Below are positions 1 to 64,000 of a DNA stretch of 64,000 bases, one piece after another. The notes below the pieces were generated by a model, which was not told the DNA's origin, searched no databases, and was given only the letters and a program-made list of their open reading frames with translations. The first letter of the stretch is position 1, and each line of letters begins with the position of its first letter. The stretch is from Gammaproteobacteria bacterium (GTDB taxonomy: Bacteria > Pseudomonadota > Gammaproteobacteria > Steroidobacterales > Woeseiaceae), in the NCBI GenBank assembly GCA_013151645.1, contig JAADHU010000080.1:1-64000 (forward strand). Direction: 5' to 3'. The translations under genes were made by a program, and so were the position numbers.

Positions 1-23
1 TTGTTAACTTCGGGCTGGCTACA

Positions 24-95
24 GTCGCGCCTCGGGAGACGCTCCTACACTGTTTCTATTGACACTCCTGTAGGAGCGTCTCCTGAGGCGCGACC
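24..95. repeat. REP inverted pair downstream of serS
   Basis: Two REP-like units face each other. The left unit (24-48) begins GTCGCGCCTCGGGAGACG and the right unit (70-95) begins GTAGGAGCGTCTCCTGAG. They are near-perfect reverse complements around a 21-bp centre. The head GTAG followed by an imperfect palindrome is the usual REP layout. The same family recurs at 18923-19201, 36417-36451 and 49664-49688, always outside genes. A transcript through here would fold into a long hairpin, so it may also protect or end the serS mRNA. Confidence 0.75.
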
Positions 96-109
96 GTGGC
101 AAGCCCGAC

Positions 110-1411
<1,302 letters not shown>

Positions 1412-1421
1412 TCAATGTTGT

Positions 1422-2795
1422 CTATCGCTGAGGTTTGTCGGCAACGTCTTCTAGCCGATTCTTGCTGCGCTGATTTCGTTTTGCAATCTCAGCCAGCTTC
1501 TCGCCTATCTTGAGTTCAAGACCGCGAGAAACCGGATGATAATACGTCCGCTCCGGCATGTCGTCGGGGAAATACTGTTCACCGTAGGCCACGCCGTCCT
1601 CTTCGTCGTGCGCGTATCGATACGCACTCCCGTAGCCAAGTTCCTGCATGAGTTTCGTAGGCGCGTTGCGCAAATGCATCGGTACCTCCAGGGAACCGAA
1701 TTCCTTCGCGTCTTTGGCTGCCAACCCCGCTGCGATGTATACGGCATTACTTTTTGCAGCGCACGCCAGGAAGACGACGGCCTGGGCCAGAGCCAGTTCG
1801 CCCTCCGGACTGCCGAGGCGTTTGAGCACATCCCAGGCATCGAGACACAGCCGCAGTGCCCGCGGGTCTGCATTGCCGATGTCTTCCGATGCAACGCGGA
1901 TCATGCGACGGGCGACATAGAGAGGATCGCAACCGCCGTCCAGCATCCGCATCAGCCAGTACAGCGACGCATCGGGATCGGTCCCTCTGATCGACTTGTG
2001 CAGCGCCGACATCTGATCGTAGAAATATTCGCCCTGCTTGTCGAAACGGCGCTGACTGCCTTGCGCGACCTCCTCGGCGTGTGCAATTCGGATGACGCCG
2101 TGATCGTCACCGTCCATAGCGAGATCGGCGGCGATCTCCAGCAGGTTCAATGCGCGCCGTGCATCGCCGTCCGCCGCCAGCGCGATCAACGCCAACGCGT
2201 CGGCATCGGCGGTTATGGCTTCAAGGCCGCGATGCTGATCAGCAAGCGCTCGCTGCAGAATTTCAAGAAGCGAACTTTCGTCGAGCGATTTGAGAACGTA
2301 AACACGCGCCCGGGACAGCAACGCGTTGTTGAGTTCGAAGGACGGGTTCTCAGTCGTCGCGCCGATAAAGGTGAGTGTGCCGTCTTCTACAAACGGCAGG
2401 AAGGCATCCTGCTGTGACTTGTTGAAGCGATGCACTTCGTCCAGAAACAGCACCGTCGAGCGATCGCTCATCTCCTTGTACTGTCGCGCTTCGGCCACCG
2501 ATGCACGAATGTCCTTCACACCGGCCATTACGGCGGACAAACCGATGAAATGGGAATCTGTCGTGCGGGAAATAAGCCGCGCCAGCGTCGTCTTGCCAGT
2601 ACCCGGTGGTCCCCAAAACACCATGGAATGGGCCTTGCCCTGCTCGATCGCGCGGCGAAGCGGCTTACCTTCTCCAAGCAGATGTTTCTGGCCGTAAAAT
2701 TCGTCCAGAGTCACCGGACGCATGCGATCCGCGAGCGGTTGTCCGAGTGAACCGGCATCGTGTTCGTCGGCCGTCTTGGAAAAGAGGTCACTCAT
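1422..2795 (-). CDS. rarA: Replication-associated recombination protein A (AAA+ ATPase)
   Basis: RarA/MgsA family AAA+ ATPase related to clamp loaders and eukaryotic WRNIP1. It acts at stalled replication forks together with SSB. The 457-residue protein has a Walker A motif GPPGTGKTT near residue 62 and a Walker B FLDEVHRF near residue 117, followed by the sensor region TTENPSFELNNALLSR and the C-terminal tetramerisation region. The start at ATG 2795 lies 7 bp after the vanZ-like stop, so the genes are co-transcribed. The ftsK-lolA-rarA-serS order is conserved in gammaproteobacteria. Confidence 0.97.
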   Translation of the reverse strand: MSDLFSKTADEHDAGSLGQPLADRMRPVTLDEFYGQKHLLGEGKPLRRAIEQGKAHSMVFWGPPGTGKTTLARLISRTTDSHFIGLSAVMAGVKDIRASVAEARQYKEMSDRSTVLFLDEVHRFNKSQQDAFLPFVEDGTLTFIGATTENPSFELNNALLSRARVYVLKSLDESSLLEILQRALADQHRGLEAITADADALALIALAADGDARRALNLLEIAADLAMDGDDHGVIRIAHAEEVAQGSQRRFDKQGEYFYDQMSALHKSIRGTDPDASLYWLMRMLDGGCDPLYVARRMIRVASEDIGNADPRALRLCLDAWDVLKRLGSPEGELALAQAVVFLACAAKSNAVYIAAGLAAKDAKEFGSLEVPMHLRNAPTKLMQELGYGSAYRYAHDEEDGVAYGEQYFPDDMPERTYYHPVSRGLELKIGEKLAEIAKRNQRSKNRLEDVADKPQR

Positions 2796-2802
2796 GAGTC
2801 AA

Positions 2803-3213
2803 TCAGTCGCTCTGCTTGCGACGAGCCAGTCTTTCCTCGAATCGCAGGCTCCAGCCACCAACCCCAAGCGCGGCAATGGCGAGACCCACTGCAATTCCCA
2901 CAGTATCGGCAGCCAGGTCCAGCAACTCCGCGGTGCGGTAAGAGACCACGCGCTGACATAGTTCGATGATGATACCGAAAACGAACAAACCCAGACCGAT
3001 ACGAATATAGCTCCGCGGCGCATACTGTCCTGAAAACCACACGGCCAGGAAGAGAAATGTAATGCCGTGTAACCACTTGTCAAACGCGAATAGCGAAACA
3101 CGGGCGATATTTGGCCACAACCAGAATGCCGGTATCAGTGTCGCGGCAAAAACTCCCAGCAAGACAAGTGCACCGAAAATTTGCCAGCGTCGTTGATAAC
3201 GGAGTGGCAACAC
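2803..3213 (-). CDS. VanZ-like small membrane protein
   Basis: A 136-residue protein with about four hydrophobic segments and a basic tail. The motif DKWLHGITFLFLAVWF, followed by FGIIIELCQ and then LLDLAADTVGIAVG, fits the VanZ-like family (DUF/PF04892), whose members carry conserved D, H, E-Q and D residues on membrane helices. The biochemical function of the family is not settled. The start is GTG at 3213, immediately next to the lolA stop codon with no spacer, which implies translational coupling. It sits between lolA and rarA, which are adjacent in E. coli, so it is an extra gene in this operon. Confidence 0.8.
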   Translation of the reverse strand: MLPLRYQRRWQIFGALVLLGVFAATLIPAFWLWPNIARVSLFAFDKWLHGITFLFLAVWFSGQYAPRSYIRIGLGLFVFGIIIELCQRVVSYRTAELLDLAADTVGIAVGLAIAALGVGGWSLRFEERLARRKQSD

Positions 3214-3915
3214 CTACCGATCTGCTGCGCTGACGGGTTCGGCCAGAATGGGGCGACCGACAAGATCAACATCGTCCGGCATCACGAACTCGAAAAAGTT
3301 GTCATCTTTCCGTTCGTTCGTTGTGACATCCAGCAGTGCGATCAGCGTCGTCTGCTCCAGCGTGTCATCGAACATCATGCGAGACAGCGTGCCATCCGTA
3401 AAACCGAGCTCGACCTTACTGAAGCCGCGATCCGATTTCTTGGGACGCAATCGAACCCATACTGTCCCACGATCCTCAAAACTGCCCAGATAATCGAAAT
3501 CCGACAATACATTGTCGGAACCACCGAGCAGAAGCGCCGGCGTATTGCTCAACACATCGGCCTGTGGCTTGACAGTCACTTGCGCCAGATCAACGTCATA
3601 GCTCCATACGTTCAGACCGTCGGCTACCAGCAGTTGTTCGTACGGTTCGGCGTAAGCCCAGCGAAAACGGCCCGGACGGCGAATATCCACCGTGCCGCTG
3701 GAGGTTTCCAGAACGTCTCCATTGGCGTCGATCAAGGACTGTTCGAAGCGGGCCGACATAGACTGCATCTCATCGACAAACGCGTGCAGCAAAATCTGTC
3801 CATCATCGGCTTCGTCCGCAAGCGCCATGTTCACCGCAAAAAAAACCAGCAACACAAGCAGCCAACGGCCTTTGAGAGGCTGGCCAGACTCGTCGACCAC
3901 ACAATCTGTATTCAT
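3214..3915 (-). CDS. lolA: Outer-membrane lipoprotein carrier protein LolA
   Basis: Periplasmic chaperone that takes lipoproteins released by LolCDE and carries them to the outer membrane. The protein has 233 residues. The N-terminus has about 16 polar residues, then a hydrophobic stretch (LLVLLVFFAVNMALA) that serves as the signal peptide. The mature part shows the LolA pattern: MSARFEQSLIDANGD, then GTVDIRRPGRFRWAY, then LLVADGLNVWSYD. A good ribosome site (AAAGGAGT) precedes ATG 3915, supporting this start despite the longish n-region. It lies 6 bp downstream of ftsK. Its partner system lolCDE is at 46.4-49.6 kb. Confidence 0.95.
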   Translation of the reverse strand: MNTDCVVDESGQPLKGRWLLVLLVFFAVNMALADEADDGQILLHAFVDEMQSMSARFEQSLIDANGDVLETSSGTVDIRRPGRFRWAYAEPYEQLLVADGLNVWSYDVDLAQVTVKPQADVLSNTPALLLGGSDNVLSDFDYLGSFEDRGTVWVRLRPKKSDRGFSKVELGFTDGTLSRMMFDDTLEQTTLIALLDVTTNERKDDNFFEFVMPDDVDLVGRPILAEPVSAADR

Positions 3916-3921
3916 TCGCGG

Positions 3922-6240
3922 CTACTCCTTTACCGTCGGCGCAACGAGGATTTCTCTGGCACCGTTGGACTGCAGTGGTCCGACCAAGCCGGCCGCCTCC
4001 ATCGACTCCACCATGCGAGCCGCACGATTGTAGCCAATCTTCAGACGTCGCTGTACGCCCGAAATCGAGGCCTTGCGTGTATCGAGGACGATTTGCACAG
4101 CCTGGTCGTACAATGCGTCCTGCTCTGCGTCAACGCCATCCACGTCGGACATGTCGATACCGGTGAGACCTGGAGTTGGACTCGTCGGCGCTTGCAAAAT
4201 TTCATCAATATATCTCGGCGAGCCGCTTTGCTTGAGATATCGCACGACCGAGTGAACCTCGTTGTCGGAGACAAAGGCTCCGTGGACGCGGGCCGGCAAC
4301 GATGTGCCCGGCGGCAAATACAACATATCGCCATGTCCGAGCAGGTTTTCCGCACCCATTTGATCGAGAATAGTGCGGGAATCCACTTTCGCAGACACCT
4401 GAAAGGCGATACGCGTGGGAATATTCGCCTTGATAAGCCCGGTGATTACATCCACCGACGGGCGCTGCGTCGCGAGCAGCATGTGAATACCGGACGCACG
4501 CGCTTTCTGCGCCAGACGCGCGATCAGTTCTTCCACCTTCTTGCCCACAATCATCATCATGTCCGCAAGTTCATCAATGATGACCACAATGAAAGGCAGG
4601 GGCTCCAGTTGCGGATGTTCGACAGGGCGATCCGGATCCAGCAATTCCGGCGGTTTAAAGATGGGGTCCAGAATCGGCTCACCCGCGGCAATCGCATCGC
4701 TGACTTTGCGGTTGTAGCCACCGATGTTGCGTACCCCCAGCGCGGCCATCAAACGGTAACGCCGATCCATCTCGCCGACGCACCAGCGCAGCGCATTCGC
4801 CGCTTCTTTCATATCCGTGACGACCGGTGTCAGGAGATGCGGGATACCTTCGTAAACGGACAGTTCAAGCATCTTCGGGTCAATCATGATCAGCCGAACG
4901 TGCTCGGCTTTCGCCTTGTACAAAAGACTTAACACCATGGCATTGATCGCCACTGATTTGCCCGAACCGGTGGTACCGGCAATCAGCAAATGCGGCATTC
5001 GCGACAAATCGGCGACCACCGAATCGCCGCTGATATCTTTCCCCAACGCGAGTGTCAACGGGGATGCGAGATCATCGTAGGCTTTTGACTTGAGGATTTC
5101 GCCCAGCGTAACCAGTTCGCGTTGTTCGTTCGGTATTTCGAGGCCGATAAATGACTTGCCCGGAATGACCTCGACGATACGCACGCTGACCACGGAGAGC
5201 GAACGGGCCAGATCCTTCGCCAGGTTGGCGATCTGGCTCACTTTTACGCCCGGTGCAGGATCCAGTTCGAAACGGGTGATGACCGGTCCCGGCGACACGG
5301 AAACCACCTCCACATCGATATTAAAATCCTTAAGCTTAAGCTCGACCAGCCGAGACATCGCGGCGAGCGCCTCCTCGGAATACCCCCGCACTTGCGGCGG
5401 TGGATCATCGAGCAGCGAAAGCGGCGGCAATTCACCGGCAGAGGGCGGGTCGAACAAGGGTACCTGCCGTTCCTTCTCTGCCCGCTCACTCTTTTCGAGT
5501 GCAGGAATGACCGGTTCAATACGCGGCGGCTTTCTGCCGGCCGTCCGCTTCTTTTCTGCCTCGAACACGTCCTGACGCGCTGCCAGCTGGCGCTTGCCTT
5601 CCGCGCGATCCCGCCATTCATCGATTTTGCTGCGCGCCCGTTCCCAGGCTCTCAGACTCCACTGGCCTACGCGGTCCATGACACCCAGCCAGGAAATACC
5701 CAGAAAGACCGAGATGGAGGCCAGCCACAGGAAGAACAACAGGGTACTGGCACCCAGCAATTTCATGACAGACTCAAGAAAGCCGCCGGTAAGTTGCCCA
5801 ATCACCCCGCCAGCCGTTTCGCGAAAACCCAACGGGGAGAAATGCAACGTCGCCAGTGCGCAACTGGTCACCAGTGTTGCCAGAAAGCCGCCGAAGCGCA
5901 GCGCAAAATCAGCTCGAGTCAGGTGCTGCTGAGTCTTTTGCTCGTTGAAGATCATCCAGCCGAAGTAAAACACCATGACGGTGAACAGGTACGCCGGTCG
6001 ACCGAAGAGGTTAAACAGAAGATCCGCGATCAACGCACCGACACGTCCGACCCCGTTGCTGATTTCCGTCGCGCTGCTCGCCTGGGTAAATCCCGGATCG
6101 GCCGGGTTGTAGGTGAACAGCGCCACCCACAGAATGGCCGCCAGCGAACCGAACACCCACAACGCACCTTCGCGCAGCAACCGAACGAGGTGCGCTGAGA
6201 TTCCATTTTGAGACTTGGCTGACTGGCGGGTTTTGGCCAT
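3922..6240 (-). CDS. ftsK: DNA translocase FtsK
   Basis: Septum-located DNA pump that clears chromosome dimers and activates XerCD recombination at dif. The 772-residue form is short compared with E. coli FtsK because the proline/glutamine-rich linker is small (about residues 220-290). The N-terminal 190 residues hold about four membrane helices. The motor domain has Walker A GTTGSGKS near residue 420 and Walker B-like [14 protein letters not shown]. The C-terminal winged-helix gamma domain ([20 protein letters not shown] to the end) reads KOPS sites. It heads the operon with lolA. A 275-bp divergent spacer separates it from trxB. Confidence 0.97.
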
Positions 6241-6470
6241 AATTAAAGTGAGCTGGGATGATTCCTACCTAAGGCTATGATTCTAATATACCTTGTAAGA
6301 TTCGTCTCCTGTTATGGACAGCCCGTACCGGCAAAGATCGGGTAAATGACTTTGCTCGCAGAAAGTCTTTTCCCTACACTTGCCTTTCGATCCACCGCCC
6401 TGCACGCTAATCGCTCACCGCCCATCCTGAAGATACCGTGAACGAACCTGATTCATGAGCTTCAGACTGA

Positions 6471-7499
<1,029 letters not shown>

Positions 7500-7524
7500 A
7501 GCCGATGCCTGAAGGGCCCAAGCC

Positions 7525-8688
7525 ATGAAAGTCGAGATAGTCGAAGACATTTCGAGACTTGATTCACGAGCCTGGAATCGCCTCAATCAGGAACAATATC
7601 CGTTCCTGTGTCACGAGTTTTTGCTGGCGGCAGAACGCACCGGTTGCGTATCAGCGGCCAGCGGCTGGACGCCACGCCACATTGCTTTGTTCGACCATGC
7701 AGGCATTCTACAGGCGGCAATGCCGCTCTATGAGAAAACACATTCCTGGGGCGAGTTTGTATTCGACTGGGCATGGGCTCAGGCTTACGAACGTTCCGGT
7801 CTGGCGTACTACCCGAAGCTTGTTGCCGCGGCTGCATTTACGCCAGCGCCCAGTCGACGAATATTGCTCGCCGATTACGCAAATACTGACGCTGCAACCT
7901 GCGTACTTGAAAGCGCGATGGAATTGGCTCAGGAAGCAAAATTTTCGTCCCTGCATGTCCAGTTCCCCCATCCTGACGAGTTACCGCTTCTGCACAAGGC
8001 CGGCTTCAAATTGCGCAAGGATTGTCAGTTTCACTGGCACAACCGGGGCTATGAATCGTTCCAGGATTTCCTGCAGCATTTCAGTTCAGCCAAGCGCAAG
8101 AAAATGCGCCGGGATCGCCGTCGCGTTGCGGAACAAGGTATCGAATTTCGATGGCTGAGTGGCCGTGATATGACCCCATCGCTTTGGCAAGACGTCTTCG
8201 CGCTCATTAGCACAACGTTTCATCGCCGCGGTTCAGCGCCCTATTTCAATCTCGATTTTTTTCTCGACGTCTCAAAGTATCTAGCCGAAAAAATTGCCGT
8301 CGTGGTCGCCGAGCATCGTCAACGAACCATAGCGGCGGCGGTGTTTTACGTAGGCAAACATTCCTTGTACGGACGATACTGGGGCAGTGACGCGCAATAT
8401 GATGCGCTGCATTTTGAAACCTGTTACCACCAGGGCATCGAATATTGCATCGACCATCAATTGCAGCACTTCGAACCCGGGACCCAGGGAGAACACAAGA
8501 TCAGCCGCGGCTTCAGCCCGGTGACAACCTGGTCGGCGCATTGGCTAAAACATGCAGAGTTTTTTGCGGCCGTCGGGCGCTATCTCGACGAAGAGCAGCG
8601 CCATGTCGAGGACTACGTAGACGCTGTTCATCGACACAGCCCGTACCGGCAAGGCATCGAAAACAGCGAAGCGGATAAACCGGCGTGA
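7525..8688 (+). CDS. FemAB/GNAT-like acyltransferase (COG3146-type)
   Basis: A 387-residue protein of the family often annotated as GNAT N-acetyltransferase or peptidoglycan biosynthesis protein (COG3146, DUF482). Recognisable parts are SWGEFVFDWAWAQAYER near residue 73, the basic stretch SSAKRKKMRRDRRRV near residue 190, and GTQGEHKISRGFSPV near residue 317. The family has two GNAT-like folds, as in FemX/FemA, but no member's substrate is known with certainty to me. The 3' end overlaps aat by 4 nt (GTGA), so it is translationally coupled to an aminoacyl-tRNA-using enzyme. That context is suggestive but not proof of tRNA use. Confidence 0.8.
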   Translation: MKVEIVEDISRLDSRAWNRLNQEQYPFLCHEFLLAAERTGCVSAASGWTPRHIALFDHAGILQAAMPLYEKTHSWGEFVFDWAWAQAYERSGLAYYPKLVAAAAFTPAPSRRILLADYANTDAATCVLESAMELAQEAKFSSLHVQFPHPDELPLLHKAGFKLRKDCQFHWHNRGYESFQDFLQHFSSAKRKKMRRDRRRVAEQGIEFRWLSGRDMTPSLWQDVFALISTTFHRRGSAPYFNLDFFLDVSKYLAEKIAVVVAEHRQRTIAAAVFYVGKHSLYGRYWGSDAQYDALHFETCYHQGIEYCIDHQLQHFEPGTQGEHKISRGFSPVTTWSAHWLKHAEFFAAVGRYLDEEQRHVEDYVDAVHRHSPYRQGIENSEADKPA

Positions 8689-9413
8689 GTGCTCCGCGTA
8701 TCCACTGGATCGGCCCCGATGATCCACCGGAGGCCTTTCCGGATATATCAACGGCCTGTACCGAGCCTGACGGTTTACTTGCCGCTGGTGGTGACTTGTC
8801 TGGCGAACGTCTTCTCTATGCCTACCAACACGGCATCTTTCCCTGGTTTAGCGAAGGCCAGGTCATTCTCTGGTGGTCTCCCGATCCTCGTTGCATTCTC
8901 GAACCCGGTAAATTTCACCTTTCGCGCCGACTGCGGCGCGAACTGCGAAAATCAAACGACGAATTTTCATTCAATCACGCATTTCAGGATGTGGTCGCTG
9001 GCTGCGCTGGCAAGCGGGCGAGCCAGCCCGGTACCTGGATCACGGCCGAGATGGCCGCTGCCTATCATCAGCTGAACCTGGGTGGATGGGCGCATTCCGT
9101 CGAAATCTGGCGGCAAGACAAACTCGTCGGCGGCTTATACGGCCTTGCGATCGGCGGCATGTTTTTCGGAGAATCCATGTTCAGTCGAGCCAAAAATGCC
9201 TCGAAAATCGCCGTGTTGGCGTTGAATCAGCAACTCCTCGAACACGGCTTTTCCGCGTTGGATTGCCAGATTGTTTCGCCGCATCTCCTGACTCTCGGTG
9301 CCACGACGATTCCCCGGGCCGATTTCAAGGCACGGCTTGAATCCGCTTGCGAGCCGCCCATTCGTCGCCTTCAATGGCCCTCGGAGCGCACGTCCGTGAC
9401 TACCCTGGTCTGA
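8685..9413 (+). CDS. aat: Leucyl/phenylalanyl-tRNA-protein transferase
   Basis: N-end-rule enzyme that transfers Leu or Phe from aminoacyl-tRNA to proteins with N-terminal Arg or Lys, making them ClpS-ClpAP substrates. The 242-residue length is normal. Family motifs are visible: PDGLLAAGGDLS, AYQHGIFPWF, WWSPDPRCIL, then GGLYGLAIGGMFFGESMFSR. The start is GTG at 8685 and overlaps the preceding stop (GTGA). The recognition and degradation partners clpS and clpA lie just 0.3-3 kb away on the other strand, so the whole N-degron pathway is clustered here. Confidence 0.96.
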   Translation: MSAPRIHWIGPDDPPEAFPDISTACTEPDGLLAAGGDLSGERLLYAYQHGIFPWFSEGQVILWWSPDPRCILEPGKFHLSRRLRRELRKSNDEFSFNHAFQDVVAGCAGKRASQPGTWITAEMAAAYHQLNLGGWAHSVEIWRQDKLVGGLYGLAIGGMFFGESMFSRAKNASKIAVLALNQQLLEHGFSALDCQIVSPHLLTLGATTIPRADFKARLESACEPPIRRLQWPSERTSVTTLV

Positions 9414-9502
9414 TTTATCGCCCGCAAGCAAAATGACGCATTGCAATAGAGGCCCCGTTTCTGCACAATTCGCGGGCCTTAACAACCAGAGACAGAAGGA
9501 CC

Positions 9503-9721
9503 TTGGCAAAAGAAGAAGCCCTGCAAATGGAAGGCGTGGTCAAAGAGACCCTGCCCAACACAACATTTCGCGTCGAACTCGAGAACGGCCACGTCGTGAT
9601 CGCTCATATTTCGGGAAAAATGCGCAAGCACTATATTCGTATTCTCACCGGTGACAGCGTAACCGTCGAACTGACGCCATACGACCTGAGCAAAGGTCGA
9701 ATTACCTATCGCGGCCGATAA
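9503..9721 (+). CDS. infA: Translation initiation factor IF-1 (TTG start)
   Basis: Small OB-fold factor that binds the 30S A-site with IF2 and IF3. All 72 residues align with E. coli IF-1 ([34 protein letters not shown]). The only start that gives the full N-terminus is TTG at 9503. The purine-rich site AGAAGGA (9494-9500) ends only 2 nt before it, a very tight spacing. The rare start and tight spacing may limit IF-1 synthesis; rare starts are known to be sensitive to initiation-factor levels, so autoregulation is possible. It is convergent with clpA, 9 bp away. Confidence 0.96.
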
Positions 9722-9730
9722 CCGCTGCGG

Positions 9731-12004
9731 CTACGTACGTGGCAAATGTTCAAGTTCCTTAACGATCGGTTCCAGATTTAGCTCCAGCACTCCATCGGCG
9801 TCGACGGTGATGCGGACGTGTCCGCCATCAGCCAGCTTGCCGAACAGGAGTTCTTCCGCCAACGGCCGTTTGATGTGTTCCTGAATGACCCGTGCCATGG
9901 GTCGGGCGCCCATTTTCGGATCGTAACCTCGATCAGCAATCCACGTCCGCGCTTCGTCGTCGAGTTCCACCGTCACGTCGTTCGATTCCAGTTTTACCTC
10001 AAGCTCGACAACCAGCTTGTCAACGACGCGGGCAACCGAACGTGCGTCGAGCGGTGCGAATTGAATGATCGAATCGAGACGATTCCTGAATTCGGGTGAG
10101 AACGACTTCTTGATGATTTCCATGCCGTCCGAGGAATGGTCCTGGTGAGTAAAACCTATGGATGCCCGGCTCATTTCGCGCGCACCGGCATTTGTCGTCA
10201 TAACGAGGACGATATTTCGAAAGTCCGCCTTACGTCCGTTGTTATCAGTCAGCGTGCCGTGATCCATCACTTGCAACAATAAATTGAATACTTCCGGATG
10301 TGCCTTTTCGATTTCATCGAGCAGTATGACCGCGTGTGGATTCTTGCTGACGGCTTCGGTCAGCAGACCGCCCTGATCATAGCCCACGTAACCGGGCGGC
10401 GCGCCGATGAGTCGGGATACGGTGTGCCGTTCCATATACTCCGACATGTCGAAGCGAATTAACTCCACACCCAGTATCATCGCAAGCTGCCGTGTTACCT
10501 CCGTCTTACCGACCCCGGTTGGACCTGAAAACAGGAAAGATCCAATCGGTTTTTCGTCATCCGTCAATCCGGATCGCGCCATCTTGATGGATGCGCTCAG
10601 CGCTTCGATCGCCTTATCCTGACCGAAGATCACCAGCTTCAAATCCCGTTCCAGACTGCGCATGACGTTCTTGTCCGATGTCGAAACACTCTTCGGAGGA
10701 ATACGCGCCATCTTTGCAACAATGTTTTCGATCAACGTCAGCGTGACACGATCAGGCCGCTCTTCACTCGGTTGCAGTCGCAGGCTGGCACCGGCCTCAT
10801 CGATCACGTCAATAGCCTTATCCGGCAGATTCCGGTCATTAATGTATTTCGCCGACAACTCGGCCGCACCGGCGAGCGCCTCCGCCTCATAGGTAATCCC
10901 GTGGTACTCCTCAAAGCGACTTTTCAGTCCCTTCAAAATCTCCACCGTTTCCTCAATGCTCGGTTCCGGCACATCAATCTTCTGGAAACGACGTGCAAGC
11001 GCATGATCTTTCTCGAAAATACCGCGATACTCAGTATAGGTTGTCGACCCGATACAGCGAATTTCTCCGTTCGCAAGGACCGGCTTGATAAGATTCGAGG
11101 CATCCATGACACCGCCGGACACAGCACCTGCACCAATCACCGTGTGTATTTCATCGATAAAAAGAATGGCACCCGGATCCTCGCGAACCTCGACGATCAC
11201 GGCCTTGAGGCGTTTCTCGAAATCGCCGCGGTATTTTGTGCCCGCCACCAGCGAGCCCATATCCAGCGCATAAATCGTGCTGTTCGCCAACACGTCCGGT
11301 ACCTGCTCTTCTACGATCATCTTGGCCAGCCCCTCAGCCAGAGCGGTCTTGCCGACCCCCGCCTCGCCGACGTACAGGGGATTATTCTTTCGACGCCGAC
11401 ACAGGATCTGCACCGTCCGGTCGATCTCGATTTCACGGCCAATCAACGGATCGATTCGGCCTTCGATCGCGCGCTGATTCAGATTGGTGGCAAACTTTGA
11501 CAGCGCAGTCGCTTCAGATCCGCTTTCGCCGCCCAGAGTTTCATCGTCAGATTCCGCTCCCTGGTCTCCGGGCGCCTGCGGCAAGCCGTGCGAAATGAAA
11601 TTCACGATATCGAGACGAGTGATATCCTGCGTACTCAGAAAATAGACTGCTTGCGATTGTTTTTCGCTGAATATCGCGACCAGTACATTGCTGCCGCTCA
11701 CTTCCTTGCGGCCACTCGACTGCACGTGAAAAACCGCACGCTGCAGTACACGTTGAAAACCAAGTGTTGGCTGAACATCGCCTTCGTCATCAGGTGACAT
11801 CAGTGGAGTCGCTTCGTCGACGAATTCGGTCAGCTGTCGTCGCAACTCTTCTATGTTGGCATCGCAGCTCTTGAGTATCTCGTGCACGCGCGGGATGTCG
11901 AGCAACGCGAGTAACAGATGCTCCACCGTCATGAATTCGTGGTGGTGGTCCCGGGCTCGTTGAAACGCTTCATTCAGACAGAATTCGAGTTCGCTACTTA
12001 ACAT
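9731..12004 (-). CDS. clpA: ATP-dependent Clp protease ATPase subunit ClpA
   Basis: AAA+ unfoldase that feeds ClpP. The 757-residue protein has the ClpA order: N-domain repeats (1-140), D1 with Walker [10 protein letters not shown], then D2 with Walker [10 protein letters not shown] and sensor-2 region near [12 protein letters not shown]. The ClpP-docking loop reads [11 protein letters not shown] in place of the usual IGL. It lies 35 bp downstream of clpS and is most likely co-transcribed with it. Together with aat and clpS it forms a local N-degron degradation cluster. Confidence 0.97.
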
Positions 12005-12039
12005 AATTCTTTCTCATCACTCTTGTTCGTGGACGCAAT

Positions 12040-12369
12040 CTACGCTTCTTCCATCGTGCAAAGCAGTGGATGCTGCTGCTGCTGTGCAATCGTGTTTACC
12101 TGTGCGACCTTGGTTTCAGCTATCTCATGTGTGTATTCGCCGCAAATTCCTTTACCCTGCGTGTGTACTTCCAGCATAACGCGAGTCGCACTGGTCCGCT
12201 CCATGCGAAACACGCCCTCCAAGATTTCAACGACGAATTCCATCGGTGTAAAATCGTCGTTAACGAGTATGACCCGATAGAGCGGTGGCTGTTTCAATTT
12301 TGGGCGAGCTTCGGCAACCGCGAGATCGTGGCCGCCGGGATATTCGTCTTCGGGCTTGTGATCAGACAT
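12040..12369 (-). CDS. clpS: ClpS, N-end-rule adaptor for ClpAP
   Basis: Small adaptor that binds N-terminal Leu, Phe, Tyr or Trp and delivers the protein to ClpA. It has 109 residues, with a flexible polar N-terminal tail of about 27 residues followed by the ClpS core: LYRVILVNDDFTPMEFVVEI, which forms the N-degron pocket, and later ARVMLEVHTQGKGICG-type sequence. It is upstream of clpA in the same orientation and starts at ATG 12369. The upstream spacer has a good -10 element and a hairpin that would lie at the 5' end of the mRNA. Confidence 0.96.
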   Translation of the reverse strand: MSDHKPEDEYPGGHDLAVAEARPKLKQPPLYRVILVNDDFTPMEFVVEILEGVFRMERTSATRVMLEVHTQGKGICGEYTHEIAETKVAQVNTIAQQQQHPLLCTMEEA

Positions 12370-12692
12370 GTCTACTGGATCTGCTCATAACAATAACGGT
12401 GTGGCCCAGAGTATCGGCACCTGGGGGCAAGGTGCCATTATATATGGGCCCGGACTCTCAATCTCCAAGTCTGCTTCGCATAATTGTCGCAAAAACATTC
12501 GATCACGGCGCATGATAGTCGGATATGGGTACGATTCTGACGGTATACTCTTGTCTGTGCTTGATTTTTTCAGGTTTTTTTCTTGTTTGGCGCTATGCGG
12601 AAACCTTATGATCGGGCCGCTGCGTTAATACATTGTGAGCAACGCCGCAGGACAACGACCAGGAACCGCTTACTCAGCTAATTCACAGACTT
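12370..12692. promoter_or_regulatory. Divergent clpS / gspC spacer with candidate clpS promoter
   Basis: A 323-bp spacer without a gene. On the minus strand a TATAAT-like -10 (plus positions 12437-12444) lies upstream of clpS; the -35 is poor. Just downstream of it is a hairpin with arms 12416-12422 (GGCACCT) and 12430-12436 (AGGTGCC), which would sit at the very 5' end of the clpS mRNA and could shield it from RNase E. The gspC side is T-rich around 12555-12590 with no convincing promoter. No RNA gene is recognised. Confidence 0.4.
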
Positions 12693-13646
12693 ATGGCAAT
12701 TCAGATCAACAAATTCGCGTTCGGGCCCTTCGGTAATATAGATCGCCAACAATTATTGACCCTGCTCCGCACCCGGCTACCGGGTTGGATGGCGCTCATT
12801 CTGGTCGTGGCGATCGCCTGGCAGTCGGCACACATCGTGTGGGCCCTGGTTCCCGGATCGCCGCTTGGCGAGACCATCGAGGCCGTACCATTGTCGGTCA
12901 CCAACAGCGGCGATCATGCGAACTCGTCCAGCCTCGGCAACGTGCAGTCAATCGCCAATGCACATCTGTTTGGCGAAGCCTCGGTAGAGGTAGCGGAAGT
13001 CATTCCGCAGGGACCGATTGAGAATCTCGCGGAAACACGTCTCGCGTTAACATTGAAAGGCATTATTGCGGGAAGTGACGACAGCATGTCGTTCGCGATC
13101 ATTGCGGATAATCGCGACGAGGAAAAGATTTACGCCATCGACGATGCGGTTGTCCCGGGCACCAAACTTCATGCTGTCTATACGGAACAAGTCGTTTTGA
13201 ATCGCAGCGGCAATCTCGAAGCATTGAAATTGCCGAAAGAATTCCCGAAATCGAGCAGTCCGGTGAGGCGCAACCAGACTGCATCACGTCGTGCAACGTC
13301 CACAAATTCGCGCTCGAACAGCGGCAGTATTCAGAACGTGCTCGCACAAAATGTTACGAAACTCGCCGACGTCATCCGGCCAACTCCGTATTTCAAGGGC
13401 GGACAGCAGCAAGGCTACCGGGTTTTTCCCGGGCGTGATCGCAAGAAGTTCGCGCTGTTGGGATTACGCCCCGGTGACCTGATTAAGGACATCGATGGGG
13501 CCGCATTGACTGACCCCCAACAGGCAATGAAAATTTTTGAAAATCTTGGTACTGCGGATCAGGTTTCCGTCACTGTGGAACGAAACGGCCAACCGCAGGT
13601 ACTGATCCTCAGCACGAGTCAACTCAATCTCGACGACGACAAATAG
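12693..13646 (+). CDS. gspC: Type II secretion system inner-membrane protein GspC
   Basis: Bitopic inner-membrane protein that links the inner-membrane platform to the secretin. The 317-residue protein has one membrane helix (about residues 29-50, ending AWQSAHIVWALV), the periplasmic homology region (ANAHLFGEA, LALTLKGIIAG, about 85-180), a Ser/Arg/Asn-rich linker (about 185-215), and a C-terminal PDZ-like domain (GYRVFPGRDRKKFALLGLRP to the end). It is first in the gspCDEF cluster, 9 bp ahead of gspD. The promoter is not obvious. Confidence 0.93.
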   Translation: MAIQINKFAFGPFGNIDRQQLLTLLRTRLPGWMALILVVAIAWQSAHIVWALVPGSPLGETIEAVPLSVTNSGDHANSSSLGNVQSIANAHLFGEASVEVAEVIPQGPIENLAETRLALTLKGIIAGSDDSMSFAIIADNRDEEKIYAIDDAVVPGTKLHAVYTEQVVLNRSGNLEALKLPKEFPKSSSPVRRNQTASRRATSTNSRSNSGSIQNVLAQNVTKLADVIRPTPYFKGGQQQGYRVFPGRDRKKFALLGLRPGDLIKDIDGAALTDPQQAMKIFENLGTADQVSVTVERNGQPQVLILSTSQLNLDDDK

Positions 13647-13654
13647 GCATCGCA

Positions 13655-15649
13655 TTGAAAAAACGGCAATTTAGCTTCAGGGGTTTTGGTCAGTACGCGG
13701 TTTGTGCGTTGTTGCTGTCACTGATTTCCCTATCCAGTGTGTTGGCGCAACAGCAGTCGATCACACCCAATTACGTCGGCGCTGAATTGCGCGCTATCGT
13801 GCAGGCCGTCAGCGCAGTAACCGGCAAGAATTTCATTATTGACCCGAGAGTACGCGCCGAGGTGACGATGCTGTCGTCGACGCCGATGACACCGGACGCG
13901 TTCTACGCCGCATTTTTGTCGATTCTGCAGGTTCACGGGTTTATCGCGGTCACCACAGGTGACGTTATCAAGATCGTACCGGACGCCAGTGCGCGGCAGT
14001 ACCCCGGTTATACCAGCACTGACAACGCCGACGGCGATGACATCGTCACCCAGGTTATCCAGGTCAGGAATGTCGGCGCGGCACAACTGGTACCTATTTT
14101 GCGACCGCTGGTGCCGCAGTACGGACATCTGGTGGCACATCCCGGCTCCAATATGCTCATCATTTCCGACCGGGCCGGCAACGTGAATCGACTGCTGTCG
14201 ATCATTCGGCGCATCGATCAATCCAATGACGAAGATATCGAGGTCGTGCCGCTGCTCAATGCGTCGGCCGGCGAAATCGTGCGTGTGTTGACGGCTCTTA
14301 CGCAGACGCCACGGGCCGACGGCGCACCAGTGAGCATTAACCTGGTTGCCGATGCGCGTACCAATAGCGTGTTGATCGGCGGGGACAAAAGCGAGCGACT
14401 ACGATTGCGCGCGCTGATCGCCCATCTGGATACGCCGCTTGAAGACGGCGGCGATACGCAGGTGCGTTATTTGCGCTACGCCGATGCCGAAGAACTGGCT
14501 CCCAAACTGCAGCAGCATTTTGCACAGCAGCAAGGGGCGGCCGGCGCCGGAGGAATCGCGGCAGCAGGCGGCAACCAGATCAGTGTTTGGGCCGACCTTC
14601 AAACCAATGCGCTGGTCGTAAACGCTCCGCCCAAGATGATGCGCTCACTCCTTTCAATCGTTGATAAAATCGATATCCGTCGAGCACAGGTGCTCGTCGA
14701 AGCGATCATCGTCGAAGTCATCGCCGACCGCACAGCCGAACTGGGCATCACCTGGGCAGTGGACGGAAGCAGTCGTGGCAACAGCCCCGTGGCGGCAACG
14801 AATTTTCCGGATGGCGGCGCCGGCGTCGTACAACTGGCCGGTGCAGCAGCCGGCGGCGGTAGCGGTGGTACTATTAATCCGACCGGTCTGATCGGTTCCG
14901 GCATCACCTTCGGAGTGGGCCGACTCAGTGACTCCGGTACCAGTTTCGCCGCAATCTTGCGTGCGCTCGAGGGCGATGCCGATACCAATATTATTTCGAC
15001 GCCCAGCATCGTTACCACCGACAATGAAGAAGCCACCCTGAGCGTCGGACAGGAAGTCCCGTTTGTCACCGGTTCGTTTTCGAATACCGGTGGCGTCAGT
15101 GGCTCGGTGAACCCCTTTCAAACCATTCGACGCGAGCAGATTGGCGTCAAACTCACTATCACGCCGCAGATCAATGAAGGTGACTCCCTGCTGCTCGAAA
15201 TCGCACAGGAAATTTCGAGCATCGCCCAGTCCGCTGCCGGCGCCGTGGATCTGATAACGAATGAACGCACGATCGATACAACGGTGATCGTCGACGACGG
15301 GCAGATACTGGTATTGGGAGGATTGCTTGAGGATCAGCTGCGTGAGAGCGATCAACGCGTGCCGATTCTTGGCCGTATCCCGTTCCTGGGCGCACTCTTT
15401 CGCAGCCGAAGTACGGACAAGGTCAAAACGAACCTGATGGTTTTTATTCGCGCCAAGATTCTTCGCGATAGCACACAGACAGCGATCGAAACCAACGCAA
15501 AATACAACTACATACGCGATATTCAACAAGGACGCCGCGGGAGCAAAGGTGGCGTCGCCATCATGCCCGGCACCGACCGGCCGACCTTGCCACCGCTCGA
15601 CGACTTTCTCGGCAACGATACCGCCAATGCGGACGACCTGCGGCAATGA
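13655..15649 (+). CDS. gspD: Type II secretion system secretin GspD (TTG start)
   Basis: Outer-membrane secretin channel of the type II system. The 664-residue protein has a signal peptide ending near VLAQQQ, an N0 domain (VGAELRAIVQAVSAVTGKNF), repeated N1-N3 domains (VTQVIQVRNVGAAQLVPILR; NAS-type repeats with IIRRIDQ), a Gly/Ala-rich insert (about residues 293-305) and the C-terminal secretin barrel with VPFVTGSF and VPILGRIPFLGALFR. The start is TTG at 13655, 8 bp after the gspC stop. The gene end overlaps gspE by 4 nt (ATGA). No C-terminal S-domain or pilotin-binding tail is obvious. Confidence 0.95.
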   Translation: MKKRQFSFRGFGQYAVCALLLSLISLSSVLAQQQSITPNYVGAELRAIVQAVSAVTGKNFIIDPRVRAEVTMLSSTPMTPDAFYAAFLSILQVHGFIAVTTGDVIKIVPDASARQYPGYTSTDNADGDDIVTQVIQVRNVGAAQLVPILRPLVPQYGHLVAHPGSNMLIISDRAGNVNRLLSIIRRIDQSNDEDIEVVPLLNASAGEIVRVLTALTQTPRADGAPVSINLVADARTNSVLIGGDKSERLRLRALIAHLDTPLEDGGDTQVRYLRYADAEELAPKLQQHFAQQQGAAGAGGIAAAGGNQISVWADLQTNALVVNAPPKMMRSLLSIVDKIDIRRAQVLVEAIIVEVIADRTAELGITWAVDGSSRGNSPVAATNFPDGGAGVVQLAGAAAGGGSGGTINPTGLIGSGITFGVGRLSDSGTSFAAILRALEGDADTNIISTPSIVTTDNEEATLSVGQEVPFVTGSFSNTGGVSGSVNPFQTIRREQIGVKLTITPQINEGDSLLLEIAQEISSIAQSAAGAVDLITNERTIDTTVIVDDGQILVLGGLLEDQLRESDQRVPILGRIPFLGALFRSRSTDKVKTNLMVFIRAKILRDSTQTAIETNAKYNYIRDIQQGRRGSKGGVAIMPGTDRPTLPPLDDFLGNDTANADDLRQ

Positions 15650-17199
15650 CCGTTGGCGATCTATCCGAGCCTCTGCTCAGAACCGAGGAAATCGTGCTCG
15701 CGATCGACCCTGAGCCGGTTGCCGAGCCGCTGCTACCGACGCAGCGCGTATTGCCTTTTTCCTTTGCAAAGCGACACGGTGTGCTGATACGCGAAATCAC
15801 GGACGGCGTTGGTGACACCGTATACCGAAGCGGCGTTACACCGCGCATTCTTGCCGAGGCCAGGCGTTTTGCCGGGATTCCACTCAAACTCACGCCCGTA
15901 TCCTCTGACACGTTTGACAAGATGCTGCAGCAAACTTATGAGCAAGGTAGCCACAAGGCCATCCAGATGGTCGGCGACCTTGACGACAGCACCGATCTGC
16001 TGCAAGTCGCACAGGAATTGCCGGAACCGTCGGATCTACTGGAAAGCGATGATGATGCGCCGATCATCCGCTTTATCAATGCCGTTTTGACCGAAGCGAT
16101 AAAAGAAAATGCGTCGGATGTTCACATCGAACCTTACGAGAATCGTCTGGCCGTTCGCTTCCGCGTTGACGGCGTGTTGAAGGAAGTACTTCAGACTCGG
16201 CGCGCGCTCGCCCCGCTCGTCGTCTCGCGCGTAAAAGTCATGTCCAAACTCGATATCGCCGAAAAACGATTGCCGCAAGATGGTCGTATTTCGCTGAAAA
16301 TCGCAGGCCGGGCTGTCGACGTTCGTGTATCGACAATTCCGTCGGGTCACGGCGAGCGGGTCGTACTTCGCCTGCTCGACAAACAAGCCGGCCGACTGGA
16401 ACTCGGATCGCTTGGCATGGAACAAAAGTCGCAGACGCTTATGGACGAGCTGATTCATAAGCCACACGGTATTATCCTGGTCACAGGACCGACAGGTTCA
16501 GGCAAGACGACGACGCTCTACGCGGCGCTCGAGCGCATAAACGATTTGAGCCGCAATATCATGACCGTCGAAGACCCGATCGAATATTTCGTTGATGGAA
16601 TCGGTCAGACACAGGTCAACACCAAAGTCTCGATGACGTTTGCCAAGGGCCTGCGTGCCATATTGCGACAAGACCCGGACATCGTGATGATTGGCGAAAT
16701 ACGTGATCTGGAAACAGCCGAAATTGCCGTCCAGGCGAGTCTGACCGGCCACCTGGTCTTGTCGACGCTGCATACCAATACCGCGGTCGGCGCCGTCACC
16801 CGATTGCGGGATATGGGTGTCGAACCGTTCCTGCTCTCCTCAAGCCTGATCGGCGTTCTCGCCCAGCGTCTGGTACGTGTTCTCGATCCCAATACCAAAG
16901 TCGCCTACACCGCCAGCGAATACGAATGTCGTGAACTGCAGATGGAGCCGAATGATCCGCCCACCTTGTATCGGCCCGGCGACGTCGCAGACGGTGGTTT
17001 CCGCGGCCGTACGGGTATTTATGAAGTCATTGCCATCGACGACGAAATGCGAGCGATGATTCACGATGGCGCCAGTGAACAGGCGCTGGAGCGCCACGCA
17101 CGCAAGAGCAGCCCGAGCATCCGTGCGGACGGACGTCGACGCGTTCTGGACGGGACGACAACACTTGAAGAAGTGCTGCGCGTCTCACGAGCCGATTAG
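15646..17199 (+). CDS. gspE: Type II secretion ATPase GspE, lacking the zinc-binding cysteines
   Basis: Cytoplasmic ATPase that drives pseudopilus assembly. The 517-residue protein has N1/N2 domains, Walker A GPTGSGKTTT (281-290), an Asp box (RQDPDIVMIGEIRD, about 341-354) and a His box (LSTLHTNTA, about 372-380), so it should hydrolyse ATP. The C-terminal zinc module usually has two CxxC pairs. Here the first reads LDPNTK (about 413-418) and the second GDVADGG (about 445-451), with no Cys in either. The following FRGRTGIYE is intact, so this is not a frameshift. Only one Cys (about 428) remains in the region. Confidence 0.96.
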   Translation: MTVGDLSEPLLRTEEIVLAIDPEPVAEPLLPTQRVLPFSFAKRHGVLIREITDGVGDTVYRSGVTPRILAEARRFAGIPLKLTPVSSDTFDKMLQQTYEQGSHKAIQMVGDLDDSTDLLQVAQELPEPSDLLESDDDAPIIRFINAVLTEAIKENASDVHIEPYENRLAVRFRVDGVLKEVLQTRRALAPLVVSRVKVMSKLDIAEKRLPQDGRISLKIAGRAVDVRVSTIPSGHGERVVLRLLDKQAGRLELGSLGMEQKSQTLMDELIHKPHGIILVTGPTGSGKTTTLYAALERINDLSRNIMTVEDPIEYFVDGIGQTQVNTKVSMTFAKGLRAILRQDPDIVMIGEIRDLETAEIAVQASLTGHLVLSTLHTNTAVGAVTRLRDMGVEPFLLSSSLIGVLAQRLVRVLDPNTKVAYTASEYECRELQMEPNDPPTLYRPGDVADGGFRGRTGIYEVIAIDDEMRAMIHDGASEQALERHARKSSPSIRADGRRRVLDGTTTLEEVLRVSRAD

Positions 17200-17227
17200 C
17201 TCAACTTCATCTAACTGAGACTCGCAC

Positions 17228-18442
17228 ATGGGTGCATTCGAATTCGTCGCGCTTAACAAGTCCGGAAAAGAATCCAAAGGACTGATTGAGGGCGATACAC
17301 CGAAACACGTTCGGCAAATTTTGCGTGAACGCCAGCTTCTACCCGTCAAGGTCACGGAAGTCGTACGGAAGAACGCTTCCGGGAAACGCAGCATCAGTGT
17401 GCGCCGTGGACTCTCTGCGAACGAACTCGCCCTGCTCACCCGGCAACTGGCAACGCTTGCCGAGGCCGGTCTCCCGCTTGAGGAGGCGCTGCTGGCGGTC
17501 GGGGAGCAAAACGACAATCCCCGGACCAAGAGCATTCTGCTTGGCGTTCGTGCGCGCGTGCTGGAGGGACATACACTGGCCGATGGACTCGCCGATTTCC
17601 CGCAGGCATTTCCGGAGATTTATCGAGCTACCGTCGCCGCCGGCGAGCAATCCGGTCATCTTGACTCGGTTTTGGAACGACTGGCTGAGTTCACGGAGTC
17701 GAGACAGATTCTGCAACAGCAAATTCGTAATGCAATGATTTACCCGATCGCGCTCGTCGTCACGGCAATTGGCATTATCAGTTTCATGTTGTCCTATGTC
17801 GTGCCCAAGGTCGTCTATGTATTTGAAAACTACGGGCAGGAGTTGCCGCTGTTGACTCGTGTAATGATTGCATCAAGTGATTTTCTGCGCGACTACTGGT
17901 TCTTTCTCATCCTGGGTATCGTTGCGACGATTTATGGCCTGAACCGGCTACTCCGCCAGGAAGGTCCGAAACGCAAGTACCACCGGTTTCTGCTACACGT
18001 ACCAATTGTCAGAACATTGACTCGCGGAATCAATACGGCGCGGTTTACGCAGACACTCAGTATCCTGGCGAGCAGTGGCGTGCCGATCCTCAGCTCATTG
18101 CGCATTGCGTCCCAGGTCGTCGTCAACATCCCCATGCGCGAGGCCGTGGAAGAAGCCTCGCTGCGAGTCCGTGAGGGTGCAATGATCAGCAAGTCGCTCG
18201 CGGCGAGCAAGCTGTTTCCACCGATGACAACACACCTGATCGCCAGCGGAGAAGCCAGCGGCCGGCTGCAGGAAATGTTATCGCGCGCGGCCAGCAACCA
18301 GGAACGTGAGGTCGACGGTCTGATCTCGACGCTGCTGGGCATCATGCAGCCGCTTCTGGTCATTGTGATGGCGGTGATCGTATTGCTCATCGTCCTGGCC
18401 ATCTTGCTGCCGATTTTCGAGATCAATAATCTGATTCGTTAG
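17228..18442 (+). CDS. gspF: Type II secretion inner-membrane platform protein GspF
   Basis: Polytopic inner-membrane protein of the secretion platform, which binds GspE and GspL. The 404-residue length is standard. The N-terminus (FEFVALNKSGKESKGLIEGD) is the usual GspF opening. Two GspF repeats each carry the cytoplasmic helix bundle (LTRQLATLAEAGLPLEEAL; RFTQTLSILASSGVPILSSL) followed by membrane helices near 170-190, 220-240 and at the C-terminus (QPLLVIVMAVIVLLIVLAIL). It follows gspE by 28 bp. The pseudopilin genes gspG-K and gspL, M do not follow, so they must lie outside this window. Confidence 0.95.
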   Translation: MGAFEFVALNKSGKESKGLIEGDTPKHVRQILRERQLLPVKVTEVVRKNASGKRSISVRRGLSANELALLTRQLATLAEAGLPLEEALLAVGEQNDNPRTKSILLGVRARVLEGHTLADGLADFPQAFPEIYRATVAAGEQSGHLDSVLERLAEFTESRQILQQQIRNAMIYPIALVVTAIGIISFMLSYVVPKVVYVFENYGQELPLLTRVMIASSDFLRDYWFFLILGIVATIYGLNRLLRQEGPKRKYHRFLLHVPIVRTLTRGINTARFTQTLSILASSGVPILSSLRIASQVVVNIPMREAVEEASLRVREGAMISKSLAASKLFPPMTTHLIASGEASGRLQEMLSRAASNQEREVDGLISTLLGIMQPLLVIVMAVIVLLIVLAILLPIFEINNLIR

Positions 18443-18613
18443 TCCGTACGACGTCACAATACTCAAGCTATGTCCGGCGCGCTCGGTTCGTGCGTGGAAA
18501 AGTGCGAACCGGTGTCTTGCAAGCCCTCTAATTTCAGCGTATACCTTTGAAAAATCGGTGCAGGATGACACCGTTCCGGTAAATTCAGAGCGATTTCTGG
18601 TGGAGATTTGAGC

Positions 18614-18886
18614 ATGCAACCTGATGTTGGTGACAAAAACACTGAAAATGAAGTTGTTGAAGATTTCGACGATGATGCCGCCGAAGCAACGGTAGTCATG
18701 TCGGAAGACAGTTTCGATGACAGTGGTATTTCAATGGAGGTGAATGTCGAGAGTCTCGTCAAAGAACTGGATCGATCAAATGTCGACGAACTTGCCCGAA
18801 AAAAGGAAGTTCGTCGCAAGCTCGAAGAACTGGCCGAAGAGCAAAGTTTCGAAGATACCTACGCCGTTGAGTTCGACAACGATTGA
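18614..18886 (+). CDS. Small acidic protein, possibly PA3496-like
   Basis: A 90-residue, strongly acidic protein with a C-terminal charged helix (ARKKEVRRKLEELAEEQ). There is no signal peptide or membrane segment. I chose ATG 18614 over TTG 18608 because GGAG at 18602-18605 gives 8-nt spacing to the ATG and only 2 nt to the TTG. The RR-x-LEEL-x-EE pattern resembles the small PA3496-type proteins called putative envelope integrity proteins, but the match is from memory and weak. It follows gspF by 171 bp and is followed by the REP array, so it may be its own transcript. Confidence 0.6.
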   Translation: MQPDVGDKNTENEVVEDFDDDAAEATVVMSEDSFDDSGISMEVNVESLVKELDRSNVDELARKKEVRRKLEELAEEQSFEDTYAVEFDND

Positions 18887-18922
18887 TTGCCATCAAAACA
18901 GCAGGAGCTGCCACCTGAGCCT

Positions 18923-19201
18923 GATCGCGTGTCAGGTCACGCTCCTACAGCGGTGCCAATAGAATAATTGTTGGAGCGTCACCTGAGACGCGATCCTCCA
19001 GAGTTCGAGCACGTGTCAGGTCACGCTCCTGCAGGAGTGCCAATAGAATAAATTGTAGGAGCGTCACCTGAGACGCGATCCTCTTGAGTTCGGTCGCGTG
19101 TCAGGTCACGCTCCTACAGCGGTGCCAATAGAACAATTGTTGGAGCGTCACCTGAGACGCGATCCTCTTAAGCCTGGTCGCGTGTCAGGTCACGCTCCTG
19201 C
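18923..19201. repeat. Tandem REP array (BIME-like), 84-85 bp period
   Basis: Seven REP units alternate in orientation between 18923 and 19201. Inverted units (CGCGTGTCAGGTCACGCTCC) begin at 18926, 19010, 19095 and 19179. Direct units (GGAGCGTCACCTGAGACGCG) begin near 18972, 19057 and 19142. The spacers GGTGCCAATAGAAYAA are nearly identical between copies, so the whole 84-85 bp block has been tandemly amplified about three times. The array fills the convergent spacer between the small acidic gene and dnaE2 and ends against the dnaE2 stop. Confidence 0.9.
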
Positions 19202-19203
19202 TG

Positions 19204-22200
19204 CTAGCGAAAATCCCGCGAGTGAACTAACAACTCACCCAGCATCTCACTGTGATCAAGCAGCCTCCTCGCAATCACGTGTATTACTTTTCCTTCCGCC
19301 TGCAACTCTCCTTCGACACCCATTAGCCTGGCATTCAGTAACACACTGCGTTGTTCCTCCGCTATTTTTTTCCAGACAATCAGGTTCGTATGACCTGACT
19401 CGTCTTCGAGTGTGACGAAAGTTACGCCACTGGCTGTGCCCGGCCGTTGTTTCGTAATCACAATACCCGCCACTTTGACGAAAGACCCCTTTGGCAGACG
19501 TTTAAGTGCTTCCGACGGGAGGTAATTCTGCAAGGCCAGGCGTTGACGCACCAGCGCCAGCGGGTGTCGTTCAAGCGTGAGTCCCACGCTCTTGTAGTCG
19601 GCGACAATATCCTGGCCTTCAGTGGGACGCCTGAGCATTGGCGTTGCCTCGTAACGATCCATTGAGGTGAAAAGCCGGGTCGGTTCTTCAACGCCCGCAA
19701 CCGTCCAGCGGGCTTTGTGCCGATGCCCGCTCAGCGCAGCGAGCGCACCGCTCGCCGCCAGTGCATTGAGATCGCGTCGCTTGATGCCGGTGCGCTCCAG
19801 CAACTCCTGCACGCTGCTATACGGCGTATCCGCACGTTTTTTCTCAATACATCGTCCGACGGATTCTGACAAACCTTTTATCTGGCGCAAACCGAGGCGC
19901 AAAGCAGGCTGAGTATTCCCATCGGTTTCAAGACTGGAGTCCCAGTCACTGTCATTGACACCAACCGCCCGAACCTCTCCTCCGTGTCGGCGTAAATCCT
20001 GAGTGAGTTGAGACGCCGAGTAAAACCCCATGGGCTGACTGTTGAGCAATGCACAGGTATAAGCCGCCGGCTCATGACATTTCAGCCAGCAGGAAACATA
20101 GACGAGCAACGCAAAACTGGCGGCGTGGGACTCCGGAAAACCGTATTCGCCAAAACCCTTTATCTGCCTGAAAATCTGTCGTGCAAATTCTTCCTCATAA
20201 CCGCGTTCGCGCATACCACGAATCAGCTTGTCTTCGAACGGCTCCAGGCCACCACGGCGTTTCCATGCGGCCATCGCCCGGCGCAACTGATCGGCTTCAC
20301 CGGGCGTAAAGCCGGCCGCCACGACGGCCAGTTGCATCACCTGTTCCTGAAAAATCGGTACCCCGAGGGTGCGCTGCAATACCTTGCGAACGTCGTCGCT
20401 GGGATAGTCCACCGCTTCTTCGCCGTTGCGCCGGCGCAGGTAAGGATGAACCATATCGCCCTGAATGGGCCCGGGCCGAATAATGGCAACCTCGATCACG
20501 AGATCGTAATAGCAGCGCGGTTTAAGTCGTGGCAGCATGGCCATTTGTGCGCGGGACTCGATCTGGAACACGCCCATCGTGTCACCGTCGCAAATCATGT
20601 CGTAAACGCGCGGATCTTCGGCCGGCACCGTCGCCAGCGTGTATTTCCGGCCACTGTAGGCTTCGATCAGATCAAAACTTCGGCGGATTGCCGTCAGCAT
20701 GCCAAGACCGAGTACATCCACCTTCAACAGCCCCAGATCCTCGAGATCGTTTTTCTCCCACTGAATAACCGTGCGATCTTTCATGGCGGCATTTTCCACC
20801 GGCACCAACTCGGTCAGCGGCCCGTTCGCAATCACAAAACCGCCCACATGCTGGGAAAGATGACGCGGAAAGCCGATCAGCTGACGCACCAGCCACAGCA
20901 AACGCCGGATAGTCGGGCTGTCCGGATCGAGACCCGCTTCAAGCACGCGGGAGTCATCGACGTCACAGCCATCCCACCATTGCATCGAGCGTGCCAGGCG
21001 ATCCACTTGCAAGCCGCTCAAACCGAGCGCTTTGCCCACATCGCGCAAAGCACTGCGAGGGCGATAGCTCACAACCGTCGCCGCCAATGCAGCCCGATCA
21101 CGACCGTATTTTTGATAAATATACTGGATGACTTCTTCACGCCGCTCGTGCTCGAAATCCACATCGATGTCCGGGGGCTCATTGCGCTCTTTGGAGATAA
21201 AACGCTCGACCAGTGTCACCATGCGTCCCGGATCCACTTCGGTAATGCCCAGGCAGAAACAGACCGCCGAATTAGCCGCGGAACCTCGCCCCTGGCAAAG
21301 AATCCCTTCACTCCGGGCAAACGCAACGATGTCGTACACCGTCAGGAAAAACGCTTCGTATTGCAGTTCCTGAATCAATTTCAGCTCGTGTTCGACCAGC
21401 CCGGTTACTTTTTCCGGCACACCGTCCGGCCAGCGCTTGCGCATTCCCTGCTCACTTAACTTCCTGAGATACGTCGTCGCGGTCTCACCTTCCGGTACTA
21501 ACTCATGCGGATATTCGTAGTGCAATTCATCCAGCGAGAAATCGATTCGAGCTGCAATCCTGAGCGTTTCCTGCAACAGTGCAGGCGGATAGATCGATGC
21601 AATGGTTTCGCACGAACGAAGATAACGCTCGCCATTCGGGTACAGGGAAAAACCGGCCTGATCCAGCGTCAGGCCTTCGCGTATCGCGGTCAGCGTATCC
21701 TGTAATGCACGGCGAGCACGGCAATGCATGTGCACATCACCACTGGCAACCAGGGGAAGTCGCAGGACTTCACCGAGTTCATAGAGTCGTTGCAGGCGTT
21801 GGCGGTGCAGACCATCTGCCAGCAACTCCACGGCAATCCATAATCGTTGTACAAAGGCATCGAGAATCCAGCTGTCTTCAGCGGCCAGAAAAAGTTGATT
21901 GCCGGGTACCCACAGTACCAGGCACTCTGGCAGTGCATCCTCGAAATCGGCGGCCGTGAGTACATAATGGCCCTTCTCTGCGGCTTGCCGGCCGCGGGTA
22001 ATGAGCTGGCACAACGAGGTATAGCCGCGGTGATTTTGTGCCAGCACAATGAGCTTCAAGCCGGTTATCAGTCGAAACTCAGCGCCGATAATCAATTTTT
22101 CCAGGCCCGCTGCTTTTGCGGCCATGTGAGCCCGGACGATACCGGACACCGAGCATTCGTCGGTTATCGCCAGCGCTGAATAACCCAGCTCGACCGCCTG

Positions 22201-22284
22201 GTGCACGAGTTCCTCCGGTTGCGATGCACCGCGCAGAAAGGTGAAATTACTGAGGGCATGCAGTTCTGCATAAGTATCCGGCAT
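19204..22284 (-). CDS. dnaE2: Error-prone DNA polymerase III alpha subunit DnaE2 (ImuC)
   Basis: Translesion C-family polymerase that works with ImuA and ImuB in SOS mutagenesis. The true start is most likely ATG 22284 (MPDTYAELHALSNFTFLRGA), 4 bp after the imuB stop, giving 1026 residues; an in-frame start at 22365 would lie inside imuB. The N-terminus is the PHP domain (YSALAITDECSVSGIVRAH). The catalytic palm keeps the acidic motif PPDIDVDFEHERREEV. The C-terminal part has a helix-hairpin-helix and an OB fold (VKVAGIVITKQRPGTASGVTF). The REP array abuts the 3' end. Confidence 0.96.
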   Translation of the reverse strand: MPDTYAELHALSNFTFLRGASQPEELVHQAVELGYSALAITDECSVSGIVRAHMAAKAAGLEKLIIGAEFRLITGLKLIVLAQNHRGYTSLCQLITRGRQAAEKGHYVLTAADFEDALPECLVLWVPGNQLFLAAEDSWILDAFVQRLWIAVELLADGLHRQRLQRLYELGEVLRLPLVASGDVHMHCRARRALQDTLTAIREGLTLDQAGFSLYPNGERYLRSCETIASIYPPALLQETLRIAARIDFSLDELHYEYPHELVPEGETATTYLRKLSEQGMRKRWPDGVPEKVTGLVEHELKLIQELQYEAFFLTVYDIVAFARSEGILCQGRGSAANSAVCFCLGITEVDPGRMVTLVERFISKERNEPPDIDVDFEHERREEVIQYIYQKYGRDRAALAATVVSYRPRSALRDVGKALGLSGLQVDRLARSMQWWDGCDVDDSRVLEAGLDPDSPTIRRLLWLVRQLIGFPRHLSQHVGGFVIANGPLTELVPVENAAMKDRTVIQWEKNDLEDLGLLKVDVLGLGMLTAIRRSFDLIEAYSGRKYTLATVPAEDPRVYDMICDGDTMGVFQIESRAQMAMLPRLKPRCYYDLVIEVAIIRPGPIQGDMVHPYLRRRNGEEAVDYPSDDVRKVLQRTLGVPIFQEQVMQLAVVAAGFTPGEADQLRRAMAAWKRRGGLEPFEDKLIRGMRERGYEEEFARQIFRQIKGFGEYGFPESHAASFALLVYVSCWLKCHEPAAYTCALLNSQPMGFYSASQLTQDLRRHGGEVRAVGVNDSDWDSSLETDGNTQPALRLGLRQIKGLSESVGRCIEKKRADTPYSSVQELLERTGIKRRDLNALAASGALAALSGHRHKARWTVAGVEEPTRLFTSMDRYEATPMLRRPTEGQDIVADYKSVGLTLERHPLALVRQRLALQNYLPSEALKRLPKGSFVKVAGIVITKQRPGTASGVTFVTLEDESGHTNLIVWKKIAEEQRSVLLNARLMGVEGELQAEGKVIHVIARRLLDHSEMLGELLVHSRDFR

Positions 22285-22288
22285 AGCG

Positions 22289-23983
22289 TTAACCAAAGAT
22301 GCCGTGCAGATACCAGGATACTTTTTTTTCGCTGCGGTCCTGGTATATCCAGAGGTGCACGCCATTTACCGTCAATGCGATAAAGTAATCCCTCGCGATG
22401 CCATCTTCATCCCACCAGCCTGACTCCAGCCGTTCCGGTCCGTCCAGCAGCGTCAACGCACCCTGGTAAAGCGGCCGACTATCCTCACTTGCCAAGCGCT
22501 CCGGTTCCTTAAGCATCCATAACGGACGCCGCAACTTAAGCGACAGCGGCTGTTCATTGTCGCAAGTCATCGCCACAGTGCGACGAGGCGTTGCATCGGA
22601 CACGCTCACGGGATGCCATGCATACTGGGGGCGGTGTTCAGCGACCGTCGCAACCCCACGCACGCACGCATCGCCCATACGCGCATTCAGGCGCTCCACC
22701 AGGCAGGCAATCGACCCGTCACGAGGCTTTGTCGAGGCATCGAAAAGCAGACGGCCCGTTGCAGTGGATGACAACTGACCCACCTCAGCCCGCAAGCGAA
22801 TCGAGATCACGGCTTCCGGCAAGACCATGCGATCAAACTGGATGTCCAGCAACTCAAACCAGTGTTCTGCACTCCGTCCCGCCTGCACACTGCGCAACAC
22901 CCGGTGCGTTGTTGCAGCCCGTAAATGAAAAAAGCTGAACTGCACACGTTGTACCTGCATCTGCCGGCTCAATAAAAATTGTTCGAGTTCGTGTAAAAGT
23001 TGCCGGCAGACCTGCAGCAATAATTCACGGTCATCCTGTTCTTCATCGAGATCCTGCAAGGCACAAAATCGTTCTGCAGAACGATAACTCACACGCGGAT
23101 CCGGCAGCCGGCCCAGTGCCCGATCCAGCTGCAACAAATGAGTGGCACCAAAACGCCGCGCAAAACCGGCCCGTGGCAACCGCAAACAATCGCCCACACA
23201 GGTAATGCCCATGCCGCCAAGCGACTCAATGACAGCATCCGGCCAATCCAGACAATGAAGCGGCAATGCACTCAACGGCCGATTCAAGTGCACCGTGTCA
23301 TCAATGCAAACCTCACGACCCGCCCTCGCGAACCATCGCGATGCCAGTGGTGTCGGTGCAATCGCCAGCTGCGCGGTAAACCCCTGTTCGTCACAGCCAC
23401 GCGTAATGCGTCGCCGTAATGCCGCCATGCCCTCAAACAAGCGCAGACTGCCCGCAATCTCCAGCAACAATGTCGTCGTCGACTCAATGCAGACAAATGA
23501 CGTAAATTGTTCTGCCCAGCAAGCCAACCGCTTTAGCGCCCGCTTTTCTTCGTTCATATCCCGCATCTCAAGCTGCAAATCCGGCAATAACGACAATGCG
23601 GCATTGACCGACAACCCCACTCGTATACCGGCTGCTGTCGCTTTTTCATTGGCCAGCATGACGCGTCGTATGCCCTGCTCCTCCGCGAACACGGCTCGGG
23701 CGGTGCTTCGCTGCGGCTTACCCAGGGCCTCTAGCGGCAACGCCGGCAAATCAATACAAAGCCACAAACGTGCTTTGGTCGCCGCTCGTACCGGCATCCG
23801 GCGGGAGAGCGTCCCGGCATGTTCGGTCAGGGCAACATCCAGCGCCTGTAAAGGCGCTGGCTCAGACACCGGTAAAGCCAGCGACTGCTGTACCGGTTTA
23901 CGCGGCTCGGGCGCGTGCTTTATCGCAGGGGGAGTTGGAGTGGCAGCCCGCAAGACCGCAGAGGGTTTATCGGCCGTTGACAT
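22289..23983 (-). CDS. imuB: ImuB, Y-family polymerase-like SOS mutagenesis protein
   Basis: Scaffold protein of the ImuA-ImuB-DnaE2 mutasome, a catalytically inactive Y-family relative that binds the beta clamp. The likely start is ATG 23983, just inside the region after the imuA stop, with TGAGG upstream, giving 564 residues. A 60-70 residue Pro/Ala-rich N-terminal extension precedes the polymerase-like fold (LWLCIDLPALPLEAL). Further on are ASRWFARAGREVCIDD and the little-finger-like region. It ends KVSWYLHGIFG, a typical ImuB C-terminus. The next gene, dnaE2, begins 4 bp downstream. Confidence 0.92.
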   Translation of the reverse strand: MSTADKPSAVLRAATPTPPAIKHAPEPRKPVQQSLALPVSEPAPLQALDVALTEHAGTLSRRMPVRAATKARLWLCIDLPALPLEALGKPQRSTARAVFAEEQGIRRVMLANEKATAAGIRVGLSVNAALSLLPDLQLEMRDMNEEKRALKRLACWAEQFTSFVCIESTTTLLLEIAGSLRLFEGMAALRRRITRGCDEQGFTAQLAIAPTPLASRWFARAGREVCIDDTVHLNRPLSALPLHCLDWPDAVIESLGGMGITCVGDCLRLPRAGFARRFGATHLLQLDRALGRLPDPRVSYRSAERFCALQDLDEEQDDRELLLQVCRQLLHELEQFLLSRQMQVQRVQFSFFHLRAATTHRVLRSVQAGRSAEHWFELLDIQFDRMVLPEAVISIRLRAEVGQLSSTATGRLLFDASTKPRDGSIACLVERLNARMGDACVRGVATVAEHRPQYAWHPVSVSDATPRRTVAMTCDNEQPLSLKLRRPLWMLKEPERLASEDSRPLYQGALTLLDGPERLESGWWDEDGIARDYFIALTVNGVHLWIYQDRSEKKVSWYLHGIFG

Positions 23984-23993
23984 GGACCAAGCC

Positions 23994-24647
23994 TCAGGAG
24001 GCTGCGTCACCGTGCAATATATTGCGCAGCGTCGCAGGGCGACTGCCGCGGTTTTTGAGAATACTGAACTCCGTGCCATCACGACCTGTGCTAAGCAGAA
24101 TACGTAACGCGGCCGCCGAAGATTGTGAACGTGCACTCAGCGGACGAAAAGCAATCGCCCAACTGCCACCCTTCTCTGCCGCCAGTTGCAAACGCCGGCT
24201 GGCCGCAACAGAAAGCACCTCAGACCATAAAAGCACAGCGGCACAGTTGCCTGACGATAAGGCCTGCTCTGCGGCCCACAAAACCTCTTGTGCATCCCTG
24301 GGACGCACAATCAGTACGCGTGAAAGCTCAACCCCCCATTGCACCAGGGCCGGGGGATAAGGCTGAAAGGGAGGTGCAATCCAGGCGAGCCAACCGGTCG
24401 ATTCCGGATCATGGTCATGGTCGGACTGACTCAGGCGCGCCAGCGCTGGCATCAGGAGTTTGAGTTCGCCCGCGCCGTAATGCTCCAGCAGAATTTCCGT
24501 TAAAGCATGTTGTGGCCAGCCGCCACCGGGTAAATGCCGATCCAGTCCGGGATAACCGCTCGGCAAACCCTGCAATCCTGACGCCGCCGAACGTCCTCGC
24601 CAGAGCCGTGGATTGTTGTGTAACAATTTCTCCAGTGCATCATCCAC
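23994..24647 (-). CDS. imuA: ImuA, RecA/SulA-like SOS mutagenesis protein
   Basis: First protein of the ImuA-ImuB-DnaE2 translesion cassette. The 217-residue protein starts LHNNPRLWRGRS and has GYPGLDRHLPGGGWPQHALTE, the usual ImuA opening that resembles the RecA core but lacks a full Walker A motif. The mid-region LIVRPRDAQEVLWAAEQAL is also typical. The gene is followed by imuB with a 10-bp gap. It sits 181 bp downstream of lexA in the same orientation. I see no separate LexA box in that gap, so it is probably transcribed from the lexA promoter. Confidence 0.9.
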   Translation of the reverse strand: MDDALEKLLHNNPRLWRGRSAASGLQGLPSGYPGLDRHLPGGGWPQHALTEILLEHYGAGELKLLMPALARLSQSDHDHDPESTGWLAWIAPPFQPYPPALVQWGVELSRVLIVRPRDAQEVLWAAEQALSSGNCAAVLLWSEVLSVAASRRLQLAAEKGGSWAIAFRPLSARSQSSAAALRILLSTGRDGTEFSILKNRGSRPATLRNILHGDAAS

Positions 24648-24667
24648 AGCTCGCTTATCAAACCCTG

Positions 24668-24829
24668 GCCCGGACTATTCGTGAATTGCCGTGATGATTG
24701 GGCAGAGAATTGTTTGCACCGGGGATTTTCCGACCGAGCGGAATACCCGGTGTATTGCCGAGGAAGAAAGATTCCCTGTGCAAACAAGGATCAAGCAAGG
24801 GCGCGAGCATATTCATGAATAGTCCGGGC
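24668..24829. repeat. MITE-like element with 19-bp terminal inverted repeats
   Basis: The lexA-imuA spacer is almost filled by a 162-bp block. Its ends are inverted copies: GCCCGGACTATTCGTGAAT at 24668-24686 and ATTCATGAATAGTCCGGGC at 24811-24829, with one mismatch in 19. Inside are two more nested inverted pairs: TTGTTTGCA (24710-24718) with TGCAAACAA (24779-24787), and CACCGGG (24717-24723) with CCCGGTG (24746-24752). It has no coding potential. The right end touches the lexA stop codon. No clear target duplication is visible. It could be a short non-autonomous element or a structured RNA. Confidence 0.65.
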
Positions 24830-25446
24830 TAATGCAGCGACATGCCATCACGAATAACGCCCACCACGACCCCCTCAATCACCATCGACTGCGACGTCAG
24901 ATCGACCTCGATCGGCTCGAAATCCTCGTTCTCCGGCAATAACCAGACGACAGAGCCCTCCTGCCGATAGCGTTTTACCGTGACCTCATCGTCGAGTCTC
25001 GCCACGATAATCTGCCGACTGCGAACCTCGGGTGTTCGATGAACGGCCACCAGATCGCCATCCAGGATGCCGACGTTCTTCATACTCATCCCGGCCACGC
25101 GCAACAGGTAATGCGGCTTGGGGCGGAATAAGCTCGGATCAATTCGGTAATGCGCCTCGATGTGCTCCTCGGCCAGGATAGGGCTGCCAGCCGCCACTCT
25201 GCCCACCAGGGGCAAACCCATCTGTTCCCGCAGCGAATCCTTCAGTTGAATGCCACGTGAAGCACCCGGAATGAGCTCCAGCACACCCTTCTTTTGCAAT
25301 GCCCGCAAATGATCCTCCGCTGCATTGGCGGATTTAAAACCCAGCTCCCGGGCAATCTCCGCACGCGTGGGGGGCATGCCGTATTCGGCAATAAAGTCTT
25401 GAATTAACGTAAGAATTTCGGCTTGTCGGGGGGTCAGTCTGCGCAT
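24829..25446 (-). CDS. lexA: LexA repressor
   Basis: SOS repressor that cleaves itself when RecA is activated. I place the start at ATG 25446 ([12 protein letters not shown]), because the upstream in-frame ATG at 25467 lies inside the second LexA box; this gives 205 residues, close to E. coli LexA. The winged helix includes [25 protein letters not shown]. The Ala-Gly cleavage site is in GRVAAGSP, and the catalytic Ser and Lys are in AGMSMKN and VTVKRY-type context (residues [10 protein letters not shown]). It heads an operon with imuA-imuB-dnaE2 and is autoregulated. Confidence 0.97.
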
Positions 25447-25455
25447 GATATTTAC

Positions 25456-25510
25456 CTGTATAAGCATCCAGTTACTGTAATCTTATACAGGTAAATATTG
25501 CATTTGTAAA
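25456..25510 (-). promoter_or_regulatory. lexA promoter with two LexA boxes
   Basis: On the minus strand a -35 TTTACA (plus 25505-25510) and a -10 TATAAG (plus 25482-25487) are 17 bp apart. A perfect LexA box, CTGT-N8-ACAG, covers 25475-25490 and overlaps the -10. A second, weaker box (CTGT-N8-CCAG read on the plus strand) covers 25456-25471 next to the start. Two tandem boxes, with the start-proximal one weaker, is the same layout as E. coli lexA. It implies SOS control of lexA and, by read-through, of imuA-imuB-dnaE2. Confidence 0.92.
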
Positions 25511-25698
25511 TACGCCCCAACAACCCTCCCGACAAGCACCTCATTGCCAACAAAATATCCGTCGGCCAAAGACCGGATCGATATGAGTCACGACAGTTTT
25601 GAAAATCAGTGGCGGGTACAACCCGGCCACTGCCGTTTCGATCAAACCCACGACATGTCTTGGAAAAGAGACAAATGTAAATAAAATCAATGTTTTCG

Positions 25699-25727
25699 TT
25701 GAAGATGTCAGCGTATTAGGAAATAAT
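25699..25727 (+). promoter_or_regulatory. Promoter of the Lpp-like lipoprotein gene
   Basis: A -35 TTGAAG (25699-25704) and a -10 AATAAT (25722-25727) are separated by 17 bp, which predicts a start near 25734 and a leader of about 32 nt to ATG 25766. The rest of the 25511-25698 spacer is AT-rich and holds a possible 33-codon frame at 25583-25684 with no supporting evidence. Confidence 0.6.
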
Positions 25728-25765
25728 GCGTCTGCAGAATTATCCCAACAAAGGAATTTTTGAAA

Positions 25766-26068
25766 ATGATTAAGAATGTACTGAAAGTGAGCGCGATCCT
25801 GCTGATCTTCGGTCTTGCCTCAGGTTGCGCAAGCCAGGACGCGATTGATCGTGCACAGGCAACCGCAGACAGTGCAGCAAGAGATGCCGCCGCAGCCAAA
25901 TCAGCTGCCGAAGCTGCTCGGGCTGCAGCCGACAGTGCTGCTCAGACAGCATCAGCAGCACAAAGCACAGCCGACCAGGCTCTGTCAGCCGCGACAGAAG
26001 CACAAAGTTGCTGTGATGCGAACCGTGATCGTCTGGAACGGATGTTCCAGAAATCAATGCAAAAGTAG
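25766..26068 (+). CDS. Lpp/OprI-like alanine-zipper lipoprotein
   Basis: A 100-residue outer-membrane lipoprotein of the Lpp/OprI type. The signal peptide ends in the lipobox LASGC, and lipidation is at Cys of GCASQ. The mature part is an Ala-rich heptad coiled coil (about 60 residues). The C-terminus ANRDRLERMFQKSMQK ends in Lys, the residue that is joined to peptidoglycan in E. coli Lpp. It has an unusual adjacent Cys pair (EAQSCCDANRD) near the C-terminus. The start is ATG 25766 with AAGGA upstream. A strong terminator follows. The convergent neighbour is an L,D-transpeptidase, the enzyme type that makes the Lpp-peptidoglycan bond. Confidence 0.88.
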   Translation: MIKNVLKVSAILLIFGLASGCASQDAIDRAQATADSAARDAAAAKSAAEAARAAADSAAQTASAAQSTADQALSAATEAQSCCDANRDRLERMFQKSMQK

Positions 26069-26085
26069 TCTCAAACTACCAAGAG

Positions 26086-27108
26086 CTAATCAAACGCCGC
26101 GCTTGTCGCGGCGTTTTTTATGGCCTGCCCGACCGGTGTCGGGATACCCGTCGAATGCCGCAACAACCTTTCCGCGGTTGCCCAGTCGAGTTCTGCCTGT
26201 CGTGAACGGGTTGCTGCAACAAATTGCTCAGTCAGCTGCGTCATGCTGTCTTTCACGAGCACGGCATCCTCCGCCGGTGGCTCGTTTGCCGGCTCAGCGT
26301 CCGGCGACTCGACGGATACGGCGACCACGGGCGGTGCAACCTCAAGCGCACGATGCACCTCCAGGATCAACTGATCGCCATCCCAGCCCATTTTGAGCGG
26401 TTCATTGATGATGCGAACGGGCGTATTGACGTCCACTTCTTCAAACAAAAAACCAATGTCTTCCGGCAACATCCGAATACAGCCGTGTGACACACGCATA
26501 CCGACCCCGGCGGGACGATTGGTACTGTGAATCAGGTAACCGGGTAAACCGAGGCGCATCGCATATGCCCCGAGCGGATTTTCAGGCCCCGGCGGCACGA
26601 TTCGCGGCAGCGGATCCCCCTCCGCCGCATGTTCCGCGCGCACCGATGCCGGTGGATACCAGGCAGGGTTACGAACTTTGGAAATAATCCGCGTGCGGCC
26701 CAGTGGCGTCTCCCAGTCCATGCGACCGATACTGATGGGATAGGTCATGACCACTCCCAATTCGTCGCCCGCCGGTTCCGGATAATAATAAATACGGTAT
26801 TCGGCAAGGTTCAGAATGACGCCACGTCGCGGCCCTGGTGGCAGAATATAGCGGGTGGGCAGCACGACGTCCGTGCCTTCGCCGGGCAGCCAGCTATCGA
26901 CGTCGGGATTGGCACGAATAATTTCTTCATACCCCAGGCCATGGCGGCGGGCAATATCGACCAGTGTATCGTCCTGACGAGCCTGAATAACGGTGATCGC
27001 GCCCACGACGTCATTGCCGGCCGGCGGCAATTGGAATACCTCAGCGCAGGCGATCGTCGGCAGCAATACGGCGACGGCCATTGAAAATACAGATTGTCGA
27101 AAATTCAC
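26086..27108 (-). CDS. L,D-transpeptidase (YkuD domain) with LysM
   Basis: Periplasmic enzyme of the ErfK/YbiS/YcfS type. The 340-residue protein has a signal peptide (ends near IACAEVF), a LysM domain (about 40-88, DTLVDIARRHGLGYEEIIRA) and a YkuD domain with the catalytic motif: HSTN near residue 193 and SHGCIRM, with the nucleophile Cys near residue 210. The C-terminal 100 residues are an Ala/Glu-rich tail. Enzymes of this type attach Lpp to peptidoglycan or form 3-3 crosslinks. The Lpp-like gene lies opposite, convergent, and its terminator overlaps this gene's end. It overlaps the upstream GST gene by 4 nt. Confidence 0.93.
   Translation of the reverse strand: MNFRQSVFSMAVAVLLPTIACAEVFQLPPAGNDVVGAITVIQARQDDTLVDIARRHGLGYEEIIRANPDVDSWLPGEGTDVVLPTRYILPPGPRRGVILNLAEYRIYYYPEPAGDELGVVMTYPISIGRMDWETPLGRTRIISKVRNPAWYPPASVRAEHAAEGDPLPRIVPPGPENPLGAYAMRLGLPGYLIHSTNRPAGVGMRVSHGCIRMLPEDIGFLFEEVDVNTPVRIINEPLKMGWDGDQLILEVHRALEVAPPVVAVSVESPDAEPANEPPAEDAVLVKDSMTQLTEQFVAATRSRQAELDWATAERLLRHSTGIPTPVGQAIKNAATSAAFD
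26093..26120. terminator. Rho-independent terminator of the Lpp-like gene, inside the convergent gene's end
   Basis: A 9-bp GC-rich stem (AACGCCGCG / CGCGGCGTT) with a 5-nt loop is followed by a T-run on the plus strand, 24 bp after the lipoprotein stop. On the minus strand the same bases encode the last residues of the L,D-transpeptidase (KNAATSAAFD), so the hairpin is also coding sequence. An A-run preceding it on the plus strand is short, so termination in the minus direction would be weaker. Confidence 0.88.
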
Positions 27109-27761
27109 TGTCCTGCCTCGTCCTGATCCACTACCTCAATCTCTGACTCCGCCGCGGCCAACCAGTTCTGTAAAGCGGGACTTTCAAGGAGTCGCGCCGG
27201 GTAGGCGGTAGCGGATGCCGGCAAATTGATCCCGTAGGTGCGAAATCGCAATACCACCGGCGCGAACATCGCATCCGCAATGCAAAATCGGCCGAAAAGC
27301 CAGTCCCCCTCGTCCCCGTAACGTCGACGACAGTCAGACCAGATCGCGAATACGCGGTCTATGTCAGCGACCACATCGTCCGCAAGCGTTACTTTACGGC
27401 CCATCGCACGGCAGTTCATTGGCATTGCATCACGCAACGCGAAAAAACCCGCATGCATTTCCGCACTGATTGAGCGTGCATGTGCCCGGGCAACAGAGTC
27501 CTCAGGCCACAGCAATGTGTCCGGCCAGCGTTCCGCGAGCGTTTCTCCGATCGCCAGGGTATCCCAGACAGGCTGCTCATCGAGCATCAACACCGGCACT
27601 TTGGCCGCCGCCGAGAAAGCCGTTATCTGCGCGGCAAATTCCGGGGTATCGAGACAGATACGGTGTTCTTCGAAATCGATATCGCTTTCCGCCAGCATCA
27701 GCCATGCGCGCAGCGACCAGGATGAGTAGTTCTTGTTGCCTATGACGAGCTTGGGTTTCAT
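27105..27761 (-). CDS. Glutathione S-transferase family protein
   Basis: Cytosolic GST-fold protein; substrate unknown. I choose ATG 27761 (MKPKLVIGNKNYSSWSLRAW), because the GST fold starts there; an upstream in-frame start at 27854 would add an unrelated 31-residue tail. The length is then 218 residues. The N-terminal thioredoxin-like domain has the Ser-rich NYSSWSLR motif in place of a Tyr, and VPVLMLDEQPVWDTLAIGE is the cis-Pro and glutathione-binding region. The C-terminal domain is all helical. The gene overlaps the L,D-transpeptidase start by 4 nt, but a functional link is not evident. Confidence 0.9.
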   Translation of the reverse strand: MKPKLVIGNKNYSSWSLRAWLMLAESDIDFEEHRICLDTPEFAAQITAFSAAAKVPVLMLDEQPVWDTLAIGETLAERWPDTLLWPEDSVARAHARSISAEMHAGFFALRDAMPMNCRAMGRKVTLADDVVADIDRVFAIWSDCRRRYGDEGDWLFGRFCIADAMFAPVVLRFRTYGINLPASATAYPARLLESPALQNWLAAAESEIEVVDQDEAGQ

Positions 27762-27913
27762 ACCGGAAATTCGCGTTAGTTTGCCTGTAGTATGACCTAT
27801 GATAATGCATATCGAGCGGTTATTTTCACCTGCCTGACAGGCTGATGCAGCCAATTGACCGTGGCAACGGCGGCCGGTAGCCTTACTGTTATCCGTTCAC
27901 TGCGAGTCTTACC

Positions 27914-28456
27914 ATGCCCCTGCGCATCTCACTGGATCTTACCGACCGGGACCTGATGTTTTTCCGTAACGCGTTGCAGCGATCCCGCCGTGCAATGCAA
28001 CACGCCGACGAAGAAGAAATTTTCGATGCCATTAGCATGGTGATTGCCGATATAAAGCAAACCGGACCACTACCGGATTTTATAAACCGTCGCCTTCCCG
28101 ATATCGAAGCCCTGACAATAATGTTTCACGATGAGGAGTGGCAGTTGCCACGAGCGGATCGTGAGCAATTGCTGGCTACCTTTATCTACTTCGGCGATCC
28201 CGAAGACCTGATACCCGATAACATTCCGGGCATCGGTTATCTGGACGATGTGATCATGATTGAACTGCTGCTGCGCGAGATGTGCCACGTTCGCGATGCC
28301 TACGAAGATTTTTGTTCCTTCAGGCGCGACTACGACGGCAACGATCGCGACAATCGGCAAGTGCACATTGCAAGCCGGCGCAAGCAGCTGCATGCAAGAA
28401 TGAGACGACGCAAAGCGGCTGACAAGAAACTGCAAAAACAAGCCTCGGTCTGGTAG
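27914..28456 (+). CDS. YkvA-like DUF1232 domain protein
   Basis: A 180-residue protein with a central DUF1232 (YkvA) motif: TFIYFGDPEDLIPDNIPGIG followed by LDDVIMIELLLRE. This short domain is often membrane-adjacent and has no assigned function. The N-terminus is a helical region of about 85 residues (LDLTDRDLMFFRNALQRSRR), and the C-terminus is strongly basic (RRKQLHARMRRRKAADKK), so nucleic acid binding is possible but unproven. It is transcribed alone and converges on fabH, 34 bp away. Confidence 0.75.
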   Translation: MPLRISLDLTDRDLMFFRNALQRSRRAMQHADEEEIFDAISMVIADIKQTGPLPDFINRRLPDIEALTIMFHDEEWQLPRADREQLLATFIYFGDPEDLIPDNIPGIGYLDDVIMIELLLREMCHVRDAYEDFCSFRRDYDGNDRDNRQVHIASRRKQLHARMRRRKAADKKLQKQASVW

Positions 28457-28490
28457 GACGACTTTTTTCGTTGACGTTATTCTTCGGGTC

Positions 28491-29459
28491 TTAGTAGCGC
28501 AGGAGTACTGAGCCCCACGTAAACCCTCCGCCGAATGCTTCCAGCAAAATGAGTTGCCCGCGTTGAATGCGACCATCGCGAACGCCGACATCCAGGGCCA
28601 TCGGTACTGATGCGGCGGACGTATTGCCATGGTCCTGCACGGTGAGAATGACTTTTTCCATCGGCAGACCCAATCGTTTCGCGGTCGCCTGAATGATGCG
28701 TAGATTGGCCTGATGGGGTATCAGCCAATCCAGATCCTCTTTGTCAATTCCATTTGCTTCCAGTGCCTGTTGAGCGACTTTGCCGAGCGTCCTGACGGCA
28801 ACCTTGAATACCTCATTGCCCTTCATCAGAATTTTCGAATCACCGACACCTGCTTTATGAAGATCTTTGGACGCACCAACCGGGTAATACAACAAATCCT
28901 TGTATTGCCCGTCAGCACCCAAATGGCAGGAAAGGATGCCCGGTTCTGCAGACGGTTTGACAATGACCGCACCCGCGCCGTCGCCGAACAGCACGCAGGT
29001 TGTTCTATCGGTCCAGTCGATCAACTTGGTAATAATTTCCGCGCCGATAACCAGCGCACATTTGGTATCGCCGGCGCGAATAAATTTGTCCGTCGTCGTC
29101 AGCGCATAGAGGAAGCCGGTGCACGCCGCTTCGATACTGAATGCGGGACAACCATGAATGCCGAGACGATGTTGTACGAGCGTCGCGACATTCGGAAATA
29201 TCAGGTCAGGTGATGTCGTGCCGACGACGATGAGATCGATGTCATCGGGCGTTACGCCGGCATCTTCCATCGCTATCCTGGCCGCCTCAACACAAAGATC
29301 GGAAGTCGTCTGATCGTCGGCAGCAACGTGACGTCGTTCGACACCGGTTCTTGTACGAATCCACTCGTCGGTGGTGTCGACCATTTTTTCGAGATCCGCA
29401 TTTGTCAGGATGCGTTCGGGCAAATAGCGGCCGGTTCCAGCAATTTTCGAATAGATCAT
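28491..29459 (-). CDS. fabH: 3-oxoacyl-ACP synthase III FabH
   Basis: Starts fatty acid chains by condensing acetyl-CoA with malonyl-ACP. The 322-residue protein has the catalytic Cys in AACTGFLYAL, His in WLIPHQANLR and Asn in QDHGNTSAASVP, so the C-H-N triad is complete. It overlaps the plsX end by 4 nt and is the last gene of the yceD-rpmF-plsX-fabH unit, as in E. coli. Elsewhere the order continues fabD-fabG-acpP, but here fabH converges with the YkvA-like gene, so that part is separate. Confidence 0.97.
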   Translation of the reverse strand: MIYSKIAGTGRYLPERILTNADLEKMVDTTDEWIRTRTGVERRHVAADDQTTSDLCVEAARIAMEDAGVTPDDIDLIVVGTTSPDLIFPNVATLVQHRLGIHGCPAFSIEAACTGFLYALTTTDKFIRAGDTKCALVIGAEIITKLIDWTDRTTCVLFGDGAGAVIVKPSAEPGILSCHLGADGQYKDLLYYPVGASKDLHKAGVGDSKILMKGNEVFKVAVRTLGKVAQQALEANGIDKEDLDWLIPHQANLRIIQATAKRLGLPMEKVILTVQDHGNTSAASVPMALDVGVRDGRIQRGQLILLEAFGGGFTWGSVLLRY

Positions 29460-30466
29460 ACGGTTTCCTGTTGCAACAAATTGCCTATTTGCAGGGGTAC
29501 TTGTTTCTTAACCTCGACTAACGCCGTCTCAATTGCATGTTGAAATGAATACGAGTCCGCGCCACCGTGACTTTTGATAACGATACCATTAAGCCCCACC
29601 AAAGACGCGCCATTATAGTTACGAGAGTCCATTTCGCCCGCGATGCGCTTTAGAACCGGGCCGGCGACAAGTGCCTGCAATCGGGTCAAAACGTTACGCT
29701 TGAAACCGCGCTTCAATGCGTTGGCCGCGAGACCGACGGTACCCTCCATAGTCTTCACTGCAACATTGCCCGTGAAACCATCGGTCACGACCACATCCGT
29801 TTTGCCGGAGAATATTTCGTTCCCTTCAATGAATCCCACGTAGTTAAGCCCGCTTGCGTGTAACAAGTCCGCGGCCTCACGAACCGTGCCATGTCCCTTG
29901 GTATCCTCGACACCAATATTCAACAAGGCAACGCGCGGACGCTCGATTGAACGGATATCGCTCGTCACGATCGAGCCCATCAATGCGAACTGAAACAATT
30001 GTTGCGGGTCGCTCACCGTGTTCGCCCCCAGGTCAAGCATGTGCACCGTCCCGCCAATGGCTGGCAATTCGGCGATGATCGCGGGACGCTTGATGCCCGG
30101 CAGCATCTTGAGAACGAATTTTGCGATTGCCATAAGCGCGCCGGTGTTACCGGCGCTGACACAAGCCTGCGCTTCACCTTCCTTAACCAGGTTGATGGCG
30201 ACCCGCATCGACGAGTCTTTTTTCTTGCGCACTGCCTCGGCCGGTGGCTCCGACATCGACACCACTTCCGATGCAGCGCGAATGGACAGTCTTTTCTCCT
30301 GACCCACAATACGCGTCACGAGTGACCTCAACTCACTTTCATCGCCGACCAGAATCAGGCGCAGATTGGCATGATGGTCAAGACAGGTTTTGGCCGCACG
30401 CACGACAACCTCGGCGCCCAGGTCGCCGCTCATCGCATCCAAAGAAATAATGGAGTCTGTTCCCAC
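29456..30466 (-). CDS. plsX: Phosphate acyltransferase PlsX (GTG start)
   Basis: Makes acyl-phosphate from acyl-ACP for phospholipid synthesis; it is peripheral on the inner membrane. The 336-residue protein starts GTDSIISLDAMSGDLGAEV, the family's opening, and has the typical AGNTGALMA and DGFTGNVAVKTMEG segments. The start is GTG at 30466. It overlaps fabH by 4 nt and follows rpmF by 63 bp. Confidence 0.97.
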   Translation of the reverse strand: MGTDSIISLDAMSGDLGAEVVVRAAKTCLDHHANLRLILVGDESELRSLVTRIVGQEKRLSIRAASEVVSMSEPPAEAVRKKKDSSMRVAINLVKEGEAQACVSAGNTGALMAIAKFVLKMLPGIKRPAIIAELPAIGGTVHMLDLGANTVSDPQQLFQFALMGSIVTSDIRSIERPRVALLNIGVEDTKGHGTVREAADLLHASGLNYVGFIEGNEIFSGKTDVVVTDGFTGNVAVKTMEGTVGLAANALKRGFKRNVLTRLQALVAGPVLKRIAGEMDSRNYNGASLVGLNGIVIKSHGGADSYSFQHAIETALVEVKKQVPLQIGNLLQQETV

Positions 30467-30529
30467 GGAATCTTCAGACAGGTCAACGTTACGGAAGTGC
30501 CGGCAAACCTGTCAGGAAACTGAGAAAGG

Positions 30530-30721
30530 CTACTCTTGCTCTTCTTCTACAGGGTGTTCGATGACCTGCTTGCCGCGATAGAAACCGTCAGGTGTTACGC
30601 GATGTCGCAGGTGGGTCTCACCCGAGGTCGGATCGACGGACAAAGTGGGCCCACCGAGCTTGTCATGTGAACGCCGCATGCCGCGTCGCGAAGGTGTCTT
30701 GCGACTCTTTTGAACAGCCAT
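30530..30721 (-). CDS. rpmF: 50S ribosomal protein L32
   Basis: Small basic ribosomal protein. The start at ATG 30721 ([20 protein letters not shown]) has a GGAG site 6-7 nt upstream, giving 63 residues; an upstream in-frame start at 30757 would add an unlikely tail. The family pattern is clear: [12 protein letters not shown], then [17 protein letters not shown]. No Cys pair is present, so this is the zinc-free (C-) form of L32. It lies between yceD and plsX. Confidence 0.96.
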
Positions 30722-30803
30722 ATTTTTCTCCACACTGAGGCGACTGCATCCTGTCACCTGCTTCGTTAATCAACCGATCGAATTCTCTCAATCGGAGCAA
30801 TAG

Positions 30804-31361
30804 TCATTTTAAGTCTTTCAGTTGCGCCCTGAGCCCCGCAAATGGACGTGCCATTTTGCCGGCCGCAGGCGAAAATTCCTGTACCAGTGGCCCGCATTCT
30901 TCAATGGACCGATGAAACACCGAAAACGGCATTGCCATAATCAATGCTTCGTCAAGCAATTCAATTGGCCGCATTGTCTTTTCGGCCAGTTCCCATATTT
31001 CGTAATCTTCGTACTCAATCGCATCGGCGCCGAGCGGTATCAACAAGTATCGCAACGTCGTTTTCAACGGCAGCGAACAAGCCTCCAGACAACGCTGACA
31101 GACACCAACCAGCGTGGTCGACACCTCCCCTTTCAGCAGCGGCACCGACTTTCCCAATGTCCCGAAATCGAAGCTGAGTCTGACGGCAACGGGTATTTGT
31201 TGCCATTTCGCGGGTCTTTTCTCCGCTGGCAACACGGCCAGATCAGACTGCACGATCTCAGTCAATCGAGCAAAATTCTTTATTTGTACTTCACAATCAA
31301 TAACTTGACGACGTTCGGCAAGCTTGCTCGGGAATACAGAATCCAGCAATAGACGGGTCAT
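30804..31361 (-). CDS. yceD: YceD family protein (DUF177)
   Basis: A 185-residue protein of the DUF177 family, found upstream of rpmF in most bacteria and implicated in 23S rRNA or ribosome assembly. Recognisable elements are the CQRCLEAC motif (two Cys pairs, near residue 88) and the acidic stretch YEDYEIWELAEKTMRPIELL that follows. It starts at ATG 31361, divergent from maf, and leads the yceD-rpmF-plsX-fabH operon. Confidence 0.93.
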   Translation of the reverse strand: MTRLLLDSVFPSKLAERRQVIDCEVQIKNFARLTEIVQSDLAVLPAEKRPAKWQQIPVAVRLSFDFGTLGKSVPLLKGEVSTTLVGVCQRCLEACSLPLKTTLRYLLIPLGADAIEYEDYEIWELAEKTMRPIELLDEALIMAMPFSVFHRSIEECGPLVQEFSPAAGKMARPFAGLRAQLKDLK

Positions 31362-31537
31362 GGGGGCCGAATAATAGGCACAGTCGCGGCCACTGTCAAA
31401 GCCACAATGCCTGAGAAAAATCCATAGAAATCAGCGATCAGGAATGCAGCGGTACAATCGCCCGCGGAGCGTGCAGAGTGTTCACCGCTGGAGCAAAGAG
31501 GTTACACTTCTATTTACACTCTTCCGGAAGAGTCCCG

Positions 31538-32131
31538 ATGCAAAATCCGACTGCCCCACCCATCATTCTGGCCTCGTCCTCGTCCTATCGACGCGGGCTT
31601 CTTGATCGTTTCCTCGATGAATACGAGGCTATCTCACCCGGTATCGACGAAACATCGGACGGTTCCATGGACCCGGAATCGCTGGCGTCAAGCCTCGCAC
31701 GGCGCAAAGCGGAAAAAGTATCCAGCATACACCGCGATGCGTTGATTATCGGTTCTGACCAACTGGCGGTCCTCGATCAACAGGTACTCGGCAAACCGGG
31801 CGACCATGCGAAAGCGATCGAACAACTCCTGCATGCATCTGGCAAGTCGGTTACTTTCCTGACGGCGATATGTTTGCTCGATCCGGTCAGCCTGCGACGT
31901 TTCGAACACGTCGACCGTACCATCGTGCATTTTCGCGAATTTGACCGCCGGTTGGCCGATTCTTATCTGCGTCATGACAAACCGTATGATTGCGCCGGCA
32001 GCTTCAAGATTGAAGGGGCGGGCTTCGTCCTTTTCGACGCCGTCAAAACGGACGATCCAACGGCGCTGATCGGGTTACCAATGATCTGGCTCTCCACACG
32101 GCTACAGGAACTTGGCTACCTGCTATCGTGA
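31538..32131 (+). CDS. Maf-like nucleotide pyrophosphatase (YceF type)
   Basis: Maf/YceF-family enzyme that hydrolyses modified nucleoside triphosphates (m7GTP for YceF). I place the start at ATG 31538 (MQNPTAPPIILASSSSYRR), with GGAAG about 8 nt upstream, giving 197 residues; an upstream in-frame start at 31478 would add 20 doubtful residues. Family motifs: ASSSSYRRGLLDR (N-terminal), IIGSDQLAVL, LGKP, then YDCAGSFKIEGAG. CAGSFKxEG fits the YceF subgroup. Its 3' end overlaps rluC by 9 bp (convergent). Gene order rne-rluC-yceF-yceD matches E. coli. Confidence 0.94.
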   Translation: MQNPTAPPIILASSSSYRRGLLDRFLDEYEAISPGIDETSDGSMDPESLASSLARRKAEKVSSIHRDALIIGSDQLAVLDQQVLGKPGDHAKAIEQLLHASGKSVTFLTAICLLDPVSLRRFEHVDRTIVHFREFDRRLADSYLRHDKPYDCAGSFKIEGAGFVLFDAVKTDDPTALIGLPMIWLSTRLQELGYLLS

Positions 32132-33103
32132 TCGGCCGCGCAATCGCCCCGGTAACTTATCGAGAAAGCGTTCGAGGTCGTGCGTGAGCGGCGCAGTGAA
32201 ATGCAGCTCGTTGCCATTGCCATCGGGGAACGCGATGGACTGGGCATGCAGAAACAGGCGCTTCAATCCCAGTTTCTTTAATTTGCTGTTTTCCGCCGGG
32301 TCGCCATAACGTTCATCGCCTGCCAGCGGGTAGTCAACGTGCAGGGCGTGTACACGAATCTGATGCGTACGTCCCGTCTTCGGCTGGCATTGCAGCAAAC
32401 TGTATTTTCCGAAAGTTCGCGACAGACGAAACCGGGTCTGCGCCGGTTTACCCTGCTCGTTGACGATGACATGCCGTTCGCCGCCCTGCCGATGCCGTAC
32501 CAGTAATGGCGCGTCCACCGGTAAATCGCCCAGCTGCCAGTCACCGACGACCAGTGCCAGGTAGTTCTTGTCGACCCGGCCCTCGCGAAATTGCTCGTGC
32601 AGCCGGCGCAGCGCACTGCGACGTTTCGCCAGCACGAGCGCGCCGGACGTTGCACGATCGAGACGATGTACCAATGACAGGTCACGCAATTCCGGTCGGA
32701 GTTCACGCAACAATTCGATGACACCGTGACTGATGCCACTGCCCCCGTGCACTGCGATTCCGCTGGGTTTGTTAATCACCAGCAGCTGTTTGTCTTCGTA
32801 AATAATGGCGTCCGCGATTCTTGACGTTGCCGCTGCCGGTGCCGCGGCGGGAAGCTCGCGCACCCGCGCGGGCGGTATGCGCACTTCGTCCCCGGCTTGC
32901 AGGCGATAGTCCGCGCGCACTCGTCCCTTGTTCACGCGCACCTCGCCACGACGCAGGATGCGGTACAGGCGGCTGCGCGGCACACCGGGCAGCTGTCGGC
33001 GCAGAAAATTGTCGATACGCTGCCCCGACTGCTCATCGTCAATCGTGACTTTGCGCACCTTGGTGGCTTCGCCAGCAGGGGAATTTTCGTACTTTGGCTG
33101 CAT
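32123..33103 (-). CDS. rluC: 23S rRNA pseudouridine synthase RluC
   Basis: Makes pseudouridines in 23S rRNA (positions 955, 2504, 2580 in E. coli). The 326-residue protein has an N-terminal S4 RNA-binding domain (about 23-85, IDNFLRRQLPGVPRSRLYRI) and a catalytic domain with the key Asp in HRLDRATSGALVLAK. The later TGRTHQIRVHALHVDYPLAGD stretch is typical. It is divergent from rne with a 430-bp spacer and convergent with maf. RluC rather than RluD is supported by the rne-rluC-yceF context. Confidence 0.95.
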   Translation of the reverse strand: MQPKYENSPAGEATKVRKVTIDDEQSGQRIDNFLRRQLPGVPRSRLYRILRRGEVRVNKGRVRADYRLQAGDEVRIPPARVRELPAAAPAAATSRIADAIIYEDKQLLVINKPSGIAVHGGSGISHGVIELLRELRPELRDLSLVHRLDRATSGALVLAKRRSALRRLHEQFREGRVDKNYLALVVGDWQLGDLPVDAPLLVRHRQGGERHVIVNEQGKPAQTRFRLSRTFGKYSLLQCQPKTGRTHQIRVHALHVDYPLAGDERYGDPAENSKLKKLGLKRLFLHAQSIAFPDGNGNELHFTAPLTHDLERFLDKLPGRLRGRSR

Positions 33104-33533
33104 GAACAGTGACTTATTTGCGATTTGTGGTACAGATTAGGGGTGTGATCCGGGTTTGCTGTGCTATATTAACCCGCTGTGAAGGCTATTGAACCATTGG
33201 CAGCCTCACTAAATATTGTATTTAGAAGCGATTGGCAGAAATTGCGAGTCGCGCGTTTATATTACTCGTTCCGAGCTCGAAAATCTGCGCACGGAACCCC
33301 ATTTGGCCGCGAACGGAGAGTCCGACGCGTGCCAAAGCGGCAATGCCGCAGGGTATTCATGATTATGTTTTTGCTGGGCTGGATCTTTCCGGATCGAGCC
33401 CATCCGAAGTTTGCGGTCCAAAGTCACAGCGCCCTGCGTTGCCGGCTGACTGCGCCCCCACCCTGCACGGCCGCTCTGGCTACTTCTCGTCGTTTCGTCT
33501 CGCTGCCTACTAGCAATCAAAAAGTAGGACACT
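33104..33533 (+). promoter_or_regulatory. rluC / rne spacer with candidate rne promoter and long rne leader
   Basis: This 430-bp spacer has no convincing gene. An extended -10 (TGTGCTATATT, 33160-33170) would place the rne start near 33177 and give a 5' leader of about 357 nt. The E. coli rne leader is about 361 nt and holds hairpins that RNase E binds to control its own mRNA; this leader has several GC-rich hairpins, one near 33340-33352 (GCGGCAATGCCGC). The promoter's -35 is poor. The role as an autoregulatory leader is inferred from length and position only. Confidence 0.5.
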
Positions 33534-36410
33534 ATGAAAAGAATGTTAATCAATGCGACTCAGGAAGAAGAGTTGCGTATGGCCATGGTCGACGGCCAAA
33601 ATCTCTACGACCTCAACATCGAGTTACCGTCTGGCGAACGTAAAAAGGCCAATATCTACAAAGGAAAAATTACCCGGGTCGAACCGAGTCTCGAAGCCGC
33701 TTTTGTTGACTACGGCTCGGATCGCCACGGCTTCCTGCCGCTGAAGGAAATCTCCAGCGAGTATTTCGTCAAGGAAGTTGCCTCAGGCAGCAAGCCCAAC
33801 ATCCGCGAAGTCCTCAAAGAAGGTCAGGACATTGTGGTCCAGATCGATAAGGAAGAACGCGGCAATAAAGGTGCGGCACTCACTACCTATGTGAGCCTTG
33901 CAGGACGATTCATTGTCCTGAAGCCGAATAAGCAAAAATCGGGGGGCGTATCGCGGCGCATCGTCGGACAGGATCGTGATCTCGCGCGTGAGTCGCTGAA
34001 AGGCGTCGATATTCCAGACGGTATGAGTGTCATCCTGCGTACCGCAGGTATTGATCGGGATTCCGAAGAGCTGGAATGGGACCTCAACAACCTGCTTGCC
34101 ATCTGGGAAGCCATCAAGTCAGTTGTCCTGTCGCGACCTACGCCGTTTTTGATTTATCGCGAGAGCAATGCCATCGTACGCGCATTGCGCGACTATCTGA
34201 CCAACGAAGTTGGTGAAATTCTGATCGATGACGAGACAACCTACAAAGAAGCGTCGGAGTTCGTCGAACAGGTAATGCCGCACAACCAGCGCAAACTGAA
34301 GCTTTACCAGGACCCTGTGCCGCTGTTTACCCGCTACCAGATCGAGTCGCAGATCGAGTCGGCGTTCGCACACAACGTCAACCTGCCCTCCGGTGGCAGC
34401 ATTGTGATCGACCATACGGAAGCGTTGGTTGCCATCGACATCAATTCCGCGCGCGCCACCAAGGGCAGCGACATTGAGGAAACCGCTTACAAGACCAACC
34501 TGGAAGCCGCCGAGGAAATTGGCCGGCAACTTCGCTTACGCGACCTGGGTGGACTGATCGTTATCGATTTCATCGACATGGGACCGCAGAAAAATCAACG
34601 AGCCGTTGAAACCAGACTGCGTGACGCCGTCCGCCAGGATCGTGCGCGAGTGCAATTCGGCAAAATCAGTCGTTTCGGTTTGCTGGAGATGTCACGACAG
34701 CGACTGCGTCCGTCATTGGGCGAATCCAGTAATCTGATCTGTCCGCGCTGTACCGGCATTGGCAATATTCGCAGTGTCGAGTCACTCGCGCTGGCAATTC
34801 TGCGCCTGATTGGCGAGGAAGCGCGTAAAGAACGGACGTCCAAGGTCATTGCCCAGTTGCCAGTGGAGGTAGCCACTTACCTCTTGAATGAAAAACGCGA
34901 GTGGGTACAGAGTCTTGAAGCACGCCATGAAATGCAGGTGATCCTGATCGCGAACCCGCTGCTGGAGACACCGCATTACCAGGTCCGTCGGGTGCGGGAC
35001 GACCAGCTCGACCTTTCGGAAAATATCGGTACGAGTTACGCGCTTATTGAAGAAGAAGAACAGGTGATTCCACAGGCCATTCAACGGAAACCGACGGAAC
35101 TGGCCGCCGTCGCAACCGTCGCCGCAACGACACCACCGCCGGAGCGCAAGCAGGTCGTGGAGAAAAAACCCGGCCTCCTGGCGCGGATAGCAGGTCTGTT
35201 CAGTGGCGACAAGGAAGCGGAAGACGAAGAGAAACGATCCGCAGGCCGCAAACAGAAAAAGCGCAGCGATGGACGTTCACGCGGTGGCCAGCGCAGTCAA
35301 CGGCGCGGTCAATCACAGAAAAGTGGCGACGGGAGAAAGACGCCACGTAAGAAACAGGCATCGAAGAAAGCGGCCAGAAAGACGGATGGCCAGGAACCAC
35401 GGCGCAAAACGAAAGCCAGGTCCGGCGACGCTCGCAGTACCGATGAGCAAAAGGACGAAACGTCTCAGCAGACTGCATCGCCGACGACTGCAGATGAGTC
35501 CGGTACTGAGCCGCGCAAGTCGAGCCGACGGCGTAGTCGCGGCGGACGGCGACGCCGGCGCGGTGGTCAGGGAAAAACTTCGGCGGAGACCCAGGCCGAT
35601 GATGCCCAGTCGTCCACCGACGTTACTGAAAGTGAAGCGACTGAAAAGGCCTCGAGTACGCCGAAACCGGCACCGGATGCCACGCCAAAATCCGATGAGG
35701 CCGTAACTGCGAAAACAGAAGAAAAAACCAAAGCGAGCAAACCGAAACCGGCGCAAGATACGTCGGCAATACCCGATGAGAAAGAAAAGGCTAAAGCGGA
35801 AGAAAAGACCGCAACGAGCGAGCCAAAACCAGCACGGGACACCTCGGAAAAACCCGCTGCGGCCGTAGAGCCGAAAGCAGAAGAAAAAACCGAGACGAGA
35901 AAGCCGAAATCGGCACAGGACGCCTCGGAAAAACCCGCTGTGGCAGTGAAAGCGAAGGCAGAAGACGAACCCAAAGCGAACGAACCGAAAAAAGAAGTTC
36001 GTGAGACAACCGGCGCGTCACCAAGGCGAAGCCCTGCACCGGCTGCTACCGCCGAGAAGTCAGCGGAAGAAAATCGTCCGAAGCGCGCGGCTAAAAAACC
36101 GCAAGCGAAAACGAAAGACCGTGATGCTGATTACGAAGATACACAGCCTTCGCTGCCGATTCTGAAGCAGCCGCAAGAGGAAAAGGCGGCCGCAAACGAT
36201 AAACCGGCGAAAGTTGTTGGCGAGAAGAAATCGACAGTCAAACCCGGGTCGACAACTTCGACTGGCAACGGCGTACCACCCGTCGCCGACGAGAAAAACT
36301 CCGCGGAAACACCAAAAATGGAGACGAAGAAACCGGCCGGTCGCCTGCTGCCCTGGGAACCCGAAGAAGCACCGTCGAAGCAAGTGCCTGATAAAGATTC
36401 CAGCGCCTGA
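33534..36410 (+). CDS. rne: Ribonuclease E
   Basis: Endoribonuclease that starts mRNA decay and matures rRNA and tRNA; organises the degradosome at the inner membrane. The 958-residue protein has an S1 domain (about 37-125), a 5' sensor region, a DNase I-like catalytic domain with Asp in VAIDINSARATKG and VIDFIDM, and the Zn-link Cys pair C403 and C406 (ICPRC). The tail after about residue 515 is disordered, first very basic (GKSGDGR and RGGRRRRRGG-type), then with KAEEKTxxxxPKPAxDxSEKP repeats of about 27 residues. It ends with a short LLPWEP motif. The leader is described separately. Confidence 0.97.
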   Translation: MKRMLINATQEEELRMAMVDGQNLYDLNIELPSGERKKANIYKGKITRVEPSLEAAFVDYGSDRHGFLPLKEISSEYFVKEVASGSKPNIREVLKEGQDIVVQIDKEERGNKGAALTTYVSLAGRFIVLKPNKQKSGGVSRRIVGQDRDLARESLKGVDIPDGMSVILRTAGIDRDSEELEWDLNNLLAIWEAIKSVVLSRPTPFLIYRESNAIVRALRDYLTNEVGEILIDDETTYKEASEFVEQVMPHNQRKLKLYQDPVPLFTRYQIESQIESAFAHNVNLPSGGSIVIDHTEALVAIDINSARATKGSDIEETAYKTNLEAAEEIGRQLRLRDLGGLIVIDFIDMGPQKNQRAVETRLRDAVRQDRARVQFGKISRFGLLEMSRQRLRPSLGESSNLICPRCTGIGNIRSVESLALAILRLIGEEARKERTSKVIAQLPVEVATYLLNEKREWVQSLEARHEMQVILIANPLLETPHYQVRRVRDDQLDLSENIGTSYALIEEEEQVIPQAIQRKPTELAAVATVAATTPPPERKQVVEKKPGLLARIAGLFSGDKEAEDEEKRSAGRKQKKRSDGRSRGGQRSQRRGQSQKSGDGRKTPRKKQASKKAARKTDGQEPRRKTKARSGDARSTDEQKDETSQQTASPTTADESGTEPRKSSRRRSRGGRRRRRGGQGKTSAETQADDAQSSTDVTESEATEKASSTPKPAPDATPKSDEAVTAKTEEKTKASKPKPAQDTSAIPDEKEKAKAEEKTATSEPKPARDTSEKPAAAVEPKAEEKTETRKPKSAQDASEKPAVAVKAKAEDEPKANEPKKEVRETTGASPRRSPAPAATAEKSAEENRPKRAAKKPQAKTKDRDADYEDTQPSLPILKQPQEEKAAANDKPAKVVGEKKSTVKPGSTTSTGNGVPPVADEKNSAETPKMETKKPAGRLLPWEPEEAPSKQVPDKDSSA

Positions 36411-36416
36411 GTTTGA

Positions 36417-36451
36417 GGGCGCGTCTCGGGATAATTTCCCGAGGCGCGACC
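36417..36451. repeat. REP-type hairpin after rne
   Basis: A 12-bp stem, CGCGTCTCGGGA (36420-36431) with TCCCGAGGCGCG (36437-36448), closes over a 5-nt loop, 10 bp after the rne stop. The sequence belongs to the same family as 24-95 (GCGCCTCGGGA). There is no T-run, so it is a REP hairpin that may also stabilise the 3' end of the rne mRNA rather than a classical terminator. Confidence 0.65.
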
Positions 36452-36476
36452 ACGCTGCATCGAATACCTGCCTCGG

Positions 36477-36980
36477 TTACCCTGCGTCCCGCAAATATAC
36501 CTTACGAAGATGCTGCAGTAGCCCTTCCGCCGCTATTTCCACAATATCCAACACCCGTTCGAAGCCGGCGGTTCCTCCATAATATGGATCCGGGACCTCC
36601 GATTCGCGTGCGGATTCCGAGAATTCGAGGAACAAACGGATGCTACTCGTGCAATCTTCGCCGGCACGATCCTGCAAAGTGGCCAGATTTAGACTGTCCA
36701 TTGCCAGAATCAGGTCAAATTCCGTGAAGTCAGTTGCGGATACACGACGAGCACGAATATCGGCAAGGTCAAAACCGCGCCGTGCTGCTGCCGCCTGCGC
36801 GCGACGATCTGCAGGCTCATCGCTGTGATAGGCGTGCGTTCCGGCTGATTCGATATGGATTTTCTCATCAAGACCGGCGTCCGCGACGAGCTTGCGGAAC
36901 ACGCCTTCTGCAGTCGGTGATCTGCAAATATTGCCCATGCAGACGAATAAAACACTAATTTCTTGTTTAGAGTCCGTCAT
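36477..36980 (-). CDS. Low-molecular-weight protein-tyrosine phosphatase
   Basis: Cytosolic phosphatase of the LMW-PTP (Wzb/PtpA) type, 167 residues. The P-loop CMGNICRSP spans residues 14-22, with nucleophile Cys14 and Arg20, and the acid Asp is in VPDPYYGG near residue 133. In Pseudomonas and relatives this gene sits directly after kdsB. Here the RAYT unit separates it from kdsB. The start at ATG 36980 has no strong alternative. Substrate is unknown; no exopolysaccharide kinase gene is in the window. Confidence 0.94.
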   Translation of the reverse strand: MTDSKQEISVLFVCMGNICRSPTAEGVFRKLVADAGLDEKIHIESAGTHAYHSDEPADRRAQAAAARRGFDLADIRARRVSATDFTEFDLILAMDSLNLATLQDRAGEDCTSSIRLFLEFSESARESEVPDPYYGGTAGFERVLDIVEIAAEGLLQHLRKVYLRDAG

Positions 36981-37398
36981 TTATAGTCGATGTCTTTGCC
37001 TCTTTTTTGCCTCTGTCCGATAGTGCCAATCCCTGATTTCACCAAAAGTCAGTCTCTAAACAAAGGTGTCTCTGCCTGACAACGCAGATTGGGATTTTAG
37101 AGGAAAGTAGCTGACGGATGTCAGAAATATGTTCGGGCCGTCGATACTTTGGCGGACAGGATTCAGGACACCCATCATCTACCAGCATGACAGACAGGAT
37201 TCAGGACATCCATCATCTACCAGCATGAAAAGTAGTGGCCAAGAATAGGGAACGATTTCGCTTCGTACACCTTCCGGAAACGAAATGTACCAGTATCGGC
37301 CACACAAATTTTAAGAATGACGTCAATGATCGGTCGTAGTAGAACAACACGACGCTTGATCGGCTTGAATCGGAAATTACGCCGTAGTTGTTGGCGCC
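36981..37398. other. Spacer left of the RAYT gene, no gene seen
   Basis: This 418-bp stretch lies between the phosphatase gene start and the RAYT stop. It contains the 2-copy direct repeat described at 37155-37228 and a GGCGCC palindrome pair near 37393-37410, at the RAYT end. I see no open frame with family features, and no tRNA or recognised RNA. Confidence 0.7.
37155..37228. repeat. Tandem repeat, left flank of the RAYT gene
   Basis: Two 36-bp copies begin at 37155 and 37193 (38-bp period) and differ at one base. Each contains GGATTCAGGACAYCCATCAT. This core is the inverted form of the direct repeats on the other side of the transposase gene (38378-38542), GGGTGTCCCGAATC. So the gene is flanked by inverted copies of one repeat family. 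Confidence 0.85.
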
Positions 37399-38280
37399 CT
37401 ACCGGCGCCCTTCAACCATTTTTGGCCAAGATGCTCGCAAAAACTTTGCAGCGATTGTAATGATCCGACCGCCCGGTAGTACCAGCGGCCATAATGGTGC
37501 ATCTCCTGCAGCCAGCGGTTCCATCCCCAACCTTGCCAGTATCGGTGCCAGATCGGCCGCAATGGTCCCGCGCTTACCCTGCCTCAGAGCCCGTCCGGTA
37601 TGATCGACCAACCGCAAATAGTTCTCATAACGCATCGGCACCGACGGCGTCGTATTATTGTGTCCGGAGGCAAAGGGTACCAGGTGCTCGCCGGTACCCG
37701 TAATGCGCGATCGAATGGACGTATATACCGACGATTCGGGTGTTCTGGCTATTTTTGCTCTGATCGGATTCAGATCAACGTAGGCCATACACCTGATCAG
37801 TGCGGTCTCATCCAGCAGTGCCTGTGACTTGAAGCGGCCTTCCCAGAAGCGCCCTTTACACTGGTCTTCTCGATTCGCACGCCGGGCCAGATGCTCGTTG
37901 ATGCAGCGCATGTACCAGCTGAGATCAGCCAGGCGGGAACGCCACAGCTCAATATTGGCCTGAGGCACCTCGCCATCGGGTACGGAGTAGATACGTCCCC
38001 AGCGTTCGATGATGTCAGCGTCGTTCCAACGACCGGCTTTCTCGGTATTGATGCGGACCACGACGTGATAGTGGTTACTCATCACCGCGTAGGCCAACAA
38101 ATCTATCGCGAAGACTCGGGACAAGTCGATAAGACGCTTTTCGATCCACCGGCGATGATCGAAGTTCTTGCCGCTGTAGCGATCATCACCGCAGAGAAAC
38201 GCACGCCGAACGCAGCACGATGTGCAATGGTAATACGGCGTATGGTCGAGGCTGATCTGCTGACTGCGTGCGATTGTCAC
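37399..38280 (-). mobile_element. REP-associated tyrosine transposase (RAYT, IS200-like Y1 transposase)
   Basis: A 293-residue HUH single-strand transposase of the IS200/IS605 and RAYT group. It has the metal-binding HYH motif (SNHYHVVV, His70 and His72), and a later AYVDLNPIRA segment with Tyr167 as the likely nucleophile, typical of RAYTs. The N-terminus (YYHCTSCCVRRAFLC) and the C-terminal tail are also typical. The frame is intact. Inverted and direct copies of the GGGTGTCC repeat flank it on both sides, with no IS-type ends. It separates kdsB from the phosphatase gene, which are neighbours in related genomes. Confidence 0.88.
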
Positions 38281-38813
38281 ATTGGTTCTATCTTTGAGTT
38301 ACGGGCGACTCATTACATCGGTTCAGGACCAAGTTGGCGCGCCCAATAATTGCTCGCTTTCGCTGGATTCAGTTGAATTGATGGGTGTCCCGAATCTTGT
38401 TGCTCAGCAGTTGAATTGATGGGTGTCCCGAATCTTGCCGAATCTTGCTCCGTCCCGAATCTTCCACCGAATCTTGCTTGATGGGTGTCCCGAATCTTGA
38501 TGGGTGTCCCGAATGATTGGGTGATTGATGGGTGTCCCGAATGATTGCCACCGTTACCTGGTTGCTGCAGGAAGTACCAGGCGGTACTCGCCTCACACTT
38601 CAACATGAGGGTATTGAAGCCGCAGCAGGTGACATGGCGTTACCACTTCTAATGGCGCTGGATGTCGGCTGGGATGCGCACCTTGGCCGACTCAGAGAGT
38701 CTGCAAAATGAAATTACACGATTCGTTTTCGTCCGCGGCGTGTGCATCGAGCGTCATGCCAATTCGCAACACTCCCCAGGAACTCGCAAGTGGCTGCGAT
38801 TCGTGCTCTTGAA
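38281..38813. other. Spacer right of the RAYT gene, with repeats; no gene seen
   Basis: This 533-bp stretch separates the RAYT start from the kdsB stop. The first half is repeat rich (38378-38542). The second half (38550-38813) has open frames in both directions but none with a recognised family, a convincing start or a ribosome site, so I do not call a gene. It may be decayed sequence brought in with the repeat unit. Confidence 0.65.
38378..38542. repeat. Clustered direct repeats, right flank of the RAYT gene
   Basis: Five copies of TTGATGGGTGTCCCGAAT begin at 38378, 38416, 38478, 38497 and 38525, plus partial copies (CCGAATCTTG) between the second and third. Spacing is irregular (38, 62, 19 and 28 bp). 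The motif matches the left-flank repeat in inverted orientation. The irregular spacing argues against a simple tandem duplication and for repeated insertion or rearrangement of a short element. Confidence 0.88.
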
Positions 38814-39566
38814 CTACGCCTCTTTTCGCAGCAGTTCATCGACCGCTGCGAGATCCTGCTCAGTATCGACGCCAGGTCCGGGGCGGCGCTTCGGGCGACC
38901 TACCTTTATTCTCAGGCCCATGCTGAGTGCGCGTAACTGCTCGAGCTTTTCACATCGCTCCAGTGCAGATGGCCCGGTCCTGACGAAGCGCCGCAATACC
39001 GCACATCGATATCCGTAAATCCCGTGGTGATGAAGCGCCGTAATCCGCGCAAGCTCGTCGCTTTCATCGCTGCGGGAGTACGGAATCGCTGCCCGGCTGA
39101 AGTACAGCGCAAACGCCTGCTCATCCAGGACTACCTTGACGATATTCGGATCGTGAAAATCATCCGCTGACGACAGTGGCGAGGCCAGCGTCGCCATGTC
39201 GGCATCCGGGTCGTCGAGCAACGCCGCACAAGTGCGCACCACCTCCGGTGGCATCAGTGGTTCATCCCCCTGGAGGTTGACGACGATTTGATCGTCTGGC
39301 CACGAAAGCATATCGGCTACTTCAGCGATTCTTTCGGTACCCGATTGATGACTGTCCAATGTCATGCAAACCGTTGCGCCAAAATCTTCCGCCGCCTCGT
39401 AAATACGTTCGTCATCGGTCGCGATGACAACTTCTTGCGCATTACTTTCCGTCGCCCGTTGCCAGACATGCTGCAACATCGGCAAACCGGCAATCAACCG
39501 CAGTGGTTTCCCCGGCAGACGTTCGGACGAAAACCGCGCGGGAACAACCACAACGAAGTTACTCAT
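38814..39566 (-). CDS. kdsB: 3-deoxy-manno-octulosonate cytidylyltransferase KdsB
   Basis: Activates Kdo as CMP-Kdo for lipopolysaccharide core synthesis. The 250-residue cytosolic enzyme has the family signature VVVPARFSSERLPGKPL at the N-terminus, HQSGTERIAEV and VVNLQGDEP in the middle, and GIYGYRCAVLRRF later. It overlaps the lpxK stop by 8 nt, so the genes are translationally coupled. It is the last gene of a comEC-exbB-exbD-msbA-lpxK-kdsB series on the minus strand. Confidence 0.97.
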   Translation of the reverse strand: MSNFVVVVPARFSSERLPGKPLRLIAGLPMLQHVWQRATESNAQEVVIATDDERIYEAAEDFGATVCMTLDSHQSGTERIAEVADMLSWPDDQIVVNLQGDEPLMPPEVVRTCAALLDDPDADMATLASPLSSADDFHDPNIVKVVLDEQAFALYFSRAAIPYSRSDESDELARITALHHHGIYGYRCAVLRRFVRTGPSALERCEKLEQLRALSMGLRIKVGRPKRRPGPGVDTEQDLAAVDELLRKEA

Positions 39567-40596
39567 TATTCTTGATCATTGTTTCGATTTGCTCTATCAA
39601 CGAGACCATCGCTGAATCGCGGATCACCGCATCCACCGGAATGTACCACAGGTTATTCTTTTTCATGCCCCGACATTTTATTGCATCTTTCTCCGTCATC
39701 ACGACGTCGTACGGCTGATCGAACGTAAGGTCGGTATCCGTCAGCACCGCATGATCCGGAAACGCATGTCGCTCAACGTTCATGCCGGCCTTCGTCAGCA
39801 TATCGAAAAAACGATGCGGATTGCCGATAGCAGCAACAGCATGCACGCGCTGGCCCTTATACGTCGCCAGCGATCGGTGTTCTGTACCGTCCAGCCTGTA
39901 CACTGCTGACGGCCGCAGCGAAAATGTGTCGAACCGGGCGGCCGGTGCTAATGCCGGGATCTGAATCGAGTCATTCTCCGTCTGCAGCAAGATACGATGC
40001 ACGCCATTCAGGCGACCGAGTGGCTCTCGTAACGGGCCTGCCGGCAGTAGCTGCCGATTGCCCCACATTCGTTCGCCGTCGACGACCACGATTTCCATAT
40101 CACGCGCCAGTCGATAGTGTTGCAGGCCATCGTCCGCGACGATTACATCGACGCCCTGCGCCTTCAATACGCGAGCGGCGGCCACGCGGTCCGGATGTAC
40201 CACCACCGGGCAGGCACAACGTTTAGCCAGCAGGACGGCTTCGTCACCCACCCGCACAGGGTCGCTGTCCGCATTAACCGAAACAGGCGTTGCCCCTACC
40301 TTGCCGCGATAGCCACGGCTGACAATGCCCGGCGAAAAACCACGTCGCTTCAATTGCTGCGTTAACAGGATGGTCAGGGGGGTCTTGCCGGTACCACCAA
40401 CCGTGATGTTACCGATAACTATGACCGGAACGCCGAGCCGACAGGAACGCAACACGCCCCGGCGGTACAGCGTTCGGCGCACGCCGGTTACGCCCCGGTA
40501 CAACCAACTCAATGGCAGCAAGGCCAGATACCACCATGATTGACCGTACCAAACACCCGCGAGCCAGATTTCACCGCGCCACGACACGACCGTCAC
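39559..40596 (-). CDS. lpxK: Tetraacyldisaccharide 4'-kinase LpxK (GTG start)
   Basis: Phosphorylates the lipid A precursor at the 4' position on the inner-membrane face. The 345-residue protein has an N-terminal hydrophobic region (YLALLPLSWLYRGV), then a P-loop GNITVGGTGKTPLT near residue 60. The C-terminal part contains HAVAAIGNPHRFFDML. The start is GTG at 40596, overlapping the msbA stop by 4 nt (GTGA). This is the classical msbA-lpxK pair. Confidence 0.96.
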   Translation of the reverse strand: MTVVSWRGEIWLAGVWYGQSWWYLALLPLSWLYRGVTGVRRTLYRRGVLRSCRLGVPVIVIGNITVGGTGKTPLTILLTQQLKRRGFSPGIVSRGYRGKVGATPVSVNADSDPVRVGDEAVLLAKRCACPVVVHPDRVAAARVLKAQGVDVIVADDGLQHYRLARDMEIVVVDGERMWGNRQLLPAGPLREPLGRLNGVHRILLQTENDSIQIPALAPAARFDTFSLRPSAVYRLDGTEHRSLATYKGQRVHAVAAIGNPHRFFDMLTKAGMNVERHAFPDHAVLTDTDLTFDQPYDVVMTEKDAIKCRGMKKNNLWYIPVDAVIRDSAMVSLIEQIETMIKNNE

Positions 40597-42356
40597 CCGC
40601 TACCCGACGACTCGTCGTTGAACTGCAACCGGTGCAGGTCCGCATAGTGAGCATTCTTTTTCAGCAACTCATCGTGGGTGCCGGATTCAACAATACGACC
40701 CTGATCCAGCACCACAATCTTGTCCGCGTTCTCGACTGTCGACAGACGGTGTGCGATAACGAGCGTCGTACGGTTCTTCATCAGGGCGGACAGCGCTTCC
40801 TGGATACGGCGTTCCGATTTCGTATCAAGTGAGGACGTTGCTTCATCGAGAATCAACACCGGCGCGTTCTTGAGAAGAGCGCGACCGATCGCGATGCGTT
40901 GCCGCTGTCCGCCAGACAGCAACACTCCACGATCTCCGACAATGGTTTCGAGCCCCTTCGGCAGGTCCTTGACGAAATCGAGCACATGCGCAGCCTCTGC
41001 CGCACGCAGGAGATCGTCGTTCGATCGCGCCTTCAGTTGACCGTAGGCCAGGTTGTTCGCAATCGTATCGTTAAACAGCACGATATCCTGGCTGACCAGA
41101 CTGATATGGGCACGAAGATCGTCCAGTGCGTACTCCTGCACCGGAACTCCGTCCAGCAGAATCTCCCCGGAATCGACGTCGTAGAATCTTGGCAAGAGAC
41201 TCACCAGCGTGGACTTTCCGCTACCCGACTGACCGACGATCGCCAGCGATGTGCCGGCATCAACCGTAAGCGAGACATCCTCGAGAATTTTCGCCCCGTC
41301 GCCGTAGGAAAAACGAATATTCCTGAATTCGACGGCGCCTCGAACGTTGTCCGCACGATAAGTGCCCGAGTCAACCTCATCCGGCTCATCAATGATCGCA
41401 AACAGACTTTTGCCCGCGGCGATACCTCTCTGCAACGTGGCATTCACGTTGGTTATGCGACGCAGCGGTTGCATCATCAACATCATCGCGCCGAAGAATG
41501 CCATGAAGCCACCAGGACTCAGATTGCCCGCCGATGATTCTATACCGGCGAAATAAATAACGCCGGCCATGCCGATACCGAAAACAACCTGCGTGACAGC
41601 AACGCCCAGCGACCGCGAGCGAATAAGCTTGAGATTCTGACGGCGGTTGCCATCGTCAACGGTCACGAGCCGCTTCATTTCGTAATCCTGACCGCCGAAG
41701 ATTTTCACGATGCGATGACCACTAAGAACTTCGTCGGTGACCTGGGTGACCTCGCCTACCGAATCCTGGATCTTACTGCTGTAGCGGCGAAATGCCTTGC
41801 CAAGAATTCGAATAAGCAGCGCAATGATTGGCAGGAGAACGGCCACCGAAACAAACAGACGGGAACTCTGGTAGAGCATGAGCCCGATAGCAGCCAATAC
41901 CGTCAGAAAATCGCGTACAAGAATAGTGACCACATTGGTCACGGACTCCGCCACCATCTCAACGTTATAGGTCATGCGCGAAAGCATTGGACCAATCGAT
42001 GAAGTCTCAACAAAGCGGGCGGGTAGTGTCAGGAATTTTCTGAACACCTCTCGCCGCAGCGAACTGATCACGCTACGACCGATCCATCCCAGGGAGGCCT
42101 CTGTCGCAAATCCGGCAATGCCGCGGGCGACGAATACACCGACGAACGCCAATGGCAGCCACTTTATGGCTTCGAGGTTGTGAGCAACAAGCCCCTCATC
42201 CATCAATGGTTCGACCAGAGCCACCATGGTCATTTCGATAACAGCCGTGGACGCCATCGCTATTACAGCGACGGTGCCAATCAACTTGTGCGGCGTAACG
42301 TATTTCCAGAGTCGCTTGTAAACATCGACAACGCGAGGATCGACTTTCGCACTCAC
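40593..42356 (-). CDS. msbA: Lipid A export ABC transporter MsbA (GTG start)
   Basis: Inner-membrane half-transporter that flips lipid A-core. The 587-residue protein has a six-helix N-terminal domain (about 20-310) and an ABC ATPase with Walker A GQSGSGKSTL, signature LSGGQRQR, and Walker B LILDEATSSLD. The start is GTG at 42356, overlapping the exbD stop. The lpxK neighbour identifies it as MsbA rather than a drug exporter. Confidence 0.96.
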   Translation of the reverse strand: MSAKVDPRVVDVYKRLWKYVTPHKLIGTVAVIAMASTAVIEMTMVALVEPLMDEGLVAHNLEAIKWLPLAFVGVFVARGIAGFATEASLGWIGRSVISSLRREVFRKFLTLPARFVETSSIGPMLSRMTYNVEMVAESVTNVVTILVRDFLTVLAAIGLMLYQSSRLFVSVAVLLPIIALLIRILGKAFRRYSSKIQDSVGEVTQVTDEVLSGHRIVKIFGGQDYEMKRLVTVDDGNRRQNLKLIRSRSLGVAVTQVVFGIGMAGVIYFAGIESSAGNLSPGGFMAFFGAMMLMMQPLRRITNVNATLQRGIAAGKSLFAIIDEPDEVDSGTYRADNVRGAVEFRNIRFSYGDGAKILEDVSLTVDAGTSLAIVGQSGSGKSTLVSLLPRFYDVDSGEILLDGVPVQEYALDDLRAHISLVSQDIVLFNDTIANNLAYGQLKARSNDDLLRAAEAAHVLDFVKDLPKGLETIVGDRGVLLSGGQRQRIAIGRALLKNAPVLILDEATSSLDTKSERRIQEALSALMKNRTTLVIAHRLSTVENADKIVVLDQGRIVESGTHDELLKKNAHYADLHRLQFNDESSGSG

Positions 42357-42778
42357 TGATCGGCCGAATCGTTGACAGTCGCAATGCTGATTTTTACGAA
42401 GCCAAGACGACCGGCCACGTCCATCGCCGTAACGACGTACTGGTGGCGAGCATTGGCATCCGCGCTAATGGTCAGTGGCAAAGTATGATCGCCGTTGGAC
42501 ACTTTCTGCAAGGCGTTGCGAATGGTCGCTGGCCGGCTGTTAACCAGTTCACGGCCATTGACCAGATAGGTGCCCTGCTCCGTAATCATGATATCGATTT
42601 GTTCGGCCGGTTGCTCAATCACCGAGGTCGCTTCCGCAGCCGGCAAAAGAATGGTTATCTGCGATTGTTTTACGAAGCTGGTCGAAACCATGAAAAACAC
42701 CAGCAACAACAAGACGACGTCGATCAGTGACGTCAGGTTAACCTCCGGCTCTTCCTTCGGCTGCAGATTCAGCTTCAC
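42353..42778 (-). CDS. exbD: ExbD/TolR-type biopolymer transport protein (GTG start)
   Basis: Inner-membrane protein with one N-terminal helix (VVLLLLVFFMVSTSFV, residues about 20-38) and a periplasmic domain, part of the proton-driven ExbBD or TolQR motor. The helix is preceded by LTSLIDVVL, which contains the functionally important Asp. It has 141 residues. The start is GTG 42778, overlapping the exbB stop by 4 nt. The position next to msbA-lpxK, instead of tolA/tolB, supports ExbD rather than TolR. Confidence 0.93.
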   Translation of the reverse strand: MKLNLQPKEEPEVNLTSLIDVVLLLLVFFMVSTSFVKQSQITILLPAAEATSVIEQPAEQIDIMITEQGTYLVNGRELVNSRPATIRNALQKVSNGDHTLPLTISADANARHQYVVTAMDVAGRLGFVKISIATVNDSADQ

Positions 42779-43401
42779 GCGTCTTCACTCTCACTTGCCT
42801 GGCGGCGATGCAGCGCTTCAATCAGTTTGATTGCTTCTTTTTCCATGTCGACCACTAATGCATCAACCCGACTGCGAAAGTAGCGGTAACCGATCAGAGA
42901 AGGAATCGCGACGGTCAGGCCCGCGGCGGTCGTAATCAGCGCCTCGGCAATACCGCCGGCCAGAACGGTTGGATTGCCCACGCCGTGCGTAGTGATGGCG
43001 GCAAAAACTTTAACCATGCCGATCACCGTGCCCAGCAAACCAAGCAAAGGAGTGATAGCAGCGACCGTACCCAGCTCATCCAGATAGCGCCCGAGTTCAT
43101 GCACGACATGCCGCCCGGTATCCTCAATGCTATCTTTCATGATAGATCGTTCACGATCACGATTGATCAGACCGGCCGCCAGAATCTGCCCCAGCGCCGA
43201 GCCCTGGTACAGCGATTGAATTTGTTTTTGATCGAGCGCGCCTTGTTTGACCCAGCCCCACACCTTGCTGGTGAGGTCTTCCGGAATGACGCGCTTCTGC
43301 TGCAACGTCCAATAGCGCTCCAGAATGATCCCTATGGCAAGAATGCCACACAGGATGATTGGCGCCATTAACCAGCCGCCCGCTTTTACTATATCGACCA
43401 T
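42775..43401 (-). CDS. exbB: ExbB/TolQ-type proton channel subunit
   Basis: Inner-membrane channel subunit that energises TonB or a similar protein. I place the start at ATG 43401 (MVDIVKAGGWLMAPIILCGI), as GGGACGGG lies upstream and the upstream in-frame start at 43461 adds an unlikely tail. The length is 208 residues with three helices: about 8-28, then TPLLGLLGTVIGMVKVF and GIAEALITTAAGLTVAIPSL. This layout is standard for ExbB/TolQ. exbD overlaps its 3' end. Confidence 0.93.
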   Translation of the reverse strand: MVDIVKAGGWLMAPIILCGILAIGIILERYWTLQQKRVIPEDLTSKVWGWVKQGALDQKQIQSLYQGSALGQILAAGLINRDRERSIMKDSIEDTGRHVVHELGRYLDELGTVAAITPLLGLLGTVIGMVKVFAAITTHGVGNPTVLAGGIAEALITTAAGLTVAIPSLIGYRYFRSRVDALVVDMEKEAIKLIEALHRRQASESEDA

Positions 43402-43478
43402 ACAACCCGTCCCTGTGGAAAATCGAAATATACAGCGACCGGCTGAAAATTTCTCCTGCAATGAACAAATCTGCCGCC

Positions 43479-45767
43479 TCAGTCGTGCCAGATACGGCGA
43501 TTATCGGGCCTGTGCATGGTCAGCAATCGCAGGCCACTGTGCGCGCACATCCGGTATGCGACAGCACCCGAATACGCGGTATTGATCACCTCTGTGCCGA
43601 CGGATTGCCAACGTTGCACGACATCGTCCTTGGGAAATCCCCAACGGTTCTCAAAACCGGCGGAAACAATGGCGATCCGTGGCTGCAGCTGTGCGATGAA
43701 TGCCGCATGCGATGAAGTACGACTGCCGTGGTGTGGCACCATGACCAGCTCGGCGGTCGACAGTTGCCGTTGCCGAACAAGCTGCTGTTCAGTCAACAGC
43801 TCGATGTCGCCGGTCAACAGCGCGACGTGTTTGCCGACACGAATCTCGACAACACAGGACGCGTCGTTGCCTGTACGGGCCTGACGGCCGTCAGGGTGCA
43901 GCAGCGCGAACCGGACGCCATCCCATTGCCAGCGCTGGCCCGCTTCACAGAGCGTCTGCGATGCCGCGATATCAGCCAGGCGCTCCCCAACCAGTATCTC
44001 GCCAACCTGCGAACCCGCGAGTAGTGAGCGCACACCTCCGGCATGATCGTTGTCACTGTGACTCACTACAACGATGTCAATATCGTCAATGCCTTTCGCA
44101 CGCAGGAACGGCGCGACCACCAGCGCGCCCGTATCGGAACCCGAACGAAATGACGGCCCGGCATCGTAGACCAGGGTGTGCGTCTGTGTAGTGACGACGA
44201 TCGCCAGACCCTGGCCCACATCCAGAGCGTGAATATCCACGCAATCGGCAGGCGGGCGAGGTGCAACGTGCAGCACAGCCGCCAATGCGGCGAGCCAGGC
44301 GAGCTTACGGCCGGGCCACCCGGCCGGTAATATAACCCACGTCATTGTGAAGCCGACAGCCGCGAGCGCGAGCCAATCCAGTGTTGCGATTCTCAGTTCC
44401 GCATGGGGAATGCGTGCCGCGAAATCGATCAGCGACAAGAGAAAGGAGACGCTGTACCAGGCGATGCGCAAAAATACATCACCGATTGCCTCGAACGGCC
44501 CGCTGAAAAGCAAGCCCAGCAGAGATGCGGGTACAGTGACCAGATTGAACACGGGCAACGCGATCAGGTTTACGAGCGGAGACAGCCAGGAGACACGCCC
44601 GAAAAGTGCCACCGTCAGCGGTAAGAGGCCCAGCAAAAGTGCGATCTGCAACGGCACAAGTTCGCGCACGCCGCGTTGCAGGCGGTGCCGAAATCGCCGG
44701 TCGATGTTTTTGACTCTGTGAAGTCGGGCAAGCCACAACAAGATCGCGACGGCGGCGAAGGATAGCTGGAAACCGGGTGTAAGAATGGACAGCGGATCGG
44801 CCATGGTCATTGCGATGCAAGTCAGCGCAAGTATCCGCATTGGATTCAACGGACGCCGGTGCAAGGTGATGAGTAGCACCAGTAACAGCATCAACAGCGC
44901 CCGCAGCGCCGGCACCGCAAAACCGGACACGGCGACGTACAAACCGGCAACGATCAGACCCATGATGGCGGCCTGGTCATGAATGTTTCCGCAGCGATTA
45001 CCGAGCGCGAGCAGAAACCAGGCCAACAGGAAGCCTCCACCTGCCGCGAGACCAATGTGCAATCCGGAAATCGCCATGAGATGACTCGTCCCGGTAACCG
45101 CATACTGCCGCCACCGTTCGCTGCTGATCTTGTGCCGCGCGCCAACGGTGATGGCCATCATGACGGCGGTCGCATCATCGTCCGGCAAGACCGCGGCGAG
45201 GCGTTCAACCAGCTGGCGACGAACGCGGATCAGCGCAGAAGCTCGGGGACACTCCGCAGCACGCACCCCCTCACGAACATATCCGGTCGCGCCGATCCCC
45301 TGCCGAAACAACCAACCCTCGTAGTCGAAACCCACAGGATTCGAGAAACCCCGTGGCCGCCTGAGCCGCACCTTGAGCGCCCAGCACTCGCCGATGACCG
45401 GCATCTCCGGCGCATCGTACCAACTGAGACGAATTTTTTTTGGCAACTCATTGGCACCCACTGGCGCGACGACGATGCGAATCGAAGAATTTTTTTCGTC
45501 AACAAAATCAATAATTTGAAACACTTCCTCTTGATCGGCACCGGCCAGTGACGGGGCCAGCTTTTGCAGTTGCGCCGCGTGAGCGGAAACCCATATCAAT
45601 ACAAAACCAAACAGGAATGCCCCGGCCGGACGTAACGGTTTCAACAACAGACACAGGCCGGTAGCAGGGACAGCGAGATACAACCAGATATCCGCAGGCA
45701 AGCGTTGCAATAACTGGATCGCATATGCCCCGGACAGGAAAAGAGTACAAAAAGAAAGCAGACCCAC
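43479..45767 (-). CDS. comEC: ComEC/Rec2 family DNA uptake channel (GTG start)
   Basis: Polytopic inner-membrane protein that transports single-stranded DNA during natural transformation. The 762-residue protein has N-terminal hydrophobic segments, an OB-like domain, the Competence domain with many helices (about 215-480), and a C-terminal metallo-beta-lactamase-like domain with HALDVGQGLAIVV and VVSHSDNDHAGGV. That HxDxDH-type metal motif is intact. The start is GTG 45767. It is 77 bp from exbB, in the same order as in Pseudomonas relatives. The helix-turn-helix competence genes are not in the window. Confidence 0.95.
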   Translation of the reverse strand: MGLLSFCTLFLSGAYAIQLLQRLPADIWLYLAVPATGLCLLLKPLRPAGAFLFGFVLIWVSAHAAQLQKLAPSLAGADQEEVFQIIDFVDEKNSSIRIVVAPVGANELPKKIRLSWYDAPEMPVIGECWALKVRLRRPRGFSNPVGFDYEGWLFRQGIGATGYVREGVRAAECPRASALIRVRRQLVERLAAVLPDDDATAVMMAITVGARHKISSERWRQYAVTGTSHLMAISGLHIGLAAGGGFLLAWFLLALGNRCGNIHDQAAIMGLIVAGLYVAVSGFAVPALRALLMLLLVLLITLHRRPLNPMRILALTCIAMTMADPLSILTPGFQLSFAAVAILLWLARLHRVKNIDRRFRHRLQRGVRELVPLQIALLLGLLPLTVALFGRVSWLSPLVNLIALPVFNLVTVPASLLGLLFSGPFEAIGDVFLRIAWYSVSFLLSLIDFAARIPHAELRIATLDWLALAAVGFTMTWVILPAGWPGRKLAWLAALAAVLHVAPRPPADCVDIHALDVGQGLAIVVTTQTHTLVYDAGPSFRSGSDTGALVVAPFLRAKGIDDIDIVVVSHSDNDHAGGVRSLLAGSQVGEILVGERLADIAASQTLCEAGQRWQWDGVRFALLHPDGRQARTGNDASCVVEIRVGKHVALLTGDIELLTEQQLVRQRQLSTAELVMVPHHGSRTSSHAAFIAQLQPRIAIVSAGFENRWGFPKDDVVQRWQSVGTEVINTAYSGAVAYRMCAHSGLRLLTMHRPDNRRIWHD

Positions 45768-45855
45768 CGCAATGTTCCGCTCGCAAGCGGTTTCTCGTTA
45801 TGATGCCGTTCCCGGCCACCCGCCGGTCATGGAATGGAAGCGGAACTCAACGCGA

Positions 45856-46377
45856 ATGCCAAGACGATTTTTCAGGAAGTTTGCGGTCAAACGCGACTGG
45901 TTTCACGGCAGGTGGTATCTGGCGCCCTTCGATCACCTGCTGCACGATCACAACTTATGGGGAATTCGCCGGCGCACGGTGGTACCCGCATTCGCCGCCG
46001 GCCTGTTCATCGCCTTTATTCCGCTACCCGGCCACGTTTTGCTGGCTGTCCTGGCGGCACTGGCGCTGCGAGTTAATATTCCCATCGCCGCCGTCACAAC
46101 CTTCGTCAGTAATCCTGTGACGATCGGTCCGATGTACTTTTTCGCCTACCGGCTGGGATTCCATCTGCTCGACCTCGAACCGCAGCCCTTCGAATTCGAA
46201 ATGTCCCTGGCATGGGTAACCGCGGGCTTTGGCAATGTATGGCAACCCCTCATCCTCGGCTGCCTGCTGCTCGGCACCGCCCTCTCACTGCTGGGCTACG
46301 TCGGCCTCGACCTGCTCTGGCGCGCATCCATCGCCGACTACCTGGCGAGAAAAAGAGAAAAACACAAGAAAGCCTGA
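45856..46377 (+). CDS. DUF2062 membrane protein
   Basis: A small inner-membrane protein of the DUF2062 family. I choose ATG 45856 (MPRRFFRKFAVKRDW), which is the family's usual basic opening and has GGAA about 10 nt upstream; an in-frame start at 45772 would add 28 unrelated residues. The length is 173. The motif LHDHNLWGIRRRTVVPAFAAG is followed by about three helices (LFIAFIPLPGHVLLAVLAAL and two later). Function is unknown. It is divergent from comEC and converges on lolD. Confidence 0.88.
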   Translation: MPRRFFRKFAVKRDWFHGRWYLAPFDHLLHDHNLWGIRRRTVVPAFAAGLFIAFIPLPGHVLLAVLAALALRVNIPIAAVTTFVSNPVTIGPMYFFAYRLGFHLLDLEPQPFEFEMSLAWVTAGFGNVWQPLILGCLLLGTALSLLGYVGLDLLWRASIADYLARKREKHKKA

Positions 46378-46421
46378 CCCCTCCACGTACGCCAATTTTG
46401 AATACCACGATCAAGGAGCCG

Positions 46422-47135
46422 TCAAACACCCCCCTCCCGCAACCGCCCGTCCTCCAATACCAGCACCCGATCCATTTGCGCCGCAATCGAATGATCGTGC
46501 GTCACAATCACCAGACTCGTCCGCAATTCAACATTTAACTCCAGCATCAACTGCAGCACATGCTCGCCATTGCCGGCGTCGAGATTGCCCGTTGGCTCAT
46601 CGGCCAGCACCAGGCCAGGCTCGGTGATCAGCGCCCGCGCAACCGCGGCGCGCTGACGTTCCCCGCCGGATAATTCACCGGGCTTATGCGTCAATCGTTG
46701 GCCGAGGCCGACGCGATCCAGCAATTTTTTCGCCCGTTGCAGGGCTTCGGTTTTCGCGACGCGCCGAATGAGCAGCGGCATGGCGACGTTTTCCTCCGCG
46801 GTGAATTCGCGTAACAGGTGATGAAACTGGTAGACGAAACCAATGTACCGATTGCGCAGATCGCCCTTTTGAATTTCACTGGTATGTGCCATTGAATGAC
46901 CACCGACAACCACCTCGCCGCTGGTCGGCTCGTCAAGTCCACCCATGATCTGCAGGAGCGTCGTTTTCCCGCATCCGGAAGCGCCGATGATGGCCAGGCG
47001 TTCTGCCGGTTTGACCGCAAGATTGACACCGGACAATACCTCGAGCATCGACTCACTTTCGGCGAATTGCCGCACAACGTCGCGGCATTCCAGCACGGGG
47101 CCCTCACCATGGTTTGATTGCAACGAGTCACTCAT
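46422..47135 (-). CDS. lolD: Lipoprotein-releasing ABC transporter ATPase LolD
   Basis: ATPase of LolCDE, which extracts lipoproteins from the inner membrane for LolA. I choose ATG 47135 (MSDSLQSNHGEGPVLEC), overlapping the upstream permease gene by 8 nt; an upstream in-frame start at 47216 would lie deep in that gene. The length is 237. Walker A is GASGCGKTTL, signature LSGGERQR, Walker B LVLADEPTGNLD. The LolA partner is at 3.2-3.9 kb. Confidence 0.95.
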   Translation of the reverse strand: MSDSLQSNHGEGPVLECRDVVRQFAESESMLEVLSGVNLAVKPAERLAIIGASGCGKTTLLQIMGGLDEPTSGEVVVGGHSMAHTSEIQKGDLRNRYIGFVYQFHHLLREFTAEENVAMPLLIRRVAKTEALQRAKKLLDRVGLGQRLTHKPGELSGGERQRAAVARALITEPGLVLADEPTGNLDAGNGEHVLQLMLELNVELRTSLVIVTHDHSIAAQMDRVLVLEDGRLREGGV

Positions 47136-48375
47136 AGCGCAAGGCCTCTGCTGGCTGCATGCGCGCGCCGCGCCAGGCTGGATACAATGTGGACAGACAG
47201 GCCAGCAGCATGGCAATGATGCAAATCGTCAAAACATCACCAAGGCGCAATTCGGCTGGCAGGTCGCTAATAAAATAGACATCGGCCGCGAGGAACTTGA
47301 TACCGAATGTCGTTTCAACGGCGCCGACAATACGCTCCAGATTCAGGGCAAACAACACCCCGAGCAGGAGCCCTAAAGCGGTTCCGATCACGCCAATGAT
47401 ACTTCCTTGTATGATGAAAATCCGCATGATGCTGGACGGCCGCGCACCCGCCGTTCGCATAATGGCGATATCCGATTGTTTATCCTTAACGACCATCACC
47501 AGAGTCGATACGATGTTGAAGGCTGCAACGGCAATCACCAGCAACAGGATTACGAACAGGATGGATTTCGTAATCTGGATGGAGCGGAAGAAATTGACGT
47601 GACGACGTGTCCAGTCGCTGACAAGCACGCCACCACCCGCATCGAGCGCGACTTCCCGGACGATTTCGGAAGCGTCGAATATATCGGTTACCGCAAGCCG
47701 AACACCGCTGACGCTATCGCCCATCCGAAACAGGCGCTGCGCGTCGCCAAGATTGATGAAGGCCAGGCGGCGATCGAATTCATACATGCCAACCCGATAG
47801 ATACCACTGACTGTGAATCGCTTGGTGCGTGGCATAAGGCCGGCGGGCGTCACGATTCCTTCGGCAAGTGTCACCGTGAGTTTGTCGCCGATTGACGCAC
47901 GCAACTCTTTGGCGAGCTCGATGCCGAGCACAATATTGAATTCGCGTGCCTTGAGGGTGGACAGATCACCTTCCGTGATGACATCCGCAATGCCAGAGAC
48001 CTTGTCTTCGAGATCCGGCTCAATGCCGCGTAATTCCGCGCCACTAAGACGCTCTCCGAGCACCAGCAATCCCTGCCCGTCGACATAAGGTGCGGCGGCG
48101 GTGACACGTTCGTTTTCGACAGCCGCGTCGATGTGCGTCGACCAGTCACTTAACGTTCCATCCGGGCTCTCGATCGTGGCGTGCGCGGACATGGCAAGCA
48201 ATCGATCTTTTAGCTCTCGCTCGAAGCCATTGACGACCGACAGGACAATGATGAGTACAGCAACGGCAATAGCGATTCCCAACATGGATATCGCCGATAT
48301 CAGGGACACGAAACGATTGTCGCTCCTCGAGCGAACGTAGCGCCGGCCTACCCAGAATTCGTAGCTGTTGAACAT
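47128..48375 (-). CDS. Lipoprotein-releasing permease, LolC/LolE family (first copy by position)
   Basis: Inner-membrane permease of LolCDE with 415 residues. The first helix is near residues 25-50 (SLISAISMLGIAIAVAVLII) and is followed by a large periplasmic domain; three more helices are in the C-terminal 140 residues. The opening FNSYEFWVGRRYVRSRSDNRFVSL is typical. It is the middle gene of the three-gene set, 4 bp after the other permease and overlapping lolD. I cannot tell LolC from LolE by eye. Confidence 0.93.
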   Translation of the reverse strand: MFNSYEFWVGRRYVRSRSDNRFVSLISAISMLGIAIAVAVLIIVLSVVNGFERELKDRLLAMSAHATIESPDGTLSDWSTHIDAAVENERVTAAAPYVDGQGLLVLGERLSGAELRGIEPDLEDKVSGIADVITEGDLSTLKAREFNIVLGIELAKELRASIGDKLTVTLAEGIVTPAGLMPRTKRFTVSGIYRVGMYEFDRRLAFINLGDAQRLFRMGDSVSGVRLAVTDIFDASEIVREVALDAGGGVLVSDWTRRHVNFFRSIQITKSILFVILLLVIAVAAFNIVSTLVMVVKDKQSDIAIMRTAGARPSSIMRIFIIQGSIIGVIGTALGLLLGVLFALNLERIVGAVETTFGIKFLAADVYFISDLPAELRLGDVLTICIIAMLLACLSTLYPAWRGARMQPAEALRYE

Positions 48376-48379
48376 CGGT

Positions 48380-49624
48380 TTACTCGTATCTCAACGCAAT
48401 GGCCGGGTCCACGAGTGCCGCACGGCGTGCCGGATACAAAGTCGCCAGTGACGTCAGGACGAATGCGGCGACCGCGATAATCGTCACATCCTCTGTTTCA
48501 AGAATAGACGGGATCTGAGTGACGTAATACACCTCGGGCGGCATAATCTGAAAACCGAAAAACTGTTCCAGCACCGGCACCAGCACAGGAACGTTGATGG
48601 CAAGAATAATTCCTGCAACAACGCCAAGGAAAACGCCAAGCCAGCCAATAACCGCGCCTTGTATGAAAAAAACGCGGATAACGCCATTGGGTTGCATGCC
48701 CAGCGTGCGCAAAATCGCAATGTCGCCGGTCTTGTCCGTGACGACCATCACCAGGCTCGCGACAATATTGAACGCCGCAACACCGATGATTAGCGACAGA
48801 AGCAGCGACATCATCATTTTTTCAATGCGTATCGCGCGAAAATAACTCGCGTTCTCGATGGTCCAGTCACTGGTGCGGAAGTTATCACCCAGTTCCTTCT
48901 GTAATTCCCGAGCGATAATCGGAGCGTCCATTACATCAGCGGCAAGAAACCGCACCGCCGTTACTTCGTCGTCGAATGACATCATTCGAGCGGCGTCGTC
49001 CATGTGAACGAGCGCGAGCGACGCATCGTGATTCTGCACGCCAGCTTCAAAAATGCCGCGAACGACAAAACGTTCAAGCACTGGCTCCAGGGTTCCATCG
49101 CCCGCCGGCCGTGGCATCAGGAGCACAACGCCGTCACCAATACGGACATTCAGATCGAGTGCGAGCAAGCGACCCAGGACAATGCTGTTTGACCCTGGTT
49201 GCAGCACGTCGAGGTCACCGATAACGAAATTGATGGTCCGACCCGACACCGCCTGTTCGAATTCCGGATAGACACCATTGACAAGTACGCCCCGAAGCCC
49301 CTTCCCGGTCCGTACCATGCCTTCAATCGCGACGTACGGCGCGGCGGCTATGACGCCTTCCTCAGCGAGTACGGTATCCCGCAGTGAGCGCCAGTCAGAA
49401 ACAGCGCCGTCTTGACCCGTCACATAGCCGTGCGCCGTCATGCTCAGCAGGCGACTGCGCAATTCGCCCTCGAACCCGTTCATCACCGAAAGAATGACGA
49501 TCAGCGCCGCAACACCGAGGGCAATACCGGCCATCGAAATGCCAGTTATAAAAGAAACGAAGCGGGTGCGACGTTTCGCTCGCAAATAGCGGAGCCCGAC
49601 AAAGAGTTCAACAGCGTTAATCAT
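48380..49624 (-). CDS. Lipoprotein-releasing permease, LolC/LolE family (second copy by position)
   Basis: Paralogous LolC/LolE permease, 414 residues, with the same layout as its neighbour (VELFVGLRYLRAKRRTRFVSFI, then a helix and a long periplasmic domain, then three helices). I place the start at ATG 49624; ATG 49633 is equally possible, while an in-frame start at 49708 is unlikely because its reading region runs through a REP copy at 49664-49688. No strong ribosome site is seen for either start. It is the first gene of the lol operon. Confidence 0.93.
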   Translation of the reverse strand: MINAVELFVGLRYLRAKRRTRFVSFITGISMAGIALGVAALIVILSVMNGFEGELRSRLLSMTAHGYVTGQDGAVSDWRSLRDTVLAEEGVIAAAPYVAIEGMVRTGKGLRGVLVNGVYPEFEQAVSGRTINFVIGDLDVLQPGSNSIVLGRLLALDLNVRIGDGVVLLMPRPAGDGTLEPVLERFVVRGIFEAGVQNHDASLALVHMDDAARMMSFDDEVTAVRFLAADVMDAPIIARELQKELGDNFRTSDWTIENASYFRAIRIEKMMMSLLLSLIIGVAAFNIVASLVMVVTDKTGDIAILRTLGMQPNGVIRVFFIQGAVIGWLGVFLGVVAGIILAINVPVLVPVLEQFFGFQIMPPEVYYVTQIPSILETEDVTIIAVAAFVLTSLATLYPARRAALVDPAIALRYE

Positions 49625-49933
49625 CGGGCGCATTAAAGCATATTCGATTCGCCGGGTAATCCGGTCGCGCCTCGGGAAACGCTCCTGAGCGATGTTTTGC
49701 AGAAACATTTTCCGAGGTTTGACTGCACGGAAAGTGTGACGCCGGTCACGCTTTCCGTGCCGCTAAATGCTCGCCGCTGCAAGGGCTGATGGGGTTCTGA
49801 GGGGAAAAGGCCATACTGAGAACCAGGTCCGTGAGGCCGGCACGGTCAGTGTGTAAAAACCTACTTGATACAGGTCGTTTTCGAGCTGGCGGCAGATGGT
49901 ATAGTCGCCGGGTAAAGAAGTGGAGAGATTTAG
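49625..49933. other. Spacer between lol operon and BamE-like gene: REP copy and long hairpin
   Basis: This 309-bp divergent spacer has no gene. It holds a single REP copy (49664-49688, GTCGCGCCTCGGGAAACG) and a separate near-perfect hairpin: arms GCACGGAAAGTGTGAC (49725-49740) and GTCACGCTTTCCGTGC (49745-49760), 16 bp with one wobble and a 4-nt loop. The plus-strand gene has a TATAGT -10 at 49900-49905 with no good -35. Confidence 0.6.
49664..49688. repeat. Single REP copy, lol upstream region
   Basis: GTCGCGCCTCGGGAAACG followed by CTCCTGA is the same unit as the left arm at 24-48, with two or three changes and a lost GTAG-type head. Only one orientation is present, so it is a single or decayed REP. 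Confidence 0.7.
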
Positions 49934-50218
49934 ATGTCCAAGTTTAAAGCGTTCGCCCTCATCGTCGCCGCCTCAGCGTTTGCAACTATCGCCCACGCCG
50001 AGACACTGCAAATGGGTGATACCGGGAATGCTGCTCGGTTTGAGCAGGCCGGCAAGCCCACGCGCGGTATGAGCCAGGCCAGTGTAGAAGCAGAATACGG
50101 CCCTCCACAATCAAACCAGTCCGCCGTCGGCGACCCACCGATCGCTCGTTGGGAATACGCGAATTTTGTGGTGTTTTTCGAATACGACCGGGTTATTCAC
50201 GCCGTCACAAAACGTTAA
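49934..50218 (+). CDS. BamE/SmpA-like small periplasmic protein
   Basis: A 94-residue protein with a signal peptide (AFALIVAASAFATIAHA) and a single BamE-like fold: RGMSQASVEAEYGPPQ, then PPIARWEYANFVVFFEYDRV. There is no lipobox, so it is a soluble periplasmic protein, not BamE itself. Function is not known. The ribosome site GGAGAG lies 7-8 nt before ATG 49934. It is 76 bp upstream of mfd on the same strand. Confidence 0.8.
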   Translation: MSKFKAFALIVAASAFATIAHAETLQMGDTGNAARFEQAGKPTRGMSQASVEAEYGPPQSNQSAVGDPPIARWEYANFVVFFEYDRVIHAVTKR

Positions 50219-50231
50219 TCCGCCGACGTTT

Positions 50232-50252
50232 CGCGGGAGCGCAGCTCCCGTG
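50232..50252. terminator. Hairpin between the BamE-like gene and mfd
   Basis: A 7-bp stem CGGGAGC / GCTCCCG with a 3-nt loop lies 15 bp after the BamE-like stop. There is no T-run, so it is at best a weak or attenuator-like terminator. It could also protect the short upstream mRNA. Confidence 0.35.
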
Positions 50253-50294
50253 CTTGTGCGATAATCGCCGGCCGAATTTTCGCCGGCAAATCCT

Positions 50295-53200
50295 GTGACT
50301 CGCGCACCCCTACTCATTCCGCCGCCATTAAGCGGGAAAATCACCTCGGTCGGACGCCTGATTGGCGCCAGCGCGGCGCTCGCGGCCGTAGATCTGTGGC
50401 GCAGCTCAAAGCGGCCGATCATTGTGCTCGCCCCGGAGCCGAGACAAGCGGACCAGATAGAAGCCGAGATTCGTTACTTTGCCGGCAGCGATTGCGATAT
50501 CTCCCATTTCGTGGAATGGGAGACACTCCCCTACGACAGTTTCTCGCCGCACCAGGATATCGTCTCGCAACGATTGACGGTATTGAGTACGCTGCCAGCG
50601 CGAAAGAGCGGCATCGTCATTGTCTCCGCACCCTCGATTTTGCAGCGGTTGCCGCCACGAAATTATATCGCCGCGCGAACACTCGATCTCAGCAACGGGC
50701 AGACACTCGATCGTGAGGAGTTTGTCGACTCACTCACAGCCGCCGGCTACCTTCGCGTCCCGCTTGTGGGAGAACACGGTGAGTTCGCTGTTCGGGGGGC
50801 GTTGCTGGACGTATTCCCGATGGGTTCTGCGCATCCCCTGCGGATCGACTTTTTCGACGATGAAATTGAGTCGCTGCGATATTTCGATCCGGAGTCGCAA
50901 ATTTCCGGCGATACCGTCACATCACTCAATATTCTGCCCGCAAGAGAGATTCCGCTCGATGCGGATGATATTCGCCTGTTCCGACGACGCTACCGGGAAC
51001 GATTTGAGGGTCAACCGTCAAAATCCCGTGTCTACAGCGACATCTCGAACGGTATCGCCCACGGTGGCATTGAGTACTACCTGACATTGTTCTTTGAGGA
51101 AACCGCGACGCTGCTCGATTATTGCCCGCCTGATTCCGTACTGTTCGTTCCAGCCGATTTACAAGATCTGCTCGATGATGCCTGGGCGGGTGTTGAAGAA
51201 CGTTACGAGAGTTTGCGGCATGACAGCGAACGACCGATCCTCAAACCGGCCGAGAGTTTCGTTGAACTGCAGCAATTGCAGCAGCAGATGAGCGCATTTC
51301 GATGCGTCGTGTACAGCGCCCACACGTTACCGGACAGCCCCGCAACGCTGAACGTCGCGACCCGGGTACCGCCGGCGCTAAGAATAGAAAGTCGCTATGA
51401 AGAGGCCTCCGCTGCCCTGATGCGCTTTTTGCAGGAATTTGATGGCCGAGTGCTTTTTACGGCCGATTCACCGGGTCGGCGGGAAAGTGTGCTCGATTTC
51501 CTGCACGGACACGGGCTGGATATCGAGCGCATTGAACGATGGCAGGATTTTCTCGCCTCGACGCACCAGATTGGTGTCGCGGTGGCGCCCGTCGAAGATG
51601 GCGTGTTGTTGCCGGATGCCCGCCTCGCCGTTATCTCGGAACACCAGTTGTTTGGCAGCAAACCACAACAGCGCAGTCGACGGCGGCGTGCGGAGCGCGA
51701 TCCGGAAAGCATTATTCGGCAGCTCAATGATCTGCAGACCGGATCGCCGGTCGTTCACGAAGAATACGGAATAGGTCGTTACCAGGGTCTGATCACGCTT
51801 GAAGTGGGCGGCATGAGTGGCGAGTTTCTGCACCTCGAATACGCGGACAACGCCAAATTGTACGTACCGGTACACGCACTCGATCTGATTTCACGGTATA
51901 CGGGAGCAACGCCGGAAAATGCACCGCTGCACCGGCTCGGCAGCGATCAATGGGCCAGGGCGAAGCGTCGAGCGATTGAGAAAATTCGTGACGTCGCCGC
52001 TGAACTGCTGGACGTGTATGCAAGGCGCGCAGCGAGACGGGGACACCGTTTCCGCTGGCCGGAAGCAGAATATCGGGCATTCGAGGACGGCTTCCCGTTT
52101 GAGCCCACCGAAGACCAGGCCCGAACGATTGACGAAGTTCTGCAAGACCTTGAGTCCGATCAGCCCATGGACCGGCTCGTTTGCGGCGATGTCGGCTTCG
52201 GCAAGACAGAGGTCGCGCTGCGAGCCGCCTTCGCGGCGGTTCAAGGCGGCAAACAGGTGGCCATACTCGTACCCACGACCTTGCTCGCGCATCAACATCT
52301 GCAGACATTTCAGGATCGCTTTGCAGACTGGCCGGTCAACATAGATGTGATTTCACGTTTCCGCTCACGCGGCGACGTCATGGACATTGTCGAAAAAATG
52401 CGTGATGGCACGGTGGACATCGTAATCGGTACACATCGCTTGTTGCAGTACGTCAAGGATTTTAAGGACGTCGGCCTGGTGGTCATCGATGAAGAACACC
52501 GCTTTGGTGTACGCCATAAGGAAACGATCAAATCGCTCAAGAGCAACATCGATGTGCTGACGCTAACGGCAACGCCCATTCCACGAACCTTGAACATGGC
52601 GCTCGGCGGTATCCGTGAGATGTCGCTCATTACCACACCACCCGCTGATCGACTCGCCGTAAAAACCTTTGTGAGCCAGTGGAACGATATGATGATTCGG
52701 GAAGCCTGCCTGCGCGAAATCAAACGGGGTGGTCAGGTCTACTTCATACACAACCGCGTCGACGATATCGGCCGCATCGGTGAAACCTTGTCAGCGCTGG
52801 TACCGGAGGCCAGTATCCGTGTCGGCCACGGGCAAATGCCGGAACGAGAACTCGAAGAGGTCATGCTCGATTTCTATCACCGTCGCTTCAACGTCCTGCT
52901 CTGCACGACGATCGTTGAAAGTGGCATCGATGTACCGACGGCCAACACCATCATCATCAATCGTGCCGATCGATTCGGGCTTGCACAATTGCATCAGTTG
53001 CGCGGCCGCGTCGGTCGCTCGCACCATCGTGCCTATGCTTACCTGGTGGTGCCGCCGCGCGCCGCCATGACCGCAGATGCCATCAAGCGCCTCGAAGCTA
53101 TCGATTCCCTTGAAGACCTGGGTTCCGGATTCACGCTGGCCACCCACGATCTGGAGATTCGAGGTGCCGGCGAACTGCTGGGCGATACGCAAAGCGGGCA

Positions 53201-53768
53201 GATTCAGGAAATCGGTTTCGCGCTATACACGGAATTACTGACTCGTACGGTCGAGGCCATGAAATCCGGCCGCGATCCGGACCTCGATAAACCACTGAAC
53301 GCCGGCGTCGACATCGATCTGCATTTGCCGGCGCTGCTGCCCGAGGATTACGTGCCTGATGTCCACCTGCGGCTCATTCTCTACAAGCGAATCGCCAGCG
53401 CGAAATCAAAGCAGGAACTACGCGATATGCAGGTCGAGTTGATTGATCGCTTTGGCCTACTGCCGGAGGCCAGCCGAAATCTGATGCGCATTGCCGCCAT
53501 CAAACTTGAGGCGGCCGCATTGGGCATCGAGAAGATAAACGCGGCCGACGGTGGTGGCTATGTCCGCTTCAACGAAAAACCCCTGGTCGATCCGCTCACT
53601 GTGATTAATCTCATCCAGAATGAGGGACGAACGTATCGCATGCAGGGCGCACATCGGCTACAGTTTCACCTGGACCTTAGCGATGGCGAATCTCGCTTCC
53701 TGCAAATCGAACGATTAATGGATGTGTTGACCCCGGAAGCCGGGCCAACACAGACGCCGGCCGCGTAA
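50295..53768 (+). CDS. mfd: Transcription-repair coupling factor Mfd (GTG start)
   Basis: ATP-driven translocase that removes stalled RNA polymerase at DNA lesions and recruits UvrA. The 1157-residue length is standard. The UvrB-like domains are N-terminal (FVEWETLPYDSFSPHQDI), then the RNA-polymerase-interacting domain (HEEYGIGRYQGL), and the SF2 motor with Walker A GDVGFGKTEVALRA and DEEH box. The TRG motif region and C-terminal D7 domain follow. The start is GTG at 50295 with no strong ribosome site. Confidence 0.97.
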   Translation: MTRAPLLIPPPLSGKITSVGRLIGASAALAAVDLWRSSKRPIIVLAPEPRQADQIEAEIRYFAGSDCDISHFVEWETLPYDSFSPHQDIVSQRLTVLSTLPARKSGIVIVSAPSILQRLPPRNYIAARTLDLSNGQTLDREEFVDSLTAAGYLRVPLVGEHGEFAVRGALLDVFPMGSAHPLRIDFFDDEIESLRYFDPESQISGDTVTSLNILPAREIPLDADDIRLFRRRYRERFEGQPSKSRVYSDISNGIAHGGIEYYLTLFFEETATLLDYCPPDSVLFVPADLQDLLDDAWAGVEERYESLRHDSERPILKPAESFVELQQLQQQMSAFRCVVYSAHTLPDSPATLNVATRVPPALRIESRYEEASAALMRFLQEFDGRVLFTADSPGRRESVLDFLHGHGLDIERIERWQDFLASTHQIGVAVAPVEDGVLLPDARLAVISEHQLFGSKPQQRSRRRRAERDPESIIRQLNDLQTGSPVVHEEYGIGRYQGLITLEVGGMSGEFLHLEYADNAKLYVPVHALDLISRYTGATPENAPLHRLGSDQWARAKRRAIEKIRDVAAELLDVYARRAARRGHRFRWPEAEYRAFEDGFPFEPTEDQARTIDEVLQDLESDQPMDRLVCGDVGFGKTEVALRAAFAAVQGGKQVAILVPTTLLAHQHLQTFQDRFADWPVNIDVISRFRSRGDVMDIVEKMRDGTVDIVIGTHRLLQYVKDFKDVGLVVIDEEHRFGVRHKETIKSLKSNIDVLTLTATPIPRTLNMALGGIREMSLITTPPADRLAVKTFVSQWNDMMIREACLREIKRGGQVYFIHNRVDDIGRIGETLSALVPEASIRVGHGQMPERELEEVMLDFYHRRFNVLLCTTIVESGIDVPTANTIIINRADRFGLAQLHQLRGRVGRSHHRAYAYLVVPPRAAMTADAIKRLEAIDSLEDLGSGFTLATHDLEIRGAGELLGDTQSGQIQEIGFALYTELLTRTVEAMKSGRDPDLDKPLNAGVDIDLHLPALLPEDYVPDVHLRLILYKRIASAKSKQELRDMQVELIDRFGLLPEASRNLMRIAAIKLEAAALGIEKINAADGGGYVRFNEKPLVDPLTVINLIQNEGRTYRMQGAHRLQFHLDLSDGESRFLQIERLMDVLTPEAGPTQTPAA

Positions 53769-53774
53769 ACTGGA

Positions 53775-54764
53775 ATGCATTGGATGTCACCCATCAAACT
53801 TGAAAAGCGATCGAAAAACCGCGGCAGGATGTCACGCTCACAGTGGCTGCGAACCTTTTTTGCCGGGGTCTTATGCCTGGCGGCGGTGGCCGGCGCCCAG
53901 GAAACAACATCTCTGTTGAGCGACGATACAGCCGGGGCTGAGGAAGAATTACGGCGTTACACCGTAGAAATCATCGTCTTTACCTACGCAGACAGCGTGT
54001 CATCGGGCAGCGAAATTTTTGTTGCCGACGCAGTCGATGAACCTGAGCAGACGGCGGAAGCCCTCGTGCAGACAGAAGACGAGGCGCAATCCACTGTGCC
54101 GCCCGAAGATGCCATCGCTGAGGACCCGGTCGCCGAGTACGGCGATTTTCTGGGCTATCCGGAAGATGAGGAACTTGTCGAACTGATCGCCAGTGACCGC
54201 ATCGACCTGAAGGTATTGCAGCCGGATGAGCTGACGATGACGGATATCCATGAAAAACTGGTTTTGCTCGATGCCTACCGACCCGTCATGTGGGCCGGCT
54301 GGACACAAGCGACACTGACCGAAGAAGAAACGCCGAGTATTCGTCTGCGGCGACTGGGCAACTTGCCACTGAATTTTGAGGGCAGCCTGACCTTGTATCT
54401 CAGCCGATTTCTGCACCTTGTTATCGATATTTCGATGGAGGCACCGCCAGTCGTAGCGGAGCAACCGGGCCCGCCGACACCGGCGTCCGGATTCGACCGG
54501 GGATATATCGATGATTTCGGACGGCCCATTTACACCGACACGATAGTGCCTGCAGTGCATTACCGAATTGTCGAAAACCGAATTATGAAGAATGAGGATA
54601 TTCGCTATTTCGATCACCCGAAATTCGGTGTGCTCGCGAAGATCACGCGTTATGAAGCACCCGCAGAAGGCGAACTAATCGAATTGGAGCCCGGTCAGCT
54701 CGTCCCCGGTCCTGCGCCCGCCGATTCAATTGCGCCGCCCGCCACAAGCAGCCGCGACTTATAG
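53775..54764 (+). CDS. CsiV-like cell-envelope protein
   Basis: A periplasmic protein of the CsiV family, which in Vibrio assists peptidoglycan synthesis by the LpoA/PBP1A system and is often found after mfd. The key segment is RRYTVEIIVFTYADSVSSGSEIF after the signal peptide (FAGVLCLAAVAGAQ), then an acidic linker and a conserved C-terminal domain with FEGSLTLYLSRFLHLVIDI. The length is 329 from ATG 53775; ATG 53784 and ATG 53829 are also possible, and 53829 gives the neatest signal peptide. It follows mfd by 6 bp. Confidence 0.82.
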   Translation: MHWMSPIKLEKRSKNRGRMSRSQWLRTFFAGVLCLAAVAGAQETTSLLSDDTAGAEEELRRYTVEIIVFTYADSVSSGSEIFVADAVDEPEQTAEALVQTEDEAQSTVPPEDAIAEDPVAEYGDFLGYPEDEELVELIASDRIDLKVLQPDELTMTDIHEKLVLLDAYRPVMWAGWTQATLTEEETPSIRLRRLGNLPLNFEGSLTLYLSRFLHLVIDISMEAPPVVAEQPGPPTPASGFDRGYIDDFGRPIYTDTIVPAVHYRIVENRIMKNEDIRYFDHPKFGVLAKITRYEAPAEGELIELEPGQLVPGPAPADSIAPPATSSRDL

Positions 54765-55649
54765 AACCCGGCGCAGAAACTCGTCGGCATCCACGCCACC
54801 CTTGCCCGCCTGAAGCATCGCGACCTTGAAGGAAACAGTGACGTACCTGGACGTCCGCGAGCGTGGATGATGCAAGCCAAGCTCCCGCACCGCCACTCCA
54901 ATCCGCTTCGCGAACTCCCGCACCTTCGCCTCATCGGAGGCATGCGATAAAACGACGAGCCTGTCTCCGTATTCACTGTTAACCAGCGCAGCGACATCGC
55001 TGGCGCGTCGCAGGCAACGGCGAATCGCCTGGGCGGCTCGCCGCAGACAGGAATCGGCCGCATGGCGACCGAAGACGTGCAGATAGTCATCGAAATCATC
55101 CAGTGAAAAGGCCACCAGCGCCAGGGTCGTTTTTTCGCGCACGGCCACCGAAAAATCGTGGGCAAGCACGTCATTGAAGGCCACTGTATTCAGGAGCCCG
55201 GTGACGGGATCGTCACGGGACAGGTCGCGAATTCGTTGCTTGGCCTTGAGTAACGCCTGGCGGGCCTCCTGGTCACCCAGGGATGCGCCGTGGCCACTGG
55301 CTATCCGCCAGTAGACCGCATAAAACTGGCCCCTGTCGGCGCGGCCGTCTGTCTTGTCAGCCAGTGGCATAAGCGATAACAAATACTCCTTGCCACGCAG
55401 TTCCACAGAGATAGACGATTCCCGCCCGGCGCGAATGGTTTCGCTGACTTCCAGTGCCAATTCCCGACCGGCCAACGCTTCGACAACGTCGGCAAGCGGC
55501 TGCCCGACCGAACCCGGATCGCCCGCAATCGCCGCAAACGCGGCATTGCCAAGCACCACCGGCCAGTCCGGGCTGTCAATACGCGCCACCAGCAGCGGCT
55601 CCGCCGAACCGGCAACCAGTTTTTCGAGAATGTCCCGCCGCAACTTCAT
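54759..55649 (-). CDS. PAS plus degenerate GGDEF-like regulatory protein
   Basis: A cytosolic protein of 296 residues from ATG 55649. The N-terminal 110 residues look like a PAS fold (PLLVARIDSPDWPVVLGNAAFAAIAG). A coiled-coil linker (ARQALLKAKQRIRDLSRDD) leads to a GGDEF-like fold (DPVTGLLNTVAFND, then LDDFDDYLHVFGRHAADSCLR). The catalytic GG(D/E)EF position reads NSEYGD, and the conserved ND pair is changed, so cyclic-di-GMP synthesis is unlikely. It may be a sensor or receptor. It converges with the csiV-like gene, overlapping by 6 bp. An upstream GTG start at 55691 is possible. Confidence 0.72.
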   Translation of the reverse strand: MKLRRDILEKLVAGSAEPLLVARIDSPDWPVVLGNAAFAAIAGDPGSVGQPLADVVEALAGRELALEVSETIRAGRESSISVELRGKEYLLSLMPLADKTDGRADRGQFYAVYWRIASGHGASLGDQEARQALLKAKQRIRDLSRDDPVTGLLNTVAFNDVLAHDFSVAVREKTTLALVAFSLDDFDDYLHVFGRHAADSCLRRAAQAIRRCLRRASDVAALVNSEYGDRLVVLSHASDEAKVREFAKRIGVAVRELGLHHPRSRTSRYVTVSFKVAMLQAGKGGVDADEFLRRVL

Positions 55650-55740
55650 CGCCAAAATACTCGTGCATCGCGCAAATAAATGCCATGCCACAGTTCACGA
55701 CTACAACCCAATGGCCCAATTAATTGGCGACCACAAGCAA

Positions 55741-55854
55741 GGAGATGCGTGGTGAGGTTTATCTCTGAGACCGTGCCCCGCAGGGATGCGGGGCCCGAGC
55801 TTACAGGGACGTACTTGCAGCGTGTCTCAGAGACAAACCTCACCACGTATCTCC
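55741..55854. repeat. Long inverted repeat with inner hairpin (cruciform-forming element)
   Basis: Outer arms of 31 bp, 55741-55771 (GGAGATGCGTGGTGAGGTTT on) and 55824-55854, are reverse complements with only two mismatches. The 52-bp centre holds a perfect 8-bp hairpin GCCCCGCA / TGCGGGGC (55775-55794) and the segment CCGAGCTTACAGGGACGTAC. The element lies in the non-coding spacer between the PAS gene and nagZ, with no frame and no direct duplication visible. It looks like a dispersed intergenic element. Confidence 0.85.
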
Positions 55855-55907
55855 GTAATAATTGCGACGCCCCCGGCCCCACGCCCTGAACAGGCACACC
55901 CAGCCAC

Positions 55908-56954
55908 TCAGGCATCCAACTCCAGAACAGGCCGATCAGACCAGTGAGCCAGTTGCTCCGCAGCCGTCAGCCACGCATCACTCGCGAGCAGAGACTCGCG
56001 CAACAGCGCGCCTGTACCGTGCAGGCGCGCAAGACGCACCAGAGAGGTCGGTTTTGAATAGTCCCGCAATGACGCCACCGTCGCATTCGCCGCGCGCCGA
56101 TCATTGCAAACCAGCACCATGTCGCAACCGGCAGCGAGGGCCAGGGCCGCTCTCTTGGGCACGGACCCGTAGGTGGCAGCGGCCTCCATGCTAAGGTCAT
56201 CGCAAAATACGGCACCATCGAAACCCAGTTGTGAGCGCAGCTGATTGCCAATCCAATAGGGGGAGAAACCGGCGGGCAGCGAATCCGTTTCCGAAAAGAC
56301 AATATGGGCCATCATGACGGCTCCAATTGACCTCTGTCGTATCAGAATTTCGTAAGGCTGCATATCATCCAGAACATCGCCGAACTCGCGTCGATCGACA
56401 GGCAGGCGTTTATGGGAATCAGCGACAACGGCACCGTGACCTGGAAAATGTTTTGCGACGGCGACCATGCCTGCATCGCGCATGCCGTGCGAGAGCGCGC
56501 CGGCGAGTTCGGCGACGACGGCGGGCTTTCTATGGAATGCGCGGTCTCCGATGACCTCGCTCACACCCCAATCGAGATCCACACAGGGAGCGAACGAGAG
56601 ATCGATGCCCATAGCCCGTAGTTCAGCGCCAATCATCCAGCCGGCCGTTCGCGCGAGATCAATGGCGGCCACAGGATCGGTGTCATAGTGATGACCGAGC
56701 TGGCGCATTGGCGGAATGGCGGTAAAGCGATCACGAAAGCGTTGCACTCTACCGCCCTCGTGATCGACGGCGATGAGCAGTGGTGGACTGCGCAGGGTGC
56801 GGATTTCAGCGACCAGATCGGCGAGTTGCGTGGGTGATTCGTAATTGCGGCTAAAGAGAATAATGCCACCAACTGCGGGTTCACACAGCAAGTCGCGATC
56901 CGCAGGACTTAAGCTTAAGCCCTCGACATCCAGCATGACGGGTCCCAGTGACAT
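55908..56954 (-). CDS. nagZ: Beta-N-acetylhexosaminidase NagZ
   Basis: Cytosolic GH3 enzyme that removes GlcNAc from anhydro-muropeptides in peptidoglycan recycling. The 348-residue protein has the GH3 pattern LLIAVDHEGGRVQRF, the catalytic-loop KHFPGHGAVVADSHKRLP and GAVFCDDLSME with the Asp nucleophile. It follows rlmD by 80 bp and ends the lepB-to-nagZ operon. Linking it to AmpC induction would require an ampG/ampR context not seen here. Confidence 0.96.
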   Translation of the reverse strand: MSLGPVMLDVEGLSLSPADRDLLCEPAVGGIILFSRNYESPTQLADLVAEIRTLRSPPLLIAVDHEGGRVQRFRDRFTAIPPMRQLGHHYDTDPVAAIDLARTAGWMIGAELRAMGIDLSFAPCVDLDWGVSEVIGDRAFHRKPAVVAELAGALSHGMRDAGMVAVAKHFPGHGAVVADSHKRLPVDRREFGDVLDDMQPYEILIRQRSIGAVMMAHIVFSETDSLPAGFSPYWIGNQLRSQLGFDGAVFCDDLSMEAAATYGSVPKRAALALAAGCDMVLVCNDRRAANATVASLRDYSKPTSLVRLARLHGTGALLRESLLASDAWLTAAEQLAHWSDRPVLELDA

Positions 56955-57034
56955 ACGCGCAAGACTAGCGCGAATACGGGAGGGTTCAAGAGTTGAACTA
57001 ATTTTCTTAGATAAAATCGATATAGTCGCGATAA

Positions 57035-58372
57035 CTATTTGATCTTTTTATTCTTTTCAAATAACGCAATCGACTCAACATGGGCAGTATGTGGAAACAT
57101 GTCAATAATTCCCGCGGCCGTCAGGCGGTATTTCCCCGCTTCGGTCAGCTCCGCAGCATCGCGCGCCAGAGTACCGGGGTGACAGGAAACATAGACGATG
57201 CGCTCCGGCCCGAGCGCGTCGATGTGTTTGATTAACGCCTGCGAACCACTGCGTGCCGGATCAATCAAGAGGCGATCGCAACCGGCGTGTAACCAGGACT
57301 CCTTGCCCTGGATCTCGAAGAGGTCCGCTTTCAGGAATTCTACGTTGCCCAGGTCGTTGAGCATTGCATTGGCGCGTGCACGTTCCACCAGTCGTTGCTC
57401 GCCTTCGATGCCCAATACGTCTGCAGCCCTGCGAGCAAGGGGCAAGGTAAAGTTACCGATGCCGCAATAGAGATCGAGAACGCGGTGGTGCGCCTCAACC
57501 TGCAATAGCTCAATCGCGGCTGTCACCATGAGGCGGTTTACCGGGCCATTGATCTGCACGAAATCGGTTGACTCGAATTCGATCCTGACATCAAAATCCG
57601 GCAAGTCGTAGGACAGTGCCTCCGGTACCGGCTCGGGGTACAGACTCGTCACTGAATCCAGTCCGCCGCTTTGCAGGGCGACGCGCACATCGTATTGCCG
57701 GGCGAATCGAATCAGTGCGGCACAGTCGTCGTCATTGGGCGGCTCGAGAACACGAAAAATCAGCTCGACGGCGTTGTCGCCCACGCCCACCTCAATTTGT
57801 GGCAGGCGATTGCGAATACTAAGACCCTCAACAAGCTCGATAAGAGGATCGATCAGATTCCCAACCGGATCTGCAAGCACTTCGCAGCGATGCATGTCGG
57901 TCACAAATGGCGCGTGACGTTCGCGAAAGCCGACCAACACACGCCCCTTGCCGTGTACATCCTTGACCGCCAGCCGGGCACGCCGACGATAGCGCCAGCC
58001 ACCGTCATCCCCGGATGCGTAAATGGGCGCCAACCATCGTTCCGGTTCGACACCACCAATGCGCTCCAGGTTATCCCGCAACGAACGCTGCTTGAGTTCG
58101 CGTTGTTCCTGCTGGGAGATGTGCTGCAATGAGCAGCCACCGCAACGGCCGAACGCCTCGCAACGAGGCTCGATCCGTGAAGAGCTGGGTTGCAGGACCT
58201 CGAGCAATTCGGCTTCATCGAACTTGCGACGAATTTTTCGGCGCAGGAAACGCACTTCTTCGCCCTCCAGCGCGCCGGCGACAAACACCTTCTTGCCGGC
58301 GACATCGGCAATGCCCCGCCCATCGTGTGTCGCCGCCACGATGCGCGCAACTTCCGGTTCACGCCGTGCCAC
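57035..58372 (-). CDS. rlmD: 23S rRNA uracil-5-methyltransferase RlmD (GTG start)
   Basis: SAM enzyme that methylates U1939 of 23S rRNA. I prefer GTG 58372 (VARREPEVARIV), because GAGGG lies about 10 nt upstream and the start sits 13 bp after the exonuclease stop; an in-frame start at 58432 would overlap that gene by 47 bp. The length is then about 445 residues. A TRAM domain begins the protein, and Cys residues CEAFGRCGGCSLQH bind a 4Fe-4S cluster. The SAM-binding and catalytic motif DPARSGSQALIKH and the nucleophile Cys in VSCHPGTLARD are present. Confidence 0.94.
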   Translation of the reverse strand: MARREPEVARIVAATHDGRGIADVAGKKVFVAGALEGEEVRFLRRKIRRKFDEAELLEVLQPSSSRIEPRCEAFGRCGGCSLQHISQQEQRELKQRSLRDNLERIGGVEPERWLAPIYASGDDGGWRYRRRARLAVKDVHGKGRVLVGFRERHAPFVTDMHRCEVLADPVGNLIDPLIELVEGLSIRNRLPQIEVGVGDNAVELIFRVLEPPNDDDCAALIRFARQYDVRVALQSGGLDSVTSLYPEPVPEALSYDLPDFDVRIEFESTDFVQINGPVNRLMVTAAIELLQVEAHHRVLDLYCGIGNFTLPLARRAADVLGIEGEQRLVERARANAMLNDLGNVEFLKADLFEIQGKESWLHAGCDRLLIDPARSGSQALIKHIDALGPERIVYVSCHPGTLARDAAELTEAGKYRLTAAGIIDMFPHTAHVESIALFEKNKKIK

Positions 58373-58385
58373 TAGCAGCAATCCC

Positions 58386-59174
58386 TCAAGACGGTTCCCG
58401 CGAACTCTTGGCCCATGCCGCCGCGAACTCATTCAGGTGGGGCTCATTCATTGCCACGAGCGTAGACCTGACCAGGTCGAGCTCGCGCTCAAGATCTTGT
58501 GCATCGATATTGCCGCGCATGAATTCGAAGCGCAGGTATATGAGGTAAGTATTGAGTACGTCGGTCTCGCAGTAATTCCGGATATCCTCAATGCCGCCGT
58601 CCAGCCAGCAAGGCCACACCTTGTCGCCACTCATGCCCAGTTTTCCCGGAAATCCCAGCATAACGGCCGTCTGGTCGAGACTGGCCCTGCCGCGCATCTG
58701 GAATCCTGCCAAAACATCCATGAGATCAACGTGCCGCCAATGAAACCGGCTCAGATAATTGTTAAAGCGAAAATCCCGATCGTTGTCGCCCATTTCCCAG
58801 TAACGCGGCGCCTGTATGCCATGTTTTAAAGCGCGGTAGTGCAATACGGGCAGATCAAAGCCGCTGCCGTTCCAGGACACCAGGTCCGGCGTGTAACGAT
58901 CCAGGCCATCATAGAAGCGTTTCACGATCTCGGCTTCGTCTGAGTCGGCATCGCCCAGACTCCAGACTTTGAACGTGTCTCGTGTTCGTAGCGCGACCGA
59001 GATCGCCACAATCCTGTGCTGATGCAAAGGTAGAAAATCGCGGCCACTTTTCTGTAACTGCTTGAACATCATCGCGGTGCCGACATCTTGATCCGACAGG
59101 CCGTCGAGGTCCCACATGCGGCGACCGAATTCGACATCGGGGACGGTTTCAATATCGAAGGAAAAACAGTGCAT
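58386..59174 (-). CDS. Predicted 3'-5' exonuclease, PolB-like fold
   Basis: A 262-residue protein of the predicted 3'-5' exonuclease family related to the PolB proofreading domain. The N-terminal FDIETVPD holds the DxE motif, VSWNGSGFDLPVLHYRAL is ExoII-like, and YCETDVLNTYLIYLRF has the YxxxD ExoIII motif. All three acidic sites are present, so activity is expected. The gene stop is 13 bp from the preferred rlmD start. A role in DNA repair or RNA maturation is possible but unproven. Confidence 0.88.
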   Translation of the reverse strand: MHCFSFDIETVPDVEFGRRMWDLDGLSDQDVGTAMMFKQLQKSGRDFLPLHQHRIVAISVALRTRDTFKVWSLGDADSDEAEIVKRFYDGLDRYTPDLVSWNGSGFDLPVLHYRALKHGIQAPRYWEMGDNDRDFRFNNYLSRFHWRHVDLMDVLAGFQMRGRASLDQTAVMLGFPGKLGMSGDKVWPCWLDGGIEDIRNYCETDVLNTYLIYLRFEFMRGNIDAQDLERELDLVRSTLVAMNEPHLNEFAAAWAKSSREPS

Positions 59175-59177
59175 GAT

Positions 59178-59564
59178 TCAGTCCTGCGCTTTCATGACGA
59201 CGGCGAAAGCGAGAATCAGACCCGCATCGTCGCTCAAACTGACATGGCCCTCGCCGATCCCCATGCGTTCACAAACGGCCTTGCCACGTGCTGACCAGAT
59301 CACCAGCGGTTTTCCCCATTCGTTGTTGATGATGCCAATGTCAGCCACCCACACGCCGTGCGCGAAACCCGTACCCATCGCTTTAACAACCGCTTCCTTG
59401 CCAGCGAATCGCATCGCCAGAAACCGTACCGGCCATTTGCTACGATCAAAGAGTTCACGCTCTTCATCCATCAGCAGACGATCAACAAATCGATTGCCGA
59501 AGCGATCGTAAGTCTCCTGAATGCGGGACAACTCGACGATATCCGTACCAACACCAAATATCAT
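59178..59564 (-). CDS. acpS: Holo-[acyl carrier protein] synthase AcpS
   Basis: Transfers 4'-phosphopantetheine from CoA to acyl carrier protein. The 128-residue length is standard. The metal-binding opening GVGTDIVELSRIQ and the second Glu in RFAGKEAVVKAMG are present. It follows pdxJ by 7 bp and is 3 bp ahead of the exonuclease gene, as in the E. coli rnc-era-recO-pdxJ-acpS order. Confidence 0.97.
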   Translation of the reverse strand: MIFGVGTDIVELSRIQETYDRFGNRFVDRLLMDEERELFDRSKWPVRFLAMRFAGKEAVVKAMGTGFAHGVWVADIGIINNEWGKPLVIWSARGKAVCERMGIGEGHVSLSDDAGLILAFAVVMKAQD

Positions 59565-59571
59565 GTTCAGT

Positions 59572-60303
59572 TCACGCTCGGGCGGCTTGCATAAGACGCT
59601 TCATCTCGCCGACCGCAAATTCAAGGCCGTCGAATACTGATCGCGCGATGATGGCATGTCCAATGTTCAATTCGGCAATTTCGTCGATTGAAGCAACCGC
59701 TGCTACATTCTCATAGTGAAGACCGTGACCCGCATGAATCGTCAGACCCAGCTCATGACCATAACGAGCAGCGTCTGCAATCCTCTCGAGTTCTTGCTGT
59801 TGAATGGCTCCACTGGCCTCTGAATAAGTGCCCGTGTGCAGTTCTACGACTGGCGCACCAACTGCGACTGCCGCGTCCAGTTGCTCTCGTTCCGGATCGA
59901 TGAACAGGGACACGCGAATGCCTCGCGACAGGAGTTGTCGACAGGCGGCGCCAATCTTTTCAAATTGACCCGCGACATTCAGTCCGCCCTCCGTCGTAAG
60001 TTCCTCACGGCTTTCCGGTACCAGGCAACAGTCCTGCGGGCCGACCTTCAATGCGATCGCGAGCATCTCTTCGGTCACCGCCATTTCCAGATTCAGATGG
60101 GTCTGCATTGCCGCAACATATCGCTCCAGATCGTGATCCTGGATGTGCCGCCGATCCTCACGCAGGTGCATGGTGACACTGTCGGCCCCGGCCCGCTCAG
60201 CCGCCAGTGCGGCCGCGACCGGACACGGGTAATTTGTTCCCCGCGCCTGCCTGAGCGTCGCAACGTGATCGACGTTAATCCCAAGATGTTGTGCTGTTTT
60301 CAA
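59572..60303 (-). CDS. pdxJ: Pyridoxine 5'-phosphate synthase PdxJ (TTG start)
   Basis: Last enzyme of DXP-dependent vitamin B6 synthesis; it joins DXP with aminoacetone phosphate. The 243-residue protein opens [20 protein letters not shown], and has [11 protein letters not shown] and [14 protein letters not shown] later, all typical. The only start giving the full N-terminus is TTG at 60303, overlapping the recO stop (TTGA), with GGAGA about 8 nt upstream. That makes it a rare-start gene in a coupled operon. Confidence 0.97.
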
Positions 60304-61067
60304 GAAATTGATCTCCGACTTGCCAATGTGCCCCTGTCAGGTCCCCTGGTTTTTTTCAGATCGCGCAGAACCTTGCGGCTGTTCAGTTCCTTGCCGTCCA
60401 GCCGATGCGCGATGACGTTGCGCAGCAACCGGCTGGCACAACTCAGTGTATCGGCGTTGGAAAATTCCTGCCGCCGGATTGCGCCGAGTTGGCGGCCGGA
60501 AAATACCATCGTACCAGTGCGATCCGCCGCCGCGACCGGGCCCTGATCCGCACGATACTCGTAATGTTGTTCTGCTTGCAATGGCTGATGAGATTGACTG
60601 TCATGATCGAGGCTTAGCGCATAGCCCAACAGCCGCAACAACTCCATTTCGAATTGACGCAATAGTGGCGCAACGTCCGAATCTGCGGAGAGATGTTTGA
60701 CGGTGGCCGCATAGGCATCGAAAATTTCCGGCTGCGGGTCATGGCGGTGCAGGAGTTTCAAGAGAAGCTCGTTAATGTAGTAGCCCGACATCAACGCATC
60801 TCCCGTCAGCTGTACCGCTTTGCCATCCATATCAGCCCCGGTCAAGGTGCCCAGTTCCGAACGCATGAACCAGGACAGGCTAAGTGGCATGAAGGGTCGT
60901 AAAATGCCCCGCAAGCGCGATTTTGCTGAACGAGCACCCCGTGCTATGACGGAGATTCTGCCATGCTCCCGAGTAAGGACGTCAAGAATTCGGCTGGTAT
61001 CCCGGAACGGACGGTGATGCAACAACCACGCCGATTGATTCTGTACTCTCCGGGCACCGCCGCTCAC
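60300..61067 (-). CDS. recO: DNA repair protein RecO
   Basis: Mediator that loads RecA on SSB-coated DNA together with RecR. The 255-residue protein has an N-terminal OB fold ([31 protein letters not shown]) and a helical C-terminal domain ([10 protein letters not shown]). There is no obvious Cys4 zinc site. It overlaps both era and pdxJ by 4 nt. Confidence 0.94.
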
Positions 61068-61963
61068 GGCGTATCGTAACCGAGGCTTAGAAGATCCTTC
61101 TCGCTATCCGCCCAGTTATCCTTCACCTTGACCCATAGCTCAAGATGAACCGGCACACCGAATTCTTCTTTCAGTTCCAGTCTTGCGGCACGACCCACGC
61201 GTTTCAATACCGCCCCCCCCTTGCCGACCACGATGCCCTTCTGACTATCGCGTTCCACCCAGATGACCGCATGAATAGCGATACCGTGTTTATCGCGTTC
61301 GCTGTGTTCTATCTGTACGGTCAGTCCGTAGGGGATTTCCTGCCGCAACTGAACGGTAAGCTTTTCCCGAATCAATTCGGCCGTACGAAACGACTCACTA
61401 CGATCCGAGATCATGTCTTCCGGAAACAACAGCGGCGATTCCGGCAAGAATTCCGGAATCAGCTTCATCAGTGAATCCAGGTTTTCATTTCGTGTTGCCG
61501 AAATCGGCACGACATCCGAAAACGCATACCGCGCCGCCATCTCCTCGATCGTCCGCAACAGCTCCTCTCGCGGGTGCACCCTGTCAATCTTGTTGAGTAC
61601 GGCAATGGCAGACGCTTTGCTATCGCGTAACCGTTCAAGCACGTCCTGGTCTTCATCGGTCCAGCGATCAGCCTCAACGACGAAGAGAACCAGATCAGCA
61701 TCGATCAACGCATTCGCCGCTGTCTTGTTCATCATGCGATTCATTGCCTTACCGGCATTGCGGTGCAAACCCGGCGTATCGACAAACGCGATTTGCACGG
61801 TATCCGTAGTGTGCAGCGCCAGTATTCGATGCCGTGTTGTCTGCGGCTTTCGCGTGACAATACTGATCTTGCTGCCAACGATGGTGTTGATCAGCGTTGA
61901 CTTGCCGACATTAGGACGGCCCACTACGGCTACGAAGCCCGCACGAAAGTTGCCTGCATTCAT
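61064..61963 (-). CDS. era: GTPase Era
   Basis: GTPase that binds 16S rRNA and promotes 30S assembly. The 299-residue protein has G1 GRPNVGKSTL, G3 DTPG, G4 NKID (AVLNKIDRV) and a C-terminal KH domain (GIVVGKGGAVLKRVG). It overlaps rnc by 4 nt, the classical rnc-era pair. Confidence 0.97.
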   Translation of the reverse strand: MNAGNFRAGFVAVVGRPNVGKSTLINTIVGSKISIVTRKPQTTRHRILALHTTDTVQIAFVDTPGLHRNAGKAMNRMMNKTAANALIDADLVLFVVEADRWTDEDQDVLERLRDSKASAIAVLNKIDRVHPREELLRTIEEMAARYAFSDVVPISATRNENLDSLMKLIPEFLPESPLLFPEDMISDRSESFRTAELIREKLTVQLRQEIPYGLTVQIEHSERDKHGIAIHAVIWVERDSQKGIVVGKGGAVLKRVGRAARLELKEEFGVPVHLELWVKVKDNWADSEKDLLSLGYDTP

Positions 61964-62637
61964 CTTTTCATGACCTTGAGCAACATTTCCGTTGCCGCTT
62001 GTTGTTCGGCATCACGGCGCGAGCTGCCACGTCCCGCCGTGCTCAGTTGCAGAGCCTCGATACGACAACTCACCTCGAAAACCGGCTTGTGTGCCTTGCC
62101 GCTGGACTTTTCCATTCGATAGGCCGGCAATGCGTAACCATCGGCCTGAAGAAATTCCTGCAGGCGGGTCTTGGGGTCTTTCAACGATTCGGAATCCGGC
62201 AATTCGGCCGCAAGTGGTGCAAAGAGACCGCGGATCACGTTTTCCGCCGCCACAAATCCGCCATCCCTATAGATCGCCGCCAACAATGCCTCGAGTGCGT
62301 CCGCGAGAATGGACCCTCGACGGTGCCCGCCGGTCTTCTTCTCACCGGAACCGAGGATAATATGCTCACCGAGGCCGATAGCCGCCGCAACTTCGGCCAG
62401 GTGGGTATCCTTGACCAGCGATGCCCGTAACCGGCTCAGGTCACCCTCGTTCGCGTCCGGTCGTTGCTGACAGACGATATCGGAAACCACGAAATCGAGT
62501 ACGGCATCGCCGAGAAATTCCAGCCGTTCATTGTTGCGCCGCGCCGCACTTCGGTGGGTCAACGCTTCCTTGAGTAAGGCCGGATCCTGAAACTGATAAG
62601 CGAGCGTTTTCTGCAGCCACCTGGCTGTTTTGTCCAC
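61960..62637 (-). CDS. rnc: Ribonuclease III
   Basis: Double-strand-specific RNase for rRNA and mRNA processing. The 225-residue protein has the signature NERLEFLGDAVLD near residue 35, the acidic ALEALLAAIYRDGG and a C-terminal dsRBD (TRLQEFLQADGYALPAYRM to the end). It is preceded by a 117-bp spacer after the DUF4845 gene, which could hold an autoregulatory stem cut by RNase III, as in E. coli; I see no definite promoter there. Confidence 0.97.
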   Translation of the reverse strand: MDKTARWLQKTLAYQFQDPALLKEALTHRSAARRNNERLEFLGDAVLDFVVSDIVCQQRPDANEGDLSRLRASLVKDTHLAEVAAAIGLGEHIILGSGEKKTGGHRRGSILADALEALLAAIYRDGGFVAAENVIRGLFAPLAAELPDSESLKDPKTRLQEFLQADGYALPAYRMEKSSGKAHKPVFEVSCRIEALQLSTAGRGSSRRDAEQQAATEMLLKVMKR

Positions 62638-62754
62638 GAGTGATTCTCTAAGTAGGCCGATGTCAGCCGATCGAGCGCCGTTCAGGCGGGACCGATCGAT
62701 AATGTAAGCTCTCAGATGAGAGTGTATGACATCCGGCCAGCGGCCGCATTGGAA

Positions 62755-63189
62755 TTAGCGCCGAACCAGGGCCTTTTTATCGAAGTGAACACTAAACGAT
62801 ACGTTGCCGACGAAATCCGCCTTGTGATCGTAGACCACGGCAACCTGGAAACCGCCATCGCTGGAAGTCACCTTTACATCGCGAGCCGTAATCAGTGAAA
62901 TATTCTCAATATCGAAGCGCCGGCTAATGGATTTCTTGATCTCGCCGCGGGTCGGATTCTGGCCATCGTATTCCTTGCGAACCCCGTCGATGACGGATGC
63001 GATAGCGACATAGTTGAGATATATCGGTGCCAGACGAATACCGGCATAGCCAAACATGCCCATGAAGACGACCAGGATGAGAAGCCCCAGCGTTGTCATT
63101 CCCGCCTGATTGCGACGACGACGCAATGCCGCCCGGCCGGTCACGGCAAGATCCTCGCAAGATTTAGGCTGCTGACTGTTAATCCGCAT
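62755..63189 (-). CDS. DUF4845 single-helix membrane protein
   Basis: A DUF4845 family protein found between lepB and rnc in many gammaproteobacteria. I place the start at ATG 63189 (MRINSQQPKSCEDL), with GAGG 11 nt upstream; a GTG at 63231 is the alternative. The length is 144. A basic stretch (ALRRRRNQAG) precedes a single helix (TTLGLLILVVFMGMFGYAGI) and a periplasmic domain (PIYLNYVAIASVIDGVRKEY). Function unknown. Confidence 0.85.
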   Translation of the reverse strand: MRINSQQPKSCEDLAVTGRAALRRRRNQAGMTTLGLLILVVFMGMFGYAGIRLAPIYLNYVAIASVIDGVRKEYDGQNPTRGEIKKSISRRFDIENISLITARDVKVTSSDGGFQVAVVYDHKADFVGNVSFSVHFDKKALVRR

Positions 63190-63279
63190 GTTGTCTACTA
63201 CCTCAAGAACGAATGTACTACTGATTTGCACTCCAACGGTATCGTGACTTTAGCTGCTAAATCAGTGACTCACACCACA

Positions 63280-64000
63280 CTATTGAATCTTTTTGCCAAT
63301 TCGCTGCCAGGCCGGCCACTCAATCCCGTCCATATGCATCCAGATACGCACGGCCTCACCCACCAGGTACTCTTCCTTAATGACGCCAATGAAGCGACTG
63401 TCGCGGCTGTTATCGCGATTGTCACCCATCATAAAATAACTGCCTGGCGGCACGACGTACATACCATCGCGCATTGTATTGCCCGGGCTGGCGATCAGGA
63501 TCGCATGCTCACGTCCTCCCAGGTTTTCAATAAACTGCGGAATATTGCCGTGCGTGGGCGAAATCGGGTCGCGATTCAATTCCACCAGTTCACCATTGAT
63601 AGTCAGTCGGTGCTCCTGATAAACAATTTTATCACCCGGCAGGCCAACCACACGTTTTATGTAATTGACGCTCGTATCCGACGGCAAGCGAAATACAACC
63701 ACGTCGCCACGTTGTGGCTCACCGACTTCGATTATCTTTTTTTCGAGAACCGGTAACCTAAGCCCGTACACATATTTCTTGACGAAGATGTAATCGCCTT
63801 GCAGCAGCGTTGGCATCATGGAGCCGGATGGAATTCGAAACGGCTCGAAGATGAACGATCGAATGATCAGGACAAAAAACAGCACCGGAAAAAAAGAACG
63901 CGAATATTCAACAAGCAGGTTCTCGGACCGCTCCCCGGCATCGCCCAACGTTTCCTCTTTGCTGAGAAAAATTCGGTTGTATAAAACCACGGCGCCACTC
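63280..64000 (-). CDS. lepB: Signal peptidase I LepB (5' end beyond window)
   Basis: Inner-membrane serine protease that cuts signal peptides from exported proteins. The visible part has about 240 residues; the frame is open to the window edge, so the N-terminus (normally one or two helices) continues beyond 64000. Catalytic Ser is in IPSGSMMPTL and catalytic Lys in VNYIKRVVGLPGD. MGDNRDNSRDSRFIG is the conserved box E. Helix LFFVLIIRSFIF precedes the Ser. It begins the lepB-DUF4845-rnc-era-recO-pdxJ-acpS operon, 90 bp from DUF4845. Confidence 0.95.
   Translation of the reverse strand, partial: SGAVVLYNRIFLSKEETLGDAGERSENLLVEYSRSFFPVLFFVLIIRSFIFEPFRIPSGSMMPTLLQGDYIFVKKYVYGLRLPVLEKKIIEVGEPQRGDVVVFRLPSDTSVNYIKRVVGLPGDKIVYQEHRLTINGELVELNRDPISPTHGNIPQFIENLGGREHAILIASPGNTMRDGMYVVPPGSYFMMGDNRDNSRDSRFIGVIKEEYLVGEAVRIWMHMDGIEWPAWQRIGKKIQ

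Follow-up and report, generated by a model that had tools for sequence, protein, structure and literature searches.

Our analysis has shown that the long inverted repeat at positions 55741-55854 of the window (the whole stretch of 64,000 nucleotides analysed) is one copy of a dispersed family of mobile hairpins, which includes the YPAL/RU-2 elements and is spread across the Gammaproteobacteria. Patterns of mismatch in the arms give good support to a constraint on the fold of the plus strand. We also propose, as a finely balanced reading that leans slightly towards doubt, that plus-strand RNA of the element would be a bivalent CsrA/Rsm-binding module carried from site to site by a mobile element.

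The repeat has two arms of 31 nt (55741-55771 and 55824-55854) that are 94% complementary, carry two mismatches and are spaced 52 nt apart. Folded as RNA, the plus strand reaches -79.3 kcal/mol (z -11.8), which none of 200 shuffled sequences equalled, and the minus strand reaches -76.0 kcal/mol (z -11.4). The near-perfect arms described in the initial annotation of this DNA are thus borne out, with a fold z of about -12. The core of the window copy is a three-way junction made up of hairpin A (55775-55794, RNA fold), with the loop motif CAGGGATG and GGA at 55784-55786, and hairpin B (55799-55821), with TACAGGGACGTA and GGA at 55807-55809. The initial annotation had seen the first of these as an inner 8-bp hairpin, but it overlooked the second. 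The element also exceeds its arms: a covariance model (R1), built from 14 copies in the window's own genome including the window copy itself, matches 55730-55868 on the plus strand over its whole length (model positions 1-139 of 139, 149.2 bits). R1 found no second copy within the 64-kb window at E<=1. As annotated, the spacer is non-coding and follows nagZ. Both neighbours are open reading frames on the minus strand, namely a nagZ-like gene for a family-3 glycosyl hydrolase (55908-56954; PF00933, 260.6 bits) and a GGDEF gene (54759-55691; PF00990, 67.4 bits) that starts beyond the left arm. From the 3' end of the nagZ-like gene (55908) it is 40 nt to the R1 match and 54 nt to the right arm, and the plus strand of the element is antisense to both genes.

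The genome from which the window comes (3.96 Mb, 83 contigs) gave 26 matches, which reduce to about 20 places after removal of arm self-matches and pairing by eye of halves at contig ends (L012 with L006, L018 with L011, L003 with L024); these places include an internally deleted copy, L023, and C64, which was found by the model only. Our alignment (A2) holds 14 of the roughly 20 places and omits the contig-end copies L003, L006, L011, L012, L018, L020 and L024, the deleted L023 and the weak C64. The arms of the 14 complete copies have a mean pairwise identity of 0.65, compared with 0.94 for the core. Within copies, the arms pair in 98.0% of cells versus 89.2% after shuffling. Covariation in the long stem is also evident, as two-sided changes occur at 18 of 49 model pairs versus 8.8 in shuffled alignments, and none of 500 shuffles reached 18, with the caveat that the structure was derived from the same 14-copy alignment. 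L023 (1501-1541) has intact arms and a shorter core, as though a deletion had joined two CAGGGA repeats.

Outside this genome, R1 matches were obtained in 9 of 40 genomes of relatives including our own (8 of 39 others) and, across the class, in at least 26 of 184 genomes including our own (at least 25 of 183 others), with 17 candidates scored per genome. The core pattern was found in at least 120 stretches of the genome collection; the 80 that bear titles all come from Gammaproteobacteria or unspecified Proteobacteria, going by the class to which we take each genus to belong. Copy numbers can be high, with 100 R1 matches in genome G110, 34 in G115, at least 148 in Xanthomonas LMG 31884 and at least 102 in Methylotuvimicrobium buryatense 5G; in each of the last two genomes 150 candidates were scored. 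Xanthomonas LMG 31884 has an array (L292, 7632-8993) of seven copies that alternate in orientation and recur about every 408 bp, resembling a giant BIME. In blastn searches, which diverged copies would escape, a Yersinia similis copy used as query was found in 5 of 5426 E. coli genomes, with 71% of the query covered, and in 26 plasmid records, none of which covered 80% of it; the window copy had no match among phages and plasmids and a Stenotrophomonas copy had none among plasmids. Two stretches of viral contigs bear the core pattern.

Judged by its sequence, the window element is distantly related to the YPAL/RU-2 elements and belongs to their kind, a kinship that the initial annotation had missed. 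This assignment is based on the RU-2 sequence printed in Table 1b of PMC2759123, which contains CTCGAGCCTACATGGATGTATTTACGGCG preceded by hairpin A and hence has the same core, and on R1 matches to copies in Yersinia similis, Samsonia and Pectobacterium (45.5-57.7 bits). These Yersinia palindromic sequences, 167-168 bp long, are presented in PMC2229807 as mobile, intergenic elements with internal inverted repeats; Yersinia and Erwinia carotovora are the only hosts listed in one table of that paper. Target-site duplications of 3-26 bp and a raised level of the upstream transcript are further traits of YPAL/RU-2. The window copy differs from these elements in its arms and ends, and its matched unit is shorter (139 bp). 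The Rfam family RF02770 (Ysr224) scores above its gathering threshold at elements of Yersinia similis, Samsonia and Pectobacterium that R1 also matches, and it models the opposite (minus) strand to the core; the window copy scores only 19.4 bits against a gathering threshold of 70. According to one survey (PMC9029176), Ysr224 ranks with the sRNAs that are most prevalent in bacterial genomes. Outside Yersinia, loci annotated as Ysr224 may be copies of a mobile repeat, for which the annotated strand could be the wrong one.

Other families of repeats were also compared. ERIC/IRU sequences are likewise dispersed intergenic palindromes, and the string GAGCTTACA is common to both by eye; membership in ERIC was rejected, as R1 gave no match at E<=1 in one E. 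coli ERIC copy (L027). Set against the familiar features of REP sequences, the element is similar to REP/BIME in its alternating minus/plus arrays at gene ends in Xanthomonas, but it is much longer, has another core and has no linked Y1 transposase in 21 loci. The earlier view that the repeat belongs neither with ordinary terminators nor with REP sequences has held up.

Mobility is seen at the window site itself. In G001, the sole genome of the same genus among the relatives, nagZ and GGDEF align on both sides, and 3 bases stand where the window has 192, with no obvious remnant of the element. Filled and empty sites in close relatives are a trait of YPAL/RU-2, and the alignment suggests that the element most likely entered the nagZ/GGDEF spacer recently, clean loss in G001 being the alternative; recent origin, one of three explanations offered in the initial annotation, is thus in play. 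Three further sites are polymorphic between the window's genome (G000) and G001: a copy at G000 C28:144073 is absent in G001, and two G001 copies are absent in G000. At the G001 C1 site (L322 2940-3230 versus L222 2890-3020), G000 by look retains the apparent right end of the element, probably as a deletion remnant, and at the G001 C128 site it perhaps retains part of the left end. Since apparent element ends are left at these places, the two G001 copies missing from G000 may be losses.

Ends such as a MITE would have were found in another genome. In G008 the hairpin lies inside units of about 226 bp (212-227 bp when another lineage is included) with the TIR CACTGCTGTCCC, allowing up to two mismatches. 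Both TIRs are present in 14 units, 13 from G008 and one (L088) from the other lineage. The flanking nonamers of these units are identical in six cases and agree at 8 of 9 positions in five, at 7 in two and at 5 in one; a 9-bp TSD at 8 or 9 of 9 positions is thus present in 11 of 14 units versus 6% for shuffled partners. No exact CACTGCTGTCCC was found in G000, so the ends of its element differ from those in G008, and the window site has no clear direct repeat, the longest being 6 bases. A transposase presumably moves the element. The Y1 transposase (PF01797) was rejected as partner: its genes occur in 10 of 12 genomes, yet the core pattern was in none of the 21 loci surrounding them, one of which (L263) has a short look-alike string that is not the core. 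PF13808, the ISAs1-type transposase, which had been a guess at the partner, was rejected as well, with none in 8 genomes.

The core can also change direction relative to the ends. In a subset of 30 copies from G000, G001 and G008, core and ends were opposed in 5 of 29 that could be classified (2 of 6 in G001, 3 of 10 in G008, 0 of 13 in G000), and one more was ambiguous. At an orthologous site (G001 C60/G000 C58) the ends run in the same direction and the core is reversed, by eye. These reversals indicate that the arms recombine, which can keep them alike, and exchange between arms, as the initial annotation had suggested, remains in play. At an orthologous G000/G001 site (L220 9640-9960/L323 2680-3020) it is the element as a whole that points one way in one genome and the other way in the other, within an outer dyad (GGGGTCGAAC/GTTCGACCCC). 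In the class-wide instances L080, L107 and L115 a hairpin with a reversed loop (CATCCMTG) replaces hairpin A, as if the sub-hairpin had flipped alone.

Mismatches in the arms were used to ask which strand is constrained. Clear arms (arm score of at least 14) were present in 98 of 143 distinct instances, a mixture of own-family loci and class-wide core-pattern loci of which 40 of the latter are untitled, and in these G.U outnumbers A.C by 100 to 11 and G.A plus G.G outnumber C.T plus C.C by 44 to 7. The ratio of G.U to A.C is 68 to 2 in 62 copies of G222 (Xanthomonas), 36 to 8 in G110, 22 to 1 in G115 and 16 to 2 in 14 copies of the own genome. These counts share ancestry and are not independent, a problem lessened by a sign test over 52 groups of core-pattern loci (some of them single untitled loci), in which 32 lean towards G.U and 6 towards A.C, with 14 ties. 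Private mismatches, seen only once, gave G.U to A.C ratios of 13:2, 9:5 and 5:0 in direct pair counts, and 8:2, 11:4 and 5:0 at a stricter cut. In G115 purine-purine mismatches are not above pyrimidine-pyrimidine ones (3 versus 4). A cruder cluster analysis, which we judged to be blurred by merged subfamilies, gave 11 G.U versus 11 A.C private and 57 versus 76 shared mismatches in G222, and 5 versus 3 private and 10 versus 10 shared in G110. Unpaired sites in G222 show 11 changes of C>T and none of G>A in raw, unnormalised counts, and part of the G.U excess may hence come from mutation bias. Arm exchange and cruciforms are blind to strand and symmetric mismatches would be expected from them; the asymmetry observed thus points to the plus-strand fold as the constrained one, a conclusion that the sequences support well. 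Selection on structure, also raised in the initial annotation, is in play given this strand bias. Of the two forms envisaged there, the RNA hairpin has a stable fold; we do not favour a DNA cruciform as the target of selection, since it would use both strands equally.

Paired GGA loops, which had likewise gone unrecognised, suggest what the plus strand might do. On this strand the two hairpins each have a CANGGAYG loop, the CsrA/Rsm motif. In hairpin A, CANGGANG is found in 86 of the 98 clear-armed copies versus 0.5% of shuffled sequences, and these 86 copies have 51 distinct stems; GGA lies within the loop or no more than 2 nt from it in 94 of 98. Spacing from GGA to GGA is 20-21 nt in 83 of the 86 copies and 20 nt in the window copy. 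The loop of hairpin B is part of the search pattern and is not independent evidence of loop conservation; in its stem, one pair covaries across 130 copies (TA 115, CG 14, CA 1, TG 0). Both loops of the window copy (AGGGAT and AGGGAC) fit CANGGANG; set against the AYGGAY loops of the Rfam family TwoAYGGAY, they hold G where Y is called for and where other copies have T or C. Spacing rules exist for CsrA bridging two sites, and details of the CsrA/Rsm consensus are reportedly to be found in Schubert 2007 and Dubey 2005. According to PMC6849547, CANGGANG is the Rsm motif, and PMC4333381 describes CsrA sites as GGA hairpins that are generally paired and proposes TwoAYGGAY as CsrA-binding.

The structure of TwoAYGGAY (Rfam RF01731) resembles that of the element, as it has a long outer stem, a junction and two hairpins with AYGGAY loops, and it bears the clan label CL00106, as does CsrC. 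The accounts of it that we consulted do not describe it as mobile. Its model matched two copies over its full length (positions 1-168) on the plus strand, one from Marinobacter (L082, 28.3 bits) and one from G110 (L190, 39.6 bits); the gathering threshold is 43, and no copy exceeded it in the scans run. At a relaxed threshold about 23 other copies of some 25 scanned were unmatched, and the window copy gave no match at E<=5. CsrA itself is near-universal in the genomes tested and does not discriminate those with the element from the others: by hand tally, 31 of 34 genomes with the element and 35 of 46 without it have a strong match (E<1e-15), and CsrA presence was rejected as a predictor of the element on this ground. 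G212 has elements and no CsrA match. The window's genome has only a weak one (C5:119261-119446), which may be due to an assembly gap or to a divergent CsrA, whereas G001 of the same genus has a strong one. Searches of the open-licence literature in PubMed Central turned up neither an account of the wider family nor one that connects CsrA with YPAL.

Placement of the copies counts against a plus-strand RNA. Near gene ends the plus strand is mostly antisense to the preceding gene in three of four genomes, with antisense to sense ratios of 36:9 in G222, 31:1 in G110, 8:3 in G000 and 8:11 in G115. Genes were called with a crude, home-made codon-model caller, and these counts omit copies without a gene end within 250 bp (36 of 81 in G222, 7 of 39 in G110, 7 of 26 in G115, 2 of 13 in G000). 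Of the 80 copies in G222 for which both neighbours were called, none occupies a divergent spacer (one more could not be assigned), and Xanthomonas arrays often alternate minus and plus between convergent genes. In G110 (L180-L199), 33 of 39 copies are in a -E- context, in which the minus strand is mRNA sense, and the plus (core) strand is on the C-rich strand in 38 of 39 fetched copies by hand count. The called genes in these G110 stretches are strongly co-oriented (246 of 289 on the G-rich strand), and gene direction explains the strand skew at least as well as replication. A general replication-strand bias was rejected, as it is weak or absent elsewhere: 17:9 in G115 (hand count), 12:9 in G000 and, among the copies listed and with the origin assumed at base 1, 64:40 in G222 and 14:16 in G228.

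These observations have to be weighed against other explanations. Chance or unique debris, which the initial annotation would have accepted for a single copy unconserved in relatives, is negligible in view of about 20 copies in this genome and a multi-copy, widespread family. A much more serious contender, although we think it unlikely, is that the element is a YPAL-type MITE that acts, if at all, through its minus strand, being co-transcribed after stop codons so that the stem protects or ends the mRNA, with the GGA loops as a founder relic. The placement in G110 and G222 just described, with the minus strand as mRNA sense after stop codons and divergent spacers avoided, favours this explanation, as do the strand modelled by Ysr224, the stable minus-strand fold and the insertion and transcript data for YPAL reviewed in PMC2229807. 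However, it leaves unexplained the plus-strand wobble bias and the constant loops and GGA spacing over 51 stems, and G115 breaks its orientation rule.

It is improbable that the plus strand is constrained as single-stranded DNA, as the hairpin substrate of an IS200/REP-type transposase that would also give a strand bias. The strand-specific constraint and the position of G110 copies on the C-rich strand agree with such a substrate, but Y1 genes are unlinked to the core in the 21 loci around them, the TIRs and 9-bp TSDs of the G008 units speak for transposition of double-stranded DNA, and the replication bias is weak or absent in the other genomes. We consider it slightly less probable again that the repeat is a DNA palindrome without a selected product, kept perfect only by template switching or arm conversion. 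Reversed cores show that exchange between arms takes place; nevertheless, such exchange is strand-blind, so that equal numbers of G.U and A.C would be expected in place of 100 and 11, and it would not spare loops, yet the loop of hairpin A is conserved.

We therefore return to the CsrA/Rsm reading as our working proposal. Plus-strand RNA would fold into a long stem with a three-way junction at its top, where the ANGGAY loops of two hairpins are each closed by a C-G pair, making it a candidate bivalent site for dimeric CsrA/RsmA/RsmE. The element would then spread ready-made predicted CsrA/Rsm sites, with a putative role as a sponge or as a site acting on read-through or antisense RNA at gene ends. 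Its arms would need only to pair and could drift fast, pairing being kept by selection on the plus-strand fold together with arm-arm exchange. In alternating arrays a transcript would meet a minus copy and then a plus copy. Plus RNA would thus be a product of read-through or of antisense transcription, and that of the window copy would run antisense to nagZ. The dependence on read-through or antisense transcription is the main reason why our confidence in the mechanism is no higher. A broader form of the proposal, which we regard as doubtful though not far-fetched, is that TwoAYGGAY-type predicted CsrA/Rsm modules are transposable, with sites seeded at up to at least 100 gene ends per genome that rewire or titrate Csr/Rsm, an invertible core that switches the site on or off for each transcript, and fast-drifting arms.

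In conclusion, this study links the mobile palindromes known as YPAL/RU-2, the Ysr224 family of sRNAs and the TwoAYGGAY-type structure, which are kept apart in the literature examined, and it gives YPAL-like elements a testable candidate protein partner. If CsrA/Rsm does bind, mobile elements would supply new post-transcriptional sites across a whole bacterial class.
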